Shown here: positions 1 to 64,000 of the stretch, in pieces
How the letters are laid out: each line of letters opens with the position of its first letter
Numbering within the stretch: the stretch's first letter is position 1
NCBI GenBank assembly: GCA_030426355.1
Contig: JAUHYQ010000004.1
Coordinates: forward strand, 1 to 64,000
Reading direction: 5' to 3'
Source of the DNA: Gammaproteobacteria bacterium
GTDB lineage: Bacteria; Pseudomonadota; Gammaproteobacteria; Steroidobacterales; GCA-2729495
Length of the DNA stretch: 64,000 bases
Translations under genes and position numbers: made by a program
Notes under the pieces: model-generated
What the model was told of the DNA's origin: nothing
Databases searched by the model: none
The model's input: the letters and a program-made list of their open reading frames with translations, nothing else

Positions 1-5
1 AGCAT

Positions 6-57
6 CTGGGGGTATTTCCTGGCTGGGGGTATTTTATACCCCCAGATATACCCCCAG
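6..57. repeat. Nested inverted repeats beside ssrA (likely integrase arm sites)
   Basis: The ten-base word CTGGGGGTAT occurs at 6-15 and 23-32, and its inverse ATACCCCCAG at 36-45 and 48-57. The inner pair forms a perfect 10-bp stem with a 3-base loop, and the outer pair encloses it. G5-TAT direct and inverted repeats next to a tmRNA or tRNA 3' end are typical of arm-type sites of tyrosine integrases. The integrase itself would lie left of base 1 and is not visible, so the role is inferred. Confidence 0.5.
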
Positions 58-133
58 GAAGTGTGAAAAGGCGGGAGATGGCGTGATATCCGGAGATAGC
101 CTTTTGCTAAACGTATTTGCTTGATTTGGATAA

Positions 134-159
134 GAAAAAAGCGCCGCTGAGGGCGCTTT
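134..159 (-). terminator. Intrinsic terminator of ssrA
   Basis: Read on the minus strand, AGCGCC and GGCGCT form a 6-bp GC-rich stem (140-145 with 152-157) around a 6-base loop, followed by a run of T. It lies about 35 bases past the tmRNA 3' end and is oriented to stop ssrA transcription. Confidence 0.75.
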
Positions 160-164
160 CTCTT

Positions 165-188
165 GAGTTTTCAAACGCTTGAAGACTC
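165..188. repeat. Near-perfect inverted repeat just past the tmRNA 3' end
   Basis: GAGTTTTCAA (165-174) and TTGAAGACTC (179-188) form a 10-bp inverted repeat with one imperfect position and a 4-base loop ACGC. It lies 5 bases past the tmRNA CCA end, between the gene and its terminator. It could be a 3' trailer hairpin for processing or part of an attachment site; the sequence does not decide. Confidence 0.45.
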
Positions 189-193
189 GGTGA

Positions 194-553
194 TGGTGGA
201 GGCGGCCGGAATCGAACCGGCGTCCGCAAGCTATCCGCCCCATGCTCTACATGCTTATTCTGTCTTTAATCTCACTGAAGGTAACCCAACAGACGGGGTA
301 GGCCGACAGCCAGTTTAGTAAGGTTTTAACGATCGGGCCCCAAACATGCCCTCACGCGATTCTGTGTAGATGACACCGGTGACCGAACGCACAGACACGT
401 GCCGGGCCGATGGCGCTAGAACTGGTTTTTAAGCAGCTAGTGCGTAGTTGTCGTCGTTGGCAACTATAAGGTTTACAGCTGGATTAACGAGGTACTCTGT
501 CCCTCGGCATGCACATGAAGGTTCAACACCCACGTCGAAGCCATGTCGCCCCC
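194..553 (-). ncRNA. ssrA: tmRNA (10Sa RNA)
   Basis: Transfer-messenger RNA that frees stalled ribosomes with SmpB and tags the unfinished protein for proteolysis. On the minus strand it starts GGGGGCGACATGGCTTCGACG-like at 553 and ends in the tRNA-like T-arm (GGTTCGATTCC) and encoded CCA at 194, giving 360 nt. A resume codon GCC opens a reading frame ANDDNYALAA-stop at 461-429, close to the E. coli tag ANDENYALAA. The smpB gene lies next to it on the same strand, as in many gammaproteobacteria. The 3' end is a common integration site for genomic islands, in line with the repeats at 6-57. Confidence 0.97.
429..461 (-). other. ssrA: tmRNA proteolysis tag reading frame
   Basis: The eleven codons GCC to TAA encode ANDDNYALAA. 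The ALAA end is the usual ClpXP/FtsH degron. The tag lies in the middle of the tmRNA, where the resume codon is expected. Confidence 0.95.
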
Positions 554-585
554 AGTTCTCAATATTTACAAGTTTCCTGAGGTTT

Positions 586-606
586 CCCGGTCTACGACTG
601 ACCGGG
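586..606 (-). other. Hairpin in the presumed pre-tmRNA leader
   Basis: CCCGGTC and GACCGGG form a perfect 7-bp stem with a 7-base loop, about 33 bases before the mature tmRNA 5' end. A weak -10-like TATAGA at 620-615 on the minus strand would put the hairpin in a leader removed by RNase P. The rest of 554-742 shows no gene; the promoter call is tentative. Confidence 0.35.
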
Positions 607-742
607 CCTGTAATTCTATACCCGCACTAGACCGCGGGAAAGCGGCAAAGTTCACGAAAGTGGCTTTAAGTGGGCGTATTTGGGCCTCATTCCAGATACG
701 GCGTGAAGCGGGCTTAAAGGCCCTGGCCGAAACGCATGGGCG

Positions 743-1225
743 TTACTGCTTGCTCTTTAGAATGCGTGCCTGCTGGCGTTTCCAGTCGCGTTCTTTGTCA
801 TCGGCCCGCTTGTCGTGTTGTTTTTTGCCCTTGGCCAGCCCGATCTTCAACTTGGCACGACCCTTTTTCCAGTAGAGGGTCAGCGGAACGAGCGTGTAGC
901 CTTTACGTTCCACGGCACCGGTCAGGCGATCTATTTCCATCCGGTTGAGCAGCAATTTCCGCTGCCGGGTGGGTTGCGGAGTGATATGGGTAGAGGCGGT
1001 CGGCAGCGGGGAGATATTGCAGCCGGTCATGAAAACCTCACCATTGCGAACAAATACGTAGGCCTCGGTGAGCGTTGCACGGCCGGCCCGCAGGCTTTTG
1101 ACTTCCCAGCCTTCCAGGCACAAACCGGCCTCGAAATCGTCTTCGATGTGAAAATCGTGGCGCGCCTTGCGGTTTTCGGCAATGGTGTTGTCGCCCGCGC
1201 CCTTATTTTTCTTTGCTTTGGCCAT
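743..1225 (-). CDS. smpB: SsrA-binding protein SmpB
   Basis: SmpB binds the tRNA-like part of tmRNA and carries it to stalled ribosomes for trans-translation. The 160-residue product has the usual length. It shows the early family motif around [11 protein letters not shown], the core [11 protein letters not shown], and a basic C-terminal tail ([15 protein letters not shown]) that in this family folds into the empty mRNA channel. The ATG at 1225 gives a full-length protein. It lies upstream of ssrA on the same strand, so the RNA and its protein partner may be co-transcribed or separately promoted. It is divergent from the symporter gene across a 74-bp gap. Confidence 0.97.
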
Positions 1226-1299
1226 GATTATTCGCCGGTTGTCCCTGCAACGGCTTTAAGCCACAATCTTCTCAATTTTTGCCGCGCGGTGATAGCAAT

Positions 1300-2709
1300 A
1301 TGTCCGACACGGAAGCCGGAAACGGCCGCCGTAGTTCCCTACACGGGTTCTGGTCTTCGAAACTCGCTTTTATTCTTGCTGTAACCGGCTCTGCGGTCGG
1401 CCTCGGTAATATATGGAAGTTCCCCTACATTGCGGGTGAGAACGGCGGTGGCGCCTTTGTATTGATCTATTTGCTGTGTGTGTTTGGCGTGGGTTTGCCG
1501 ATCATGATGTCCGAGACCATGCTGGGCCGGCGCGGGCGACGCAATCCTGTTGCATCAATGGCCTTGCTCGGTGAAGAAGAAGGCGGCGGCAGTTGGTGGG
1601 CTGTCATCGGTTTGTCGGGCGTTATCGCCGGGTTTCTGATCCTCTCGTTCTACAGCGTTATCGCCGGTTGGGTATTGGCCTACGTGGTTAAATCCATATC
1701 GGGTGTATTCGTGGCCGCCGATGCTGCCAGCGTAAAAACGCTGTTTGGCTCGCTTGCAGGGGATTGGCGGGAGACTGCGATCTGGCATACGGTTTTTATG
1801 ATCATAACGGTCGTGGTTGTGGCGCGCGGTGTTGAGCGTGGTCTGGAACAAGCCGTGACATTGATGGTTCCGGCGCTGGTAGCAATATTGCTCATCCTGT
1901 TAGGGTTTTCGGCGGCGACCGGCGAATTTGAAATGGGTGTGCGGTTCATGTTTGAGCCGGATTGGTCGAAGGTGAGCGGCGCGACGGTGCTGGCGGCCAT
2001 GGGCCAGGCCTTTTTTACCCTTAGCGTTGGCATGGGCTGTGTCATGGCTTACGGTGCCTATTTGCCGCAGGAGACTTCCATCCCGGCGACGGCTACCGCG
2101 GTGGTATGTGCCGATACTCTGGTGGCGATTCTCAGCGGCCTGGTGATATTCCCCATTGTGTTTGCCAACGGTATTGACCCGATGGCCGGTCCCGGGCTCA
2201 TTTTTGAGGCCTTGCCGTTGTCCTTCGGCAACATGCCGGGCGGCGTGTTTTTTGGCACGTTGTTCTTTTTGCTGGTGGGATTTGCTGCGCTGACATCGGC
2301 TATCAGCTTGATGGAACCGGCCGTTGCGTGGTGGGTTGAACGATTTGGTGCCACCCGTGCGCGCGCATCGACCGTTATTGGCGTGATTATCTGGGCACTC
2401 GGCTTTCTGAGCGTGTTTTCCTTCAACTTGTTGTCGGACTTCAAATTCCTCAACGGCACGTTCATGGACAATTTCGACTACGTGACCAGCAATATTATGC
2501 TGCCGTTGGGCGGTCTGCTAATTACGATTTTTTGTGGCTGGGTTATGTCCGAGAACTCGGTAACTGACGAGCTGAACATCGGGCAATCAACGTTGTATCG
2601 CAGTTGGCGTTTTCTGACGCGTTTTGTCGCGCCGGTTGCCGTGGTTCTTGTATTTCTCAATGCAGTCGGCTGGTTGGACTGGTTGCTGGCTGGCGCGGCC
2701 ACGACCTGA
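1300..2709 (+). CDS. Sodium-dependent transporter, NSS (SNF) family
   Basis: A 469-residue inner-membrane protein of the neurotransmitter:sodium symporter fold (LeuT type), which imports amino acids or similar solutes with sodium. The unwound first helix is plain: GSAVGLGNIWKFPY followed by ENGGGAF, the sodium and substrate site of the family, and about eleven hydrophobic segments follow. The substrate cannot be read from sequence. The ATG at 1300 has GGTGA at 1288-1292; a TTG further upstream is less likely. It sits between smpB and ratA, which are adjacent in E. coli, so it looks like a lineage-specific insertion into that cluster. The stop is 2 bp before ratA. Confidence 0.9.
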   Translation: MSDTEAGNGRRSSLHGFWSSKLAFILAVTGSAVGLGNIWKFPYIAGENGGGAFVLIYLLCVFGVGLPIMMSETMLGRRGRRNPVASMALLGEEEGGGSWWAVIGLSGVIAGFLILSFYSVIAGWVLAYVVKSISGVFVAADAASVKTLFGSLAGDWRETAIWHTVFMIITVVVVARGVERGLEQAVTLMVPALVAILLILLGFSAATGEFEMGVRFMFEPDWSKVSGATVLAAMGQAFFTLSVGMGCVMAYGAYLPQETSIPATATAVVCADTLVAILSGLVIFPIVFANGIDPMAGPGLIFEALPLSFGNMPGGVFFGTLFFLLVGFAALTSAISLMEPAVAWWVERFGATRARASTVIGVIIWALGFLSVFSFNLLSDFKFLNGTFMDNFDYVTSNIMLPLGGLLITIFCGWVMSENSVTDELNIGQSTLYRSWRFLTRFVAPVAVVLVFLNAVGWLDWLLAGAATT

Positions 2710-2711
2710 GT

Positions 2712-3149
2712 ATGCGCACGGTTAATCGCAGCGCACTGGTGCCATACAGCGCGCAGCAGATGTACGCGCTGGTTGAAGATGTCGCGGCATACCCACAGTT
2801 CTTGCCCTGGTGCACGGGTGCCAAGGTTCACGGGCAGACAGACATCGAACTCACCGCCAGCATTAGCCTCGGTGTCGGCGCGCTGCACACCGAATTTAAA
2901 ACCCGAAACGCGCTGCAACCGCCCGATTCGATGACCATGGATTTGCTGGACGGGCCGTTCAGTTCCCTGCAGGGGCGCTGGGATTTCGCGTCTCTGGGCG
3001 ATGCCGGGTGTGAAGCGCAATTGCAAATCGAATTTGAATTCTCCAGTGCTGCGATGGATCTTTTATTCGGTGCCGGTTTTGAGAAAATCTGCAATGAGCT
3101 GATTGACGCTTTTGTCAGGCGTGCAAACGAACTCTACGGCCATGGTTGA
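2712..3149 (+). CDS. ratA: RatA/COQ10-like START-domain protein
   Basis: A small (145 aa) START-like protein of the RatA/PasT family. The N-terminus (residues 1-40, with YSAQQMYALVEDVAAYPQFLPW) is the family signature, and GxLxTEFKTRN and the C-terminal amphipathic helix also fit. E. coli RatA was described as blocking 70S formation, but the family is closest to the ubiquinone-binding protein COQ10, so a role in quinone handling is as likely. The ATG at 2712 is 2 bp past the symporter stop. Its end overlaps rnfH by 8 bases, indicating co-translation. Confidence 0.9.
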   Translation: MRTVNRSALVPYSAQQMYALVEDVAAYPQFLPWCTGAKVHGQTDIELTASISLGVGALHTEFKTRNALQPPDSMTMDLLDGPFSSLQGRWDFASLGDAGCEAQLQIEFEFSSAAMDLLFGAGFEKICNELIDAFVRRANELYGHG

Positions 3150-3456
3150 GGCAACTTCAATATCCGTTGAAGTGGCCTATGCGACGCCGGAGCGGCAAAA
3201 AATAGTCAGCCTGCAGGTGGCTGATAGGAGTGCTGCACGAAAAGCGGTGCTGGCCTCCGGGTTGGATGCCGATTTTAACGAGTTGGATTTGCATCGTTGC
3301 CCCATCGGCGTTTTCGGTTCGGTAGTGGCCGATGACTATCATCTGCGGGCGGGCGACCGGGTCGAAATTTATCGACCGCTACTCAATGAGCCTCGAGCAG
3401 CTCGCCGTGCAGCGGCCGAGCGGGGCGATACCATCGGTGCGCGACAAAAAATCTGA
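3142..3456 (+). CDS. rnfH: RnfH family ubiquitin-fold protein
   Basis: A 104-residue protein of the RnfH (UPF0125, E. coli RatB) family with a beta-grasp fold. Recognisable parts are the opening VEVAYATPERQKIVSLQV, the middle LHRCPIGVFGSVV and the end LRAGDRVEIYRPL. Its molecular job is not established; the name comes from genomic linkage to rnf electron-transfer genes, and here it is linked to ratA as in E. coli. The ATG at 3142 overlaps the ratA stop. The stop directly abuts the convergent bamE stop with no spacer. Confidence 0.9.
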   Translation: MVEATSISVEVAYATPERQKIVSLQVADRSAARKAVLASGLDADFNELDLHRCPIGVFGSVVADDYHLRAGDRVEIYRPLLNEPRAARRAAAERGDTIGARQKI

Positions 3457-3783
3457 TTACTGTGGCTGCGCTTCAACGTCGAGTTGAACTTCACGCACGA
3501 CGTTTTCGTCAAACCAGACGATTATCCAGCGATGTTCTGCCTTGTCACTGCGGCCGGGGCGAAAATAGTAAAGGTAGTCCCACCGGTCGTCATGAAAGCT
3601 ATCGGTGATGACGGGGGTCCCGAGCAAAAAGCGCACCTGGCTGCGCGTCATGCCGACCACTACTTTTTCTACGTCGGTCTGTTCAAGCTTGTTGCCTTGT
3701 TGCACATCCAGTTCGTAGACGCACCCAGCTCCAAGCAATGCGGCCGCCATAACCACCGTGGTCAGCCAACTCGATAATCGCAT
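3457..3783 (-). CDS. bamE: Outer-membrane assembly lipoprotein BamE
   Basis: BamE (SmpA/OmlA) is a lipoprotein part of the BAM complex that folds beta-barrel proteins into the outer membrane. The 108-residue precursor has a signal peptide ending in GAGC (Cys at about residue 21) and the domain signature VEKVVVGMTRSQVRFLLGTPVITDSFHDDRWDY split over residues 37-70. The ATG at 3783 was chosen because it gives a normal lipoprotein signal; longer upstream readings do not. It is divergent from fur across 113 bp and convergent with rnfH, in the conserved smpB-ratA-rnfH-bamE neighbourhood. Confidence 0.95.
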   Translation of the reverse strand: MRLSSWLTTVVMAAALLGAGCVYELDVQQGNKLEQTDVEKVVVGMTRSQVRFLLGTPVITDSFHDDRWDYLYYFRPGRSDKAEHRWIIVWFDENVVREVQLDVEAQPQ

Positions 3784-3896
3784 GCTGTTGATCCTGTAAG
3801 CGCCGGGCATAGCCTGTCTGGCTGCGCGCGGCAAATTCCACCATAATCCGTGGACGCGATGATAACCGGTTGCAGCAGAATCTGCAGAATTCCCTA

Positions 3897-4310
3897 ATGG
3901 ACGACACTCAGCACAGTAGCGACCTGCACAGGGCGGGGCTAAAGGCAACCACGGCCCGCATCCGTATATTGCAGTTGTTCGAGCAGAGCCCGTCGAGGCA
4001 CCTTAGCGCCGAAGATATTTATAAGACGCTGACCGATGCCGGCGACGAGGTGGGTCTGGCCACGGTCTATCGTGTGCTGTCGCATTTTGAATCGGCCGGC
4101 TTGCTGGTGCGCCATAACTTCGAAGAGGGACGTTCGGTCTTCGAGCGCGCATCAGACGGGCATCACGATCACATGGTCGATATGGACACGGGTCGCGTCA
4201 TCGAGTTTGTGGACGAAGACATCGAGAAGCTGCAGCAGAAAATTGCCGAAAAGCACGGCTACGATATTGTCAGCCACAACCTGGTGCTGTTCGTAAAAGC
4301 GAAACGCTGA
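3897..4310 (+). CDS. fur: Ferric uptake regulator Fur (cysteine-free)
   Basis: An iron-responsive repressor of 137 residues. The winged-helix half (residues 1-80) has HLSAEDIYKTL and GLATVYRVLSHFESAGLL; the dimerisation half has the metal ligands in DGHHDHMVDMDTGRVIEF. The protein has no cysteine at all: the CxxC structural zinc pair of E. coli Fur reads DMDT here, and the C-terminal cysteines are missing because the protein ends early. Pseudomonas Fur is similar but keeps one cysteine. The ATG at 3897 starts MDDTQHSS; a TTG nine codons upstream is possible. Divergent from bamE, which is common for fur. Confidence 0.93.
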   Translation: MDDTQHSSDLHRAGLKATTARIRILQLFEQSPSRHLSAEDIYKTLTDAGDEVGLATVYRVLSHFESAGLLVRHNFEEGRSVFERASDGHHDHMVDMDTGRVIEFVDEDIEKLQQKIAEKHGYDIVSHNLVLFVKAKR

Positions 4311-4339
4311 GTAAGTGACCCGTTCTCCGGCGCTTCGGC

Positions 4340-6031
4340 TTAGCCCGCTTTTTGCGGTTTGCCGGCAGCTTCCAGCATCTCTTGCGCATGCGCGCGCGTG
4401 CGAGCGGTTATTTCCACGCCGCCCAGCATGCGCGATATTTCTTCGACGCGCTCCTCATGCGTTAATGCGGCAACCCGCGTGCGGGTGGTCTTGCCGTCAC
4501 TGAGCTTACTGACGCGAAAGTGCCCGTGGCCTTTGCTTGCAACCTGCGCTAGATGAGTCACGCACAATACCTGACTGGAATTTGCCAGTTCGCGCAGCCG
4601 TGCACCGACCATATCCGCGGTGCCACCACCAACCCCCGCATCCACCTCGTCAAAAATCAGCGTGGGGGTTTGTCCCCGTGAACTGGCTGCCACCTGAATA
4701 GCCAGGCTGATACGCGACAATTCGCCACCGGAGGCGACCTTGCTCAGCGCGCCGGGTTGAATGCCGGGATTGATCGCCACGTTGAACTCGACCCGTTCCG
4801 CACCGGCTGGCCCGGGGCGCTCGAGCGCCTGCAGGACGATGCTAAACACCCCATCGGGCATGCCGAGCTGCCGAATGTTTTCGCTGACCTGCTGTTCCAG
4901 CGTGTCAGCCGCTGCGCGTCGCGCCTTACTGAGTTTTTTGCAGAGTTTTTGCAGCTGCGCATTTGCTTCTTCTGCCTGGGCGTGCAGCGACTCGAGGGTG
5001 TCGTCGGCATGCTCAATTCTGTCCAGTTCCGTGCGCAGTTGTGCGGCAAGTTCTGGCAATTCCGCGGCGCTGACGCGATGTTTACGCGCCATATCGTGCA
5101 TTGCTCCAAGGCGCGCTTCGATGGCGCCCAGATCCATGTCCGTGTCGGCATCCTTGGACAAATACTGCCGCAGCGAGTCCGCAGCCTCGGCGGTCTGGAT
5201 CTCGGCATCGTTAAGCAGCCGGGCTATACCCTGCAGTTGCGGATCCAGCTCGGCGAGTTCTTCAACCAGTGCGCGTACTTTGCTTAGCAAGTCATGCGCA
5301 GAAGGGCTGTCGTCATTTTCGTAAAGCCAACGCAAAGCGTCGCCAGCGCCGGTGCTGAGCCGGTTCGCATTGGCAGCGCGTTTGTGAATTGTGTCCAGTT
5401 CGTCGATCTCGCCCGGCTGTGCATCCAGCGCCTCAAGTTCCTGTACCTGAAAGCTCAACAGGTCGAGTCGTGCATGCTGATCGGCGCGCGCCGCCGCCAG
5501 CTCCGAGTATTGCTGCTGCAGGGTGTGCCATGTGTTGTAGGCTGCGCGCACCTGTTCTGCCTGATCGCTCAAGCCGCCGTGCCGATCCAGCAGTTGTCGC
5601 TGTGTGTCTGCCTTTCCCAATGACTGGTGTGCCTGTTGTCCGCAGATGTCCACCAGCAGTTCGCCCAGTTCGCGAAGTGTCTGCATCGGCACAGGCCGAC
5701 CGTTGATATAGCCGCGTGATCGTCCTTCCGCAGTGACTACGCGCCGCATTACGCAGCCACCGTCCGCCTCCGCATCCAGATCACTGTCTGTCAGCCAACG
5801 AGCAGCCTCACTGTCCGGGGCTATGTCGAAACTTGCGCTGACTTCGGCGCGTTCGGCGCCGGATCTGACGGCGTCGCTGTCAGCACGGTCGCCCAGCGCT
5901 AACGAAAGGGCATCGATCAGTATGGATTTGCCGGCGCCGGTTTCTCCGGTTAGTACGGTTAGCCCGGTGCCGGGTTCCACCTCGACTTCATCGACGACGG
6001 CGAGGTTACGTATGAGCAGGTGGTTCAGCAA
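4340..6031 (-). CDS. recN: DNA repair protein RecN
   Basis: An SMC-like ATPase of 563 residues that helps repair double-strand breaks. The Walker A motif GETGAGKSILIDAL lies near residues 29-42, a central coiled-coil stretch covers about 160-380, and the C-terminal lobe has the signature region ASGGELSRISLA and Walker B LIFDEVDAGVGG. It follows nadK by 23 bp on the same strand and is probably co-transcribed with it. In E. coli recN is SOS-controlled; I found no clear LexA box here. Convergent with fur. Confidence 0.96.
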   Translation of the reverse strand: MLNHLLIRNLAVVDEVEVEPGTGLTVLTGETGAGKSILIDALSLALGDRADSDAVRSGAERAEVSASFDIAPDSEAARWLTDSDLDAEADGGCVMRRVVTAEGRSRGYINGRPVPMQTLRELGELLVDICGQQAHQSLGKADTQRQLLDRHGGLSDQAEQVRAAYNTWHTLQQQYSELAAARADQHARLDLLSFQVQELEALDAQPGEIDELDTIHKRAANANRLSTGAGDALRWLYENDDSPSAHDLLSKVRALVEELAELDPQLQGIARLLNDAEIQTAEAADSLRQYLSKDADTDMDLGAIEARLGAMHDMARKHRVSAAELPELAAQLRTELDRIEHADDTLESLHAQAEEANAQLQKLCKKLSKARRAAADTLEQQVSENIRQLGMPDGVFSIVLQALERPGPAGAERVEFNVAINPGIQPGALSKVASGGELSRISLAIQVAASSRGQTPTLIFDEVDAGVGGGTADMVGARLRELANSSQVLCVTHLAQVASKGHGHFRVSKLSDGKTTRTRVAALTHEERVEEISRMLGGVEITARTRAHAQEMLEAAGKPQKAG

Positions 6032-6054
6032 AGTTTACGCGGTTCCTGATGGCC

Positions 6055-6945
6055 CTAATGACGATCGCGCTTGTCGCGACCCCAGTATAGTTTGTCGCGC
6101 AGTATTTCGTAGTAGTCATAGCCGGGCGGATGAATCAGTTTTACTTCATTTGCACTGGCGGTAATACGCAGTGTATCGCCCACCGACATCGCGCCAATAT
6201 GCTCGCCGTCGCCGCTCACGTCGGCCTCCGCACCGTGATTCTCGACCAGTTCAATGTCAGTCGTGCTGCGACCGCTGATCACGATGGGCCGATCGGCCAG
6301 CGTATGCGGGCAGATCGGCGCGAGCACAATGGCATCGAGATGCGGTTCCATGATCGGCCCGCCCACGCTCAGCGCATACGCGGTCGAACCGGTGGGAGTG
6401 GCTGCGATAAAGCCGTCGCCCCCGTGGGTATTCACATAGTGCCCGTCAACAGCCGTTCGGTATTCCAGCATACGGGCAGTTTCGCGCCGCTTGATTACCA
6501 CGTCGTTTACCGCGATGCCGCTGCTCACAATCGTCCCTGAACGGACGATTGCAGCACGCAGCAGCATGCGGGTTTCCTGTTCGTAGTTTCCGCTAAGTAC
6601 AGCATCCACGCTTTCCTGAATGTCTTCCGGTCGCACGTCAGCCAGAAAGCCCAGCCGACCCCGATTGATGCCGAGTACCGGAACGGCATGCGCCGACGCG
6701 TAGCGTGCCGCATGCAGCATGGTGCCATCCCCGCCCACGGCGATTACCAGGTCGGCACCGGCTGGCAGCACGTCATCCTCAACCTCCGCATGGCGGGCCG
6801 GCGCAGCAGGCGCAGGCAGTCGGCTGGAAACCGTCACGTTGAGGTTGCGGGCGCACAGGTGCTCGACGGCGACGCCCACGGTCTCAACCGCTGCCGCGTC
6901 TGTCGAATTGCCCATAATGACAACGTTTTTAAAGGCCTGGCTCAT
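6055..6945 (-). CDS. nadK: NAD kinase
   Basis: Phosphorylates NAD to NADP with ATP in the cytoplasm. The 296-residue protein has the GGDGTM motif (VIAVGGDGTMLHAARYA), the NDVVIKR segment, and the glycine-rich block GGDGFIAATPTGSTAYALS that binds NAD. The ATG at 6945 starts MSQAFKNVVIMGNS, a normal N-terminus; longer readings run into hrcA promoter DNA. It is divergent from hrcA with only 30 bp between start codons, so the two promoters must overlap. Likely an operon with recN, as in E. coli where the two are neighbours. Confidence 0.96.
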   Translation of the reverse strand: MSQAFKNVVIMGNSTDAAAVETVGVAVEHLCARNLNVTVSSRLPAPAAPARHAEVEDDVLPAGADLVIAVGGDGTMLHAARYASAHAVPVLGINRGRLGFLADVRPEDIQESVDAVLSGNYEQETRMLLRAAIVRSGTIVSSGIAVNDVVIKRRETARMLEYRTAVDGHYVNTHGGDGFIAATPTGSTAYALSVGGPIMEPHLDAIVLAPICPHTLADRPIVISGRSTTDIELVENHGAEADVSGDGEHIGAMSVGDTLRITASANEVKLIHPPGYDYYEILRDKLYWGRDKRDRH

Positions 6946-6975
6946 TTCCGCATCATAACCTGTAGAATTAATTCC

Positions 6976-8034
6976 ATGGCGAACGATATCACCGGAAAGC
7001 TGCCTGACGAGCGGGCCAAGCATATTCTGCGCACGTTGGTGCAGCAGTTTATCCGTGATGGCCAGCCGGTGGGTTCGCGCACGCTTTCCAAGGCCAGTGG
7101 TCTGAGTCTGAGCCCGGCGACTATCCGGAACGTGATGGCTGACCTTGAGGATTTCGGGTTTATTGCGTCCCCCCACACTTCGGCCGGGCGTGTGCCCACT
7201 CCCAAGGGGTATCGCTTTTTTGTGGATGCCCTCATGAAGTTTTCGCCGGTCGACGAGCAGTCATTGCGCGAACTGCAGATTTTGCTGACAGACGAGCAGC
7301 AACTCGATCGGCGAGCCGTTGCCGAGACGGCCTCAACCGCTTTGTCGGCGCTAACGAGCATGGCGGGCCTGGTGACACTTCCAAAGCAGGCGCACGTGAC
7401 CCTGCGGCAAATTGAATTTCTGCCGATCTCCGATCGACGAGTGCTAACTATCCTGGTGACCAGCGAGTCTGAGGTGCAGAACCGTATTCTTAATATGGAC
7501 CGCGATTTCAAACCGGATGAGCTGCGCCGCGCTGCCAATTACCTGAATGATAATTTTGCCGGAAAGGAAATCAGCGACATTCGTCGGCTGGTGCTTGAAG
7601 AGCTCGAGCAAACTCAGCAGACCATGAATCAGTTGATGATCGACACCATTACATTCGCACAGCGAGCCTTGGATGCTGAATCGAGCAGCGGTTTCGTGAT
7701 GACCGGCGAAACCAAGCTGATGAATTATGACGAGTTGTCCGATATCAACAAGTTGCGCAAATTGTTCGAAGCCTTTAGTCAGCAGCGGGAGATACTCGGC
7801 CTGCTCGACCGCAGCATAGCGGCCGACGGGGTGCAGATATTTATTGGGGAAGAGTCCGGGTACCAGATGCTCGACAGTTGCAGCATCGTGACTGCGCCTT
7901 ACAAAGTTAACAACGATGTGGTCGGTGTTTTGGGCGTGATCGGCCCGACCCGCATGGCCTATGAACGCGTTGTCCCGATTGTCGATATCACTGCCAAACT
8001 GGTCGGTGCCGCGCTGAACCAGAGCTCGCAGTAG
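6976..8034 (+). CDS. hrcA: Heat-inducible transcription repressor HrcA
   Basis: HrcA represses chaperone genes by binding CIRCE operators. The 352-residue protein has the winged-helix N-terminus (residues 1-95, with SPATIRNVMADLEDFGFIAS and HTSAGRVPTPKGYRFFV) and a GAF-like C-terminal half ending GPTRMAYERVVPIVDITAKL. The ATG at 6976 has no Shine-Dalgarno sequence; TAGAAT lies at 6963-6968, so a leaderless or near-leaderless mRNA is possible. It is followed by grpE-dnaK-dnaJ. I found no CIRCE (GCACTC with GAGTGC at 9-base spacing) upstream of these genes, so its target is probably groESL elsewhere. Confidence 0.95.
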   Translation: MANDITGKLPDERAKHILRTLVQQFIRDGQPVGSRTLSKASGLSLSPATIRNVMADLEDFGFIASPHTSAGRVPTPKGYRFFVDALMKFSPVDEQSLRELQILLTDEQQLDRRAVAETASTALSALTSMAGLVTLPKQAHVTLRQIEFLPISDRRVLTILVTSESEVQNRILNMDRDFKPDELRRAANYLNDNFAGKEISDIRRLVLEELEQTQQTMNQLMIDTITFAQRALDAESSSGFVMTGETKLMNYDELSDINKLRKLFEAFSQQREILGLLDRSIAADGVQIFIGEESGYQMLDSCSIVTAPYKVNNDVVGVLGVIGPTRMAYERVVPIVDITAKLVGAALNQSSQ

Positions 8035-8042
8035 TCGGCAGC

Positions 8043-8070
8043 CTTGAATTTCCGCGCGTTGTCCCCATTA
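8043..8070 (+). promoter_or_regulatory. Sigma-32 heat-shock promoter of grpE-dnaK-dnaJ
   Basis: CTTGAAT at 8043-8049 and CCCCATTA at 8063-8070 are separated by 13 bases. This matches the sigma-32 consensus (CTTGAAA, spacer of 11-16, CCCCATNT) with one mismatch in the -35. It lies just after hrcA and about 40 bases before the grpE start. Confidence 0.85.
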
Positions 8071-8108
8071 TTTGCAGCGCATCGCGATAAACAGGATGAG
8101 CTGAAAGC

Positions 8109-8675
8109 ATGAGCGACACGAAAGACCACACGGCCGAACCGGACGCAGACGACCCGCAGGATCACATTGAGACCGCCGTATTGCCTGAGGGCGCGGCAGA
8201 GCAACTGGGCGAGGGCAGCTATACAGATGAGCTTGCGGCCGCCCGCGCCGAGGCTGAGGAAAACTGGAACAAGTATTTACGCATCGTGGCCGAGCTCGAT
8301 AACGTGCGTAAGCGCAATGCCCGGGAACTGGAAAAGGCCCGCAATTTCGGGGTTGAGGGGTTGGCGGCCGAGTTGCTTGCCGTGGCCGACAGTCTGGAGA
8401 TGGCTCTTTCGACAGGGTCCGACGCTCCGGCAGAAAGTCTCTTAGAAGGTGGTCGTAATACCTTGAAACAATTGCAATCAGCATTGCAAAAGTACGGCGT
8501 TACCGAGCTGTATCCGGAGGGGGAGCCGTTCGATCCCGAACTCCACGAGGCGATGACCATGCAACCGTCAGACACCGCGGAACCGAATACGGTGTTGACG
8601 GTGGTGCAGCGTGGATACCAGCTGAACGGGCGATTGCTCCGCCCAGCGCGGGTGATCGTAGCCAAAGAGCCCTGA
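8109..8675 (+). CDS. grpE: Nucleotide exchange factor GrpE
   Basis: GrpE drives ADP release from DnaK. The 188-residue protein has an acidic N-terminus, a long helix (about residues 40-95, with NWNKYLRIVAELDNVRKRN) used for dimerisation, and a C-terminal beta domain with the family signature around GEPFDPELHEAMTMQ and GYQLNGRLLRPARVIVA. AGGATGAG precedes the ATG at 8109. It lies behind the sigma-32 promoter and leads the grpE-dnaK-dnaJ cluster. Confidence 0.97.
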   Translation: MSDTKDHTAEPDADDPQDHIETAVLPEGAAEQLGEGSYTDELAAARAEAEENWNKYLRIVAELDNVRKRNARELEKARNFGVEGLAAELLAVADSLEMALSTGSDAPAESLLEGGRNTLKQLQSALQKYGVTELYPEGEPFDPELHEAMTMQPSDTAEPNTVLTVVQRGYQLNGRLLRPARVIVAKEP

Positions 8676-8717
8676 TACCGGGCACTTATCGGGGCAGCAT
8701 TCCATCCGCTTCCCCTA

Positions 8718-8743
8718 TTGAAATATGGTTTTTTGCCCTTATT
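8718..8743 (+). promoter_or_regulatory. Possible second heat-shock promoter before dnaK
   Basis: TTGAAA at 8718-8723 followed after 12 bases by CCCTTATT resembles a degraded sigma-32 promoter in the 107-bp grpE-dnaK gap. The -10 match is poor, so this is tentative. Confidence 0.3.
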
Positions 8744-8782
8744 TAAGAGGCAACGAAGCAACATACTTCCCGGAGAATTGAA

Positions 8783-10696
8783 ATGGGACGAGTAATTGGA
8801 ATTGATTTGGGCACCACGAACTCGTGTGTGGCCATCATGGAAGGCGACAAGGCGAAGGTGCTGGAAAACTCCGAGGGGGACCGCACTACGCCGTCGGTGG
8901 TCGCGTTCACCAAAGACGGTGAAGTGCTGGTGGGTCAGCCCGCCAAGCGTCAGGCCGTCACCAACCCTGCAAATACCCTGTTTGCCGTCAAGCGACTGAT
9001 CGGTCGCCGTTTTGACAGCGACGTGGTGCAAAAAGACATCGACATGGTGCCATACAAGATTGTGAAGGCCGATAACGGCGATGCCTGGGTTGAGGCCAAC
9101 GGTAAAAAAATGGCTGCGCCGGAGATATCGGCCCGCGTGCTGATGAAAATGAAGCAGACGGCCGAAGACTACCTCGGTGAAGAAGTGACCGAGGCGGTCG
9201 TCACCGTGCCTGCCTATTTTAATGACTCACAGCGTCAGGCCACCAAAGATGCCGGCAAGATCGCCGGTCTGGAGGTCAAGCGCATAATTAACGAGCCGAC
9301 GGCAGCAGCGCTGGCTTACGGCATGGACAAGCAGCGTGGCGATCGCAAGATCGCAGTTTATGACCTGGGCGGCGGTACCTTCGATATCTCGATCATTGAA
9401 ATTGCCGAGATTGACGGTGAGCATCAGTTCGAAGTGCTGGCCACCAACGGGGATACCTTCCTGGGTGGTGAGGATTTTGATCTGCGTGTCATCGAATACC
9501 TTGCCAGCGAGTTCGAAAAAGAGAGCGGTGTCAATATCAAGAAAGATCCGCTCGCAATGCAGCGCCTGAAAGAAGCGGGCGAAAAAGCCAAGATCGAACT
9601 GTCTTCGGCACAGCAGACCGAGGTGAACCTGCCTTACATAACGGCCGACGCTTCGGGTCCCAAGCACCTGAACATCAAGCTAACCCGTGCCAAGCTGGAG
9701 TCGCTGGTGCGCGAACTCGTCGAGCGCACGATTGCACCGTGTAAAACCGCGTTGGCTGATGCAGGCCTGAAAGTCGGTGATATCAAGGACGTTATTCTGG
9801 TCGGCGGACAGACCCGCATGCCGAAGGTGCAGGAAGCGGTGCAGAACTTCTTCGGGCAGGAGCCGCGTCGTGATGTAAACCCCGACGAAGCCGTTGCTAT
9901 CGGTGCAGCGATTCAGGGTGGCGTGCTGTCAGGTGATGTGAAGGATATCCTGTTGCTTGACGTTACCCCATTGTCGCTGGGTATTGAGACGCTGGGCGGT
10001 GTGATGACCAAGCTCATCGACAAGAACACCACCATCCCGACGAAGGCAAATCAGACCTTTTCAACAGCGGATGACAATCAGACTGCGGTTACGATCCATG
10101 TGCTGCAGGGTGAGCGCGAACGCGCAGTAGACAATAAGTCGCTGGGACGGTTTGACTTGAGCGATATTCCGGTCGCGCCGCGCGGCATGCCGCAAATTGA
10201 AGTGACGTTTGATATCGATGCCAACGGTATCCTGAATGTGTCAGCAAAAGACAAGGCTACCGGCAAAGAGCAAAAGATTGTGATCAAGGCGTCCAGCGGT
10301 CTGTCGGATGATGAAATCCAGCGGATGGTTTCGGATGCTGAAGCACATGCTGAAGAAGACAAGAAATTTCGCGAGTTGGTAGACGTGCGTAACCAGTCGG
10401 AAGCGATGGTTCATGCAACCGAGAAGACGCTTGCTGATCTGGGCGAAAAAGTTGAGCCGGCAGAACGCGCCAATATCGAATCGGCTATCTCTGATTTGAA
10501 GGACGCGCTGAAAACGGATAATAAGGAAAAGATTGAGTCGCGTAGCCAGAAACTGGCGGAAGTGTCGGCAGCCCTGGCGCAGAAGGCTTACGAGCAAGCC
10601 GCTGCGGATGAAGCTGCGGCAGGTGACGCAAGCGGCAGCGACGACGGTGTGGTAGATGCCGAGTTTGAGGAAGTCAAAGACGACGACAAGAAATAA
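8783..10696 (+). CDS. dnaK: Chaperone DnaK (Hsp70)
   Basis: The main ATP-dependent Hsp70 chaperone, 637 residues as usual. The ATPase domain (about 1-385) opens [16 protein letters not shown] and has [11 protein letters not shown] and the [11 protein letters not shown] block; the linker [16 protein letters not shown] reads here [15 protein letters not shown]; the substrate domain and lid follow, ending in the acidic [11 protein letters not shown] that binds J-proteins. It works with GrpE and DnaJ encoded either side. The next gene's ATG directly follows its TAA. Confidence 0.98.
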
Positions 10697-11824
10697 ATGT
10701 CCAAACGTGACTACTACGAAGTCCTTGGTATCGCCAAGGACGCATCCGCCGATGAGCTGAAGAAAGCTTATCGGCGGCTTGCTATGAAGCATCATCCGGA
10801 TCGCAATCCGGATGATGCCGAAGCCGAGGTCAGATTCAAGGAGGCCAAGGAGGCCTACGAGGTTCTGAACGACCCGCAGAAGCGCTCAGTCTACGACCAG
10901 TTTGGTCACGCGGGCGTGGATCCCGCTGCGGGTGGAATGGGCGGTATGGGTGGCCAGGGCTTTGGCGATATTTTCGGCGATGTATTTGGCGATATTTTCG
11001 GCGGCGGGCGGCGCGGTCAGGGCGGTCCCTATCGCGGTGCCGACCTGCGCTATGAGTTGGCCGTCACGCTTGAAGAAGCGGTCCTGGGGCATGACGCGGA
11101 GGTCAAGTTCCAGAGCCTCAAAGAGTGTGGCACCTGCAAAGGTGACGGCGCCAAGCCGGGCACGGACAAAAAAACCTGCACCACCTGTGGCGGCGCCGGT
11201 CAGCTGCGTCGACAGCAGGGCTTCTTCTCGGTGCAACAAACCTGTCCGGAATGCCGGGGTGAGGGGCGTATCATCGAGCACCCCTGTGAGGAGTGTCGTG
11301 GCCAGGGTCGCGTGCAGCAGTCGCGCACACTGGCAGTCAAGGTGCCTGCCGGTGTCGATACCGGCGATCGGATTCGCTTGTCGGGCGAGGGTGAGGCCGG
11401 TCAGGCCGGCGGCCCGCCAGGAGACTTGTACGTTGAAATACGAGTATTGCCGCATGCCGTGTTCGAACGTGATGGTGCGGACTTGTCGTGCAAGGTGCCC
11501 TTGGGTTTTACCACCGCAGCTTTGGGCGGCGAGACCAAGGTGCCGACCCTTGGTGGCGAAGTCAGCCTCAAGATTCCGGCGGGAACGCAGTCCGGCAAAG
11601 TTTTTCGCTTGCGTGGCAAGGGTGTTAAGCAAGTGCGCGGCGGCGGGCCGGGTGATTTGTATTGCCGCGTGGATATCGAAACCCCGACTGACCTGAATGC
11701 AGAGCAGCGCGAGTTGCTGGAGCAGTTTCAGGTTTCCATCGAAGCCGGGGGTGATCGACACAGCCCGAGAGCGCGTTCATGGCGCGACAACCTTAAAGAG
11801 TTTTTCGACGGGATCGGATCCTGA
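10697..11824 (+). CDS. dnaJ: Co-chaperone DnaJ (Hsp40)
   Basis: Delivers unfolded substrates to DnaK and stimulates its ATPase. A type I Hsp40 of 375 residues: J-domain (1-70) with the HPD tripeptide in [10 protein letters not shown], a Gly/Phe-rich linker (about 75-115), a zinc domain with four CxxCxGxG repeats ([32 protein letters not shown]), then the beta-sheet substrate domains. The ATG immediately follows the dnaK stop, so translation is probably coupled. Confidence 0.98.
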
Positions 11825-11908
11825 GCACTGCAAAAATGAGATCGCCGGGTACGGTTCTTGGCGTTCATGTCATATAAACTAGCCGCTTGATTCAGCAGGG
11901 AGCCCGCA

Positions 11909-12712
11909 ATGCTCAAAATTGCCGTATTTGGCGCTAACGGTCGGATGGGTCGGGCTGTAACCCGTGTGGTTGCGGCATCGCCTGACGTGGAAATCGTGGG
12001 TGCTTGCACGGAATCCGGGCACGAAACCGTGGGTCAGGATGTCGGGGAACTGGCGGGCCTGGGCCAATTGGGCATCCCCGTTCTGGGAAATGCAGAAGAA
12101 GCGCTGGCGCAAGCCGATGTGGCCATTGATTTCACGTTGCCGGCGGCGGTGCCCGGTAATCTGGCAGCCTGTCGCGCAACCGGCACGGCGCTGGTGATGG
12201 GTACGACCGGTCTGGCAGCAGAGCACGTTGCGCTAATAAGCGAAACAAGTGAAAAAATATCAATACTTTATGGTCGAAACCTTAGTGTTGGTGTGAATGT
12301 TTTTACCGAGCTTGCCCGGCAGGCCGCGCGCTTTCTGGACACGGACTGGGATGTCGAGATCACCGAGGCGCATCATCGCTACAAGCTTGATGCGCCGTCG
12401 GGCACCGCTTTGCAAATCGGTGAGGCTATCGCCGACGTGCGGGGCACCGGCCTAGACCAGGTCATGGTGGCCGGCCGCAACGGACATACCGGGGAGCGGC
12501 CTAAGGGCGCGATCGGTATCAGTTCTGTTCGCGGCGGGAATATCGTTGGCGATCACACCGTCATGTTTATCTCCGATACCGAAACCGTTGAGCTGACACA
12601 CCATGCGGTTGACCGCGAGCTGTTTGCAAGCGGCGCATTGCGCGCCGCCAGGTGGCTGCATGGCCGTGCCCCCGGTTTGTACAGCATGCGTGATGTACTT
12701 GGATTCGACTGA
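11909..12712 (+). CDS. dapB: 4-hydroxy-tetrahydrodipicolinate reductase
   Basis: Catalyses the NAD(P)H-dependent step of lysine and diaminopimelate synthesis. The 267-residue protein has the Rossmann opening VFGANGRMGRAV (residues 6-17), the GTTGL motif and the active-site block EAHHRYKLDAPSGTAL with the catalytic His and Lys; one neighbouring residue is Tyr where E. coli has His. A GGGAG Shine-Dalgarno precedes the ATG at 11909. Placement between dnaJ and carA matches many gammaproteobacteria. Confidence 0.97.
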   Translation: MLKIAVFGANGRMGRAVTRVVAASPDVEIVGACTESGHETVGQDVGELAGLGQLGIPVLGNAEEALAQADVAIDFTLPAAVPGNLAACRATGTALVMGTTGLAAEHVALISETSEKISILYGRNLSVGVNVFTELARQAARFLDTDWDVEITEAHHRYKLDAPSGTALQIGEAIADVRGTGLDQVMVAGRNGHTGERPKGAIGISSVRGGNIVGDHTVMFISDTETVELTHHAVDRELFASGALRAARWLHGRAPGLYSMRDVLGFD

Positions 12713-12759
12713 CGCACCGAAACAATTCGGAATAATCGCGCCCGGGCGCGGATTAATAC

Positions 12760-12850
12760 TTTATTTTTTGGGGGTCTCGGCTACAATACCGCTGGTCCCA
12801 AGCAAGAATATTTATAGAACGGAAGGCGATCCGGACCGGACCCTTCCGTT
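12760..12850 (+). promoter_or_regulatory. carA promoter and leader hairpin
   Basis: A TACAAT -10 box is at 12782-12787 with a weak AT-rich -35 (TTTATT, 12760-12765). The leader then has a 9-bp perfect inverted repeat, AACGGAAGG (12818-12826) with CCTTCCGTT (12842-12850), whose 15-base loop contains a further TCCGGACCGGA palindrome. No clean T-run follows, so it is not a classic terminator. It could act in control of carAB; this is inference. Confidence 0.4.
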
Positions 12851-12889
12851 ATTTGTATGCGGGCCTTGCACGAAGCTGAGGAATCATTT

Positions 12890-14050
12890 GTGACAGTACC
12901 TGCATTGCTGGCTCTGGAAGACGGCACGCTCTTTCGCGGCATATCGGTAGGCGCCGAAGGGCGAACTATCGGTGAGGTGGTCTTCAATACTTCCATGACG
13001 GGTTATCAGGAGATTCTCACCGATCCGTCTTATGCACGACAGATCGTTACCCTGACTTACCCCCACATCGGAAATACCGGAACCAACAGCGAAGACTTTG
13101 AGAGCCGCAAGATATTCGCGGCGGGCCTGGTGATTCGCGACCTGCCGCTGCTGGAAAGCAGTTGGCGGAATGAACTGCCTTTCCCGGAGTTTCTCCGTCG
13201 CGGCAATATTCCTGCTCTGGCCGAAATCGACACCCGCAAGCTGACGCGCATATTGCGCGAAAAGGGCGCGCAGTCGGGCTGCATTATTACCGGTGAGGCT
13301 GCCGTTGAGGAAGCCATAGAACACGCGAAAAAATTTCCCGGTCTCGCGGGCATGGATCTCGCCAGAATAGTCAGCACCGAGACTACCTATCAATGGAGCA
13401 TGGGCTCCGGTTGGCCCAATGACGAGGGTTCGCCGGGCAAGCGCATCACCACCAATCATGTGGTGGCATACGATTTTGGTGTAAAGCGCAACATTCTCAA
13501 GTTGCTGGTAGATCACAATTGCCGGGTCACGGTCGTGCCGGCGCAAACGCCGGCTGAAGACGTTCTGGCGATGGCACCCGATGGCGTGTTTTTGTCCAAC
13601 GGGCCGGGTGATCCGGAGCCATGTTCGTACGCGATAAAAGCGACGCAGGATATATTGGCTGCGGGTCTACCGGTATTCGGTATTTGCCTTGGGCATCAGA
13701 TTTTGTCGCTGGCCAGCGGGGCGAAAACCATCAAGATGAAATTTGGCCATCACGGTGCTAATCACCCGGTTATTGATCTCGACACCAACGAAGTCATGAT
13801 CACCAGCCAGAATCACGGCTTCGCGGTGGATGAAGCAACGTTACCCGAAACGCTGCGTCCAACCCACCGGTCACTGTTTGACAACTCGCTGCAGGGCGTC
13901 GAAAGAACCGACTGTCTGGCGATGGGATTTCAAGGCCATCCGGAAGCCAGTCCGGGTCCGCACGATCTGCTCCCGTTGTTTGGGCGCTTCATGGACATGA
14001 TGCGCGATAACCGTAATGCCAATACGGGTGCCCGCGCTGCCAGCTCTTAA
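12890..14050 (+). CDS. carA: Carbamoyl-phosphate synthase small subunit
   Basis: The glutaminase subunit that feeds ammonia to CarB for arginine and pyrimidine synthesis. The 386-residue protein has the N-terminal small domain with [16 protein letters not shown] and a class I amidotransferase domain with the Cys nucleophile in FGICLGHQ (about residue 266) and the His-Glu pair in [12 protein letters not shown] chose GTG at 12890 because TGAGGA lies just upstream and it gives the usual N-terminus [10 protein letters not shown]; an ATG eleven codons earlier would overlap that site. carB follows after 26 bp. Confidence 0.96.
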
Positions 14051-14076
14051 TGCCACGGTTAAAGACCAAGTAGAAA

Positions 14077-17000
14077 ATGCCTAAACGCACTGACATAAAA
14101 AGCGTCATGATCATCGGCGCAGGCCCGATTGTGATCGGACAGGCCTGCGAATTTGACTATTCGGGTGCGCAGGCTTGCAAGGCGTTGCGTGAGGAAGGGT
14201 ATCGGGTCATTTTGGTTAACTCCAATCCCGCCACCATCATGACGGATCCCGAAATGGCTGATGCGGTGTACATCGAGCCAGTGCACTGGAAAGCAGTGAC
14301 GCGCATTATCGAAAAAGAGCGCCCCGATGCATTGCTTCCCACGATGGGCGGCCAAACAGGCTTGAACTGCGCGCTCGATCTGGCGCGTGAGGGCGTGCTG
14401 GAGAAATTCGGCGTGCAGCTCATAGGTGCCTCCGAAGAAGCGATTGAGACGGCTGAAGATCGGGAGAAATTCAAGTCCGCCATGGACGACATAGGCCTGG
14501 AGTCGGCGCGGGCCGCCGTCGCGCATACCATGGAAGAAGCGCGCGAGATTCAGACATCGATTGGTTTTCCTACGATCATTCGTCCGTCGTTCACGCTTGG
14601 CGGTTCAGGCGGCGGCATTGCCTATAACATGGAAGAGTTCGAAGAGATCGTAGAACGCGGTCTTGATCTTTCACCGGCCACCGAAGTACTGCTGGAAGAG
14701 TCGCTGCTGGGCTGGAAAGAATACGAAATGGAAGTGGTGCGTGACGTTAAGGACAACGCCATCATTATCTGTTCCATCGAAAACCTAGATCCCATGGGTA
14801 TTCACACCGGTGACTCGATAACGGTTGCGCCGGCACAGACGTTGACAGATCGCGAGTATCAGGTAATGCGCAACGCGTCTATCGCGATTCTTCGCCGTAT
14901 CGGCGTCGAGACGGGCGGATCCAATGTGCAGTTTGCCGTCAACCCTAAAGATGGCCGCCTGATTGTTATCGAAATGAACCCCCGCGTTTCGCGTTCTTCT
15001 GCACTTGCGTCCAAGGCAACCGGCTTTCCTATTGCCAAGGTCGCCGCAAAGCTCGCCATCGGTTACACCCTGGACGAGTTACGCAATGAGATCACGGGTG
15101 GTGCTACACCGGCCTCCTTCGAGCCGACTATTGATTACGTCGTTACCAAGATTCCCCGCTTTACCTTCGAAAAGTTTCCCGGCGCCAATACCCGTCTGAC
15201 TACGCAGATGAAGTCGGTGGGCGAGGTGATGGCTATCGGTCGCACGCAGCAGGAATCCTTGCAAAAAGCCTTGCGCGGTCTGGAAACCGGAATCGATGGG
15301 TTTGTGCCGGTATTCGATAAAGTGGAAACCGACGAGCAGCGTGATCGGATACGCTACGAACTCCGTAACGCCGGTTCCGAGCGGTTACTGTATCTTGGCG
15401 ATGCATTCCGCGACGGCATGAGCATCGAAGAGGCTCATGAACTCACCGCCATAGACCCGTGGTTTCTGGCGCAGATCAAGGATCTTATCGATTGTGAGTT
15501 GCGCATTGCCGAGATGGGCATGAATGCGCTGGCTGCCGACGAGCTGCGTCGCTGGAAGCGCAAAGGCTTTGCGGATTCGCGGCTGGCCAAACTATTGAAG
15601 GTGAAAGAGTCTGTAGTGCGCAAGCGGCGTCTTGAGCAGGGCATCAAGCCCGTGTTTAAGCGCGTCGACACCTGCGCGGCGGAATTTGCCACAACAACTG
15701 CCTATATGTATTCGACCTACGAGGAAGAGTGCGAATCAGAACCATCTGATCGAGACAAGATCATGATTCTGGGCGGTGGCCCCAATCGCATCGGGCAGGG
15801 TATCGAATTTGATTATTGCTGCGTGCATGCGGCCATGGCTCTCCGCGAAGTTGGCTATGAAACCATCATGGTCAACTGCAATCCCGAGACGGTTTCGACT
15901 GACTTTGACACCTCGGACCGGCTCTATTTTGAGCCGCTGACGCATGAAGACGTCATGGCGATTATTGATGTCGAGAAGCCGGTGGGTGTGATCGTGCAGT
16001 ACGGCGGTCAGACGCCGCTAAAACTGGCCCGTGGCCTGGAGGCCGCCGGCGCGCCGATTATCGGCACCAGCCCGGATTCCATCGATCTCGCAGAAGACCG
16101 CGAGCGCTTTCAGAAACTGGTCGACCAGCTGAAACTGCGGCAGCCGCCGAACGGCACGGCGCGAAACCTCAACGAGGCGATCAACATAGCGGCCGAGGTG
16201 GGTTACCCGCTGGTGGTGCGACCTTCGTACGTCCTCGGCGGGAGGGCTATGGAAATCGTCCATAACGAAGACGATTTGCGCACGTACATGGATGAAGCGG
16301 TACAGGTTTCCAACGACAGTCCGGTGTTGCTGGATCGTTTCCTGGACGTGGCTGTCGAAGTCGATGTGGACTGTATTAGTGACGGTACCGATGTGGTGAT
16401 AGGTGGCGTTATGGAGCATATAGAGCAAGCCGGTGTCCACTCCGGTGACTCGGGTTGTTCTCTGCCGCCTGTGACTCTGCCGCGTGAAATTATCGACCAG
16501 CTGTGCGAGCAGGTAAAGGAAATGGCGCGGGCGCTGAAGGTTATCGGCATTATGAACACGCAATTTGCGATTCAAAATGGCGTCATATATTTGCTGGAAG
16601 TTAATCCGCGTGCTTCCCGAACAGTGCCCTTTGTGTCGAAAGCCATTGGCCAGCCGCTGGCTAAGATCGCCGCCAAGGCCATGGTCGGTATTACTTTAAA
16701 GGAGCAGGGCTTTACCAAAGAAGTTGTGCCGCCATACTACTCGGTAAAAGAATCGGTGTTTCCGTTTGGAAAATTCCCCGATGCTGATCCCATCCTGGGC
16801 CCGGAAATGAAATCCACCGGCGAAGTGATGGGTACCGGGCGCTCTTTCGGTGAAGCCTATGCTAAAGCGCAACTTGCGTCGGGTGTGGATTTGCCGAGTA
16901 TAGGTCTGGCATTAATTTCCGTCCGTGATCGGGATAAAGACGAGGCAGTTTCGCTGGCCAAAGAGCTGACGCAGCGCGGCTTTCGAATCATGGCGACCGA

Positions 17001-17301
17001 TGGCACGGCGGTGCATCTGGCAAAAAATGGCGTTAAGTGCCGACGCATAAATAAAGTTCATGAAGGGCGTCCGCACATTGTGGATTCTATAAAAAGCCAC
17101 GAGGTAACGCTGATTGTGAATACCACTGAAGGTAAACGGGCCATTCGGGAATCGATCAGTATTCGTTCTGCCGCGGTAACTCATAAAGTTGTTTATTACA
17201 CGACTATGGCCGCCGCGAAGGCCACGTGCACAGCACTTGATTACCTCGAAAATACCGATGTGAACAAACTGCAGGATCTGCATGCGGAGGTGGCGGCATG
17301 A
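14077..17301 (+). CDS. carB: Carbamoyl-phosphate synthase large subunit
   Basis: Makes carbamoyl phosphate from bicarbonate, ATP and ammonia supplied by CarA. It has 1074 residues, as in E. coli. Two homologous ATP-grasp halves are visible: the first opens [20 protein letters not shown] and the second, near residue 560, [19 protein letters not shown]. The C-terminal domain (from about 935) is the allosteric region that binds UMP and ornithine in E. coli. The last bases ATGA are shared with greA, so translation is coupled. Confidence 0.98.
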
Positions 17302-17774
17302 GTAAGGCTCCGTTAACGCAGGAAGGTGCGGATGCCCTGCGAGATGAGTTAAAGCACCTGAAGAATATTGAGCGTCCCCGCATTACCAAAGCGATCGCAG
17401 AGGCGCGGGCACACGGTGACCTTAAAGAAAATGCTGAATATCATGCGGCCAAGGAAGAGCAGGGCATGTCCGAGGCCCGAATTCGCGACATTGAAGGCAA
17501 GCTGGCCAACGCACAGATAATTGATATTAAAACCATGCCGCCGTCCGACAAGGTTATTTTTGGTGTGACCGTAGTGCTGTACGACATATCGTCTGAAGAG
17601 AAATTTCGCTATCGGATTGTCGGCGAAGACGAAGCCGACATTACTAAAGGCCTGTTATCCATCTCGTCGCCGATCGCGCGTGCCATTATTGGTAAATATG
17701 AAAGTGATGAGGTTCAAGTGCAGACCCCCGGGGGCCTCAAGGAATTCGAAATAATGGAAGTCCTGTATATCTGA
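17298..17774 (+). CDS. greA: Transcript cleavage factor GreA
   Basis: Rescues backtracked RNA polymerase by stimulating transcript cleavage. The 158-residue protein has the N-terminal coiled coil whose acidic tip reads [16 protein letters not shown], with the Asp and Glu that reach the polymerase active site, and a C-terminal FKBP-like domain with [23 protein letters not shown]-type sequence. The start overlaps the carB stop by 4 bases. The patatin gene follows after 4 bp. Confidence 0.97.
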
Positions 17775-17778
17775 AGCC

Positions 17779-18702
17779 ATGTCATCTGAATCATCAGGTT
17801 CGGAACCAGCACAAGGGCCCTCGGTTTCTCTTGCGCTGGGCAGTGGCGGGGCTCGCGGTCTCGCGCATATTGGTGTAATTGACGTATTGCTGGAACGGGG
17901 CTACCGAATAAACGGTATCGCCGGTTGTTCTATGGGCGCGCTGATCGGCGGAGTCTTTGCAGCTGGCAAATTGGATGTCTATCGCGAATGGGTGTGCGCA
18001 CTGGAGCGCACCGACATCATTAGCCTGATGGATATTTCCTTTGGAAATGGCGGCCTGTTGCGCGGCAATCGGATTATGGATGCGTTGCGCGAATTGATAG
18101 GCGATGTGGACATTGGTGACTTGCCAATGAAATATGTGGCCGTAGCCACAGACCTGAATTCCCGGCGTGAGGTATGGATCAACAAAGGTCCTCTGTTTGA
18201 TGCAATTCGGTCGTCCATCGCTATACCCACCTTATTTACGCCGGTTGAACAAGGTGGCCGCACACTGGTGGATGGCGGGCTTCTGAACCCTTTACCAGTA
18301 TCGCCCACGCTCAGCGACATCACTGACCTAACCATCGCCGTGGACTTATCGGGTTCTGCCGAGAGCGGTGTGGCCGAGCGGGTAAATCGCGTTAAATCTG
18401 CCGACGGTGAAAAAAAACAGTCTTACCATGCAGCGATAGAGGGTTTCGTCAATGATGCACTTGGAAAGGTAGCTAAATCATTGGCGGGCAAGTCATCAAA
18501 AGGTGATGAAAACAGCATGATGGATGTCGTGAACCGATCCTTTGAGGTCATGCAGGTGACGATAGCGCGCCACAATCTGGCGTCACACCCGGCGGATTTG
18601 GTTATCCGCGTGCCACGCAATGCTTGCCGCAGTTTCGATTTCCATAAAGCTGCCGGGTTAATAAAGCTCGGCCGGGAGCTGACTGAGCAAGCACTCGAGT
18701 GA
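17779..18702 (+). CDS. Patatin-like phospholipase (RssA-like)
   Basis: A 307-residue patatin-family hydrolase. The oxyanion loop GSGGARGLAHIGV (about residues 21-33), the nucleophile elbow GCSMGAL and the catalytic Asp in DGGLLNPLP are all intact, so lipid acyl hydrolase activity is expected; the substrate is unknown. There is no signal peptide, so it is probably cytoplasmic or membrane-associated. It follows greA by 4 bp and is an addition to the usual greA-yhbY-rlmE order. Convergent with yhbY, with one base between stops. Confidence 0.88.
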   Translation: MSSESSGSEPAQGPSVSLALGSGGARGLAHIGVIDVLLERGYRINGIAGCSMGALIGGVFAAGKLDVYREWVCALERTDIISLMDISFGNGGLLRGNRIMDALRELIGDVDIGDLPMKYVAVATDLNSRREVWINKGPLFDAIRSSIAIPTLFTPVEQGGRTLVDGGLLNPLPVSPTLSDITDLTIAVDLSGSAESGVAERVNRVKSADGEKKQSYHAAIEGFVNDALGKVAKSLAGKSSKGDENSMMDVVNRSFEVMQVTIARHNLASHPADLVIRVPRNACRSFDFHKAAGLIKLGRELTEQALE

Positions 18703-18703
18703 C

Positions 18704-19006
18704 TTAGCCGGGCGGTGGTATAGCAATCCCAGGATTTTTCCGGCGGGGCCTGTACAGAGTCGCGATGTTACCGACCCGGCTAATCAGGGTGGCGCGTGCC
18801 GATTCCACGATTTCCGTCAGGGCCTGATCACGCAATTCCCTATCGCCGGTGCGCACTTTCACTTTAATCAGCTCGTGGTGCTCAAGCGTGCTGTCGAGTT
18901 CCTGCAGGAAACTGTCGGTGATGCCTTTATCGCCGAGGCTCAGCACAGGCTTGAGTGCATGCGCCTCGCGCCGCAGATACTTTTTTTGTCTTTCGGTGAG
19001 TTTCAT
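18704..19006 (-). CDS. yhbY: YhbY family RNA-binding (CRM domain) protein
   Basis: A 100-residue CRM-domain protein that associates with the large ribosomal subunit during assembly. Family marks are LTERQKKYLRREAHALKPVLSLGDKGIT at the start and the KVKVRTGDRELRDQ segment. The ATG at 19006 begins MKLTERQ, the usual N-terminus; a TTG three codons earlier is less likely. Divergent from rlmE across 73 bp, an arrangement conserved in E. coli. Confidence 0.94.
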   Translation of the reverse strand: MKLTERQKKYLRREAHALKPVLSLGDKGITDSFLQELDSTLEHHELIKVKVRTGDRELRDQALTEIVESARATLISRVGNIATLYRPRRKNPGIAIPPPG

Positions 19007-19079
19007 GGCGGGCAATTATACGTTGTCGGGACACTCCCGGATGCGACATCTCGGGGCGCTGTCGATTTATACTGCAGGC

Positions 19080-19700
19080 ATGGCTAATAAATCCTCCAGT
19101 GCCCGCTGGAAGCAGCGTCAGGCGAACGACCCGTATGTGCAGCGCGCGCAGCGGGAGGGGTGGCGTTCGCGTGCGGTCTTTAAGCTGGAAGAAATTGACC
19201 AGAAACAGCGGTTATTCCGCAACGGTATGGTCGTGGTTGACTTAGGCGCGGCACCTGGCGGCTGGAGCCAATATGCGGCGCGGAAAGTGTTGCCCAAGGG
19301 CAAAATTATTGCCACCGATTTGCTGGAGATTGAGCCGATCGATGGGGTCCAATTTATCCAGGGCGATTTCACCGCCGATATTGCGCTGCAGCAGCTACTA
19401 ATAGCGCTCGGTGATGACAAGGCTGACCTTGTAATGTCCGACATGGCACCCAACATAAGTGGTATGCGCTCTGTTGATCAGCCCCGCAGCATGTATCTGG
19501 CCGAACTGGCGCATGATTTAGCTGTCCAAACTCTCACATCCGGTGGAGCCTTTCTGACGAAAGTATTTATGGGTGAGGGCTTTGACGAGTTGATCAGCAG
19601 CTGCAGGGAGCGATTTAGCAGCGTAAAAGTGCTAAAACCGGCTGCATCCCGCGCCGAGAGCCGTGAGACCTACATCGCGGCTCGTGGTTTTAGATTATAG
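19080..19700 (+). CDS. rlmE: 23S rRNA 2'-O-ribose U2552 methyltransferase RlmE
   Basis: Methylates U2552 of 23S rRNA at a late step of 50S assembly. The 206-residue protein has the K-D-K catalytic triad: Lys in SRAVFKLEEID, Asp in MSDMAPNISG and Lys in FLTKVFMGEG. The SAM-binding motif is VVDLGAAPGGWSQ. The ATG at 19080 has a short CAGG just upstream and a TTATAC -10-like box 5 bases earlier. ftsH follows after 62 bp. Confidence 0.97.
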   Translation: MANKSSSARWKQRQANDPYVQRAQREGWRSRAVFKLEEIDQKQRLFRNGMVVVDLGAAPGGWSQYAARKVLPKGKIIATDLLEIEPIDGVQFIQGDFTADIALQQLLIALGDDKADLVMSDMAPNISGMRSVDQPRSMYLAELAHDLAVQTLTSGGAFLTKVFMGEGFDELISSCRERFSSVKVLKPAASRAESRETYIAARGFRL

Positions 19701-19762
19701 TAGCCTGATGTACCAGATCGGCCGAAAACCTGTTTAAGGCCGAGCACAATAACGGAGTTCAA

Positions 19763-21688
19763 GTGAACGAACTTGCTAAAAATGTCATTCTTTGGGTCGT
19801 AATCGCCTTCGTGTTGTTGTCGGTTTTCAACAACTTCGCGACCAGTCCGCGGGTGACCGCAACACTCGAATATTCCGAGTTTCTGGACTATGTAGAAACC
19901 GGCCAGGTAAATAAGGTCAGGTTCGATGGTCGCGAGATCAGCGGCCAATTGAAATCAGGCGGAGAATTCAAAACTTTCAGCCCGGAAACTGATAACACCG
20001 CTGTAATCGGGTTATTGGCCAACAACAACGTGACCTTTAGTGGTACCGAGGTCAAGGGCCAGAGTATTTTCCTGAGTTTGTTGATTAATGCATTTCCGGT
20101 GCTGTTGCTGATCGGCGTATGGATATATTTCATGCGGCAGATGCAGGGTGGCGGCGGCGGCCGGGGTGCCATGTCTTTTGGCAAGAGCCGCGCGCGATTG
20201 CTGGGAGAGGATCAGGTCAACGTGACCTTTGCCGATGTGGCAGGTGTTGAAGAAGCCAAGGAAGAGCTCGTTGAAGTTGTCGACTTCCTCATGGATCCCG
20301 CCAAGTTCCAGCGCCTCGGTGGCAAGATTCCTAAAGGCGTGCTGTTGGTGGGCTCGCCGGGCACTGGTAAAACCTTGCTGGCCCGCTCAGTCGCCGGCGA
20401 AGCCAAGGTCCCGTTCTTTACAATTTCCGGTTCCGACTTTGTCGAAATGTTTGTCGGCGTCGGCGCTTCGCGAGTGCGCGATATGTTCGAGCAGGCCAAA
20501 AAACACGCGCCGTGCATTATTTTTATTGATGAAATCGACGCGGTGGGTCGGCATCGTGGTGCCGGCCTGGGTGGCGGGCACGACGAGCGCGAGCAAACAC
20601 TGAATCAGCTGTTGGTTGAGATGGACGGCTTTGAAGGCAACGAAGGCGTGATTGTGGTTGCCGCAACCAACCGGCCGGACGTGCTGGACCCGGCGTTATT
20701 GAGACCCGGGCGCTTTGATCGTCAGGTTGTTGTGCCGCTGCCGGACGTGCGCGGTCGCGAACAGATTCTGAAAGTTCATATGCGCAAGGTGCCTTTGGGC
20801 GAAGACGTAAAGCCAAACGTTATTGCTCGTGGTACGCCGGGCTTTTCCGGTGCCGATTTGGCCAACCTGGTTAACGAGGCGGCTTTGTTTGCAGCGCGGG
20901 CCAATAAGCGGACCGTGCAAATGGAGGAGTTCGAGCGCGCTAAGGACAAGATCATGATGGGCACCGAAAGGCGCTCAATGGTGATGAGTGATGACGAGAA
21001 AAAACTCACCGCTTATCACGAGGCCGGGCATGCGATCGTCGGTTTGTCCGTTACTGATCACGATCCCGTTTACAAGGTTTCGATTATTCCGCGTGGCCGT
21101 GCTTTAGGTGTCACGATGTTTTTGCCTGAAGAGGATCGATACAGTCACAGCAAGCGTCGGTTGATGAGCCAGATCACCAGCCTGTTTGGCGGCCGCATTG
21201 CCGAGGAGTTAATTTTCGGCCCGGATGCGGTGACCACCGGTGCGTCCAATGATATTGAACGCACCACCGAGCTTGCTCGCAACATGGTGACCAAGTGGGG
21301 TTTTTCAGATCGCCTGGGGCCGCTGGTATACACGGAAGAGGAAGGTGAAGTGTTCCTTGGCCGCTCGGTAACTCAACACAAGCAAGTCTCCGATGTCACG
21401 GTGCATGCCATCGATGAAGAAGTGCGCAAGATCATTGATGACACCTATGCACATGCAACGCAGATACTGAAAGACAACATAGACAAGCTGCATGCCATGG
21501 CTCAAGCGCTGATCAAGTATGAAACCATTGACCAGACGCAGATAAAAGCGATCATGGCGGGTGATGAGCCGCCACCGCCTGAAGAATGGACGAGTGGTGG
21601 TGACGGGCCCACTGCACCTGCAACGGATGCTCATGCGGCAGGGGCGGCTGACGGTGCAGATGTTGGCAAGCCAGCTGAGCAACACTAG
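19763..21688 (+). CDS. ftsH: ATP-dependent zinc metalloprotease FtsH
   Basis: A membrane-bound AAA+ protease that degrades misfolded membrane proteins and regulators such as LpxC and sigma-32. It has 641 residues with two N-terminal membrane segments (about 5-24 and 97-120), Walker A GSPGTGKT, Walker B IFIDEID, the SRH region, and the zinc site HEAGH in [11 protein letters not shown]. The C-terminal tail is Ala-rich and acidic. The GTG at 19763 has CGGAG upstream. A strong hairpin terminator follows the stop. Confidence 0.98.
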
Positions 21689-21720
21689 TTGATCAATCTG
21701 CTTAATTAGTATTGAAATAT

Positions 21721-21752
21721 AACCGGCCCTGTACTCAGGGCCGGTTTAGTTT
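21721..21752 (+). terminator. Intrinsic terminator between ftsH and folP
   Basis: AACCGGCCCT (21721-21730) and AGGGCCGGTT (21737-21746) form a perfect 10-bp stem with a 6-base loop, followed by TAGTTT. The folP ATG is at 21753, only 6 bases past the stem, so the hairpin occupies the place where a ribosome-binding site would be. Confidence 0.8.
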
Positions 21753-22592
21753 ATGCAACTGCACTTTCAGCATTCCTCCCTCGATTTAAGCACCGCCCGT
21801 GTCATGGGGGTCCTTAACGTGACGCCCGATTCGTTTTCAGATGGTGGCTTGTATGTTGCGCATGAGTCGGCGGTAGAACATGCGCTGGCAATGATCGAAG
21901 ACGGCGCAGACATCGTGGATGTAGGCGGAGAATCGACCCGACCGGGCGCTGAGCCCGTCAGTGAGAGCGAAGAACTTGATCGAGTAATCGGCGTTATCGA
22001 GGCACTGCGACGCGAGACGGTAGTGCCCATTTCCATTGATACCAGCAAACCGGCAGTTATGCGCGCAGCTGTTGCCGCCGGCGCAGCAATGGTGAACGAC
22101 GTTTGCGCCTTGAAGAATTCAGACGTGAGTTCGCTTGCGGCGCTTGATGTGCCGGTATGCTTGATGCACATGCAGGGTGAGCCGCGCACCATGCAGAAAC
22201 AGCCGCGCTATGATGATGTGGTTGCAGAAGTCCGTGACTATCTGCGCCGTCGCGCGCAGGATTGCGAGATGGCAGGTATACCGGCTGAACGTATCGTGCT
22301 GGATCCCGGGTTTGGTTTTGGCAAAGATCTCCAGCACAACCTCGCGTTATTAAAGAATTTGGATAAATTAGTGGCTTGTGGCTATCCCGTATTGGTTGGA
22401 TTGTCGCGGAAATCGCTAATTCCCGCGATTATGGCAAGTGCAGGAAGAACGTCGCGGGCGCGCGACAGGGTCGGTGGAAGTGTGACACTGGCGTTGTACG
22501 CCGTTCGCCAGGGCGCTCATATCGTCCGTGTGCACGATGTTCGCGAGACCGTTGAAGGGCTTACAATTCAGCGCTCGCTCGATAACGACTAA
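21753..22592 (+). CDS. folP: Dihydropteroate synthase
   Basis: Joins p-aminobenzoate to the pterin precursor in folate synthesis; the sulfonamide target. The 279-residue protein has MGVLNVTPDSFSDGG (from residue 18), VDVGGESTRPGA, and the C-terminal VGLSRKS and RVHDVRET blocks. The ATG at 21753 aligns in length with the E. coli N-terminus, yet it has no Shine-Dalgarno and follows a terminator stem by only 6 bases. glmM follows, as in E. coli. Confidence 0.97.
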   Translation: MQLHFQHSSLDLSTARVMGVLNVTPDSFSDGGLYVAHESAVEHALAMIEDGADIVDVGGESTRPGAEPVSESEELDRVIGVIEALRRETVVPISIDTSKPAVMRAAVAAGAAMVNDVCALKNSDVSSLAALDVPVCLMHMQGEPRTMQKQPRYDDVVAEVRDYLRRRAQDCEMAGIPAERIVLDPGFGFGKDLQHNLALLKNLDKLVACGYPVLVGLSRKSLIPAIMASAGRTSRARDRVGGSVTLALYAVRQGAHIVRVHDVRETVEGLTIQRSLDND

Positions 22593-22643
22593 CTTAAGGT
22601 ATTACGGTCTCTTGTGATTTCGAGAGGCATCAGGGTACAGGGT

Positions 22644-23972
22644 ATGACACGCAAATTTTTTGGCACGGATGGCATCAGGGGAAGGGTTGGCGAAGAGCCG
22701 CTGACAGCAGAATTCGCGCTGCGTCTGGCCAGCGCAGCAGCGCGGGTGTTGGCACCAAATGGCGGTACGGTGACTATCGGCAAGGATACCCGGGTATCGG
22801 GGTACATGTTTGAGTCGGCGCTTGAGGCGGGTTTTGTGGCGGCCGGCATGGACGTCATGTTGCTGGGGCCGTTGCCGACGCCCGGCATAGCTTATCTGAC
22901 GCGTTCGCTGGGTGCCGATCTGGGGGTTGTAATCAGTGCTTCGCACAATGCTTTTCAGGACAACGGTATTAAGTTTTTTGATCGTCAGGGTCGCAAGTTG
23001 TCCGACGATGTGGAGCGCGCAATAGAAAGTAAATTGCTGGAGCCCGCAATAACTAAAGAATCTGAGTTGCTGGGGCGGGCGCATCGCATCGACAACGCCC
23101 GGACCCAGTATCAGTGGTTCGCGTTGTCGACCGTGCCGGGGGATCTGCGTCTTGACGGGTTGAAAATCGTTATCGATTGTTCGAACGGGGCCGGCTACAA
23201 GGTCGGGCCGCGTGTTTTGTCGGAACTGGGGGCGGACGTTGTGCCGATCGGATGTTCGCCGAATGGCAAGAATATAAATGCCGATTGCGGTTCCACGCAT
23301 CCCGAGTTGCTCCAGGCAACGGTTAAGGGTGTCAATGCGGATATCGGCATTGCACTTGATGGCGACGGTGATCGCCTGGTGATGGTCGACCATACCGGCG
23401 CGCTTGTGGACGGTGATCAGTTGCTGCATGTGCTCGCCACTGCGCGCAACGAGCAGGGTACGCTGCGCGGCCCGGTCGTGGGCACCCTCATGAGTAATCT
23501 GGGGCTGGAAAAATCCTTGCTGGCCCTGGGCATACCGTTTATGCGAGCCAATGTAGGCGATCGCTATGTGCTCGAAATGTTGCAGCAACATGACGGTATG
23601 TTGGGCGGTGAGACGTCGGGGCATCTTTTATGCCTGGATAAAACCACGACTGGCGACGGCCTGGTGAGCGCATTGCAGGTTCTCGCGGTATTAAGGGAGT
23701 CGGGTCGCACCCTGGCTGAACTTGCAGGGCGGATGCCCCGGTTCCCGCAAACCTTGCTGAATGTGCGTGTTGCAAGCACGCCGGATCTTGAAGCGGAGGC
23801 TATTCTCAGCGTCGTCCGCGCGGTCGAGGCCCAGTTGGGCGACCGGGGTCGCGTTGTACTGCGTGCATCGGGCACAGAGCCGGTCGTGCGCGTTATGGTC
23901 GAAGGTGAGGACGAGTCCGAAGTGGGCGAGGTCGCCGGGCGCATTGCGGACGCGGTCAAAAGTGCTGCCTAG
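22644..23972 (+). CDS. glmM: Phosphoglucosamine mutase
   Basis: Converts glucosamine-6-phosphate to glucosamine-1-phosphate for UDP-GlcNAc, and so for peptidoglycan and lipopolysaccharide. It has 442 residues, with the start FGTDGIRGRVG, the phosphoserine loop ISASHNAFQDNGIKFF (Ser near residue 101), the metal loop DGDGDRL, the sugar loop GGETSGHL and the phosphate loop RASGTEPVVRV. The ATG at 22644 gives the usual MTRKFFGTDG start. The gap to folP is 51 bp. Confidence 0.97.
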   Translation: MTRKFFGTDGIRGRVGEEPLTAEFALRLASAAARVLAPNGGTVTIGKDTRVSGYMFESALEAGFVAAGMDVMLLGPLPTPGIAYLTRSLGADLGVVISASHNAFQDNGIKFFDRQGRKLSDDVERAIESKLLEPAITKESELLGRAHRIDNARTQYQWFALSTVPGDLRLDGLKIVIDCSNGAGYKVGPRVLSELGADVVPIGCSPNGKNINADCGSTHPELLQATVKGVNADIGIALDGDGDRLVMVDHTGALVDGDQLLHVLATARNEQGTLRGPVVGTLMSNLGLEKSLLALGIPFMRANVGDRYVLEMLQQHDGMLGGETSGHLLCLDKTTTGDGLVSALQVLAVLRESGRTLAELAGRMPRFPQTLLNVRVASTPDLEAEAILSVVRAVEAQLGDRGRVVLRASGTEPVVRVMVEGEDESEVGEVAGRIADAVKSAA

Positions 23973-24010
23973 CGGCGTTATCGGGGTTGTTACGCATTGA
24001 TTTTCAGCGG

Positions 24011-24066
24011 GCGGAGGGCTAACCTTCCGCCCCGCAAGTGCCGGACCATTCAGGGCCGGCTTTTTT
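24011..24066 (+). terminator. Tandem hairpins and terminator before tpiA
   Basis: A first 8-bp stem is GCGGAGGG (24011-24018) with CCTTCCGC (24023-24030). A second stem, GCCGG (24040-24044) with CCGGC (24056-24060) extended by two inner pairs, is followed by six Ts. The second is a good intrinsic terminator for glmM. The tpiA start is 16 bases further on, so tpiA needs read-through or a start signal within this short stretch. Confidence 0.7.
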
Positions 24067-24082
24067 ACTGGGAAGCGAGGCA

Positions 24083-24835
24083 ATGCGCACACCGCTGGTG
24101 GCAGGCAACTGGAAGATGAACGGTTCGCGCGAAAGCGTGGCCGGGCTGATGCAGGGCATAACGGCCGGCGCGGGTCTGGAAGGCATGGAAATGCTGGTTT
24201 GCCCGCCGTTTGTCTACATTCCCCAGGTGGCAGCCGCCATTGGCGAGGCCCCTGTAGCGCTGGGTGGCCAGGATCTTTATACCGAGGCCAACGGAGCCTT
24301 TACCGGGGAGATTTCGGGCGCAATGCTGGCGGACGTGGGTTGCCAGTACGTCATCATCGGTCATTCTGAGCGGCGCGCCCTGCTCGGAGAAAGCGATGGA
24401 AAAATAGCCCGTAAGTTCTTGGCAGCACAAGAAAATAATTTGATTCCGATCCTGTGTCTTGGCGAAACACTGGATGAGCGTCAGGCTGACAGCACGTTGC
24501 AGGTGATTGGCAGCCAATTCAGCGCGGTGGTCGATGTGGTTGGCATAGAAGCCTTCGCTCGGGCCGTGGTTGCCTATGAGCCGGTTTGGGCCATTGGCAC
24601 CGGTGAAACCGCGACCCCGGAGCAGGCTCAGGAAGTTCATGCTGCCTTGCGCTCAATGGCGGCCAAGCGTAGTGCTAAAATAGCTGCGGATTTGCGGTTG
24701 CTGTACGGCGGCAGTGTAAAAGCCGCTAATGCTGCGGAACTTTTTTCCATGCCGGATATTGACGGTGGCTTGATTGGCGGGGCTTCGCTGGAAGCGAATG
24801 AGTTCCTCGCCATTTGTCGTGCCGCGACTGTTTGA
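24083..24835 (+). CDS. tpiA: Triosephosphate isomerase
   Basis: Interconverts dihydroxyacetone phosphate and glyceraldehyde-3-phosphate. The 250-residue TIM barrel has the catalytic Lys in GNWKMNG (residue 11 or so), His in IIGHSERR, Glu in YEPVWAIGTG and the phosphate loop LYGGSVKAAN. The ATG at 24083 has AGCGAGG upstream and gives the usual MRTPLVAGNWK start. secG follows after 15 bp. Confidence 0.97.
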   Translation: MRTPLVAGNWKMNGSRESVAGLMQGITAGAGLEGMEMLVCPPFVYIPQVAAAIGEAPVALGGQDLYTEANGAFTGEISGAMLADVGCQYVIIGHSERRALLGESDGKIARKFLAAQENNLIPILCLGETLDERQADSTLQVIGSQFSAVVDVVGIEAFARAVVAYEPVWAIGTGETATPEQAQEVHAALRSMAAKRSAKIAADLRLLYGGSVKAANAAELFSMPDIDGGLIGGASLEANEFLAICRAATV

Positions 24836-24850
24836 AATTGAAGAAGTCAT

Positions 24851-25264
24851 ATGAATACAGCTAATACTCTTTTATTAATAGCGCATGTGCTGATAGCGGC
24901 AGCGATCATCGGTCTGGTGATGCTGCAGAAAGGCAAGGGCGCTGACGCAGGTGCCGGTTTCGGCGCGGGCGCATCCGGGACAGTTTTCGGTGCCCGCGGT
25001 TCGGGCAATTTTTTGTCCCGTTCCACGGCGATCGCAGCGACGGCATTTTTCGCGACCAGCATGGGCTTGGCATACCTGAACCGTGATGTTGAGGTTGCGG
25101 GCAGCTTGCTTGAGACAGCTCCCGCAATTGAAACCACGGTTGCACCGACAGCGCCAACCGGTTTGGGTGTGAGCGACGATTTTGAATTACCGGCTTTGCC
25201 GGAGCTTGAAACGGAGGCGGCAACGGATGCCGCTAGTCCGGAAGAACAGGAAACATTGCAGTAA
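24851..25264 (+). CDS. secG: Preprotein translocase subunit SecG
   Basis: A small inner-membrane part of the SecYEG channel. It has 137 residues with two membrane segments (about 4-22 and 56-75) around the family core VMLQKGKGADAGAGFGAGASGTVFGARGSGNFLSR, then a variable acidic C-terminal tail. It lies between tpiA and a tRNA-Leu gene, a common gammaproteobacterial order. Confidence 0.95.
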   Translation: MNTANTLLLIAHVLIAAAIIGLVMLQKGKGADAGAGFGAGASGTVFGARGSGNFLSRSTAIAATAFFATSMGLAYLNRDVEVAGSLLETAPAIETTVAPTAPTGLGVSDDFELPALPELETEAATDAASPEEQETLQ

Positions 25265-25277
25265 GAATCCTGGTTTA

Positions 25278-25362
25278 GCCGATGTGGTGGAATTGGTAGA
25301 CACGCTGTCTTGAGGGGGCAGTGGCGCGAGCCGTGCCGGTTCGAGTCCGGCCATCGGCACCA
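25278..25362 (+). tRNA. tRNA-Leu (GAG anticodon)
   Basis: An 85-nt class II tRNA with encoded CCA. The acceptor GCCGATG pairs with CATCGGC, the anticodon loop is TTGAGGG between CTGTC and GGCAG, giving GAG, the long variable arm is GGC-GCGA-GCC, and the T arm has GCCGG-TTCGAGT-CCGGC. It lies 13 bp after secG and 18 bp before nuoA, so it may be cut from a longer transcript. Confidence 0.97.
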
Positions 25363-25380
25363 TTAATTACGGAAAGAATC

Positions 25381-25740
25381 ATGTTGGTTCAAAATTACGT
25401 ACCGGCCCTGATGTTCTTGGGCATTGCCTCGATTATCGGGCTTGTGCTTTTGGCATTGGGTTTTACGCTCGGTCGCGGATCTAAAGATGCCGCCAAGCTG
25501 TCCCAGTACGAGTGCGGGTTCGAAGCTTTCGACGATTCGCGCATGAAGTTTGACGTGCGTTATTACCTCGTCGCCATACTCTTCATAATTTTTGACCTCG
25601 AAATAGCCTTCCTTTTCCCGTGGGCGATATCTCTCGATGCAATTGGATCATTCGGGCTGGTCGCTATGGGTATTTTCCTACTGGTACTGGTAGTGGGTTT
25701 TATTTACGAATGGAAAAAGGGTGCGCTTGAATGGGATTGA
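25381..25740 (+). CDS. nuoA: NADH-quinone oxidoreductase subunit A
   Basis: A membrane subunit of complex I at the junction of the two arms. It has 119 residues and three membrane helices, with the conserved loop [32 protein letters not shown]-type sequence (residues about 40-72). The ATG at 25381 has GGAAAG upstream. The end overlaps nuoB by 10 bases. First gene of a complete fourteen-gene nuo cluster. Confidence 0.96.
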
Positions 25741-26261
25741 CCGAAACCCTGCCAACTGACCTGCCGACAACCCATCAGCAGGAAGGTTTCGTTGTTACCA
25801 AGATGGGCCATCTGATTGACTGGGCGACGGAGAGCCCCGTGGCCAAGTGGGCTCGCACGGGTTCGATGTGGCCGATGAGTTTTGGGTTGGCGTGCTGTGC
25901 TGTCGAGATGATGCAAGCGGGTGCGTCGCGTTACGATCTGGACAGGTTTGGTGTGATCTTCAGGCCCAGCCCGCGGCAATCGGATGTCATGATCGTTGCA
26001 GGAACACTGTGCAACAAGATGGCACCCGCATTGCGCAAGGTCTACGACCAGATGACCGAGCCGCGCTGGGTGATATCAATGGGTTCTTGCGCGAACGGCG
26101 GGGGTTACTACCACTATTCATACTCCGTCGTGCGCGGCTGCGACCGCATCGTGCCGGTTGACGTTTACGTGCCGGGCTGTCCTCCCACAGCTGAGGCACT
26201 GCTCTACGGCATTATCCAGCTGCAAAACAAAATTCGCCGCGAAAGCACGATAAACCGGTAA
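25731..26261 (+). CDS. nuoB: NADH-quinone oxidoreductase subunit B
   Basis: Carries the terminal iron-sulfur cluster N2 that passes electrons to quinone. The 176-residue protein has all four cysteine ligands: the CC pair in [10 protein letters not shown], one in [12 protein letters not shown] and one in [11 protein letters not shown]. It overlaps nuoA and is followed 6 bp later by nuoC. Confidence 0.97.
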
Positions 26262-26267
26262 ACTACG

Positions 26268-26978
26268 ATGTCACTTAACAATCGTTATCAGGCTTTGGCG
26301 GCCAGTATTGCAGAGCGCTTCGGTGAGCAACTGCATCAGGTGCCCTCTATATGCGATGAACTGACCTACGAGTTGGATAAAGCCGACCTGGTGCATGTCG
26401 CAACAGCATTACGTGACGAACCCGGCTTTGCATTCGAGTCTCTGGTCGATTTGTGCGGCGTGGATTATTTGCAGTACGGCGAAAGCGAGTGGCAAACCCG
26501 CAGCGCAACCAGCAGTGGGTTCAGTCGCGGTGTTGAACGCGAGGTGATTGTCCCCGATGCCGATACTGTCTTCGATTCGCAACGGTTTGCGGCGGTGTAT
26601 CACCTGTTGTCACTTTCTCATAACACGCGCCTCCGTTTGCGGGTGTACACGGGTGCTAGTAATCCCCCGATAATCCCGTCCGTGGTGGGTGTATGGCCGT
26701 CTGCAAACTGGTACGAGCGTGAAGCGTTTGACCTGTTCGGAATCCTGTTTGAAGGTCACCCCGACTTGCGCCGCATTCTCACGGACTACGGTTTTATTGG
26801 TCATCCGTTCCGCAAAGATTTTCCCCTGAGTGGCAACGTGGAAGTGCGCTACGACGAAGAGCAGGGCAGAGTGGTCTATGAACCCGTTCAGATAGAGCCA
26901 CGGACGTTGGTGCCCCGTACCATCCGTGACGATAATCGATACAGCGATGAAATCAGGAAGTTCGGCGATGGCAGCTGA
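26268..26978 (+). CDS. nuoC: NADH-quinone oxidoreductase subunit C
   Basis: A peripheral-arm subunit with 236 residues. The signature [29 protein letters not shown] lies near residues 145-175 and is followed by [13 protein letters not shown] loop of about 30 residues (around 70-100) has little conservation. It is a separate gene, unlike the fused nuoCD of E. coli. Its end overlaps nuoD by 11 bases. Confidence 0.96.
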
Positions 26979-28224
26979 GTTCCAGAATTTCACCCTCAAC
27001 TTTGGTCCGCAGCATCCGGCTGCCCACGGTGTGCTGCGTCTGATCCTTGAGATGGATGGCGAAACCATCCAAAAAGCGGATCCGCATATAGGCTTGCTGC
27101 ACAGGGCTACGGAAAAGTTGGCCGAATCAAAGCCCTTTAACCAAAGCATTGGTTATATGGATCGACTCGATTACGTGTCGATGATGTGCAATGAGCACGG
27201 CTATGTATTAGCAATAGAAAAATTGTTGGGCACCAAGGTGCCGGTGCGGGCTCAGTATATTCGCGTCATGTTCGATGAAATCACGCGGATCCTGAATCAC
27301 CTGATGTGGTTAGGAGCTCATGGTCTCGATATCGGAGCCATGACCATGTTCCTGTACTGCTTTCGCGAGCGCGAAGACCTGATGGATTGCTACGAAGCCG
27401 TGTCGGGATCGCGCATGCACGCGACCTATTATCGGCCCGGTGGTGTGTATCGTGATTTGCCGGACAGCATGCCGCATTATCAGCCGTCCAAGTGGCATAA
27501 CGAAAAGGATGTGGCGCGCATGAACGCCGCGCGTTCCGGCACGATGCTGGATTTTATTCAGGACTTCACTGATCGTTTTCCGGCCCGCATTGACGAATAC
27601 GAGACTCTGCTGACTGACAACCGCATCTGGAAGCAGCGCACGGTCAATATCGGCGTGGTTTCCCCCGAGAGAGCCAAGGCGCTGGGCTTTACCGGCCCCA
27701 TGTTGCGCGGTTCAGGCGTGGAGTGGGATCTGCGCAAGAAACAGCCATACGCGGTATATGCCGATCTGGATTTCGATATTCCGGTCGGTGTCAACGGCGA
27801 TTGTTACGACCGCTATTTGGTGCGTGTCGAAGAACTGCGTCAGTCAAATCGTATTGTCCGGCAGTGCGTGGAATGGTTACGCAAGAACCCGGGGCCGGTT
27901 ATGGTGGATGACCATAAGCTGGTACCGCCGACGCGTGCGGAAATGAAAGGCGACATGGAGTCGCTCATTCATCACTTTAAACTGTTTACCGAGGGGTACA
28001 GCGTCCCTGCAGGTGAAGCCTACGCGGCAGTCGAGCATCCTAAAGGCGAGTTCGGCGTGTTCCTGATTTCCGATGGTGCTAACAAGCCATATCGCTTAAA
28101 GGTTCGCGCGCCGGGCTTTGCGCATTTGTCCGCCATGAACGAAATGGTGGAGGGGCATATGCTGGCCGACGTGGTTGCCATTATCGGTACGCAGGATGTC
28201 GTGTTCGGGGAAATAGACCGGTAG
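26968..28224 (+). CDS. nuoD: NADH-quinone oxidoreductase subunit D
   Basis: The 49-kDa subunit that forms the quinone site with NuoB. It has 418 residues, with [14 protein letters not shown] near the start, [12 protein letters not shown], the helix block [16 protein letters not shown], and the C-terminal [18 protein letters not shown]. The ATG at 26968 has AGGAAG upstream and gives the family start [13 protein letters not shown]; a longer reading would overlap nuoC further. Confidence 0.97.
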
Positions 28225-28230
28225 TTATTG

Positions 28231-28728
28231 ATGAACACCGAAATGAAAGCGCAGCTGAGCGGCCATGCTCGCGAAGAGATAGATCACTGGATTGCGAAAT
28301 TCCCGCAAGGGAAACAGCGCTCGGCTGTAATTGCGGCGCTACACATTGTGCAGCATGAGAATCAGGGTTATTTGACACCGGCGCTTATGGATGCGGTGGC
28401 CGATTATCTGGATCTTGAGCCAGTGCAGGTTTATGAAGTCGCCGCTTTTTATTCCATGTTCGAAACAGAAAAAGTGGGCCGTCACTGCGTATCCGTTTGC
28501 ACCAACGTCTCCTGCATGCTTCGCGGCAGCGACGAGATTGTGTCGCACATCGAAAATAAATACGGCATCAAGACGGGCGAAAGTACGGCGGATGGCAAAA
28601 TATTTTTGAAGATTGAGGAAGAGTGTCTGGCAGCATGTACGGGCGCTCCGATGATGATGGTTAACCACAAGTTCTACGAGAATCTAACGCCTGCGAGCGT
28701 GGATGAGATTCTGGACGCACTGGATTAG
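28231..28728 (+). CDS. nuoE: NADH-quinone oxidoreductase subunit E
   Basis: A 165-residue thioredoxin-like subunit holding the 2Fe-2S cluster N1a. The four ligands are in CTNVSCMLRG and EECLAACTGAP. ATG at 28231 is preferred to the TTG just before it. nuoF follows after 9 bp. Confidence 0.96.
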   Translation: MNTEMKAQLSGHAREEIDHWIAKFPQGKQRSAVIAALHIVQHENQGYLTPALMDAVADYLDLEPVQVYEVAAFYSMFETEKVGRHCVSVCTNVSCMLRGSDEIVSHIENKYGIKTGESTADGKIFLKIEEECLAACTGAPMMMVNHKFYENLTPASVDEILDALD

Positions 28729-28737
28729 AGGCCGGCA

Positions 28738-30039
28738 ATGGATTACCCGCGCAATCAGGTCTGTCTGACGACGCTCGGCGCCGATCAACCGTGGACAATG
28801 GAAGCGTATCGCGCCACAGGCGGCTACGAGGTCTGGCAGCAGGTGCTGGAAGGTAAACTCAGCGTAGCGGACATTATCGACAAGCTCAAAGCATCGGGTT
28901 TGCGGGGCCGGGGTGGCGCCGGTTTTCCGACGGGGCTGAAATGGAGTTTCATGCCCAAAGATCCGGGAATTCAAAAATATGCCGTTTGTAATTCAGATGA
29001 AAGCGAGCCCGGCACGTGCCACGATCGTGACATTCTGCGCTTTAATCCTCATGCCCTGATTGAAGGGATGGCCATCGGCGGTTTCGCCATGGGCGCGACC
29101 GTTGGTTATAACTACATTCGCGGCGAATTCATGGACGAGCCTGTCCCGCGTTTTGAGGCGGCTCTGAAAGAGGCCTACGCGGCAGGTCTGTTAGGCAAAA
29201 ATATTCGCGGTTCCGGTATTGATTTCGATTTGCACACTTTTGTTGGTGCCGGTGCTTATATCTGCGGTGAAGAGACCGGTTTGATTGAATCGCTGGAGGG
29301 TAAGCCTGGAAAACCGCGGTTTAAGCCGCCGTTCCCGGCGAACTTCGGGCTTTACGGTAAACCTACCACTGTTAACAACACACAGAGTTTTGCATCGGTG
29401 CCGGCCATATTGCGTAACGGGCCCGAATGGTTTTCCTCCATGGGCGTCGAAAATTCCGGCGGCACCATGATTTTTTCTGTCTCGGGTCACGTCAACAAGC
29501 CGGGCAATTTTGAGTTGCCGTTAGGCATACCCTTTAAGGATTTGCTGGAAATCGCCGGCGGAATGCTCAACGGCGGGCGGCTTAAGGCGGTGATACCCGG
29601 CGGTTCATCGGTCCCGGTAATGCCGGCTGCCAACATCATGGATATCACCATGGACTACGATTCGCTGCAAAAAGCGGGTTCGTCATTGGGCACCGGTTCC
29701 ATGATGGTGATGGATGACAGCACGTGCATGGTCAAAGTCTTGCACCGAATCGCACGTTTTTATCATTCCGAATCCTGCGGCCAGTGTACGCCGTGTCGCG
29801 AAGGCACGGGCTGGTTACACCGGATGCTGACGCGGATTCGCAGCGGCGGTGGTAAGCCCGGCGATCTGGATCGTCTGGTGGGCGTGGCTAACAAAATCGA
29901 AGGTCATACCATATGCGCGTTGGGCGATGCAGCAGCCTGGCCGGTGCAGAGCTTTATTAAGCATTTCAGACATGAATTCGAATACATGATTAATAACGGC
30001 GGCCGCTCGATTGTTGAATCGAAGCGTGAGGCGGCCTGA
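28738..30039 (+). CDS. nuoF: NADH-quinone oxidoreductase subunit F
   Basis: The NADH-oxidising subunit with FMN and a 4Fe-4S cluster (N3). It has 433 residues, with the NADH/FMN loop GRGGAGFPTGLKWSFMP, GAGAYICGEETGLIESLEG and the cluster ligands in ESCGQCTPCREG plus a Cys in HTICALGDAAAWP. It forms the electron-input module with NuoE and NuoG. Confidence 0.97.
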   Translation: MDYPRNQVCLTTLGADQPWTMEAYRATGGYEVWQQVLEGKLSVADIIDKLKASGLRGRGGAGFPTGLKWSFMPKDPGIQKYAVCNSDESEPGTCHDRDILRFNPHALIEGMAIGGFAMGATVGYNYIRGEFMDEPVPRFEAALKEAYAAGLLGKNIRGSGIDFDLHTFVGAGAYICGEETGLIESLEGKPGKPRFKPPFPANFGLYGKPTTVNNTQSFASVPAILRNGPEWFSSMGVENSGGTMIFSVSGHVNKPGNFELPLGIPFKDLLEIAGGMLNGGRLKAVIPGGSSVPVMPAANIMDITMDYDSLQKAGSSLGTGSMMVMDDSTCMVKVLHRIARFYHSESCGQCTPCREGTGWLHRMLTRIRSGGGKPGDLDRLVGVANKIEGHTICALGDAAAWPVQSFIKHFRHEFEYMINNGGRSIVESKREAA

Positions 30040-30056
30040 GGCGCGATACCAAAGCG

Positions 30057-32186
30057 ATGAGTCAGGACACGATCAAAATCACCGTTGACGGGCATGAGCT
30101 TGAGGCTCGCACCGGGCAAATGATTATTGAAGTAACGGATGCGGCGGGCATTTATATTCCGCGCTTTTGTTATCACCCCAAATTGTCCATAGCGGCCAAC
30201 TGCCGTATGTGTCTGGTGCAGGTGGAAAATGCCCGCAAGCCTTTGCCCGCTTGCGCCACGCCTGTTACGCCGGACATGCAGGTGTATACACGTAACGAAT
30301 ATGCGATCGAGGCTCAGAAAGCCACGATGGAATTTCTGTTGATCAATCACCCGCTGGATTGCCCGATTTGCGATCAGGGTGGCGAATGTGAATTGCAGGA
30401 TATAGCAGTGGGTTACGGCCGCGGCATATCCCGTTACAACGAAGGCAAGCGAGTTGTCGCCGACAAGAATCTCGGGCCACTGGTGTCCACTGACATGACG
30501 CGCTGCATACACTGTACTCGTTGCGTCCGCTTTGGTCAGGAAATAGCAGGTATACAGGAATTAGGTGCTTTTGGTCGCGGCGATCGCATGGAGATAGGCA
30601 CCTTTATAGAAAACAGCGTGGATCACGAGTTGTCTGGCAACATTATCGACCTGTGCCCTGTAGGTGCGCTGAATAACAAGCCGTACCGGATGAGTGCCCG
30701 TGCCTGGGAAATGGAACAGCGGGCCACCATTGCGCCACACGATTGTCTTGGCTCAAATATTTATGCACATGTCTTGCGTGGCAAGCTAAAGCGCATAGTG
30801 CCCCGCGACAACGAGTCAGTGAACGAGACCTGGCTTTCGGATCGCGATCGATTTAGCTATGAAGGCATTTATAGCGACGACAGAATAGCCACACCGCTGG
30901 TGCGTGTTGACGGCAAACTGCGCGAGGCCAGCTGGGAAGAAGCGCTCGAAAAAGCAGCGGCGGGGTTGCGGCAGGTTGCGGTAACCGACGGTGCCAACGC
31001 CCTTGGCGCATGGGTATCGCCGTCCGCAACTGTCGAAGAAGCATACCTCGCCAGTCGGCTGATGCGTCATCTGGGTTCGGGCAATATTGATCACCGACTG
31101 CGTCGCCGGGATTTTCGCGGGCAGGACGGTGAGGCGTTGCTGCCGGGTCTGGGTACCACCATCGCCGGTATAGAGGAGCTGGACGGCCTGTTGATTGTCG
31201 GCTCCAATCTTCGCCGCGAAGTGCCGTTGCTGGCTCATCGGGTGCGCAAAGCCGCGCTCAGGGGAGCCGCCGTGAGTTTAATTAACGCGGCTGAGTACGA
31301 GTTCCTGTTTCCGTTGGCGGAGCATATTGTTGAACCGTCCGCTGATTTCGTAAACGAGCTGAACCAGGTTATTGCGGCGGCCGAAGGTTCGGGTGGTAGC
31401 GCGGCACATCTCACTATCGCCAAGTCGCTGCAGCAGCCTTCTGCCAGCATTGTGTTGGGGCAGATGGCGCTTCGTCACCCGGCGTTTGCCGATGTGGTGG
31501 CAGCGGCAAGACGCTTGTCCGAGGCCACCGGTGCCAGTCTCGGGATGGTGACCGAAGGGGCCAATGCCGCAGGTGTTGCTTACGCCGGTGCATTGCCCCA
31601 CCGCGGGCCAGCGGGCACGGCGGTCAGTTCGGCTGGCCATGATTTCGGTCAGATGCTGGCGTCGCCGCTGAAGGCACTGCTGCTGACTGCCGTCGAACCC
31701 GAGTTCGATTGCGCCGATGCCGTGGGTGCCATGAATGCACTGGCAGAAGCTGATTTTATCGTGGCCCTTTCGCCGTGGCTTACCTACAGCGCCAGCGAGC
31801 ATGCCGATGTCGTGCTGCCAATCGGCACATTTGCTGAAACATCAGGCACGTTTGTGAATGCTGAGGGAAGCTGGCAGAGCTTTGCCGGCGTGGTGCCGCC
31901 TGTCGGTGAGTCGAGGCCCGCCTGGAAAGTCTTGCGGGTGCTCGGCAATTTGCTCGACGTGCCGGGATTCGAGTACGTCTCATCGGAAGCGGTGCGTGAT
32001 GAGCTGCATGCTTTGGAAAGTATTGAGCCGCAAGCTGTTGCCCGGAAACTGGAGCCGGTGCCGGAGGTCGCAGTGACCGCAACGGATCTGGATGTGCCCA
32101 TCTACGCTGTAGACGGACTTGTGCGTCGTGCTGATTCCTTGCAGCAAACACAGGTAGCGGCGCCCGACTGGCGCAAGACGGCATAA
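30057..32186 (+). CDS. nuoG: NADH-quinone oxidoreductase subunit G
   Basis: The 709-residue iron-sulfur subunit. The N-terminal ferredoxin domain has ligands in FCYHPKLSIAANCRMCLVQ, the next cluster in HPLDCPICDQGGECELQD, and further 4Fe-4S ligands in CIHCTRCVRFGQE and DLCPVGAL. The C-terminal molybdopterin-oxidoreductase-like domain has lost the cofactor role, as in the whole family. It is about 200 residues shorter than E. coli NuoG, which is normal outside Enterobacterales. Confidence 0.97.
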   Translation: MSQDTIKITVDGHELEARTGQMIIEVTDAAGIYIPRFCYHPKLSIAANCRMCLVQVENARKPLPACATPVTPDMQVYTRNEYAIEAQKATMEFLLINHPLDCPICDQGGECELQDIAVGYGRGISRYNEGKRVVADKNLGPLVSTDMTRCIHCTRCVRFGQEIAGIQELGAFGRGDRMEIGTFIENSVDHELSGNIIDLCPVGALNNKPYRMSARAWEMEQRATIAPHDCLGSNIYAHVLRGKLKRIVPRDNESVNETWLSDRDRFSYEGIYSDDRIATPLVRVDGKLREASWEEALEKAAAGLRQVAVTDGANALGAWVSPSATVEEAYLASRLMRHLGSGNIDHRLRRRDFRGQDGEALLPGLGTTIAGIEELDGLLIVGSNLRREVPLLAHRVRKAALRGAAVSLINAAEYEFLFPLAEHIVEPSADFVNELNQVIAAAEGSGGSAAHLTIAKSLQQPSASIVLGQMALRHPAFADVVAAARRLSEATGASLGMVTEGANAAGVAYAGALPHRGPAGTAVSSAGHDFGQMLASPLKALLLTAVEPEFDCADAVGAMNALAEADFIVALSPWLTYSASEHADVVLPIGTFAETSGTFVNAEGSWQSFAGVVPPVGESRPAWKVLRVLGNLLDVPGFEYVSSEAVRDELHALESIEPQAVARKLEPVPEVAVTATDLDVPIYAVDGLVRRADSLQQTQVAAPDWRKTA

Positions 32187-32195
32187 CGGTGCGCC

Positions 32196-33278
32196 ATGTT
32201 TGAATCTCTATTTACCGCAATCGAAGGCTTTTTGCTGAGTTTCTTGCCCGAACTGGTCGTCTGGCTCGTCATTAAGGCGGCGCAGATTGTCGCCGTGATG
32301 TTAACCGTCATTATTTGCGTGGCATTTCTGACATTGGCCGAGCGCAAGATTATTGGTTATATGCAAAACCGCATCGGCCCGAACCGGGTGGGCCCGCGTG
32401 GACTGTTGCAGCCCTTTGCCGACGTTATCAAGCTTCTCATGAAAGAAGTTTTGGTGCCGGCAAAGTCGAGTCGGTTTCTGTATATCATCGCTCCGCTGTT
32501 AACGCTGGTTCCTGCGCTCGCGACGTGGGCGGTGATCCCGCTGTTTCCGGGGTTTGCCATTGCCGACATCAATGCCGGTTTGTTGTACGTGCTGGCGCTG
32601 ACCTCGCTGGGTGTGTACGGCGTCATTCTTGCTGGATGGGCCACCAACTCCAAGTATGCACTCCTGGGCGCGATGCGCTCGGCGGCACAGATCGTGGCTT
32701 ATGAAATTGCCATGGGCTTTGCTTTGGTCGGCGTCCTGATGGCGAGTAAAAGCCTGAATCTGGGCGATATTGTCGAAGCGCAGCAGGGCGGAGTGACGAG
32801 CTGGTTCTGGTTGCCATTGCTTCCGCTGTTTGTTGTTTATTTTATTTCCGGATTAGCAGAAACCAATCGGGCACCTTTTGATGTCGCTGAAGGCGAGTCC
32901 GAGATTGTCGCGGGTTTTCATGTCGAATACTCCGGTGCTGCTTTTGCGATGTTCTTCCTCGGCGAATATGCCAACATGATCCTGATTTCGGCGCTTACGG
33001 CTGTGATGTTTCTGGGCGGCTGGGAGTCGGTGTTTGCTGGCTGGAGTTTCCTGATTGGCACGCCTTTGGAGTTCCTGATGATGCCGGGCTTGTTCTGGCT
33101 GGCTGCCAAGACCTGCTTTTTCCTGTTTTGTTTTTTGTGGTTCCGCGCGACGTTTCCGCGTTATCGCTATGACCAGATTATGCGGCTTGGCTGGAAAGTT
33201 TTTATTCCGATCACCATTGTCTGGATCGCCGTTGAGGGCGTGATGGTCTATTTGAAGGTTGGGCCCTGGAGTGTTTAA
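32196..33278 (+). CDS. nuoH: NADH-quinone oxidoreductase subunit H
   Basis: An eight-helix membrane subunit linking the quinone cavity to the proton pumps. The 360-residue protein has the signature [26 protein letters not shown]-type loop after helix 1 and the loop [29 protein letters not shown]-type sequence with its conserved acids. It starts 9 bp after nuoG. Confidence 0.97.
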
Positions 33279-33302
33279 GGGAAACCGCAAGGGGTGTATT
33301 GC

Positions 33303-33791
33303 ATGAATGCGATAGCACGAGTTTTTAAGACGTTCTTTCTTTGGGAGCTGTTGCAAGGCCTGCGCCTGACTTTGCGTAATCTTTTTGTCAAGAAGATTAC
33401 TGTTCAGTATCCCGAGGAAAAGACGCCGCAATCGCCGCGTTTTCGCGGCTTGCATGCATTACGCCGTTATCCCAATGGTGAGGAGCGTTGCATCGCCTGC
33501 AAGTTGTGCGAAGCAGTTTGTCCGGCGCTGGCGATCACTATTGAGTCGGAGGAGCGCGAGGACCAGACCCGGCGCACCACTCGCTACGACATCGACCTGT
33601 TCAAGTGCATTTACTGCGGCTTCTGTGAAGAAGCCTGTCCGGTGGATGCCATCGTTGAAACCCGTGTTTTCGAGTACCACATGGAAAACCGGGGCGAGAA
33701 CATCATGACTAAAGAAAAACTGCTGGCTGTTGGCGACAAGTATGAAGCGACTATTGCTGCTGACAAAGCCGCGGATGCCCGGTATCGGTAA
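33303..33791 (+). CDS. nuoI: NADH-quinone oxidoreductase subunit I
   Basis: Carries two 4Fe-4S clusters (N6a, N6b). The 162-residue protein has two CxxCxxCxxxCP motifs, [16 protein letters not shown] and [16 protein letters not shown], after an amphipathic N-terminal helix. I chose ATG at 33303, which follows AAGGGG at a normal distance, over an earlier in-frame start. Confidence 0.96.
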
Positions 33792-33797
33792 TCGCTT

Positions 33798-34397
33798 ATG
33801 TTTGAACTGATCTTTTTCGGTATGTATGCGTTTGTGCTGCTGGCGGCGGCCGTGGGCGTTATTGCATCCCGTAACCCGGTGCATTCGGCCATGTTCCTGG
33901 TGCTGGCTTTTGTGACCAGCGCCGTGTTGTGGCTGATGCTTGAGGCAGAGTTTCTGGGCATTGTGCTGGTGCTGGTCTATGTCGGCGCCGTTATGGTTTT
34001 GTTCTTGTTTGTGGTGATGATGCTGGATATCAACAGCGATACCTTGCGACAGGGTTTTCTGACTTACGCGCCAATTGGCATTATTGTTGCCGTTGTTGCG
34101 GTTGCGCAGATATGGAGCGTGGTTTGGCTACGCGATCAGGGGCTTCCGGCCGCAGCTCGCATCGAGCCCGCCGCTGCAGACTTCAGTAATACAGCCGAGT
34201 TGGGAGCGGTGCTGTACACGGAGTATGTGTATCCGTTTGAGCTTGCGGCCTTCGTTCTGCTATTGGCAATTGTCGCCGCGATAGTGTTAACCATGCGCAA
34301 GCGCCCGAATCTGAAGCAGCAAGACATCAGCAAGCAGGTTGCAGTGAAACGCGCTGACCGCGTGCGGATCGTCAAGATGGATGCGGAGCGAGACTGA
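33798..34397 (+). CDS. nuoJ: NADH-quinone oxidoreductase subunit J
   Basis: A 199-residue membrane subunit with five helices. The first half has the family block NPVHSAMFLVLAFVTSAVLWLMLEAEFLGIVLVLVYVGAVMVLFLFVVMML, split over helices 2 and 3, whose pi-bulge helix is central to coupling. The TGA is directly followed by the nuoK ATG. Confidence 0.95.
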   Translation: MFELIFFGMYAFVLLAAAVGVIASRNPVHSAMFLVLAFVTSAVLWLMLEAEFLGIVLVLVYVGAVMVLFLFVVMMLDINSDTLRQGFLTYAPIGIIVAVVAVAQIWSVVWLRDQGLPAAARIEPAAADFSNTAELGAVLYTEYVYPFELAAFVLLLAIVAAIVLTMRKRPNLKQQDISKQVAVKRADRVRIVKMDAERD

Positions 34398-34703
34398 ATG
34401 TTGACCCTGACGCATTATTTGATGCTTTCCGGCGCGCTGTTTGCCATCGCTGTGGCCGGTATTTTCATCAATCGGAAAAACATGATTCTGCTGCTCATGT
34501 GCATAGAGCTCATGCTGCTGGCTGTGAACTTTAACTTTATTGCGTTCTCCCGATTTTTAGATGATACGGCGGGTCAGGTTTTTGTGTTTTTCATATTGAC
34601 GGTTGCGGCTGCGGAAGCTGCTATCGGTTTGGCTATTTTGGTGGTGCTGTTCAGGACGCGCAGTAGCATCAACGTCAAAGACATGAATTCGATGAAGGGC
34701 TAG
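34398..34703 (+). CDS. nuoK: NADH-quinone oxidoreductase subunit K
   Basis: A 101-residue subunit with three membrane helices. It has the buried glutamates in [17 protein letters not shown] and [13 protein letters not shown] that belong to the proton path. It abuts nuoJ; nuoL follows after 8 bp. Confidence 0.96.
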
Positions 34704-34711
34704 GGGGCATC

Positions 34712-36661
34712 GTGGAGAATATTTACCTCACCGTTGTTCTGAGCCCGCTGGTTGCCGCGCTAGTAGCCGGGCTCTTTGGTAAGCAGGTTGGCAGGATGGG
34801 CGCGCACACCGTGACCATCGCGGGCGTGGCAACGTCCTGTCTGCTTTCGGTCTATACGCTTTACAGCATGCTGTTCGGCGATCTGGGTACTTATAACGGT
34901 ACGGTTTATCAGTGGATGTCGGTTGGTGGCATCAACATGGAAGTCGGTTTTCTGGTTGACCGGCTCACCGCTCTCATGATGGTGGTGGTCACTTTTGTTT
35001 CGCTGATGGTGCATATCTACACCATCGGCTATATGCACGACGATCCCGGTTATCAGCGCTTTTTCAGTTATATCTCCCTGTTTACCTTTGCCATGCTGAT
35101 GCTGGTCATGGCCAATAACTTCTTGCAGTTGTTTTTTGGCTGGGAAGCCGTCGGACTGGTCTCGTATCTGCTGATCGGGTTCTGGTACAAGCGACCCACG
35201 GCCATCTTTGCCAACATGAAAGCGTTTCTGGTGAATCGTATCGGCGATTTTGGCTTTCTGCTGGGCATCGCGGCCCTGCTGATGTTTACCGGCAGCCTGG
35301 ATTACGGCGACACCTTTGCCGCTGCCGAGGGCATTGCCGCCGCACAAATCAACATTGTGGGCGATGCGAACTGGTCATTGCTGACGGTGGCCTGTATCTG
35401 CTTGTTTGTCGGCGCCATGGGCAAGTCCGCCCAAGTGCCGCTGCACGTCTGGTTGCCCGACTCCATGGAGGGCCCGACTCCGATTTCCGCATTGATCCAC
35501 GCAGCCACGATGGTGACTGCGGGTGTGTTTATGGTCGCGCGCATGTCGCCTTTGTTCGAGCTCAGCGAAACAGCGCTGACGTTCGTAATCGTCATTGGTG
35601 CGACGACCGCATTGTTTACCGGCTTCCTGGGCTTGGTGCAGAACGATATCAAGCGGGTGGTGGCATATTCCACGCTATCGCAGCTCGGGTACATGACGGT
35701 TGCATTGGGTGCGTCCGCTTATGCAGCCGGTGTGTATCACCTGATGACGCATGCATTTTTCAAGGCGCTGCTGTTCCTGGCAGCAGGCTCAGTCATTATC
35801 GGTCTGCATCACGAGCAGGACATGCGGAAAATGGGCGGTCTGAAGAAGTACATGCCGATTACTTACTGGACCAGCCTTGCGGGTTCGCTGGCACTGATCG
35901 GTTTTCCGGGTACCGCGGGCTTCTTTTCGAAGGATGCATTGATTGAAGCGGTAGGGCACTCAACCATTGCCGGATCCGGTTATGCATATTTCTGCGTGCT
36001 GGCGGGTGTATTCGTTACCGCGCTGTACACGTTTCGGATGTTCTTTCTGGTCTTTCACGGCAAAGAGCGCATGGATGAAGATGCCCGGCATCATGTGCAT
36101 GAGTCGCCCTGGGTTGTGAGGGTACCCCTGGTGCTGCTGGCCATACCATCGCTGCTTATCGGATGGCCGACCATTGGCCCGGTGTTGTTTGATGATTACT
36201 TTGCCGGAGCAATTTTTGTGGCCGCGCCGCACGACGTGTTGGCCGAACTGGGTGCCGATTTTCACGGTGCCTTCGGTTTTCTGCTGCACGGATTGCAGTC
36301 ACCCGTTCTGCTATTGGCGTTTGCGGGCGTGGTGGTCGCCTGGTACTTGTACCTGAAGAACCCGTTGTTGCCCAAGGCAATAAAAGAGCGCACCGAGTTC
36401 TTGTACCGGCTGCTCGACAATAAGTACTACCTTGATGATTTCAATGAAAAAGTGCTTGCGCGAGCCTCGCGAATGTTAGGGCAGGGGCTGTGGCGCGGTG
36501 GCGATGCCGCCGTCATTGACGGTGCCCTGGTCAACGGGTCGGCAAACGCTGTCGGCTGGATCGCCGGAAAGGTACGCAGGATTCAGACCGGTTACCTTTA
36601 TCACTATGCGTTCGCCATGGTCATCGGGCTGTGCATACTTATTGCCTGGTTTATTTGGTAG
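34712..36661 (+). CDS. nuoL: NADH-quinone oxidoreductase subunit L
   Basis: The distal antiporter-like proton pump, 649 residues, ending in the long lateral helix. Family blocks include FFGWEAVGLVSYLLIGFWY with its Glu, the broken-helix region KSAQVPLHVWLPDSMEGPTPISALIHAATMV, and HAFFKALLFLAAGSVI. The start is GTG at 34712 within a GGGGGCATC leader. Confidence 0.97.
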   Translation: MENIYLTVVLSPLVAALVAGLFGKQVGRMGAHTVTIAGVATSCLLSVYTLYSMLFGDLGTYNGTVYQWMSVGGINMEVGFLVDRLTALMMVVVTFVSLMVHIYTIGYMHDDPGYQRFFSYISLFTFAMLMLVMANNFLQLFFGWEAVGLVSYLLIGFWYKRPTAIFANMKAFLVNRIGDFGFLLGIAALLMFTGSLDYGDTFAAAEGIAAAQINIVGDANWSLLTVACICLFVGAMGKSAQVPLHVWLPDSMEGPTPISALIHAATMVTAGVFMVARMSPLFELSETALTFVIVIGATTALFTGFLGLVQNDIKRVVAYSTLSQLGYMTVALGASAYAAGVYHLMTHAFFKALLFLAAGSVIIGLHHEQDMRKMGGLKKYMPITYWTSLAGSLALIGFPGTAGFFSKDALIEAVGHSTIAGSGYAYFCVLAGVFVTALYTFRMFFLVFHGKERMDEDARHHVHESPWVVRVPLVLLAIPSLLIGWPTIGPVLFDDYFAGAIFVAAPHDVLAELGADFHGAFGFLLHGLQSPVLLLAFAGVVVAWYLYLKNPLLPKAIKERTEFLYRLLDNKYYLDDFNEKVLARASRMLGQGLWRGGDAAVIDGALVNGSANAVGWIAGKVRRIQTGYLYHYAFAMVIGLCILIAWFIW

Positions 36662-36667
36662 GACAAC

Positions 36668-38182
36668 GTGGGACTGTTAAGCATATTAATCGGGTTACCT
36701 GTCGTCGGCGGTCTGCTGGTATTGGCCGTCGGCAGTCGCACGGCTGCGCGCCTTGATCGTTGGCTGGCGTTGGCCATTTCGCTGGTCACGTTTGTGTTGA
36801 GTCTGGCGCTCTATACCGGATTTAACTTTGGCACGGCGGACATGCAATTTGTCGAGCGTGTGGCCTGGATTCCAGCCTTCAATATTGAGTACTACCTCGG
36901 CGTAGACGGTATTTCGACACCGCTGATATTGTTGAGCACATTCCTGACGCCCATGATTATTGTTGCCGGCTGGGAGGTGATCAAGAAGCATCCTGCCCAG
37001 TACATGGCAGCATTTCTCATTCTTGAAGGCCTGATGATTGGCGTATTCGCCGCACTCGATGCCATGCTCTTCTACGTTTTCTGGGAGGCCATGCTTATTC
37101 CGATGTTCATCATAATCGGCGTCTGGGGCGGCGAGCGAAGAGTCTATGCCACTGTCAAATTCTTCCTCTACACTTTTCTTGGCTCTGTGCTGATGCTGGT
37201 GGCATTGGTCTACCTCTATCTGCAGTCTGGTAGTTTCAGCATTCTTGATTTTCATCTGTTGCCATTGCCGTCGAGCGCGCAGTTGTGGATATTTCTGGCC
37301 TTTCTGGTGGCGTTTGCGGTCAAAGTGCCGATGTGGCCAGTGCACACGTGGCTCCCGGATGCGCACGTCGAAGCGCCGACCGGCGGCTCGGTGGTGCTGG
37401 CCGCAGTGTTGCTAAAAATGGGCGGTTACGGTTTTGTGCGTTTCAGCCTGCCGATCGCGCCCGATGCCAGCGCGGTGCTGGATGGCTTTATGATCGCCTT
37501 GTCCCTGATCGCAGTGGTTTACATCGGCTTTGTTGCGCTGGTGCAAACGGACATGAAAAAACTCATAGCGTATTCATCGATTGCGCACATGGGTTTTGTG
37601 ACGCTGGGCTTTTTTCTGGTCTGGGCAATTTTGCGCAACACGTCGTTGGCCGACGGCATGAGCGGCGTGCAGATGGGCGTGACCGGCGCCATGGTGCAAA
37701 TGATTTCTCACGGATTGATTTCCGGTGCCATGTTCTTGTGCGTAGGCGTGTTGTATGACCGCATGCATTCTCGACAGATCGCGGATTACGGTGGGGTGGT
37801 AAACACCATGCCAAAATTCGCGGCACTGATGGTGTTTTTCTCCATGGCCAATGCCGGATTGCCGGGTACCTCCGGATTCGTCGGTGAGTTCCTGGTTATT
37901 TTGGCAAGTTATCAGGCCAACTTCTGGTATGCGTTTCTGGCAGCAACCACACTTGTGCTGGGTGCCGCCTACACGCTATGGATGGTAAAGCGCGTGGTTT
38001 TTGGTGATATCGCTAACGATCATGTGAAGGATTTGCAGGACATGAACCGGCGCGAAGGCCTGTTGCTGTTGATTTTGGCAGCAAGTGTGCTGGCGCTCGG
38101 TTTGTACCCGGCGCCGCTCATCGAAATGATGGAGCCGACTCTGGTCAATCTGATCACCCACGTTACTCAGTCAAAGTTGTAG
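36668..38182 (+). CDS. nuoM: NADH-quinone oxidoreductase subunit M
   Basis: An antiporter-like proton pump of 504 residues. Marks are FFYVFWEAMLIPMFIIIG-type sequence with the key Glu, VKVPMWPVHTWLPDAHVEAPTGGSV and the helix with HGLISGAMFLCVGVLYDR. It starts with GTG at 36668, 6 bp after nuoL. nuoN follows after 24 bp. Confidence 0.97.
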   Translation: MGLLSILIGLPVVGGLLVLAVGSRTAARLDRWLALAISLVTFVLSLALYTGFNFGTADMQFVERVAWIPAFNIEYYLGVDGISTPLILLSTFLTPMIIVAGWEVIKKHPAQYMAAFLILEGLMIGVFAALDAMLFYVFWEAMLIPMFIIIGVWGGERRVYATVKFFLYTFLGSVLMLVALVYLYLQSGSFSILDFHLLPLPSSAQLWIFLAFLVAFAVKVPMWPVHTWLPDAHVEAPTGGSVVLAAVLLKMGGYGFVRFSLPIAPDASAVLDGFMIALSLIAVVYIGFVALVQTDMKKLIAYSSIAHMGFVTLGFFLVWAILRNTSLADGMSGVQMGVTGAMVQMISHGLISGAMFLCVGVLYDRMHSRQIADYGGVVNTMPKFAALMVFFSMANAGLPGTSGFVGEFLVILASYQANFWYAFLAATTLVLGAAYTLWMVKRVVFGDIANDHVKDLQDMNRREGLLLLILAASVLALGLYPAPLIEMMEPTLVNLITHVTQSKL

Positions 38183-38206
38183 CGCAAACAGGACAGGATT
38201 CGCAGG

Positions 38207-39655
38207 ATGAGCTTTATAGCCCCACAATTTGCTCCGGCTCTGCCCGAGATAGCGCTGGCTATCGGGATCTGTGTCGTATTGCTGGCGGATTTGTTTGTGA
38301 GCGAACAGCGCAAGAGCATCACGCTCTGGTTGTCATTAGCGACGCTGACGGTGGCAGCCTGGTTTGCGGGCGGAGCGCTTCCTGAGGGCAGCCAGCTGAC
38401 GTTCAGTGGCAGTTATGTCGCGGATGGATTGGCAAGGGTCCTTAAGTTGTTTACGTTGCTGCTTGTTGGCGTCGTGTTTGTGTACTCCTTTGGCTATCTG
38501 AAAGACCGTGCATTGCTAAAGGGCGAGTATTACCTGCTCGGCCTGTTTGCCACGCTGGGCATGTTGGTGATGATTTCGGCGCACAGCATGCTGACCATGT
38601 ACCTGGGGCTTGAGCTGATGTCACTGGCGCTCTATGCCATGGTGGCTTTTGATCGAGAGTCACCGGTCGCGGCAGAAGCGGCAATGAAATACTTTGTGCT
38701 GGGTGCCATTGCCTCCGGCGTATTGTTATTCGGTATGTCGCTGATTTACGGTGCTACCGCTACGTTGCAGCTGGATCAGATCGCTGCTGCGCTTGCCGGA
38801 GAGGGTAGCGTTACGCCCGCCGTTTTGCTCGGTACCGCATTCATCATGGTGGGCATCGCTTTCAAGTTTGGCGCGGTGCCGTTCCACAACTGGGTGCCTG
38901 ACCTTTACCACGGTGCCCCGACCAGCGTGACGCTATTCGTCGGAACCGCGCCCAAGCTGGCGGCATTTGCCATGCTCACACGATTGCTATTGACGGCGCT
39001 TGAGCCAGTGGTCGAGGTTTGGGCGCCGATGCTGACGGGCCTGGGTGTGTTGTCGTTGATTCTCGGTAACGTAATTGCTATTGCCCAAAGCAACATCAAG
39101 CGCATGTTGGCTTATTCCACTATCGGTCACGTGGGTTTTATTCTGATTGCGTTCGCGACGGGGACGGCTGCGGGCCAGCAAGCGGCTTTGTTTTATACCA
39201 TTGTCTACGCGATCATGGCGGCCGCAGCGTTTGGTACGGTGATCCTGCTGAGCAAGCGCGGCTACGAAGCGGAAAATATTGCTGATTTTCGTGGTCTGAA
39301 TGAACGCAGCCCATGGTTTGCAGTCATGATGTTGTTTGTCATGGTGAGCATGATCGGCATCCCACCCTTCGTAGGCTTCTTTGCCAAACTGAATGTGCTG
39401 GTAGCATTAATCAATGTTGAGCAAACATGGATTGCTGTTGTGGCCGTATTATTCTCCGTCGTCGGGGCGTTCTACTATCTGCGGGTTCTGCGCTACATGT
39501 ATTTTGAGACCAGCGATACCGTGGAGCCGCTTGTGGCACCGATTAATATTCGTTTGGTGCTAAGTGCAAATGCGCTGGCCATGCTGCTGCTGGGCGTATT
39601 TTCGGAGCCTTTGCTAGCCTGGTGCGGGGCAGTGATCGGAAGCCAGGCGTTTTAG
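38207..39655 (+). CDS. nuoN: NADH-quinone oxidoreductase subunit N
   Basis: The third antiporter-like pump, 482 residues with about 14 helices. It has YLGLELMSLALYAMVAFDR, FKFGAVPFHNWVPDLYHGAPTSVTLF and the C-terminal GIPPFVGFFAKLNVLVALI. It ends the nuo cluster, which is complete (A to N) and in the standard order. Confidence 0.97.
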   Translation: MSFIAPQFAPALPEIALAIGICVVLLADLFVSEQRKSITLWLSLATLTVAAWFAGGALPEGSQLTFSGSYVADGLARVLKLFTLLLVGVVFVYSFGYLKDRALLKGEYYLLGLFATLGMLVMISAHSMLTMYLGLELMSLALYAMVAFDRESPVAAEAAMKYFVLGAIASGVLLFGMSLIYGATATLQLDQIAAALAGEGSVTPAVLLGTAFIMVGIAFKFGAVPFHNWVPDLYHGAPTSVTLFVGTAPKLAAFAMLTRLLLTALEPVVEVWAPMLTGLGVLSLILGNVIAIAQSNIKRMLAYSTIGHVGFILIAFATGTAAGQQAALFYTIVYAIMAAAAFGTVILLSKRGYEAENIADFRGLNERSPWFAVMMLFVMVSMIGIPPFVGFFAKLNVLVALINVEQTWIAVVAVLFSVVGAFYYLRVLRYMYFETSDTVEPLVAPINIRLVLSANALAMLLLGVFSEPLLAWCGAVIGSQAF

Positions 39656-39689
39656 CCGGGCACGGCAGAATCACTTTTCGGAGGGCTGC

Positions 39690-39718
39690 TTGCGTCAACC
39701 TACCTGAACCGGTAGTAT
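39690..39718 (+). promoter_or_regulatory. Promoter of the initiator tRNA gene
   Basis: TTGCGT (39690-39695) and TAGTAT (39713-39718) are 17 bases apart, followed by the GC-rich stretch GCGCGTCC before the tRNA at 39732. A GC-rich discriminator is typical of stable-RNA promoters under stringent control. Confidence 0.7.
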
Positions 39719-39731
39719 GCGCGTCCTCAGG

Positions 39732-39808
<77 letters not shown>

Positions 39809-39815
39809 ACCGAAC

Positions 39816-39867
39816 ACGGCTCGAAGTTATTGCTGTTAGTTACAGCCTGACTTCGGGCCGTTTTTTT
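39816..39867 (+). terminator. Intrinsic terminator after tRNA-fMet
   Basis: ACGGCTCGAAGT (39816-39827) and ACTTCGGGCCGT (39850-39861) form a 12-bp stem with one T-G pair, topped by an inner GCTGT/ACAGC hairpin and followed by seven Ts. Confidence 0.9.
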
Positions 39868-39879
39868 GTGTATTCCGGC

Positions 39880-40416
39880 TTACTCCAGCTCTGACTCCTC
39901 CAGAGCTCGGATGAGCTTGGTCAGGTTTTTCTGCGTAGCGCCTTCGACCGCCATAATTATTCGGGTGCCGCCGGCAAAGGCTTCGTTCCATTGAACCTGA
40001 TGTCGGGAATTGATTCCTCGGCGCCAGATTTCCGCTTCTGTTGCAGGGTCTGTAATCCAGTACTGCATGACAATTGCATACAAGGGGCTTACGCCGCCTT
40101 CGGTGGACAACGTAATAATCTCGCTGTGCAAATTGAAGTCGGCGTTGCCTGCCGTGACAACAGCATCAAAGAGCCCCGACTCCGACAATGCCTGAGAGAG
40201 CGCCACCTCAAACTTTTCGTTGGTGATATACGCCTCCCGGCCAAATGACGAATCCCGTCCGCCCGCGACAGGCATAATTCTTACAGTCTTGGCAATATGC
40301 CGTGACACCTTGACGGGCTCATCAGGCACCAATCCCTCGCTGTTGATGGCGCAGCCAGGCAGCAGTAGGGCCAGCAGCACCACGACGATCGAACGGCCAA
40401 TAGATTTTGGATGCAT
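39880..40416 (-). CDS. Uncharacterised lipoprotein
   Basis: I do not recognise a named family. The 178-residue precursor has a clear lipoprotein signal: basic start MHPKSIGR, a hydrophobic stretch and lipobox LPGC with Cys at residue 22; the following Ala suggests outer-membrane sorting. The rest looks like a small alpha/beta domain, with the runs VRIMPVAGGRDSSFGREAY and LSQALSESGLFDAV and a later WITDPATEAEIWRRGI. The start at 40416 has GGAGAG upstream. It follows another exported protein by 23 bp on the same strand, so the two are likely an operon. It lies right after the tRNA-fMet terminator. Confidence 0.8.
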   Translation of the reverse strand: MHPKSIGRSIVVVLLALLLPGCAINSEGLVPDEPVKVSRHIAKTVRIMPVAGGRDSSFGREAYITNEKFEVALSQALSESGLFDAVVTAGNADFNLHSEIITLSTEGGVSPLYAIVMQYWITDPATEAEIWRRGINSRHQVQWNEAFAGGTRIIMAVEGATQKNLTKLIRALEESELE

Positions 40417-40439
40417 TTTCTCTCTCCACATTTGTGCCG

Positions 40440-41084
40440 TCACCATTGTTCAGGTAATTCCTCAAATAATTGTGAAAACGCCTTTTCTACCGCGATGTGT
40501 TTGTCCGGAGTGAGCCATGTGGGGGGGCCAAACAGAATGTTTCGCATAAACGATTCTGCATACTGTGTCTCTGCACGCTGCTCCCACGCAACGGACTTGG
40601 AAGCTCGCTCAATAATTTTCGCGGTTACGATTGTTTTTGCAGATGATTCGACGAAGTTACCGGAACCGTCGAGCTGTTCCATGAGCAGAAACGCTCCGAA
40701 AGTTGCGTGCTCCGGCATTAAGTCGGCCAGTTCTGCCGGTGAAAGGCCTGCCAGTCTCGTCGCAGTCCAGTCAGCAGGGCGTGTCCAGTTCCTTGGCTTT
40801 TCGAGGACATATCCTTTGAGCGAGAGCTTTCTTAACAAGGCTTTATAGATGTAGTCATCCAGCTCCCCATATAGGCTTTCAAGTGTTTCGGCGCGTTCTT
40901 CACCAGATTGGCCGGCTGGGAAAGCAATCGGGAGAATAGTGACCGTATCAATATTGGAGAGATCGTTCGCCCAGCCTGCGGAACTTGATATGCCCAGAAT
41001 CATGATAAGCAGCGCTTGCCGCCAACCGCCTTTCCACCTGCAGGAAACAGGCTGTGCAAGTGCTTGTGTAAGATAGCTGTGCAT
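40440..41084 (-). CDS. Uncharacterised exported protein
   Basis: I do not recognise a named family. The 214-residue product has a long basic N-terminus, a hydrophobic core (QALLIMILGISSSAGWA) and a likely signal peptidase I site after AGWA, so it should be periplasmic. The mature part has the run IDTVTILPIAFPAGQSGEERAE, a helix LYGELDDYIYKALLRKL and a later LMPEHATFGAFLLMEQL; its beta-alpha style resembles the lipoprotein encoded next. The ATG at 41084 has GGGAG upstream; longer readings run into the arsR operator and are unlikely. Divergent from arsR across 139 bp. Confidence 0.75.
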   Translation of the reverse strand: MHSYLTQALAQPVSCRWKGGWRQALLIMILGISSSAGWANDLSNIDTVTILPIAFPAGQSGEERAETLESLYGELDDYIYKALLRKLSLKGYVLEKPRNWTRPADWTATRLAGLSPAELADLMPEHATFGAFLLMEQLDGSGNFVESSAKTIVTAKIIERASKSVAWEQRAETQYAESFMRNILFGPPTWLTPDKHIAVEKAFSQLFEELPEQW

Positions 41085-41188
41085 CGGCTTCACTCCCGCA
41101 AAGATAATATCAAAAGCGGTGCTGGTTGGTGCCGGCCACAAGCTCAGAATGCTCAATCGTAAGCCGCAGCGATTTATGTCGAGATTTA

Positions 41189-41226
41189 TTGACATATTAA
41201 AATATGTCCATTAGTGTCGACATATG
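41189..41226 (+). promoter_or_regulatory. arsR promoter and operator
   Basis: GACATAT-TAAA-ATATGTC (41191-41208) is a perfect 7-bp inverted repeat. It overlaps a perfect -35 box TTGACA (41189-41194); a weak -10 TAGTGT lies 17 bases on (41212-41217). A third GACATAT half-site (41219-41225) overlaps the arsR ATG at 41224. Transcription would start at or next to the start codon, so arsR may be leaderless. ArsR binding here is inferred from position and symmetry. Confidence 0.7.
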
Positions 41227-41592
41227 GATATACAAAACGCCCTTATCGTGTTTGACGCACTCTCGCAGGAAACTCGACTGCGAGCATTTCGACTCTTGGT
41301 GCAAGCCGGTTCAGCCGGGCTTGCGGCCGGTGCGCTCAGTGACGAGCTGGGCACGCCGCATAACACCCTGTCATTTCATCTGAGCCACCTTGCAAATGCC
41401 GGAATCGTCGCATCGCGTAAGGAAGGTCGTTCTGTCATCTATTCCGCCAATTTCGAGGCCATGCAGGATTTGATCGGTTTCATGGTCAAAGACTGTTGCA
41501 GCGTTGAATTTGCCAGCATTCGCGAGGACACGCGCAAGGGATGCTCAATCATCGAGCTTACGGATTATTGCGGGGAGTCTAAAGTCAGGTGA
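41224..41592 (+). CDS. arsR: ArsR/SmtB family arsenic-responsive repressor
   Basis: A 122-residue winged-helix repressor. The DNA-binding part is LSDELGTPHNTLSFHLSHLANAGIVASRKEGRSVIYS (residues 38-74). The classical ELCVCDL metal site is absent; cysteines instead sit in the C-terminal part at residues 91, 92, 107 and 116, reminiscent of repressors that bind arsenite through a C-terminal CC pair plus a third Cys. Its stop overlaps the arsC GTG, and the arsC stop overlaps the pump start, so the three form one tightly packed operon. Confidence 0.93.
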   Translation: MDIQNALIVFDALSQETRLRAFRLLVQAGSAGLAAGALSDELGTPHNTLSFHLSHLANAGIVASRKEGRSVIYSANFEAMQDLIGFMVKDCCSVEFASIREDTRKGCSIIELTDYCGESKVR

Positions 41593-41999
41593 AACGTGTT
41601 CTGGTTGTTTGTACGGGTAATTCCTGCCGGTCGATCATGGCTGAGGCACTTATTAATGCTCTTGGGGCAGGCAGGTACATGGCTAGCAGCGCAGGCAGTA
41701 AGCCTGCCGGTTTTGTTCATCCCAAGTCCATCGCCACTCTGCAGCGTCATGGTATTGAGGTACATGAGCCGCGCAGCAAGTCGTGGGACGAATTCGACGG
41801 AGAGCCGTTCGATCTGGTGATTACGGTGTGTGATCGGGCGGCTAGTGAAAGTTGTCCGGCGTTTTTCGGCCAACACAGGAAGCTTCATTGGAGCACGCCT
41901 GATCCGGCAAAGGCACAGGGGTCAGAAAGCGAAATTGATGCCGCCTTCGATGCGGCATTTAACTTGCTCAAAAACAGAATAGAAAAAGAATTGTTATGA
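41589..41999 (+). CDS. arsC: Arsenate reductase, thioredoxin-coupled
   Basis: Reduces arsenate to arsenite for export. A low-molecular-weight phosphatase fold of 136 residues with the CX5R loop CTGNSCRS (Cys 8) and two further redox cysteines at 81 and 89 ([10 protein letters not shown]), matching the Cys10/82/89 relay of the S. aureus enzyme; reduction by thioredoxin is therefore expected. It starts with GTG at 41589, overlapping arsR by 4 bases. Confidence 0.93.
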
Positions 42000-43036
42000 C
42001 CAGTCGGTCGTCTTCCTTGATGGGCGCATTCGAGCGCTACCTCTCACTGTGGGTTGCGCTCTGTATCATAGTCGGAGTTGCTCTTGGCGCGACGTTGCCG
42101 AACATCTTTCAGAACATAGCTGCAATTGAATACGCCAGCGTCAATCTTGTAGTCGCGGTCTTCATCTGGGTAATGATTTACCCCATGATGGTCAATGTCG
42201 ATTTCGCCTCTTTGAAGAATGTCGGCAAAAAGCCTAAGGGCTTGTGCGTAACCCTGGTTGTGAACTGGCTAATCAAGCCGTTTAGCATGGCGGCACTGGG
42301 CATTCTCTTTTTTGAGCACATATTTGCGGGGCTCGTCGAACCGCAAGCGGCAAAAGAATACATTGCTGGGATGATTCTGTTAGGCGTAGCTCCATGCACG
42401 GCTATGGTCTTTGTATGGAGTCAGATGGTGCGTGGCGATGCCAATTACACCTTGGTACAGGTATCGGTCAACGACATCATCATGGTCTTTGCCTTTGCGC
42501 CTCTTGCGGCACTCCTGCTGGGCGTGACGGATATCGTTGTCCCTTGGGAGACCTTGCTGCTATCGGTGATTCTTTACGTCGTGATACCGCTTGCTGTCGG
42601 TTATGCGACTCGAAGATTGCTGGACGGTTCTGGCGATCACGAGCGTATCGCAGCCTTTACCGGAAGGCTGAAGCCTTTCTCGATTATCGGTCTGTTGGCC
42701 ACCGTTATCTTGTTGTTCGGCTTTCAGGCGCAGACCCTGTTGGCGCAGCCCATGGTTATTGCGCTCATCTCAGTTCCGCTTCTCATTCAAAGCTACGGGA
42801 TATTTATAGTTGCCTACGTCTGGGGTTATTTATGGCGCGTGCCGTTCACGACGGCTGCTCCGGCCGCGCTGATCGGCACTTCCAATTTCTTTGAGTTGGC
42901 CGTAGCCGTCGCGATCAGTCTGTTCGGGCTGAGCTCCGGCGCAGCACTGGCCACGGTAGTGGGTGTATTAGTCGAAGTGCCTGTGATGCTGTCGCTGGTG
43001 GCGATTGCGAACAGAACGCGGCGGTATTTTACGTAG
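41996..43036 (+). CDS. acr3: Arsenite efflux transporter, ACR3 family
   Basis: Exports arsenite across the inner membrane. It has 346 residues and about ten membrane helices. The family signature [15 protein letters not shown] with the essential Cys (about residue 134) and the later [18 protein letters not shown] are clear, placing it in ACR3 and not ArsB. Its ATG overlaps the arsC stop (ATGA). No terminator is obvious after it. Confidence 0.95.
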
Positions 43037-43044
43037 TTTCCGTA

Positions 43045-43072
43045 TTTGGGTAGGGTGGCTGCTACGCTATAG
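43045..43072 (+). promoter_or_regulatory. Promoter of the FAD amine oxidase gene
   Basis: TTGGGT (43045-43050) and TATAGT (43067-43072) are 16 bases apart, just after the ACR3 stop, and GAGGGG lies before the ATG at 43111. This suggests expression apart from the ars operon. Confidence 0.55.
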
Positions 43073-43110
43073 TCGATCTTCGAATGGATTATTAGTCGAG
43101 GGGAATTCCA

Positions 43111-44538
43111 ATGCCCGGACATCAGAATCGTCGCCGTGTCTTAAAGCAGTTGGCTGCAACGGGGGCCATCGCTGCTTTGCCTGCGGGGCTGGGGGCATGT
43201 GCCCGTAAAGGCAACGATGCGCAAGTTATTGTGATCGGTGCGGGTCTGGCTGGCCTGAACGCGGCCGTCTTACTGCAAGATCAGGGCTTTGATGTGCTGG
43301 TACTCGAGGGCAGCGAGCGCATCGGTGGCCGGGTCTACACATTGGATGATCAGCCGCATAAGCCCGATGCCGGGGGCAGTGAGTTCAGCCTGAAGAGCTA
43401 CGCTCGAATCCTCGACATGATCACACGTTTAGGGCTGGAGCCGATTCCGTGGCGTGGGGCAGGTATGCAGTTCGCGTTTCACGTTAATGGTCAGACCGTG
43501 GCCGTTGATCAATGGCCGGCTTCACCCGCCAATATTGTGCAGGGGCAGGCGCACGATATACCCCCGATGTTTCTGAGTGGCATGTTTTTACCGCGGCCTT
43601 CGCCGCTGTCCGACTTGAACGCGTGGTTGGATCCTGCAGCTGCTCAATACGATGTGTCGTTTGGTGAGTTTCTGCAATCCGCAGGAGCGGGCCCTGAAGT
43701 TCAGCGGCTGATAGCAAGCAGAGCTGAGGGCGACTCCCTCGATGATATCTCGGAGCTATGGCTGATGCGTTCGGCCAAATTTTCCGAGGTATCGGGCGGC
43801 ATTGAGCCGCTGCGCAACCTGAAAGGAGGCATGAGTCGGCTGACCGACGGCATGGCGGCTCTACTGAATCGTCCGGTGGCTACCGGTGTAAAAGTGACCG
43901 GAATGCAGTCCGGCGAGGCGGGCGCTGAAGTTAAGGATGCAACCGGCAAGGTCTGGCGCGCTGACCACGTCATTTGCACGGCGCCACTGCCACTGCTTCG
44001 TCAAATGGTTATCGCGCCGGCACTGCCTCCATTGCAGGCGTCAGCGATCCGGCAGATTCCATACGGACATCACATCGAAGTTTTCTTCGATATTGTCGAA
44101 CCCTATTGGGAAGAGGACGGCCTGCCGTCCTCTATTTGGACGGACGGCCCGCTGGGCTTGGTACTGAACCTGCCAGGTGATACGCCCACAGGCTACTTGT
44201 GGCTCGCTATATCCGGACAAGCCAGCAAGGGTTTGCGCCAGTTACCCGAGGCCGAAATTCTCCCGCGGGTCGCCGCGGAGCTGGAGCGTGTGCGCCCGAG
44301 CACCCGCGGATGTCTGCGTCCCATGACCGCGCACAATTGGTCGACCCACCCATGGACACAGGGGCATTTGGCCTACCGTGAGCCCGGACAAATCACCGAA
44401 TTTGGTGGGGTGCTGGCCGAGCCGCATGGCAGGCTGCATTTTGCGGGCGAGCATACGTCGAGGCTGGCAGGCGGCATGGAAGGTGCAATGGAGTCCGGCG
44501 AACGCGCCGCACTGGAAATTATCCTGGATTCCGCCTGA
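43111..44538 (+). CDS. Tat-exported FAD amine oxidase, predicted lipoprotein
   Basis: A flavin monoamine oxidase-like protein of 475 residues. The N-terminus NRRRVLKQLAATGAIAALP is a twin-arginine signal, and it ends in a lipobox LGAC with Cys at residue 30, so a folded FAD enzyme anchored outside the cytoplasm is predicted. The FAD motif GAGLAGLNAAVLL (about residues 43-55), GSERIGGRVYT and the C-terminal FAGEHTSRLAGGMEGAMESGERAA are typical of the amine oxidase fold. The substrate is unknown. It has its own promoter downstream of the ars genes; a link to arsenic is not shown. Confidence 0.85.
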   Translation: MPGHQNRRRVLKQLAATGAIAALPAGLGACARKGNDAQVIVIGAGLAGLNAAVLLQDQGFDVLVLEGSERIGGRVYTLDDQPHKPDAGGSEFSLKSYARILDMITRLGLEPIPWRGAGMQFAFHVNGQTVAVDQWPASPANIVQGQAHDIPPMFLSGMFLPRPSPLSDLNAWLDPAAAQYDVSFGEFLQSAGAGPEVQRLIASRAEGDSLDDISELWLMRSAKFSEVSGGIEPLRNLKGGMSRLTDGMAALLNRPVATGVKVTGMQSGEAGAEVKDATGKVWRADHVICTAPLPLLRQMVIAPALPPLQASAIRQIPYGHHIEVFFDIVEPYWEEDGLPSSIWTDGPLGLVLNLPGDTPTGYLWLAISGQASKGLRQLPEAEILPRVAAELERVRPSTRGCLRPMTAHNWSTHPWTQGHLAYREPGQITEFGGVLAEPHGRLHFAGEHTSRLAGGMEGAMESGERAALEIILDSA

Positions 44539-44576
44539 CCTCGCGGTCTCCGCCCGTCGCTAAATAATTGATGGGA

Positions 44577-44606
44577 CTGCCAATTCAGGTAAGCCTCTGC
44601 TAGAAT
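44577..44606 (+). promoter_or_regulatory. Promoter of the rimP-nusA operon leader
   Basis: CTGCCA (44577-44582) and TAGAAT (44601-44606), spacing 18, fit a sigma-70 promoter. Transcription from about 44613 would make a leader of roughly 210 bases before rimP. Confidence 0.5.
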
Positions 44607-44635
44607 GGCTGCCCGCTGTGGTTGGGCGGGGCCGA

Positions 44636-44712
44636 ATTGATAGCTTTATCTCCATATATCAATGGCTTGGAGAGAGTTTAGAGAATAAGTCTCCGTAAGG
44701 GGCTTTTTTTTT
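44636..44712 (+). terminator. First leader terminator with possible antiterminator
   Basis: AAGTCTC (44687-44693) pairs with GGGGCTT (44699-44705) with two wobble pairs, followed by nine Ts. Upstream, GGAGA (44669-44673) can pair with TCTCC (44690-44694), which would take the terminator's 5' arm and prevent it forming. A separate stem ATTGATA (44636-44642) with TATCAAT (44657-44663) precedes it. This is the layout of an attenuator. Confidence 0.55.
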
Positions 44713-44787
44713 GACTGCCTTTCCCTGCGGTTTTGGTGCGATTTTGCTGAATTTGAGATTGGCGGCCCGAAGGACAGTGGGCGCGGA

Positions 44788-44811
44788 AGTGGGCCGTTGA
44801 GCCCACTTTTT
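44788..44811 (+). terminator. Second leader terminator just before rimP
   Basis: AGTGGGC (44788-44794) and GCCCACT (44801-44807) form a perfect 7-bp stem with a 6-base loop followed by five Ts. The rimP ATG at 44826 is 15 bases beyond, so the operon must read through it or be regulated by it. Confidence 0.8.
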
Positions 44812-44825
44812 GGTTGTGTAGAAAT

Positions 44826-45278
44826 ATGAGCACGATGCAGCAACAAGAGATCGTGGCCCTGCTTGAGCCGGAGATCGAGAGTCTCGGTTACGAATTGGCC
44901 GATATCGAGGTCAATATCGGTGGCGGTGTATTGCGGCTGTTCATAGACAGTGAAAACGGCATAACGCTGGACGATTGCGCAGCAGTCAGCCGAGCAGTTA
45001 GCGCGTTGCTCGATGTGGAAGATCCGATTCCGGGGGAATACAACCTGGAAGTGTCTTCACCGGGATTGAATCGTCGGCTGGTGAAGGTTGCTCATTTTGA
45101 GCGTTTCGTCGGCAGTAAGGTGAAGGTGAAGTTGAAGCGGCTGGTGCAGGGTCGCAGGAATTACAAGGGCGAGTTGGTGGGATACGACGAGCCGAATGTG
45201 TTGGTAAAGGAAGGGGGCGATACGTTTGCGATTCCCTTCCCGGAGATTGATTCGGCGCGCGTTGTGCCGGATGCATGA
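44826..45278 (+). CDS. rimP: Ribosome maturation factor RimP
   Basis: Needed for 30S subunit maturation. The 150-residue protein has the N-terminal alpha/beta domain (LLEPEIESLGYELADIEV, then LRLFIDSENGITLDDCAAVSRAVSALLD) and the SH3-like C-terminal domain with EVSSPGLNRRLVK between. The ATG at 44826 gives the normal start; the ribosome-binding site is weak. It leads the rimP-nusA-infB-rbfA-truB-rpsO-pnp series. Confidence 0.95.
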   Translation: MSTMQQQEIVALLEPEIESLGYELADIEVNIGGGVLRLFIDSENGITLDDCAAVSRAVSALLDVEDPIPGEYNLEVSSPGLNRRLVKVAHFERFVGSKVKVKLKRLVQGRRNYKGELVGYDEPNVLVKEGGDTFAIPFPEIDSARVVPDA

Positions 45279-45329
45279 CGGTTGATGAATAGCGATGGCC
45301 TGATGTCAGGCTGCATGGTGTAGACCAGA

Positions 45330-46841
45330 ATGAAAAGCAAAGAGATTCTGATGGTTGTCGAAGCCGTCTCTAATGAGAAGGGCGTAGACGAGGAAATCAT
45401 CTTCGAGGCAATCGAGGCCGCGTTGGCGTCGGCGACACGTCGCCGTCACGGCGAAGATATTGACGTGCGCGTGGCCATTGATCGTCAGACAGGCGAATAC
45501 GACACGTTTCGCCGGTGGATGGTGTTTGCTGATGACTCCACCGAGCTGGAGGAGCCGGCTCGCGAATTGCGCATGCTTGATGCGGTCGATATCAATCCCG
45601 ATGCGCAACCGGGCGAATATGTTGAAGAGCCGATTGAGTCTGTCGATTTTGGTCGCATTGCTGCGCAGACTGCGAAGCAGGTTATTGTTCAGAAGGTTCG
45701 TGAGGCAGAACGTGCGCAGGTCGTTGAGCAGTTTCAGGAGCGTATCGGCGAGTTGCTGAGCGGCATGGTCAAACGTGTTGATCGCAATGGCATATACGTA
45801 GATCTTGGCGGCAATGCCGAGGGCATTATCTCGCGCGAGCAGATGATTCCGCGTGAGCCGGTGCGTCCTAATGACCGTATCAAGGCATTGCTTTATGAGG
45901 TGCGAAGCGAGCCGCGCGGTCCGCAGTTATTTTTGACACGCACGTCTCCCGAGTTCTTGATTGAGTTGTTCAAGATCGAAGTCCCGGAAGTGGGCCAGGG
46001 CCTGATCGAAATTCTGGGTGCCGCGCGCGACCCCGGGTTACGGGCGAAGATTGCAGTCAAGAGTAATGACAAGCGCATTGATCCCGTAGGTGCCTGTGTG
46101 GGTATGCGGGGCTCGCGTGTGCAGGCCGTTTCCAATGAGCTGGCAGGCGAGCGCGTCGACATTATTCTGTGGAACGAGAACCCGGCACAGTTTGTGATCA
46201 ATGCGATGTCGCCGGCCGACGTGACGTCCATTGTTCTGGATGAAGAGTCCAACAGCATGGATATCGCTGTCGAGGAAGATAAATTGTCGCAGGCCATTGG
46301 CCGTGGCGGACAGAATATTCGCCTGGCCAGCCAGTTAACCGGTTTTGAGCTCAACGTAATGACCGAAGCTGATGCTGATGAAAAGAGCGAGCAGGAAGCG
46401 CGTGAGCTGTTGAGCATGTTTATGGAACAGCTTGATGTTGACGAAGACGTTGCGCTGATTCTCGTGCAGGAAGGTTATTCTTCAATGGAAGAACTGGCCT
46501 ACGTGCCGGCCAAAGAATTGCTTGCGATTGAAGAGTTCGACGAGGGTATTGTTGAGGAGCTTCGTAACCGTGCGCGCGACGTATTGCTTACGCGCGCCAT
46601 CGCCAGTGAAGAAAAAATTGACGGTGCGGAGCCCGCTGACGATCTGTTGAGCCTCGACGGTATGGAAAAAAGTCTGGCGTTCGAATTGGCGAGTCGCGGT
46701 GTAGTTACGCGGGAAGACCTCGCCGAGCAGGCCATTGATGATTTGCTCGAAATCAATGATATGGATGAAGAGCGTGCCGGCAAGTTGATTATGGCGGCGC
46801 GCGCTCATTGGTTCGAGAGCGAGGAACAGACCGGCTCGTAG
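45330..46841 (+). CDS. nusA: Transcription termination/antitermination factor NusA
   Basis: Binds RNA polymerase and affects pausing, termination and antitermination. The 503-residue protein has an N-terminal polymerase-binding domain (1-130), an S1 domain ([23 protein letters not shown]), two KH domains ([17 protein letters not shown] and [18 protein letters not shown]) and two C-terminal acidic repeats. It may control its own leader at 44613-44825, as E. coli NusA does for its operon; that is inference. Confidence 0.97.
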
Positions 46842-46861
46842 TCGGCTGACGGAGAAGTTAT

Positions 46862-49363
46862 ATGTCCGGTGTTACGGTTGCAGAATTTGCGGAAACGCTG
46901 AAGGTCCCGGTAGATCGCCTGCTTGTCCAGCTGGGAGAGGCAGGCGTGCAGGTTGAAGGTGCCAACGACGTTATCAGCGATGACGCAAAGATGGAATTGC
47001 TTAACCATCTGCGTCGCAGCCACGGGCGTAAAGAAACCAAGGACACACTCAGTCCGCGCAAGATCACAATCAGTCGTCGGGCGAAGACAGAATTGCGAGT
47101 TGCTGGCGGTCAGGGGCGTTCCCGCACCGTTAATGTCGAGGTGCGAAAAAAGAAGTCGTACGTAAAACGCGAGGTCCTGGAAGAGGAAGCGCGCCAGCAG
47201 CAAGAAGAACTGGAAGCCCAACGGGCTGCTGAAGAAGCAGCTCTGCGTGCTGAAGAAGAGCGCAAGGCGGCCGAAGTGGCCGCACAGAAAGCTGCTGAAG
47301 AAGAGGCCAAGCGTAAAGAAGCTGAGGCTGCGGCGGCGGCCGCGCAGGCAGCACAGCAGTCGCAGCGGCTTACCGAGGAAGAGCAACGTCGCGAAGCCGC
47401 AGAAGCGGCTGCGCGACTTGCCGCGCAGCAAGAGAGTGAAGAGCGCCAGCGCGAAGCACGCAGTCAACGTCGTGCCAAAGCTCAGGACACTACTTTGCAT
47501 GTGGCGACCGATCCGCGTCGCCGGCGCAAGAAGAAAGCTCCGCGCCGGCGTTCGGCAGCAGTAAACGTTGAAAGTCAGCACGGCTTTGAGCAACCCACGG
47601 CACCGGTCATTCACGACGTGCAGGTACCGGAATCCATTGCAGTGGGTGAATTGGCCCAAAAAATGGCCATCAAGGGGAGCGAAGTCATCAAGGCCATGAT
47701 GGGTCTCGGCGTTATGGCCACCATCAATCAGGTAATTGATCAGGACACGGCAATCCTTGTTGTTGAGGAGCTTGGGCACAATGCCGTGCCAATCAAGGAC
47801 AGCGCGCTTGACGACGACATTCTGGGCGCGATGGAAACTGGCGGAGTGCCCGTAAGCAGGCCGCCGGTGGTTACCATCATGGGCCACGTTGACCATGGCA
47901 AGACATCGTTACTCGATTACATTCGTCGCGCCAAGGTCGCCGACGGAGAGGCAGGCGGCATTACGCAGCATATTGGTGCGTACAGCGTAGAGCTGGAGAA
48001 AGGCAAGATTACCTTTCTGGATACTCCCGGTCACGCCGCATTTACTGCCATGCGCGCGCGCGGTGCGCAGGTTACCGATATCGTTATTCTGGTGGTCGCT
48101 GCGGATGACGGTGTTAAGCCGCAGACTGAAGAGGCGGTTAAACATGCCAAGGCCGCAGGCGTTCCGTTAATCGTTGCGGTAAACAAGATGGACCGTCCGG
48201 ATGCCGATCCGGATCGTGTTCGAAATGAGCTGTCCGTCCACGAAGTCATTCCTGAGGACTGGGGTGGCGAAACGATGTTCGTCAATGTTTCCGCCAAGAC
48301 AGGCGACGGTGTTGATGACTTGCTGGATGCGATTTTGCTGCAGGCTGACGTGCTTGAGTTAAAGGCAGTTGATACCGGCGCTGCTGCCGGCGTCATCATT
48401 GAATCCAGTCTGGAAACGGGCCGTGGCACGGTCGCCACTGCACTGGTGACGCGCGGCCGATTAAAACAGGGCGATCCCATTGTTGCCGGAGAAGTATTCG
48501 GCCGCGTCCGCAAGATGATGGATGAAAACGGGCAGCCGGTTACCGAGGCAACCCCGTCCATGCCGGTTGCCGTGTTGGGGCTTTCGGGCACGCCGAATGC
48601 GGGTGACGAACTGGTTGTCGTGGGCGACGAGCGTAAAGCGCGCGAAGTAGCGCAGTTCCGTCACGGCCGTACCCGCGATGCCAAGCTTGCTAAACAGCAG
48701 GCCGCAAAACTTGAAGACGTTTTTGGCCAGATGCAAAGCGGCAGTTTAAAGGGGCTGCAAATTCTGGTTAAGGCGGACGTTCACGGTAGCGCCGAAGCGT
48801 TGCGAGATGCATTGATTAAACTTTCCAACGATGAAGTTGTGGTTAAAGTGATCGACTCCGGTGTTGGCGGTATTACTGAGTCTGACGTCAATCTGGCTGC
48901 GGCTTCGCAGGCGATTATCATTGGCTTTAATGTGCGGGCCGATGGCGCGGCGCGTAATGCCATCAAAGAGTCAGGCGTAGAAGTGCGCTACTACAGCATC
49001 ATTTATGAGGCTATTGAGGATGTTCAGCAGGCAGTTACCGGCATGCTGTCTCCAGAGATTCGCGAGCAGATCGTCGGTCTGGCCGAAGTTCGCGATGTCT
49101 TTAAGTCTCCCAAGCTTGGTGATATTGCCGGCTGCCTGGTGGTAGACGGTTATGTGAAGCGCAGCAATCCCATTCGCGTGTTGCGTGACGCCACTGTCAT
49201 TTATGAAGGCGAACTGGAGTCGCTGCGCCGGTTCAAGGACGACGTCAACGAAGTACGTGCCGGTACCGAATGCGGCATTGGTGTGAAGAACTACAATGAT
49301 GTTCGTGTTGGCGACCAGATAGAGTGTTTCGAGCGGATCGAAGTCGCCCGCGCCAGCGCCTAA
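46862..49363 (+). CDS. infB: Translation initiation factor IF-2
   Basis: A GTPase that brings initiator tRNA to the 30S subunit. It has 833 residues: an N-terminal IF2N domain, a long charged Ala/Glu/Arg-rich helix (about 95-220), a second IF2N domain, then the GTPase domain with [20 protein letters not shown] and NKMD, and the C-terminal tRNA-binding domains. GGAGAAG precedes the ATG at 46862. rbfA follows after 22 bp. Confidence 0.97.
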
Positions 49364-49385
49364 CGGGCTATGCCCAGCGTTAATT

Positions 49386-49799
49386 ATGCCTAGGGATTTC
49401 CCCCGCAGTCGTCGAATCGAGGATCAGATTCAACGCATACTGAGCGATGTGATCCGCGATGAGCTGCGCGACCCGCGTTTAACCGGGGTCTTTATTACTG
49501 CTGTGCGTGTTGCCAAGGACTTGGGTGTTGCCTGGGTTTATTACAGCGTATTGCGTGCCGAAGGTGAGTCGCAGGATCTGAGCAAGGCTTTTGCCTCAGC
49601 AGCAGGCTTTATGCGCAGCAAACTCGCCAAACAACTCACGGTACGCCGCGTTCCCGAACTGCGCTTTGAACTTGATGAGACGGTGCGCAAGGCAAGCTCA
49701 ATGGATCGACTGATCGCTGAAGCACGATCCCGCGATTCCAACGGTGCGGACGCGGCCGGCCGCGCCGACGATAATGACGAGAACGGCAACGATGCCTAG
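49386..49799 (+). CDS. rbfA: Ribosome-binding factor A
   Basis: A 30S assembly factor with a KH-like fold, 137 residues. Family marks are RRIEDQIQRILSDVIRDELRDPRLTGVFIT at the start and RSKLAKQLTVRRVPELRFELDETV later. The C-terminus is a short acidic tail. It overlaps truB by 8 bases (ATGCCTAG). Confidence 0.95.
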   Translation: MPRDFPRSRRIEDQIQRILSDVIRDELRDPRLTGVFITAVRVAKDLGVAWVYYSVLRAEGESQDLSKAFASAAGFMRSKLAKQLTVRRVPELRFELDETVRKASSMDRLIAEARSRDSNGADAAGRADDNDENGNDA

Positions 49800-50757
49800 C
49801 GCGCGGCAGGGGGCTGCCGGCGCTCCCGCCAATGCACCGCAGCGGCGGCGCGCGCGCGGGCGCATGCTGGATGGCATATTGCTGTTGGATAAGCCGGTAG
49901 GTATGACTTCCAACCGGGCTTTGCAAATTGTGAAACGGTTGTTTGATGCCAACAAGGCCGGTCATACCGGCAGTCTGGATCCGTTGGCGAGCGGTATGTT
50001 GCCGGTCTGTTTCGGCCATGCCACCAAAACGTCTTCCTGGCTCCTCGACGCGAACAAGACCTACGAAGTGGTGGCGGCCATCGGGGTGCGTACCGATACG
50101 GCCGACGCGGATGGCAGTGAGATAGAGCGTTCACCCGTCACGGAGATCAGCGAACCGCAACTTGAAGCCGCCCTGACGCGGTTTCGCGGGGACATAATGC
50201 AGGTGCCGCCCATGTATTCGGCACTAAAAAAGGACGGTCGTCGCTTGTACGAGCTGGCCAGGGCAGGGCAAGAAGTGGAGCGGGCCGCACGACCGGTTAC
50301 GATTCATCAGTTGGAGATCCAGGTTTTTGATCCGGCTGCTCCACGACTTCGGGTGCACTGCAGCAAGGGCACGTATGTGCGCACATTGGTGGAAGATATT
50401 GCCGCTGCGATGGGTACCCTGGCGCATGTCAGCGAGCTGCGACGCACGGCAGTAGAGCCGTTCGGCGGGCAACCAATGGTGACGATGGCGGCGCTTGAGG
50501 CTCTCGATGAGGATACCGCCGCCAGAGATGCGCTGTTATTGCCGGTAGATGCCGCGCTGCAGGCCTTTCCGGCGGTTTATCTGGATGCTGGCGCGACCTT
50601 TTACATTGGCAACGGCCATGCCGTTAATGCCGCTGGAGCGCCCTCTGGCGGGCTGGTGCGCCTGTATGATCCCAACAAGGTGCTGCTCGGTATCGGCGCG
50701 GTAAATGAAGACGGACAAGTCGCGCCCAAGCGGCTATTTCCGCGGCCGTCCCGATAG
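49792..50757 (+). CDS. truB: tRNA pseudouridine-55 synthase TruB
   Basis: Makes pseudouridine 55 in the T loop of tRNAs. The 321-residue protein has the family start GILLLDKPVGMTSNRAL, the catalytic Asp in GHTGSLDPLASGMLP, and a C-terminal PUA-like domain. The ATG at 49792 overlaps the rbfA stop and adds a basic 24-residue N-terminus; an ATG at 49864 (MLDGILLLDKP) is an alternative. Confidence 0.95.
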   Translation: MPSARQGAAGAPANAPQRRRARGRMLDGILLLDKPVGMTSNRALQIVKRLFDANKAGHTGSLDPLASGMLPVCFGHATKTSSWLLDANKTYEVVAAIGVRTDTADADGSEIERSPVTEISEPQLEAALTRFRGDIMQVPPMYSALKKDGRRLYELARAGQEVERAARPVTIHQLEIQVFDPAAPRLRVHCSKGTYVRTLVEDIAAAMGTLAHVSELRRTAVEPFGGQPMVTMAALEALDEDTAARDALLLPVDAALQAFPAVYLDAGATFYIGNGHAVNAAGAPSGGLVRLYDPNKVLLGIGAVNEDGQVAPKRLFPRPSR

Positions 50758-50784
50758 CGGGAAATCCCGGGAAATCCCGGAAAT
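50758..50784. repeat. Short tandem repeat after truB
   Basis: The ten-base unit CGGGAAATCC occurs twice in tandem (50758-50767, 50768-50777) with a third partial copy. Each junction makes a CGGG-AAAT-CCCG hairpin. It could be a weak terminator or slipped-strand duplication. Confidence 0.5.
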
Positions 50785-50801
50785 AAAATCAAAATCAGGG
50801 T

Positions 50802-50829
50802 GTTACAAATGGCCCTTGGCGGGTACAAT
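50802..50829 (+). promoter_or_regulatory. Promoter of rpsO
   Basis: GTTACA (50802-50807) and TACAAT (50824-50829), 16 bases apart, precede rpsO by about 50 bases. The GC-rich CCGCGCGCG after the -10 fits a ribosomal protein promoter. Confidence 0.6.
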
Positions 50830-50877
50830 ACCGCGCGCGAAGTAAGGGCTGAATGCAATAAACAGGAGTAAGGTTCG

Positions 50878-51147
50878 ATGTCTCTTTCGGGAGCACAAAA
50901 AGCAAGCATTATTGAAGAATTCAAACGTGGCGAAGCTGACACCGGTTCACCGGAAGTTCAGGTCGCTTTGCTGTCCGCTCGTATTAACGAATTGACAGAT
51001 CATTTCAACAAGAACAAAAAGGATCACCATTCACGTCGTGGACTCCTGAAGATGGTAAATAACCGGCGCAAGTTGCTGGACTACCTCAAGGCTAATGACC
51101 AGGAACGTTATCGTACGGTGATTTCACAACTCGGCCTGCGTCGCTGA
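50878..51147 (+). CDS. rpsO: 30S ribosomal protein S15
   Basis: Binds 16S rRNA in the platform of the small subunit. It has 89 residues, with the family signature [33 protein letters not shown] from residue 38 or so. CAGGAG precedes the ATG at 50878. In E. coli S15 represses its own mRNA through a leader pseudoknot; the leader here was not assessed for that. pnp follows. Confidence 0.98.
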
Positions 51148-51235
51148 GGACCCTTTTGCGCGTGAATTAATGGATGCTCGGTCTGCCAGGAGCGGCCGCG
51201 TATCTTCGCGCGCGCATTAAGATAGCTGAACAGAA

Positions 51236-51255
51236 AAGTTAAGAGAAGTTAAGAG
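51236..51255 (+). repeat. Tandem repeat in the pnp leader
   Basis: AAGTTAAGAG is perfectly repeated at 51236-51245 and 51246-51255 within a purine-rich leader before the pnp GTG. In E. coli the pnp leader is the site of RNase III cutting and autoregulation; whether this repeat matters is unknown. Confidence 0.5.
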
Positions 51256-51275
51256 ACTAGAGAAGAGAATATAAA

Positions 51276-53363
51276 GTGGCGAAAGTAACCAAGAAGTTTA
51301 AGTACGGTGAGCACGAAGTAACTCTGGAAACCGGCGAAATTGCTCGTCAATCAGACGGCGCAGTTATTGTTAGCGTTGCGGATACGGTGGTGCTGGTATC
51401 TGCAGTAGGGCGCAAGCAAGCGGAACCGGGCAGGGACTTTTTCCCCCTGACTGTGAACTATGAAGAAAAGACCTATGCAGCCGGAAAAATTCCCGGCGGT
51501 TTTTTCAAGCGTGAAGGCCGTCCGGCGGAAAAAGAGACGCTGACATCGCGCCTAATTGATCGCCCCGTGCGTCCGCTGTTCCCCAAGGGCTTCAAGAATG
51601 AAGTGCAGGTCATTGCTCAGGTTATTTCGCTAAACCCGGAAGTAAATCCCGACATTCCTGCCTTGATTGGCGCCTCGGCCGCGCTGGCAATTTCCGGCAT
51701 GCCCTTCCAGGGGCCTATTGGCGCAGCGCGCGTGGGTTACATCGACGGCAATTACATCCTGAACCCGACTAAGAGCGAGTTGGAGAAATCCAGGCTTGAT
51801 CTGGTTGTGGCCGGCACGGCTGATGCCGTGTTGATGGTTGAGTCGGAAGCAGACTGCTTGCCCGAAGACGCCATGCTCGGCGCTGTCGTTTTTGGTCATG
51901 AGCAAATGCAGGTCGCTATCAGCGCGATCAACGAGCTTAAAGCTGAGGTGGGCAAGCCCGCATGGGACTGGCAAGCACCGGAAGTAAACACCGCCCTTGT
52001 GGACGCGGTTAAGGCGCAGTCAACCAGTGAGCTCACCGAGGCCTATCAAATAAGCGACAAGCAGGATCGTTACACGCGCATTGGCGAAATTCGTGATGCT
52101 GCAGTCGCTGCACTGGCTTCTGCCGAGGGCGGCGAATTCTCGGCTGACGAAGTATCGGCCCAGTTTCATAAGCTTGAAGCTGAAATCGTTCGTCAACGCG
52201 TGCTGGACGGCGCGCCGCGCATCGACGGTCGTGATACGACGACAGTGCGGCCCGTTAATGTGCGTACCGGCGTATTGCCTAGAACTCACGGGTCAGCATT
52301 GTTTACGCGCGGCGAGACCCAGGCAATTGTGGTCGCAACGCTGGGCACAGACCGCGATGCACAAATAATCGATGCTCTGGACGGCGAAATGCGCGATCGC
52401 TTTATGCTGCACTATAATTTCCCGCCTTACTGTGTCGGTGAAACCGGCTTTATGGGTTCGCCCAAACGCCGTGAAATTGGCCATGGCAAACTTGCTCGTC
52501 GGGGTATCGAAGCGGTATTGCCGAGCGCTGAACAGTTTCCCTATACCATTCGTGTGGTATCGGAGATAACGGAGTCCAATGGTTCCAGTTCCATGGCCAG
52601 CGTATGCGGCACGAGTCTGGCATTGATGGATGCGGGCGTGCCGATCAAGGCTCCGGTCGCCGGTGTGGCCATGGGCCTCGTCAAAAACGGCGATCGTTAC
52701 AAAGTGCTTACCGATATTCTGGGTGACGAGGATCATCTCGGCGACATGGATTTCAAGGTCGCAGGCACCGCCGAAGGTGTGTCAGCTTTGCAGATGGATA
52801 TCAAGATTCAGGGTATTACCAAGGAAATCATGTCGGATGCGCTCGCACAGGCGCGTCAGGCCCGGTTGCACATTCTTGGCGAAATGGCCAAAGACATCAG
52901 CGCCCCGCGCGAGCACGTATCTGACTGGGCGCCGACGATTGTCACCATCAAGATTGACCCTGACAAAATTCGTGACGTTATCGGCAAGGGCGGCGCGACC
53001 ATTCGTGCCATTACCGAAGAAACCGGTGCGACGATCGATATCGACAACGACGGTACGGTAAAGATCGCGTCTGTGGATGGCAGTGCCGGACGCGAAGCGC
53101 AAAAGCGTATCGAACTGATCACTGCTGAAGTGGAAGTCGGTCGGGTTTACGAAGGTCGGGTAGCGCGATTAATGGACTTCGGAGCGTTTGTGACCATTCT
53201 GCCGGGTAAAGACGGTTTGGTGCATATCTCGCAAATCTCAAGCGAGCGTGTCGAGAAGGTCAGTGACAAGCTGGCCGAGGGCGACATCATCAAAGTGAAG
53301 GTGTTGGAGGTTGATCGTCAGGGACGTGTGCGACTGAGCATGCGTGATCTGGACGCAGCATAA
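51276..53363 (+). CDS. pnp: Polyribonucleotide nucleotidyltransferase (PNPase)
   Basis: A 3'-5' phosphorolytic exoribonuclease. The 695-residue protein has two RNase PH domains (the second with [17 protein letters not shown] and [17 protein letters not shown]), a KH domain ([20 protein letters not shown]) and a C-terminal S1 domain ([26 protein letters not shown]). The start is GTG at 51276 with GAGAAGAGA upstream. A strong terminator follows. Confidence 0.97.
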
Positions 53364-53390
53364 AGCCCGACACTGCGCCTCAGCAAAACC

Positions 53391-53425
53391 GCCAGTCAGG
53401 TAAGGCACCTGGCTGGCTTTTTTTT
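53391..53425 (+). terminator. Intrinsic terminator after pnp
   Basis: GCCAGTCAGGT (53391-53401) and ACCTGGCTGGC (53407-53417) form an 11-bp stem with one T-G pair and a 5-base loop, followed by eight Ts. Confidence 0.92.
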
Positions 53426-53453
53426 GGCCCGCTGCTTTTGCGTTGCTACGCGC

Positions 53454-53780
53454 CTATTGATGCAGAGCAGGAGTAGGCAGGGCGTTGCGCAGAGCGGATT
53501 GCAATCGCTCTGGTAATCCCGGATCGTCCCGACCCGCCGAGCGGATCAAATCTGTCAGAAAAGCGGACGTCAGGATGGCTCCATCATCACGTTCCATGCT
53601 GCCAATGATTTGCAGCAGGATGCTGTTGGTGATGTCGCGCGAAGTCGATTGCTCGACAACTTTTACCTTGGTCCCGTCAGCAATCAGATTGCGGACATCT
53701 GCCAAGTTAACGTAGCGGCTGCGAACCGTGTCGTACAGCCGGCGATTGGCGTACTTACGAATCAAACGGGGTTCGTTCAT
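53454..53780 (-). CDS. PhaR-like polyhydroxyalkanoate regulator, short form
   Basis: A 108-residue protein with the PhaR N-terminal DNA-binding domain: RLIRKYANRRLYDTVRSRYVNLADVRNLI (residues 5-33), then a helical stretch KVVEQSTSRDITNSILLQII. PhaR proteins sense polyhydroxybutyrate and repress phasin genes; typical members are longer, with a further C-terminal region that is missing here. No phaC, phaB or phasin gene is in the window, so its target is unknown. Confidence 0.85.
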   Translation of the reverse strand: MNEPRLIRKYANRRLYDTVRSRYVNLADVRNLIADGTKVKVVEQSTSRDITNSILLQIIGSMERDDGAILTSAFLTDLIRSAGRDDPGLPERLQSALRNALPTPALHQ

Positions 53781-53870
53781 CTCATACCCCCTGGTTTTAA
53801 TTATCGAGGCGGACGATTCCGTCCCGAGTCGTAGGCTGTTAAGACAGCTCTTTTTGGTATTAAGTTCGAT

Positions 53871-54815
53871 TCACCGCGTCATGATACTCTTTTCTGGCCG
53901 ATTCCGTAGACCCGCCAAACGGCCAAAATCCCAATTTTCAGCTACCCAGCTCCATATCCCTTGTAAAGACGCGGTTTTCAGGCTTTGCGGAGGCTCCTGT
54001 AATAGAAAAGAAAGAGCTCGTAATATATTGAATTTGCTTTGATTATTGTCGATTTTAGTCGCGCGGTTATGCTTGGAGAGTTTTACGCCGTCCGGGCCCG
54101 TTACGACCGGGAAGTGCGCGTACTGAGGTGCGTTCAGGCCCAGCTGTTCGAGCAGGTAAATTTGCATAAAGGTCGAATCCAGCAAGTCGGTTCCGCGCAC
54201 GACCTCGGTGATGCCTTGGGCGGCATCATCGACCGCCACTGCGGTTTGGTAGGCAATCAGACCGTCACCTCGGCGTAGCAGGAAATCCCCGATATCGTGG
54301 CTTAGCACGCAGCTCATGCGCCCTTGCAGGCCGTCCGTAAAAGTTATTGGTAGTGCTGCTGTTCGAAGCCGAACTGCGGTTGCAGGCCGTTGGCTGGTGT
54401 CTGCGCCGTTGCGGCAGGTACCGGGGTATATCAGGCCCGCGCGGCCCGGTTTTGCCATTGCTGCCAAAGTCTGCCGGTTGCAGGAACAGGGGTAGGCCAG
54501 ATTGGCTCCAATCAGGCGCGTGATGGCGTTGTCGTAAATATCCAGACGCGTGCTCTGAAAAACCGGTGCCGGGAATTCGAAGCCGTGGGCTTCAAGACTT
54601 GCCAGTATGGTGCCCGCAGCGCCCTTGATTTCGCGGGTGGGGTCGATGTCCTCGATGCGCACCAGCCACTCCCCACCGTGCGCCAGGGCCTGAGAATAGC
54701 TGGCCACGGCCGCAACCAGCGAACCAAAATGCAGCGGCCCTGTCGGACTGGGGGCAAAGCGCCCGCGATAGGTGAGGCTCCCCTGCGGTTCAACCGGCGA
54801 GGCGCTAGTGCTCAT
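53871..54815 (-). CDS. gluQ: Glutamyl-queuosine tRNA(Asp) synthetase
   Basis: A GluRS paralogue without the anticodon domain that attaches glutamate to queuosine in tRNA-Asp. The 314-residue protein has the HIGH-type motif in FAPSPTGPLHFGSL, the KMSKS-type KLSKHNRA, and the zinc ligands of the family (C-x-C in YPCSCNRQ, then Tyr and Cys in IYPGTC). It lies downstream of dksA on the same strand with a 31-bp gap, the order found in E. coli. Confidence 0.95.
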   Translation of the reverse strand: MSTSASPVEPQGSLTYRGRFAPSPTGPLHFGSLVAAVASYSQALAHGGEWLVRIEDIDPTREIKGAAGTILASLEAHGFEFPAPVFQSTRLDIYDNAITRLIGANLAYPCSCNRQTLAAMAKPGRAGLIYPGTCRNGADTSQRPATAVRLRTAALPITFTDGLQGRMSCVLSHDIGDFLLRRGDGLIAYQTAVAVDDAAQGITEVVRGTDLLDSTFMQIYLLEQLGLNAPQYAHFPVVTGPDGVKLSKHNRATKIDNNQSKFNILRALSFLLQEPPQSLKTASLQGIWSWVAENWDFGRLAGLRNRPEKSIMTR

Positions 54816-54846
54816 GCCGGTTGACGGGCTTCATCGTGCGCGCAGC

Positions 54847-55884
54847 CTACCGGTAGCGGTCATCGCTGTCGCGATACTGTCGTTCGGCAACTTCGCGTCG
54901 CTCTTGTGCTTCCACGCAGAGGGTTGCAACCGGGCGCGCTTCGAGACGCTTAAGCCCGATTTCTTCGCCGGTTTCTTCGCAATAACCGTATTCGCCGTCG
55001 TCTATTCTGCTAAGCGCTTGTTCAATTTTTTTCAGCAGTTTGCGTTCGCGATCCCGTGTGCGTAATTCGAGGCTAAATTCCGATTCCTGCGTCGCTCGAT
55101 CATTAGGATCCGGGAAATTGCTGGCCTCATCCTGCATGTGATGCACGGTGCGATCGACTTCTTCCATCAACTCGCGCTTCCACGCGTTCAGTATGTTGCG
55201 AAAATGCTCGAGCTGCGCATCGTTCATATACTCTTCGCCAGCTTTAGCCACGTAGGGCTCGATGCCATGAATGAGTTGATCCGAGTTAACCTTGCGGCGT
55301 TTAGGTCGACGCGGCATATGATCGGCCGGGTTCATTGGTTGCGCAATTGTGCTATGTGCAACAAAGCGTTTGGCCGGGCTTTTTACCACGACCTTTTTGA
55401 CAACCTTGACGTCCGGCTGTTGCGCCGCTGCCTTAGGTTTCTGTTTGCTGACCTTGCCTGCAGGCGCTTTCTTTGTCGGCAGCTTCTTTGCCGACGTTGC
55501 TGTGTTCTTGCTAACTTTCTTCTTCCTTGAAGTGATTTTCTTCTTTGTCGAAGCCTTCTTCTTCGACGCCTTTTTCTTGCTTACTTTCTTTTTGGATGCC
55601 TTCTTTTTTGACACCTTCTTCTTAGAGGCCTTTTTCTTGCTTACTTTCTTTTTCGACACCTTCTTCTTAGAAGTCTTTTTCTTGCTTACTTTCTTTTTGG
55701 ACGCCTTCTTTTTCGACACCTTCTTCTTGGAAGCTTTTTTCTTGCTTACCTTCTTTTTGGCAGCCGCCTTTTTACGGCTCGCCTTTTTACTGGCAACCTT
55801 TTTCTTGGGCGCAGTTTTCTTCTTTGAAACGCGCTTGGCCGATTTTTTCGTTGACTTTTTTGAAGCCTTTTTTCGTGCTGCCAT
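54847..55884 (-). CDS. dksA: RNA polymerase-binding factor DksA with lysine-rich N-terminus
   Basis: Works with ppGpp at the polymerase secondary channel. The last 140 or so of 345 residues are a normal DksA: coiled coil with EYMNDAQLEHFRNILNAWKREL, acidic tip in SNFPDPNDRATQESE, and the C-terminal globular domain. Two of the four zinc cysteines are replaced (CEET and CVEA instead of CxxC), so zinc binding is doubtful. The first 170 residues are very rich in Lys, Ala and Ser, with thirteen SKKKA/V/T pentapeptides (residues 47-111), like histone H1 tails. Related extensions are known in Xanthomonadales. Confidence 0.95.
   Translation of the reverse strand: MAARKKASKKSTKKSAKRVSKKKTAPKKKVASKKASRKKAAAKKKVSKKKASKKKVSKKKASKKKVSKKKTSKKKVSKKKVSKKKASKKKVSKKKASKKKVSKKKASKKKASTKKKITSRKKKVSKNTATSAKKLPTKKAPAGKVSKQKPKAAAQQPDVKVVKKVVVKSPAKRFVAHSTIAQPMNPADHMPRRPKRRKVNSDQLIHGIEPYVAKAGEEYMNDAQLEHFRNILNAWKRELMEEVDRTVHHMQDEASNFPDPNDRATQESEFSLELRTRDRERKLLKKIEQALSRIDDGEYGYCEETGEEIGLKRLEARPVATLCVEAQERREVAERQYRDSDDRYR
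55552..55746 (-). repeat. 15-bp coding repeats in dksA
   Basis: Thirteen tandem units encode Ser-Lys-Lys-Lys followed by Ala, Val or Thr. At the DNA level they differ mainly at third positions, with longer blocks nearly identical, so slippage and length variation between strains are likely. Confidence 0.9.
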
Positions 55885-55924
55885 TTTCCCTGCTTTCCCC
55901 CGTAGGGCCTCTGCAAAACGCGGA

Positions 55925-55952
55925 ATTATACAGCGTGCGGAGGCCGTGGGAA
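55925..55952 (-). promoter_or_regulatory. Promoter of dksA
   Basis: On the minus strand TTCCCA (55952-55947) and a perfect TATAAT (55930-55925) are 16 bases apart, about 40 bases before the dksA ATG. It implies dksA-gluQ can be expressed apart from queF. Confidence 0.7.
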
Positions 55953-55981
55953 GCCATATTCGACCCTAGATTCAGGCGAAT

Positions 55982-56428
55982 TCAGGCGGTTGTGGGACCC
56001 GGCACCGGCGGCGGCAGAATATCCGGTGAGGGCGGAGTCCAGCCAGGGTGGCGGTGCTCTGCGATGACCGTCGTATAGATGCCGCCACGGACATTAAAGC
56101 GGGCTGTGAGCCTTATATAGCGGGGCTCCAGGGCTTTGGTCAGGTCGTCCAGCATCTGGTTGGTAACGGCTTCGTGGAAGGCCCCTTCGTTCCGGTATGA
56201 CCAGATGTACTGTTTCAGTGATTTGAGTTCCACGCAGGCCGCTTCGGGTATATAGTCGAGATACAGCGTCGCGAAGTCTGGCTGACCCGTTTTCGGGCAC
56301 AGGCAGGTGAACTCCGGGATACGTATCCGGATGCTATAATCGCGGCCAGGGTTAGGGTTGTTGAAAGTTTCCAGTTCCCTGCGGGGGGAGCCAGTTGCGG
56401 ATATAGAATTACGATCCTGCGTATTCAT
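55982..56428 (-). CDS. queF: NADPH-dependent preQ0 reductase QueF (short type)
   Basis: Reduces preQ0 to preQ1 in queuosine synthesis. The 148-residue single-domain form has the catalytic Cys in [10 protein letters not shown] with the following Asp, and the QueF motif [21 protein letters not shown]. coli has a longer two-domain form. A 10-bp near-repeat (TTCAGGCG twice, 55971-55990) spans its stop. It is divergent from smc and lies upstream of dksA-gluQ on the same strand. Confidence 0.95.
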
Positions 56429-56509
56429 AAATTAAATTAAGACTCAGGTCTGTGTTTGGTTGCGCTCAGGTGGGGCGCTACTTTACACCACGCGGTGCAT
56501 AAAGGAAGT

Positions 56510-59500
56510 ATGCGACTAAGCAAGATTAAGCTGGCCGGCTTTAAGTCCTTCGTCGATCCGACGACCATTGTTTTGCCGAGTAACCTCGTGGGCGTTGTTG
56601 GTCCTAATGGTTGCGGCAAATCCAACGTGATTGACGCAGTGCGGTGGGTGATGGGGGAGACCTCTGCCAAGAACCTGCGCGGTGAGTCCATGGCCGACGT
56701 AATATTCAATGGTTCGGCCAATCGCAAGCCCATAGGGGCCGCCACTATCGAATTGGTTTTCGATAATGCCGACGGCATGATTGGTGGTCAGTTTGCGAAC
56801 TACGGCGAGGTGGCTGTTCGTCGCACCGTGACCCGGGACGGTCAATCACAGTATTTTCTGAACAATGTGCGCTGCCGTCGCAAAGACATTACCCATATTT
56901 TTCTCGGCACCGGTCTGGGGCCTCGTAGTTACGCAATTATTGAACAGGGGATGATATCCCGTCTGATTGAGGCGAAGCCTGAGGAGATGCGTGCGCATCT
57001 TGAAGAGGCAGCCGGCATATCCAAGTACAAAGAGCGTCGTCGTGAAACCGAGAACCGTATCCGGCATACGCGCGATAACCTTGATCGCCTGAACGATTTA
57101 CGTGAAGAAGTCGAAAATCAGCTGGCTCATCTACAAAAGCAGGCACGCGCAGCGGAGCGTCATACCGCATTGAAAGATGAGCAGCGCCAGGTGCAGGCGG
57201 AGCTGTTGGCCATTGACCTCAAAAATATTGATGCACGGGTGCATGAAGAGGGTATGGCATTAGCACGGCAAAAAACCGAACTGGAGGCTGCCATTGCGGC
57301 ACAGCGTCGCGTGGAGGCAGAGATTGAAGAAGCGCGTCAGCAGCAGATACTTGCCGGTGATGAGCTGAATGCCACAACGGCGCGGCATTATTCCGTTGAC
57401 CTCGAGATCTCCCATCTGGAGCAGGCAATTGAGCACAATCGCGCAACGCGCGAGCGTCAGCAGATGGACTTGGAAGAAGCAAACCAGCGGTTGGCCGATA
57501 TCAGCGCCGAAATCAGTCAGGACGAAGCGCAATTGCGCGAACTGGACAAGCAGCTGGAAGAGCTCGCGCCTGGCGTGGATGAGGTGCAGCGCAAGGCGCA
57601 GACTTCCAGTGTGCGTCTCGACTCCGCGGAAAAAGAACTTGCACGCTGGCAGGAGAACTGGAACGCATTCAGTGAAGAGCTGAACCAGGCTCGTCGCGTC
57701 GTAGAAGTCGAAACTGCTCGTATCGGGCACCTGCACGAAAAGCAAGAGCAGCTTTCGCAACGTCGCGCCAGTCTCGATCAAGAGCGCGGCAGTATTTCCC
57801 TGAACGAGCTTGAGGATCGGCTCGCTGCATTGATTCGTGCGGAACGCGAATTAGGCGAACGCGAACAGCAGGTTACCAAGCGCTTTCAGGAGACCGTGCG
57901 TGAGCTGGAAGCATTGCGTCGAGCAAGTGAAAGCGCGGCGACAGAATTGCAGGATGTGCGCGGCGAGCTGGACTCTTCGCGAGCACGCCTCGGGGCGCTG
58001 GAAACCTTGCAGCGGGCCGCGCTTGGCGGTGACGAGGCCAGTGCCACCGAATGGCTGGAAGCTCAGCAGTTGGGTGATCGCAAGCGTCTGGCCCAGAAAC
58101 TGGAAGTGGCCGACGGGTGGCAGACCGCAGTCGAAACCGTGCTGGGTGATTTCCTGCAAGCCGTGTCAGTGGAGAAAGTTGACAAGCACCTTCGCAGTCT
58201 GCCGGATGCAAATGTGCTGCTATTCGAAGACGATGCGCTGAAATATGCGGAGGACGGCAAGGACGGATATCTGTTAGCGCACGTCCGTAATGCGGGTCCT
58301 GCAGCGGACATGTTGTCGACGGTGCGCACGGCTGCTTCCTTGAACGAGGCGATGGCGCTGCGCGGTCGGCTGGCGCACGGTGAATCGATTATTACCCCGG
58401 AAGGCGTTTGGTTGAGCCGTAACTGGGTAAGGGTTTCCCGCGGTGATGCTGAAGCCGGCGGTGTGTTGACCCGTGAAACCGAAATGCGGGAAATCCATAG
58501 CGGTATACGCTCGCTTGAGTCTCGGTTGGCCAGTCTGACTGCCCGACAAAGCGAAGCTAAGGCCGGTATCGAGCGTCAGGAGGCCGCGCGCGAGCAATTG
58601 CACGACGCGCGCACTAAGGCAGCCAAAGAGCACGGTGCCGCTGCTGCTCGCCTTACGGCATTGCGCGCAGAATTTGATAAGTCCCGGCAACGGTCGCTGG
58701 CCTTGGGCGAAGACAGCCAGAATATTGAGCAATCGTTGGATGAAGTCGCCAACGCCATTCGGGAGTCGGAAACCAAGTTGGCGAGCGCGGCAGAGCAGTC
58801 CGGTTTGCTCGACAGTAAGGTGGCCGAGCTGCAGGCGCAGCAGTCGCAATTACTGAAGGAAGTGGAATCTGCGCGGGCCCAGGCCGAGGCCGACCGGGAG
58901 GCGTTCCATAGCCTGACCATTCAGGTGCAGTCACAGCGCTCCAGCCGCGAGTCGGCGACGACCACGTTGGAGCGCGCCTTGTCACAGCGCGGCCAGCTTA
59001 TGGATCGGGTCGAGAGCTTGAAGGCGCATCTTGCCGGAGGTGAGGCACCGCTGGTCGAGCTTCAGGATAAGTTACAGGCCCAGCTCGCGTTGAAGGTAAC
59101 CGTGGATGATGAGTTGCGCGGTAAACACGAAGCGCTGGAACAAGCCAATATCGGCCTGCGTGAGCAGGAGACCCGACGCTCAGAGCAGGAAAAGAAGGTC
59201 AGTGCGGTGCGCGAAAGTGCCGACACAATGCGTATGGCCGTGCGCGAGCTTGAAATTCGTCGCGAAAACATTGCTGAGCGGTTTGCTGCAACGGGAATGG
59301 TGCTTGAAGAAGTTCAGCAAGGTCTGCCCGCCGATTACACGCCCGAAGCATGGAATGCGCGTCTGGAAAAGATTCAGACTCGTCTGGATCGCATCGGCAC
59401 CGTCAATCTGTTAGCCATCGAAGAATTCGAAGAGCAGTCTGAGCGAGCGAAATACCTTGAGGAGCAGCACGCGGATTTGAGCAAGGCCCTGGATACACTT

Positions 59501-60004
59501 GAGCGCGCTATACGTAAAATCGATAAGGAAACGCGGCAGCGTTTTCAGGAAGTGTTCGATGCAGTCAATGTGGGTTTAAAGAAACTGTTCCCGCGTTTGT
59601 TTGGCGGCGGCCACGCCTACATGAGTCTGGAAGGTGATGATCTGCTAAACGCCGGTGTGACGGTAATGGCGCAGCCTCCTGGCAAACGCAATAGCAGTAT
59701 TCATTTGCTGTCAGGCGGAGAAAAAGCCTTGACTGCCGTGGCGCTTGTATTTTCGATATTCGAACTGAATCCGGCTCCGTTCTGTTTACTGGACGAGGTG
59801 GATGCGCCTTTAGATGATGCCAACGTCGGTCGTTTTTGCGACATCGTCCGTGAGATGTCAGCTAACGTTCAGTTTCTGTTTATTACGCACAACAAGGTAA
59901 CGATGGAAATGGCCAGCCAGCTCACGGGTGTGACCATGGGTGAACCGGGCGTATCGCGTCTGGTATCCGTCGATATTGATGAGGCGGTTAAACTCGCCGG
60001 CTAA
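56510..60004 (+). CDS. smc: Chromosome condensation protein SMC
   Basis: The core ATPase of the SMC-ScpAB condensin. It has 1164 residues: Walker A GPNGCGKSNVIDA (about residues 32-44), two long coiled coils, a hinge near 510-680, the signature HLLSGGEKALTAVA and Walker B FCLLDEVDAPLDD. ATG at 56510 has AAAGGAAG upstream and gives the usual MRLSKIKLAGFKSF start. scpA and scpB are not in this window. zipA follows after 23 bp. Confidence 0.97.
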   Translation: MRLSKIKLAGFKSFVDPTTIVLPSNLVGVVGPNGCGKSNVIDAVRWVMGETSAKNLRGESMADVIFNGSANRKPIGAATIELVFDNADGMIGGQFANYGEVAVRRTVTRDGQSQYFLNNVRCRRKDITHIFLGTGLGPRSYAIIEQGMISRLIEAKPEEMRAHLEEAAGISKYKERRRETENRIRHTRDNLDRLNDLREEVENQLAHLQKQARAAERHTALKDEQRQVQAELLAIDLKNIDARVHEEGMALARQKTELEAAIAAQRRVEAEIEEARQQQILAGDELNATTARHYSVDLEISHLEQAIEHNRATRERQQMDLEEANQRLADISAEISQDEAQLRELDKQLEELAPGVDEVQRKAQTSSVRLDSAEKELARWQENWNAFSEELNQARRVVEVETARIGHLHEKQEQLSQRRASLDQERGSISLNELEDRLAALIRAERELGEREQQVTKRFQETVRELEALRRASESAATELQDVRGELDSSRARLGALETLQRAALGGDEASATEWLEAQQLGDRKRLAQKLEVADGWQTAVETVLGDFLQAVSVEKVDKHLRSLPDANVLLFEDDALKYAEDGKDGYLLAHVRNAGPAADMLSTVRTAASLNEAMALRGRLAHGESIITPEGVWLSRNWVRVSRGDAEAGGVLTRETEMREIHSGIRSLESRLASLTARQSEAKAGIERQEAAREQLHDARTKAAKEHGAAAARLTALRAEFDKSRQRSLALGEDSQNIEQSLDEVANAIRESETKLASAAEQSGLLDSKVAELQAQQSQLLKEVESARAQAEADREAFHSLTIQVQSQRSSRESATTTLERALSQRGQLMDRVESLKAHLAGGEAPLVELQDKLQAQLALKVTVDDELRGKHEALEQANIGLREQETRRSEQEKKVSAVRESADTMRMAVRELEIRRENIAERFAATGMVLEEVQQGLPADYTPEAWNARLEKIQTRLDRIGTVNLLAIEEFEEQSERAKYLEEQHADLSKALDTLERAIRKIDKETRQRFQEVFDAVNVGLKKLFPRLFGGGHAYMSLEGDDLLNAGVTVMAQPPGKRNSSIHLLSGGEKALTAVALVFSIFELNPAPFCLLDEVDAPLDDANVGRFCDIVREMSANVQFLFITHNKVTMEMASQLTGVTMGEPGVSRLVSVDIDEAVKLAG

Positions 60005-60027
60005 TTCCGAGGATAGGGTCTGCTGTT

Positions 60028-62744
<2,717 letters not shown>

Positions 62745-62779
62745 TGTAAATCGCACCGCTGCCGCTGCGTGCCCACTTC

Positions 62780-62818
62780 ACAATAAGTCATTGATTTATT
62801 GTTCTTGGCTGCTATAAA
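62780..62818 (+). promoter_or_regulatory. Promoter and inverted repeat before the DUF6502-like gene
   Basis: TTGATT (62791-62796) and TATAAA (62813-62818), 16 bases apart, form a promoter. An inverted repeat, ACAATAA (62780-62786) with TTATTGT (62796-62802), overlaps the -35 and could be an operator. Confidence 0.5.
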
Positions 62819-62860
62819 TGGTCTTGAATGACCCTATGTGGTTGGTATAAGTGAGGCCCA

Positions 62861-63685
62861 ATGACCAGTCCGCTGCAAAAACGAATATTGGAGGCGCTTG
62901 TCGTTGCAATGAAGCCGTTAGCCAGAGCTCTCTTAGCTTCGGGAATTACCTTTAAGCAATTCGAGGAAGTTAGTAAGTGCGCATTCGTTGCAGTAGCGGC
63001 TTCTGACTACGGCATTAGAGGGCGACCCACCAATAATTCTCGAATAGCAGTTATTACCGGTCTCGGGCGCAAAGAAGTAAAGCGCTTGCGTGATCAGGAG
63101 TCTGGACAATGGCCAAGTGAATTTATTACAGAATCGCCTGCGTCTATTTTGTTACACAACTGGAATAACGATCCTGATTATCAGGATGAAAACGGCGAAC
63201 CATTAATTCTTCATTACGATTCGGGGTATCCTTCGTTCGTTTCGTTGGTGGCAAAATACGCTGGCGATATTCCACCTGGCGCGATGAAAACGGAGCTTAA
63301 TCGTGTAAGTGCCATTGAAGAGCTTGACGATGATCGCATTAAAGTTAAAACGCCATATTTCGTTCCGCCAGGACTAGGAGATCGTCTGATTATTGGGTTG
63401 GAGGAAGGTGCGTCTACTTTACTCAGCACGTTAGCGTATAACTGCGATCCAAAGCGCGTAGAAGAGCCGCGATTCCAAAGAGTGGCTAGCGTAGATGGAA
63501 TACATTCTGATTTTCACGGCGAAATAGAGGAGTATGCGAAGGAGCACCTTACGACCATTGGCCTCGATTTTTGCACATACCTAGACGCGTACCATCGTAA
63601 GAGCCTAGTAAAAAGTGGAGAAGATCAGGAGGTCAGCCAAGTTGGTATTGGCTTGTACTATTACAAATTAAGGGAAACTAACTAG
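62861..63685 (+). CDS. DUF6502-like protein of unknown function
   Basis: A 274-residue soluble protein that I believe belongs to the DUF6502 group, from its N-terminal pattern LARALLASGITFKQFEEVSKCAFVAVA followed by TNNSRIAVITGLGRKEVKRLRD (about residues 18-78), which looks like a helix-turn-helix-type fold. The rest is mixed and unfamiliar. No signal or membrane segment. Its base composition is clearly more AT-rich than the genes to its left, which may mean later acquisition. GAGG precedes the ATG at 62861. The stop TAG is 18 bp before a 24-bp repeat array, which continues in the same frame. Confidence 0.7.
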   Translation: MTSPLQKRILEALVVAMKPLARALLASGITFKQFEEVSKCAFVAVAASDYGIRGRPTNNSRIAVITGLGRKEVKRLRDQESGQWPSEFITESPASILLHNWNNDPDYQDENGEPLILHYDSGYPSFVSLVAKYAGDIPPGAMKTELNRVSAIEELDDDRIKVKTPYFVPPGLGDRLIIGLEEGASTLLSTLAYNCDPKRVEEPRFQRVASVDGIHSDFHGEIEEYAKEHLTTIGLDFCTYLDAYHRKSLVKSGEDQEVSQVGIGLYYYKLRETN

Positions 63686-63703
63686 CCTGGCAATAATGCC
63701 TAT

Positions 63704-64000
63704 CGGACACCGCTGCCACGAATGGCCCGGACACCGCTGCCACGAATGGCCCGGACACCGCTGCCACGAATGGCCCGGACACCGCTGCCACGGATAGCCC
63801 GGACACCGCTGCCACGGATAGCCCGGACACCGCTGCCACGGATAGCCCGGACACCGCTGCCACGGATAGCCCGGACACCGCTGCCACGAATGGCCCGGAC
63901 ACCGCTGCCACGAATAGCCCGGACACCGCTGCCACGAATAGCCCGGACACCGCTGCCACGGATAGCCCGGACACCGCTGCCACGGATAGCCCGGACACCG
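63704..64000. repeat. 24-bp tandem repeat array (minisatellite), runs off the edge
   Basis: Twelve full 24-bp units and a 9-base partial unit fill the window end. Each is CGGACACCGCTGCCACG plus a 7-base tail. Tails in order are AATGGCC three times, GATAGCC four times, AATGGCC once, AATAGCC twice, GATAGCC twice. Only two positions vary. Because 24 is a multiple of three, several frames stay open: one reads PDTAAT-DS/NG on the plus strand but is preceded by a stop with no start codon; another continues the frame of the upstream gene past its TAG. There are no spacers, so it is not CRISPR. Whether it is coding is unresolved. Confidence 0.9.

Follow-up and report, generated by a model that had tools for sequence, protein, structure and literature searches.

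A 24-bp tandem array beside ligA in a gammaproteobacterium is very probably the coding octapeptide tail of a DUF5666 protein

The 24-bp tandem array at the end of the window (the whole stretch of 64,000 nucleotides analysed here, from a gammaproteobacterial genome) is part of a real, coding and recurring repeat tail, and its ordinary kind is the coding minisatellite. Almost certainly, it encodes on the minus strand the C-terminal tail of a DUF5666 protein that is predicted to be exported. The best combined explanation, to which we give a probability of about 0.6, is that this coding tail descends from an amplified motif and would form an extension in the cell envelope whose octads associate. 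Less ordinary are the gene cassette in which the tail occurs, the unit words that change from lineage to lineage and a candidate ancestor motif.

Tandem Repeats Finder (TRF) places the array at 63704-64000, with a period of 24 bp, 12.4 copies, 97% matches and a score of 524, in agreement with the coordinates and unit length of the original prediction. The window covers the first part of contig C8 (473 kb), from a 2.82-Mb genome in 11 contigs that is 99.69% complete. In an extended sequence (C8:60000-79000, locus L003, whose positions are those of C8 less 59999), TRF finds 18.0 copies at C8:63704-64135, i.e. L003:3705-4136. Extending to the right, as had been proposed, thus located both the array end, at 18 units, and the gene that the array enters, the minus-strand DUF5666 gene. 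Since the array is internal to a 473-kb contig of an 11-contig, 99.69% complete genome, it is not a contig-end artefact; the precise number of units remains subject to the assembly. On the plus strand the unit variants follow the order ccc aaaa c bb aa c aaa c b, the first five blocks of which are the three, four, one, two and two units described earlier. Taken alone, their clustering is weak (9 runs versus 12.0 expected, P = 0.086 by permutation). Elsewhere in the window, a 345-aa minus-strand ORF (54847-55884) carries an N-terminal Lys/Ala/Ser-rich repeat (KKASKKKVSKKK) and spans TRF tandem repeats at 55540-55773; by reading, its C-terminal part looks like a DksA/TraR-type zinc-finger protein.

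The window contains the 3′ end of the DUF5666-repeat gene (63700-64000, minus strand). The whole gene, defined by its ORF, its translation and Pfam family PF18914, occupies C8:64746-63700 and encodes 348 aa. It opens with an ATG at C8:64746, on the minus strand, and its TAG stop codon (63700-63702) comes right after the last unit. The protein matches DUF5666 with 29.1 bits (curated cut-off 27) over residues 53-119, and this is its only Pfam match up to E 10. The N-terminus reads as a probable signal peptide, with a short polar start, one lysine, a hydrophobic stretch and then SSIA-D. The order along the protein is a signal-peptide-like start, the DUF5666 core and 18 perfect copies of AIRGSGVR.

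All 18 units give this octapeptide on the minus strand (codon table). They comprise four variants that differ at three sites, each a third codon position of the AIRGSGVR frame. This frame alone yields one peptide, and each of the other five yields several. A protein-coding repeat had been among the options of the original prediction, and that option stands; its strand and frame do not, as the plus-strand peptides RTPLPR and PDTAATDS, which can indeed be read there, vary between units and the minus-strand AIRGSGVR never does. Because three variable sites are weak evidence alone, the test was widened to relatives' arrays. The 33 scored arrays (our own and 32 from relatives) are those over the repeat threshold among our own gene and 53 ORFs, at least six of which belong to other genes; among the 56 loci considered, L124 and L125 were left out of the ORF step and L102 yielded no ORF. 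Differences between adjacent units were synonymous in 954 cases and nonsynonymous in 292 (pN/pS 0.111), and third codon positions held 938 of the 1246. A six-frame comparison covered the 32 arrays that have three or more differences; by synonymous fraction, the coding frame ranked first or tied for first in 30 of them. Selection preserves the octapeptide AIRGSGVR, not the DNA. At the sequence level, the array has the properties of a coding minisatellite: 18 units of 24 bp, a multiple of three, a single octapeptide in one frame and a peptide under selection.

Two readings that give the array another role can be judged on the same counts. That it acts as DNA or RNA, as a structured 3′ end or a terminator between convergent genes with its coding incidental, is very improbable. 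The array does lie between two convergent stops, and its RNA (L003:3690-4140, minus strand) folds at -242.2 kcal/mol versus a mean of -221.3 in 100 dinucleotide shuffles (z -3.7), which is possibly a mere by-product of a repeated GC-rich unit. Against such a role, 938 of the 1246 differences fall at wobble positions, and relatives with different unit peptides still keep the array and the DUF5666 core in one reading frame. Rfam gave no match in the window at 55000-64000, which includes part of the array only, and a promoter and terminator scan gave no excess over shuffles (1 versus 4.7 and 5 versus 4.3). The DUF5666 ORF with its conserved neighbours spans the whole array, and is thus an ordinary gene of the kind that the original prediction had named as its own refutation. 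The other reading, that RTPLPR is a used readthrough extension of the plus-strand DUF6502 gene, is less probable still. As the original prediction observed, the array begins 18 bp past the TAG of that gene, a spacing of six codons in frame with it, and the frame would yield RTPLPR. One antisense frame (RTPLPR in our own array) has its wobble positions opposite those of the coding frame; its pN/pS is 0.233 over the 33 arrays, and in L074 and L096 its synonymous fraction exceeds that of the sense frame. This opposition makes it seem partly constrained, and it behaves as the shadow of the real frame: among differences synonymous in only one of the sense and best antisense frames, 206 favour sense and 40 antisense, so that 24 arrays lean to sense, one leans to antisense and eight are tied. 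Moreover, 7 of the 14 differences in our own array alter the RTPLPR frame. Both comparisons favour the coding tail on the minus strand.

This tail belongs to a recurrent cassette, DUF6502 -> DUF5666-repeat <- DUF6502, which lies beside ligA in relatives from one gammaproteobacterial order. In our genome, ligA (60708-62744, plus strand) is the left neighbour of the cassette, as in relatives. The convergent partner is a DUF6502 gene of 274 aa (62861-63685, plus strand; PF20112, 96.7 bits, cut-off 27), recognised also by its position in relatives, and the gap between the two convergent stops is 14 bp (63686-63699). Outside the window, a second DUF6502 gene lies upstream on the repeat gene's strand (C8:65572-64754; PF20112, 158.1 bits, cut-off 27), and the repeat gene starts 7 bp past its stop. 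None of the three cassette proteins has an NCBIfam match. Across 21 loci (our own and 20 chosen from the matches), a DUF6502 gene lies upstream on the repeat gene's strand in every case. A convergent second DUF6502 gene is present in 13 of them and stands elsewhere in two (L063 and L069); in the remaining six the contig ends in the array or the core. The repeat ORFs of L055, L059, L063, L067 and L068 were identified from separate ORF readings and not by the neighbourhood script. Where the contig reaches, LigA, then ZipA and SMC follow on one side, and BolA, YciI, YciB, SUA5, M50, ScpA, ScpB and RluB on the other. Some loci lack a match to single flanking genes, and the seven loci of genus g4 (L050, L051, L053, L057, L058, L065 and L067) showed no BolA side.

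Scanning genome contigs with our own protein as query returned nothing; a scan with a DUF6502 alignment returned the 56 loci, with labels such as Gammaproteobacteria bacterium, Woeseia, Woeseiaceae, Chromatiales and Nevskiales, and a few odd ones (Rhodospirillaceae and Planctomycetales, for example). The first search of relatives matched 29 of 60 genomes, and at least two weak matches (L028 and L029) turned out on inspection not to be relatives. DUF6502 was present in 51 of the 60 relatives (E up to 0.001) and in 50 of 184 genomes sampled at class level (E up to 1e-15), where it adjoined a DUF5666 gene in 17 of 20 loci picked from the best DUF6502 matches. The N-terminal part of DUF6502 resembles, by reading, a putative helix-turn-helix, and the best PDB match of the DUF6502 profile is a weak one to an 'immunity repressor protein' (E = 0.051). 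The flanking DUF6502 partners, as putative regulators, might control expression of the repeat gene.

The unit differs from lineage to lineage and is homogenised within the array; most units follow the scheme [GAS]-I-x-G-[ST]-[GD]-x-x. The words found include AIRGSGVR in our own genome, GLRGQRGT, GITGSGVR, GINGSGMR, GLKGSGVR and AITGTDVR, and further SITGSDAL, GIHGSDAL, SINGSDGM, AIGGTNVQ, AIGGTRAK and AIVGSGTE. The net charge of the unit is not conserved (compare AIRGSGVR, AITGTDVR and SITGSDAL); the I-x-G-[ST] core is, in most cases. Of the 33 arrays, 28 repeat best at a period of 8, 16 or 24 residues; the five others have units of 9 residues (L092, L109) or 10 (L096, L097, L107). The array stands behind the core in our own genus. 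Woeseia-type relatives and part of our own family carry it ahead of the core, and L070, L086, L090 and L091 on both sides. A contig end cuts 15 of the 32 related arrays, so copy numbers there are lower bounds. Inside octad arrays, 16 of 18 motif-skipping gaps measure exactly 16 residues and two measure 17; for this count six ORFs of other genes were excluded and L023 was added, and spacings of 5 and 11 in L070, where an extra match falls inside a 16, were left uncounted. D-rich spacer octads, several of them copies of one another, break the arrays of L079, L086, L090, L091 and L023.

Some low-complexity arrays of relatives match unrelated Pfam families. The tail of a genus-mate (L092:6792-7634, about seven units of GLRGSSGIR) exceeds the Pfam cut-off for the Collagen triple helix repeat (39.9 bits), because its nine-residue unit gives a G-x-x triplet pattern. 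The AIGGTYEQ/AIGGTYGQ array of L101 (6820-7500) matches the prion copper-binding octapeptide region with 70.9 bits, the pure unit with 58.4. One of four AIGGTYEQ scrambles also matches Prion_octapep weakly (13.8 bits), its only match among scrambled units, and ALTTAQ was matched once by a scramble (24.2 bits); Collagen and Ag332 had no scramble control. Matches to Prion_octapep, ALTTAQ, Collagen and Ag332 were set aside as products of repeat composition.

The unit has a candidate source. DUF5666 genes beside other DUF6502 genes often encode predicted lipoproteins with several DUF5666 units, in which a lipobox and a Gly- or Pro-rich stretch are followed by one motif such as GIGGTG, GIGRNG, GIDRSG or GIDGSG. 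In a set of 27 such ORFs, two of them without a start, GI-x-x-x-G stands near the start in 24 of the 25 with an intact start, L046 lacking it; three of the 24 motif-bearers were read by eye, the pattern having first matched the signal peptide. The G, I and G are invariant in 10 of 10 aligned motifs. At class level the motif was found in 12 of the 17 loci with such an ORF, and the printed start may be wrong in some of the other five. Our own genome has one ORF of this type, with the motif GIDRGGIR. In a lipoprotein model the single motif lies at the edge of the confident structure, where residues 32-44 have a pLDDT below 50 and block 41-50 averages 60. Judged by these likenesses in sequence, the arrays are probably amplified descendants of a single lipoprotein motif of the GIxGTG type. 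Slippage or unequal recombination in 24-bp steps would multiply that motif, and the same processes would homogenise the unit.

A close pair of genomes, G014 and G036, bears on homogenisation. They are 98.3% identical over 105 kb, and their DUF5666 cores differ at 6 of 579 bases. In one, 17 of 17 units read GINGSGMR and in the other 13 of 13 full units read GITGSG[MI]R, with N versus T at the third residue. The core being nearly identical and the word changed in every unit, the array must have been homogenised or replaced as a whole. When the 105 kb are cut into 700 windows of 150 bp, 13 show less than 90% identity, and besides the array two tracts fall below 80%: G036:C45:117601-117900 and the upstream DUF6502 gene. 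The former (L155, about 7601-7900) surrounds the start of an ORF that reads as an MFS-like transporter and takes in the gap preceding it. The latter shows 65 synonymous and 28 nonsynonymous codon changes, with the first ~87 residues identical and the middle and C-terminal part diverged. In the repeat loci of this pair, L050 (8370-8820) and L065, the DUF6502 tract is sharply bounded, about 450 bp long and ~78% identical, in surroundings that are ~98-99% identical. The divergent DUF6502 tract looks like a single import; no close donor was found among the loci compared. It is improbable that array and DUF6502 act in the envelope as a specificity pair that diversifies fast, in which the word would serve as a lineage tag rewritten in all copies at once and the DUF6502 domain that reads or controls it would be swapped along with it: the link between a DUF6502 swap and a new unit word comes from this one genome pair, from which co-change cannot be demonstrated.

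As for what the tail may do, an AlphaFold2 monomer model of a relative (L104, 12-row alignment) has a confident beta core at residues ~60-204 and a tail with a pLDDT of ~35 and no secondary structure. Such a tail would fit plain disorder as well as order that depends on assembly. The best structural matches of the core, which we take to be OB-fold proteins, are near background level (Foldseek E 4.9e-5, TM 0.23-0.27; Z 8.1 over 93 residues, rmsd 3.5), and PDB searches with the L074 and L082 arrays and with L099 gave nothing usable. The tail might be an expandable periplasmic or surface extension facing the envelope, in which copy number would set length or valency and the octads would become ordered when chains associate. 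Assembly in octad register is the least certain step and we propose it tentatively. The register may be retained only because the spacers are decayed units, several of them mutual copies, and the 9- and 10-residue units of 5 of the 33 arrays are awkward for one strict octad fold.

Two other accounts keep the same gene and differ in how its tail works. The tail may be disordered and act as a series of short linear motifs, in which every GIxG[ST]G unit would bind an envelope partner and copy number would tune avidity. The low pLDDT of the L104 tail agrees with this, as do the paralogues with one motif copy in a Gly- or Pro-rich stretch past the lipobox and the D-rich spacers that break the five arrays named above. 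However, such motifs have no need of an eight-residue register, yet 16 of the 18 motif-skipping gaps hold it. We prefer octads that order on association because of the register together with the D-rich spacers, the I-x-G-[ST] core and a charge that varies between units, and we regard free linear motifs as somewhat less likely. The tail could instead be a needle like that of T4 gp5, a triple-stranded beta-helix with the same eight-residue period. In gp5 octads, position a is glycine, b is N/D, g is valine and h is polar or charged (PMC3004832). The present units fit this in part: they show G at a, S/T at b, I or rarely L at g, and at h a residue that is often polar. Our own protein finds gp5 by phmmer (E 0.098), and Pfam Gp5_trimer_C is matched over its cut-off of 30.9 bits in L101 and L105. 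Residue order matters for a pure AIGGTRAK array (47.3 bits versus at most 19.3 in nine scrambles) and for AIGGTYEQ (28.6, below the cut-off, versus no match in four scrambles). For SITGSDAL it does not, the real unit scoring 17.9 and two of four scrambles 37.9 and 23.4; with all units pooled, five of the 17 scrambles give a match with E no higher than 1. Only 3 of 13 real units match as pure arrays, our own not among them up to E 1, and our own protein does not match Gp5_trimer_C (PF22178) up to E 10. Moreover, units of 9 and 10 residues exist, and one motif, as in the lipoproteins, cannot form a needle. Chiefly because our own unit never matches, we consider a needle quite unlikely and retain the envelope extension with associating octads.

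A search of the literature by the name DUF6502 found no paper, and for DUF5666 only a table entry appeared in the texts checked. Searches on octapeptide repeats, coding VNTRs, ice-nucleation octapeptides, GIGGTG and Woeseia repeats gave nothing on the present family in the portions of text available. As far as name searches for DUF6502 and DUF5666 show, the repeat-tail family is undescribed. The cassette unites two Pfam families of unknown function, DUF5666 and DUF6502, at one recurring place beside ligA. The lineage-specific octapeptide arrays form a natural series which, with a candidate single-copy ancestor, makes the birth and homogenisation of a repeat testable. The 15 cut arrays also carry a warning, that contig-end repeats in these genomes can be assembly-cut coding arrays.

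Several known systems invite comparison. RTX proteins have the nonapeptide repeat consensus GGxGxDxUx, and the RTX repeat profile of Pfam has no match in our own protein up to E 10. One relative (L106) weakly matches the grass antifreeze beta-roll (13.5 bits, cut-off 30). Like the present arrays, ice nucleation proteins of the InaZ type have long arrays divisible into octapeptides, and 4 of the 33 arrays here have a best period of 16 residues; their consensus GYGSTxTAxxxSxLxA (PMC3918373) is however not seen in the present arrays. No ice-nucleation profile was among the Pfam matches of ten sequences tested, our own protein included up to E 10. The C-terminal triple-stranded beta-helix of T4 gp5 shares the eight-residue period and has G and a beta-branched residue at corresponding octad positions, but the present units have S/T and not N/D at b, our own has no profile match and the matches of others partly survive scrambling. 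Compared with DUF5666 proteins (PF18914), our own has a core over the cut-off and a DUF6502 gene next door. The commonest form here, however, combines several DUF5666 units with a single GIxGTG-type motif in a lipoprotein that is often close to 490 aa long, whereas our own has one over-threshold DUF5666 stretch, no visible lipobox and an octapeptide array. In kind, the array resembles the coding minisatellites (VNTRs) of exported bacterial proteins, with which the array shares head-to-tail units of 3n bp, a kept frame, homogenisation and purifying selection on amino acids; unlike them, the present family keeps to a single site on the chromosome across members of an order, and each lineage has its own word.
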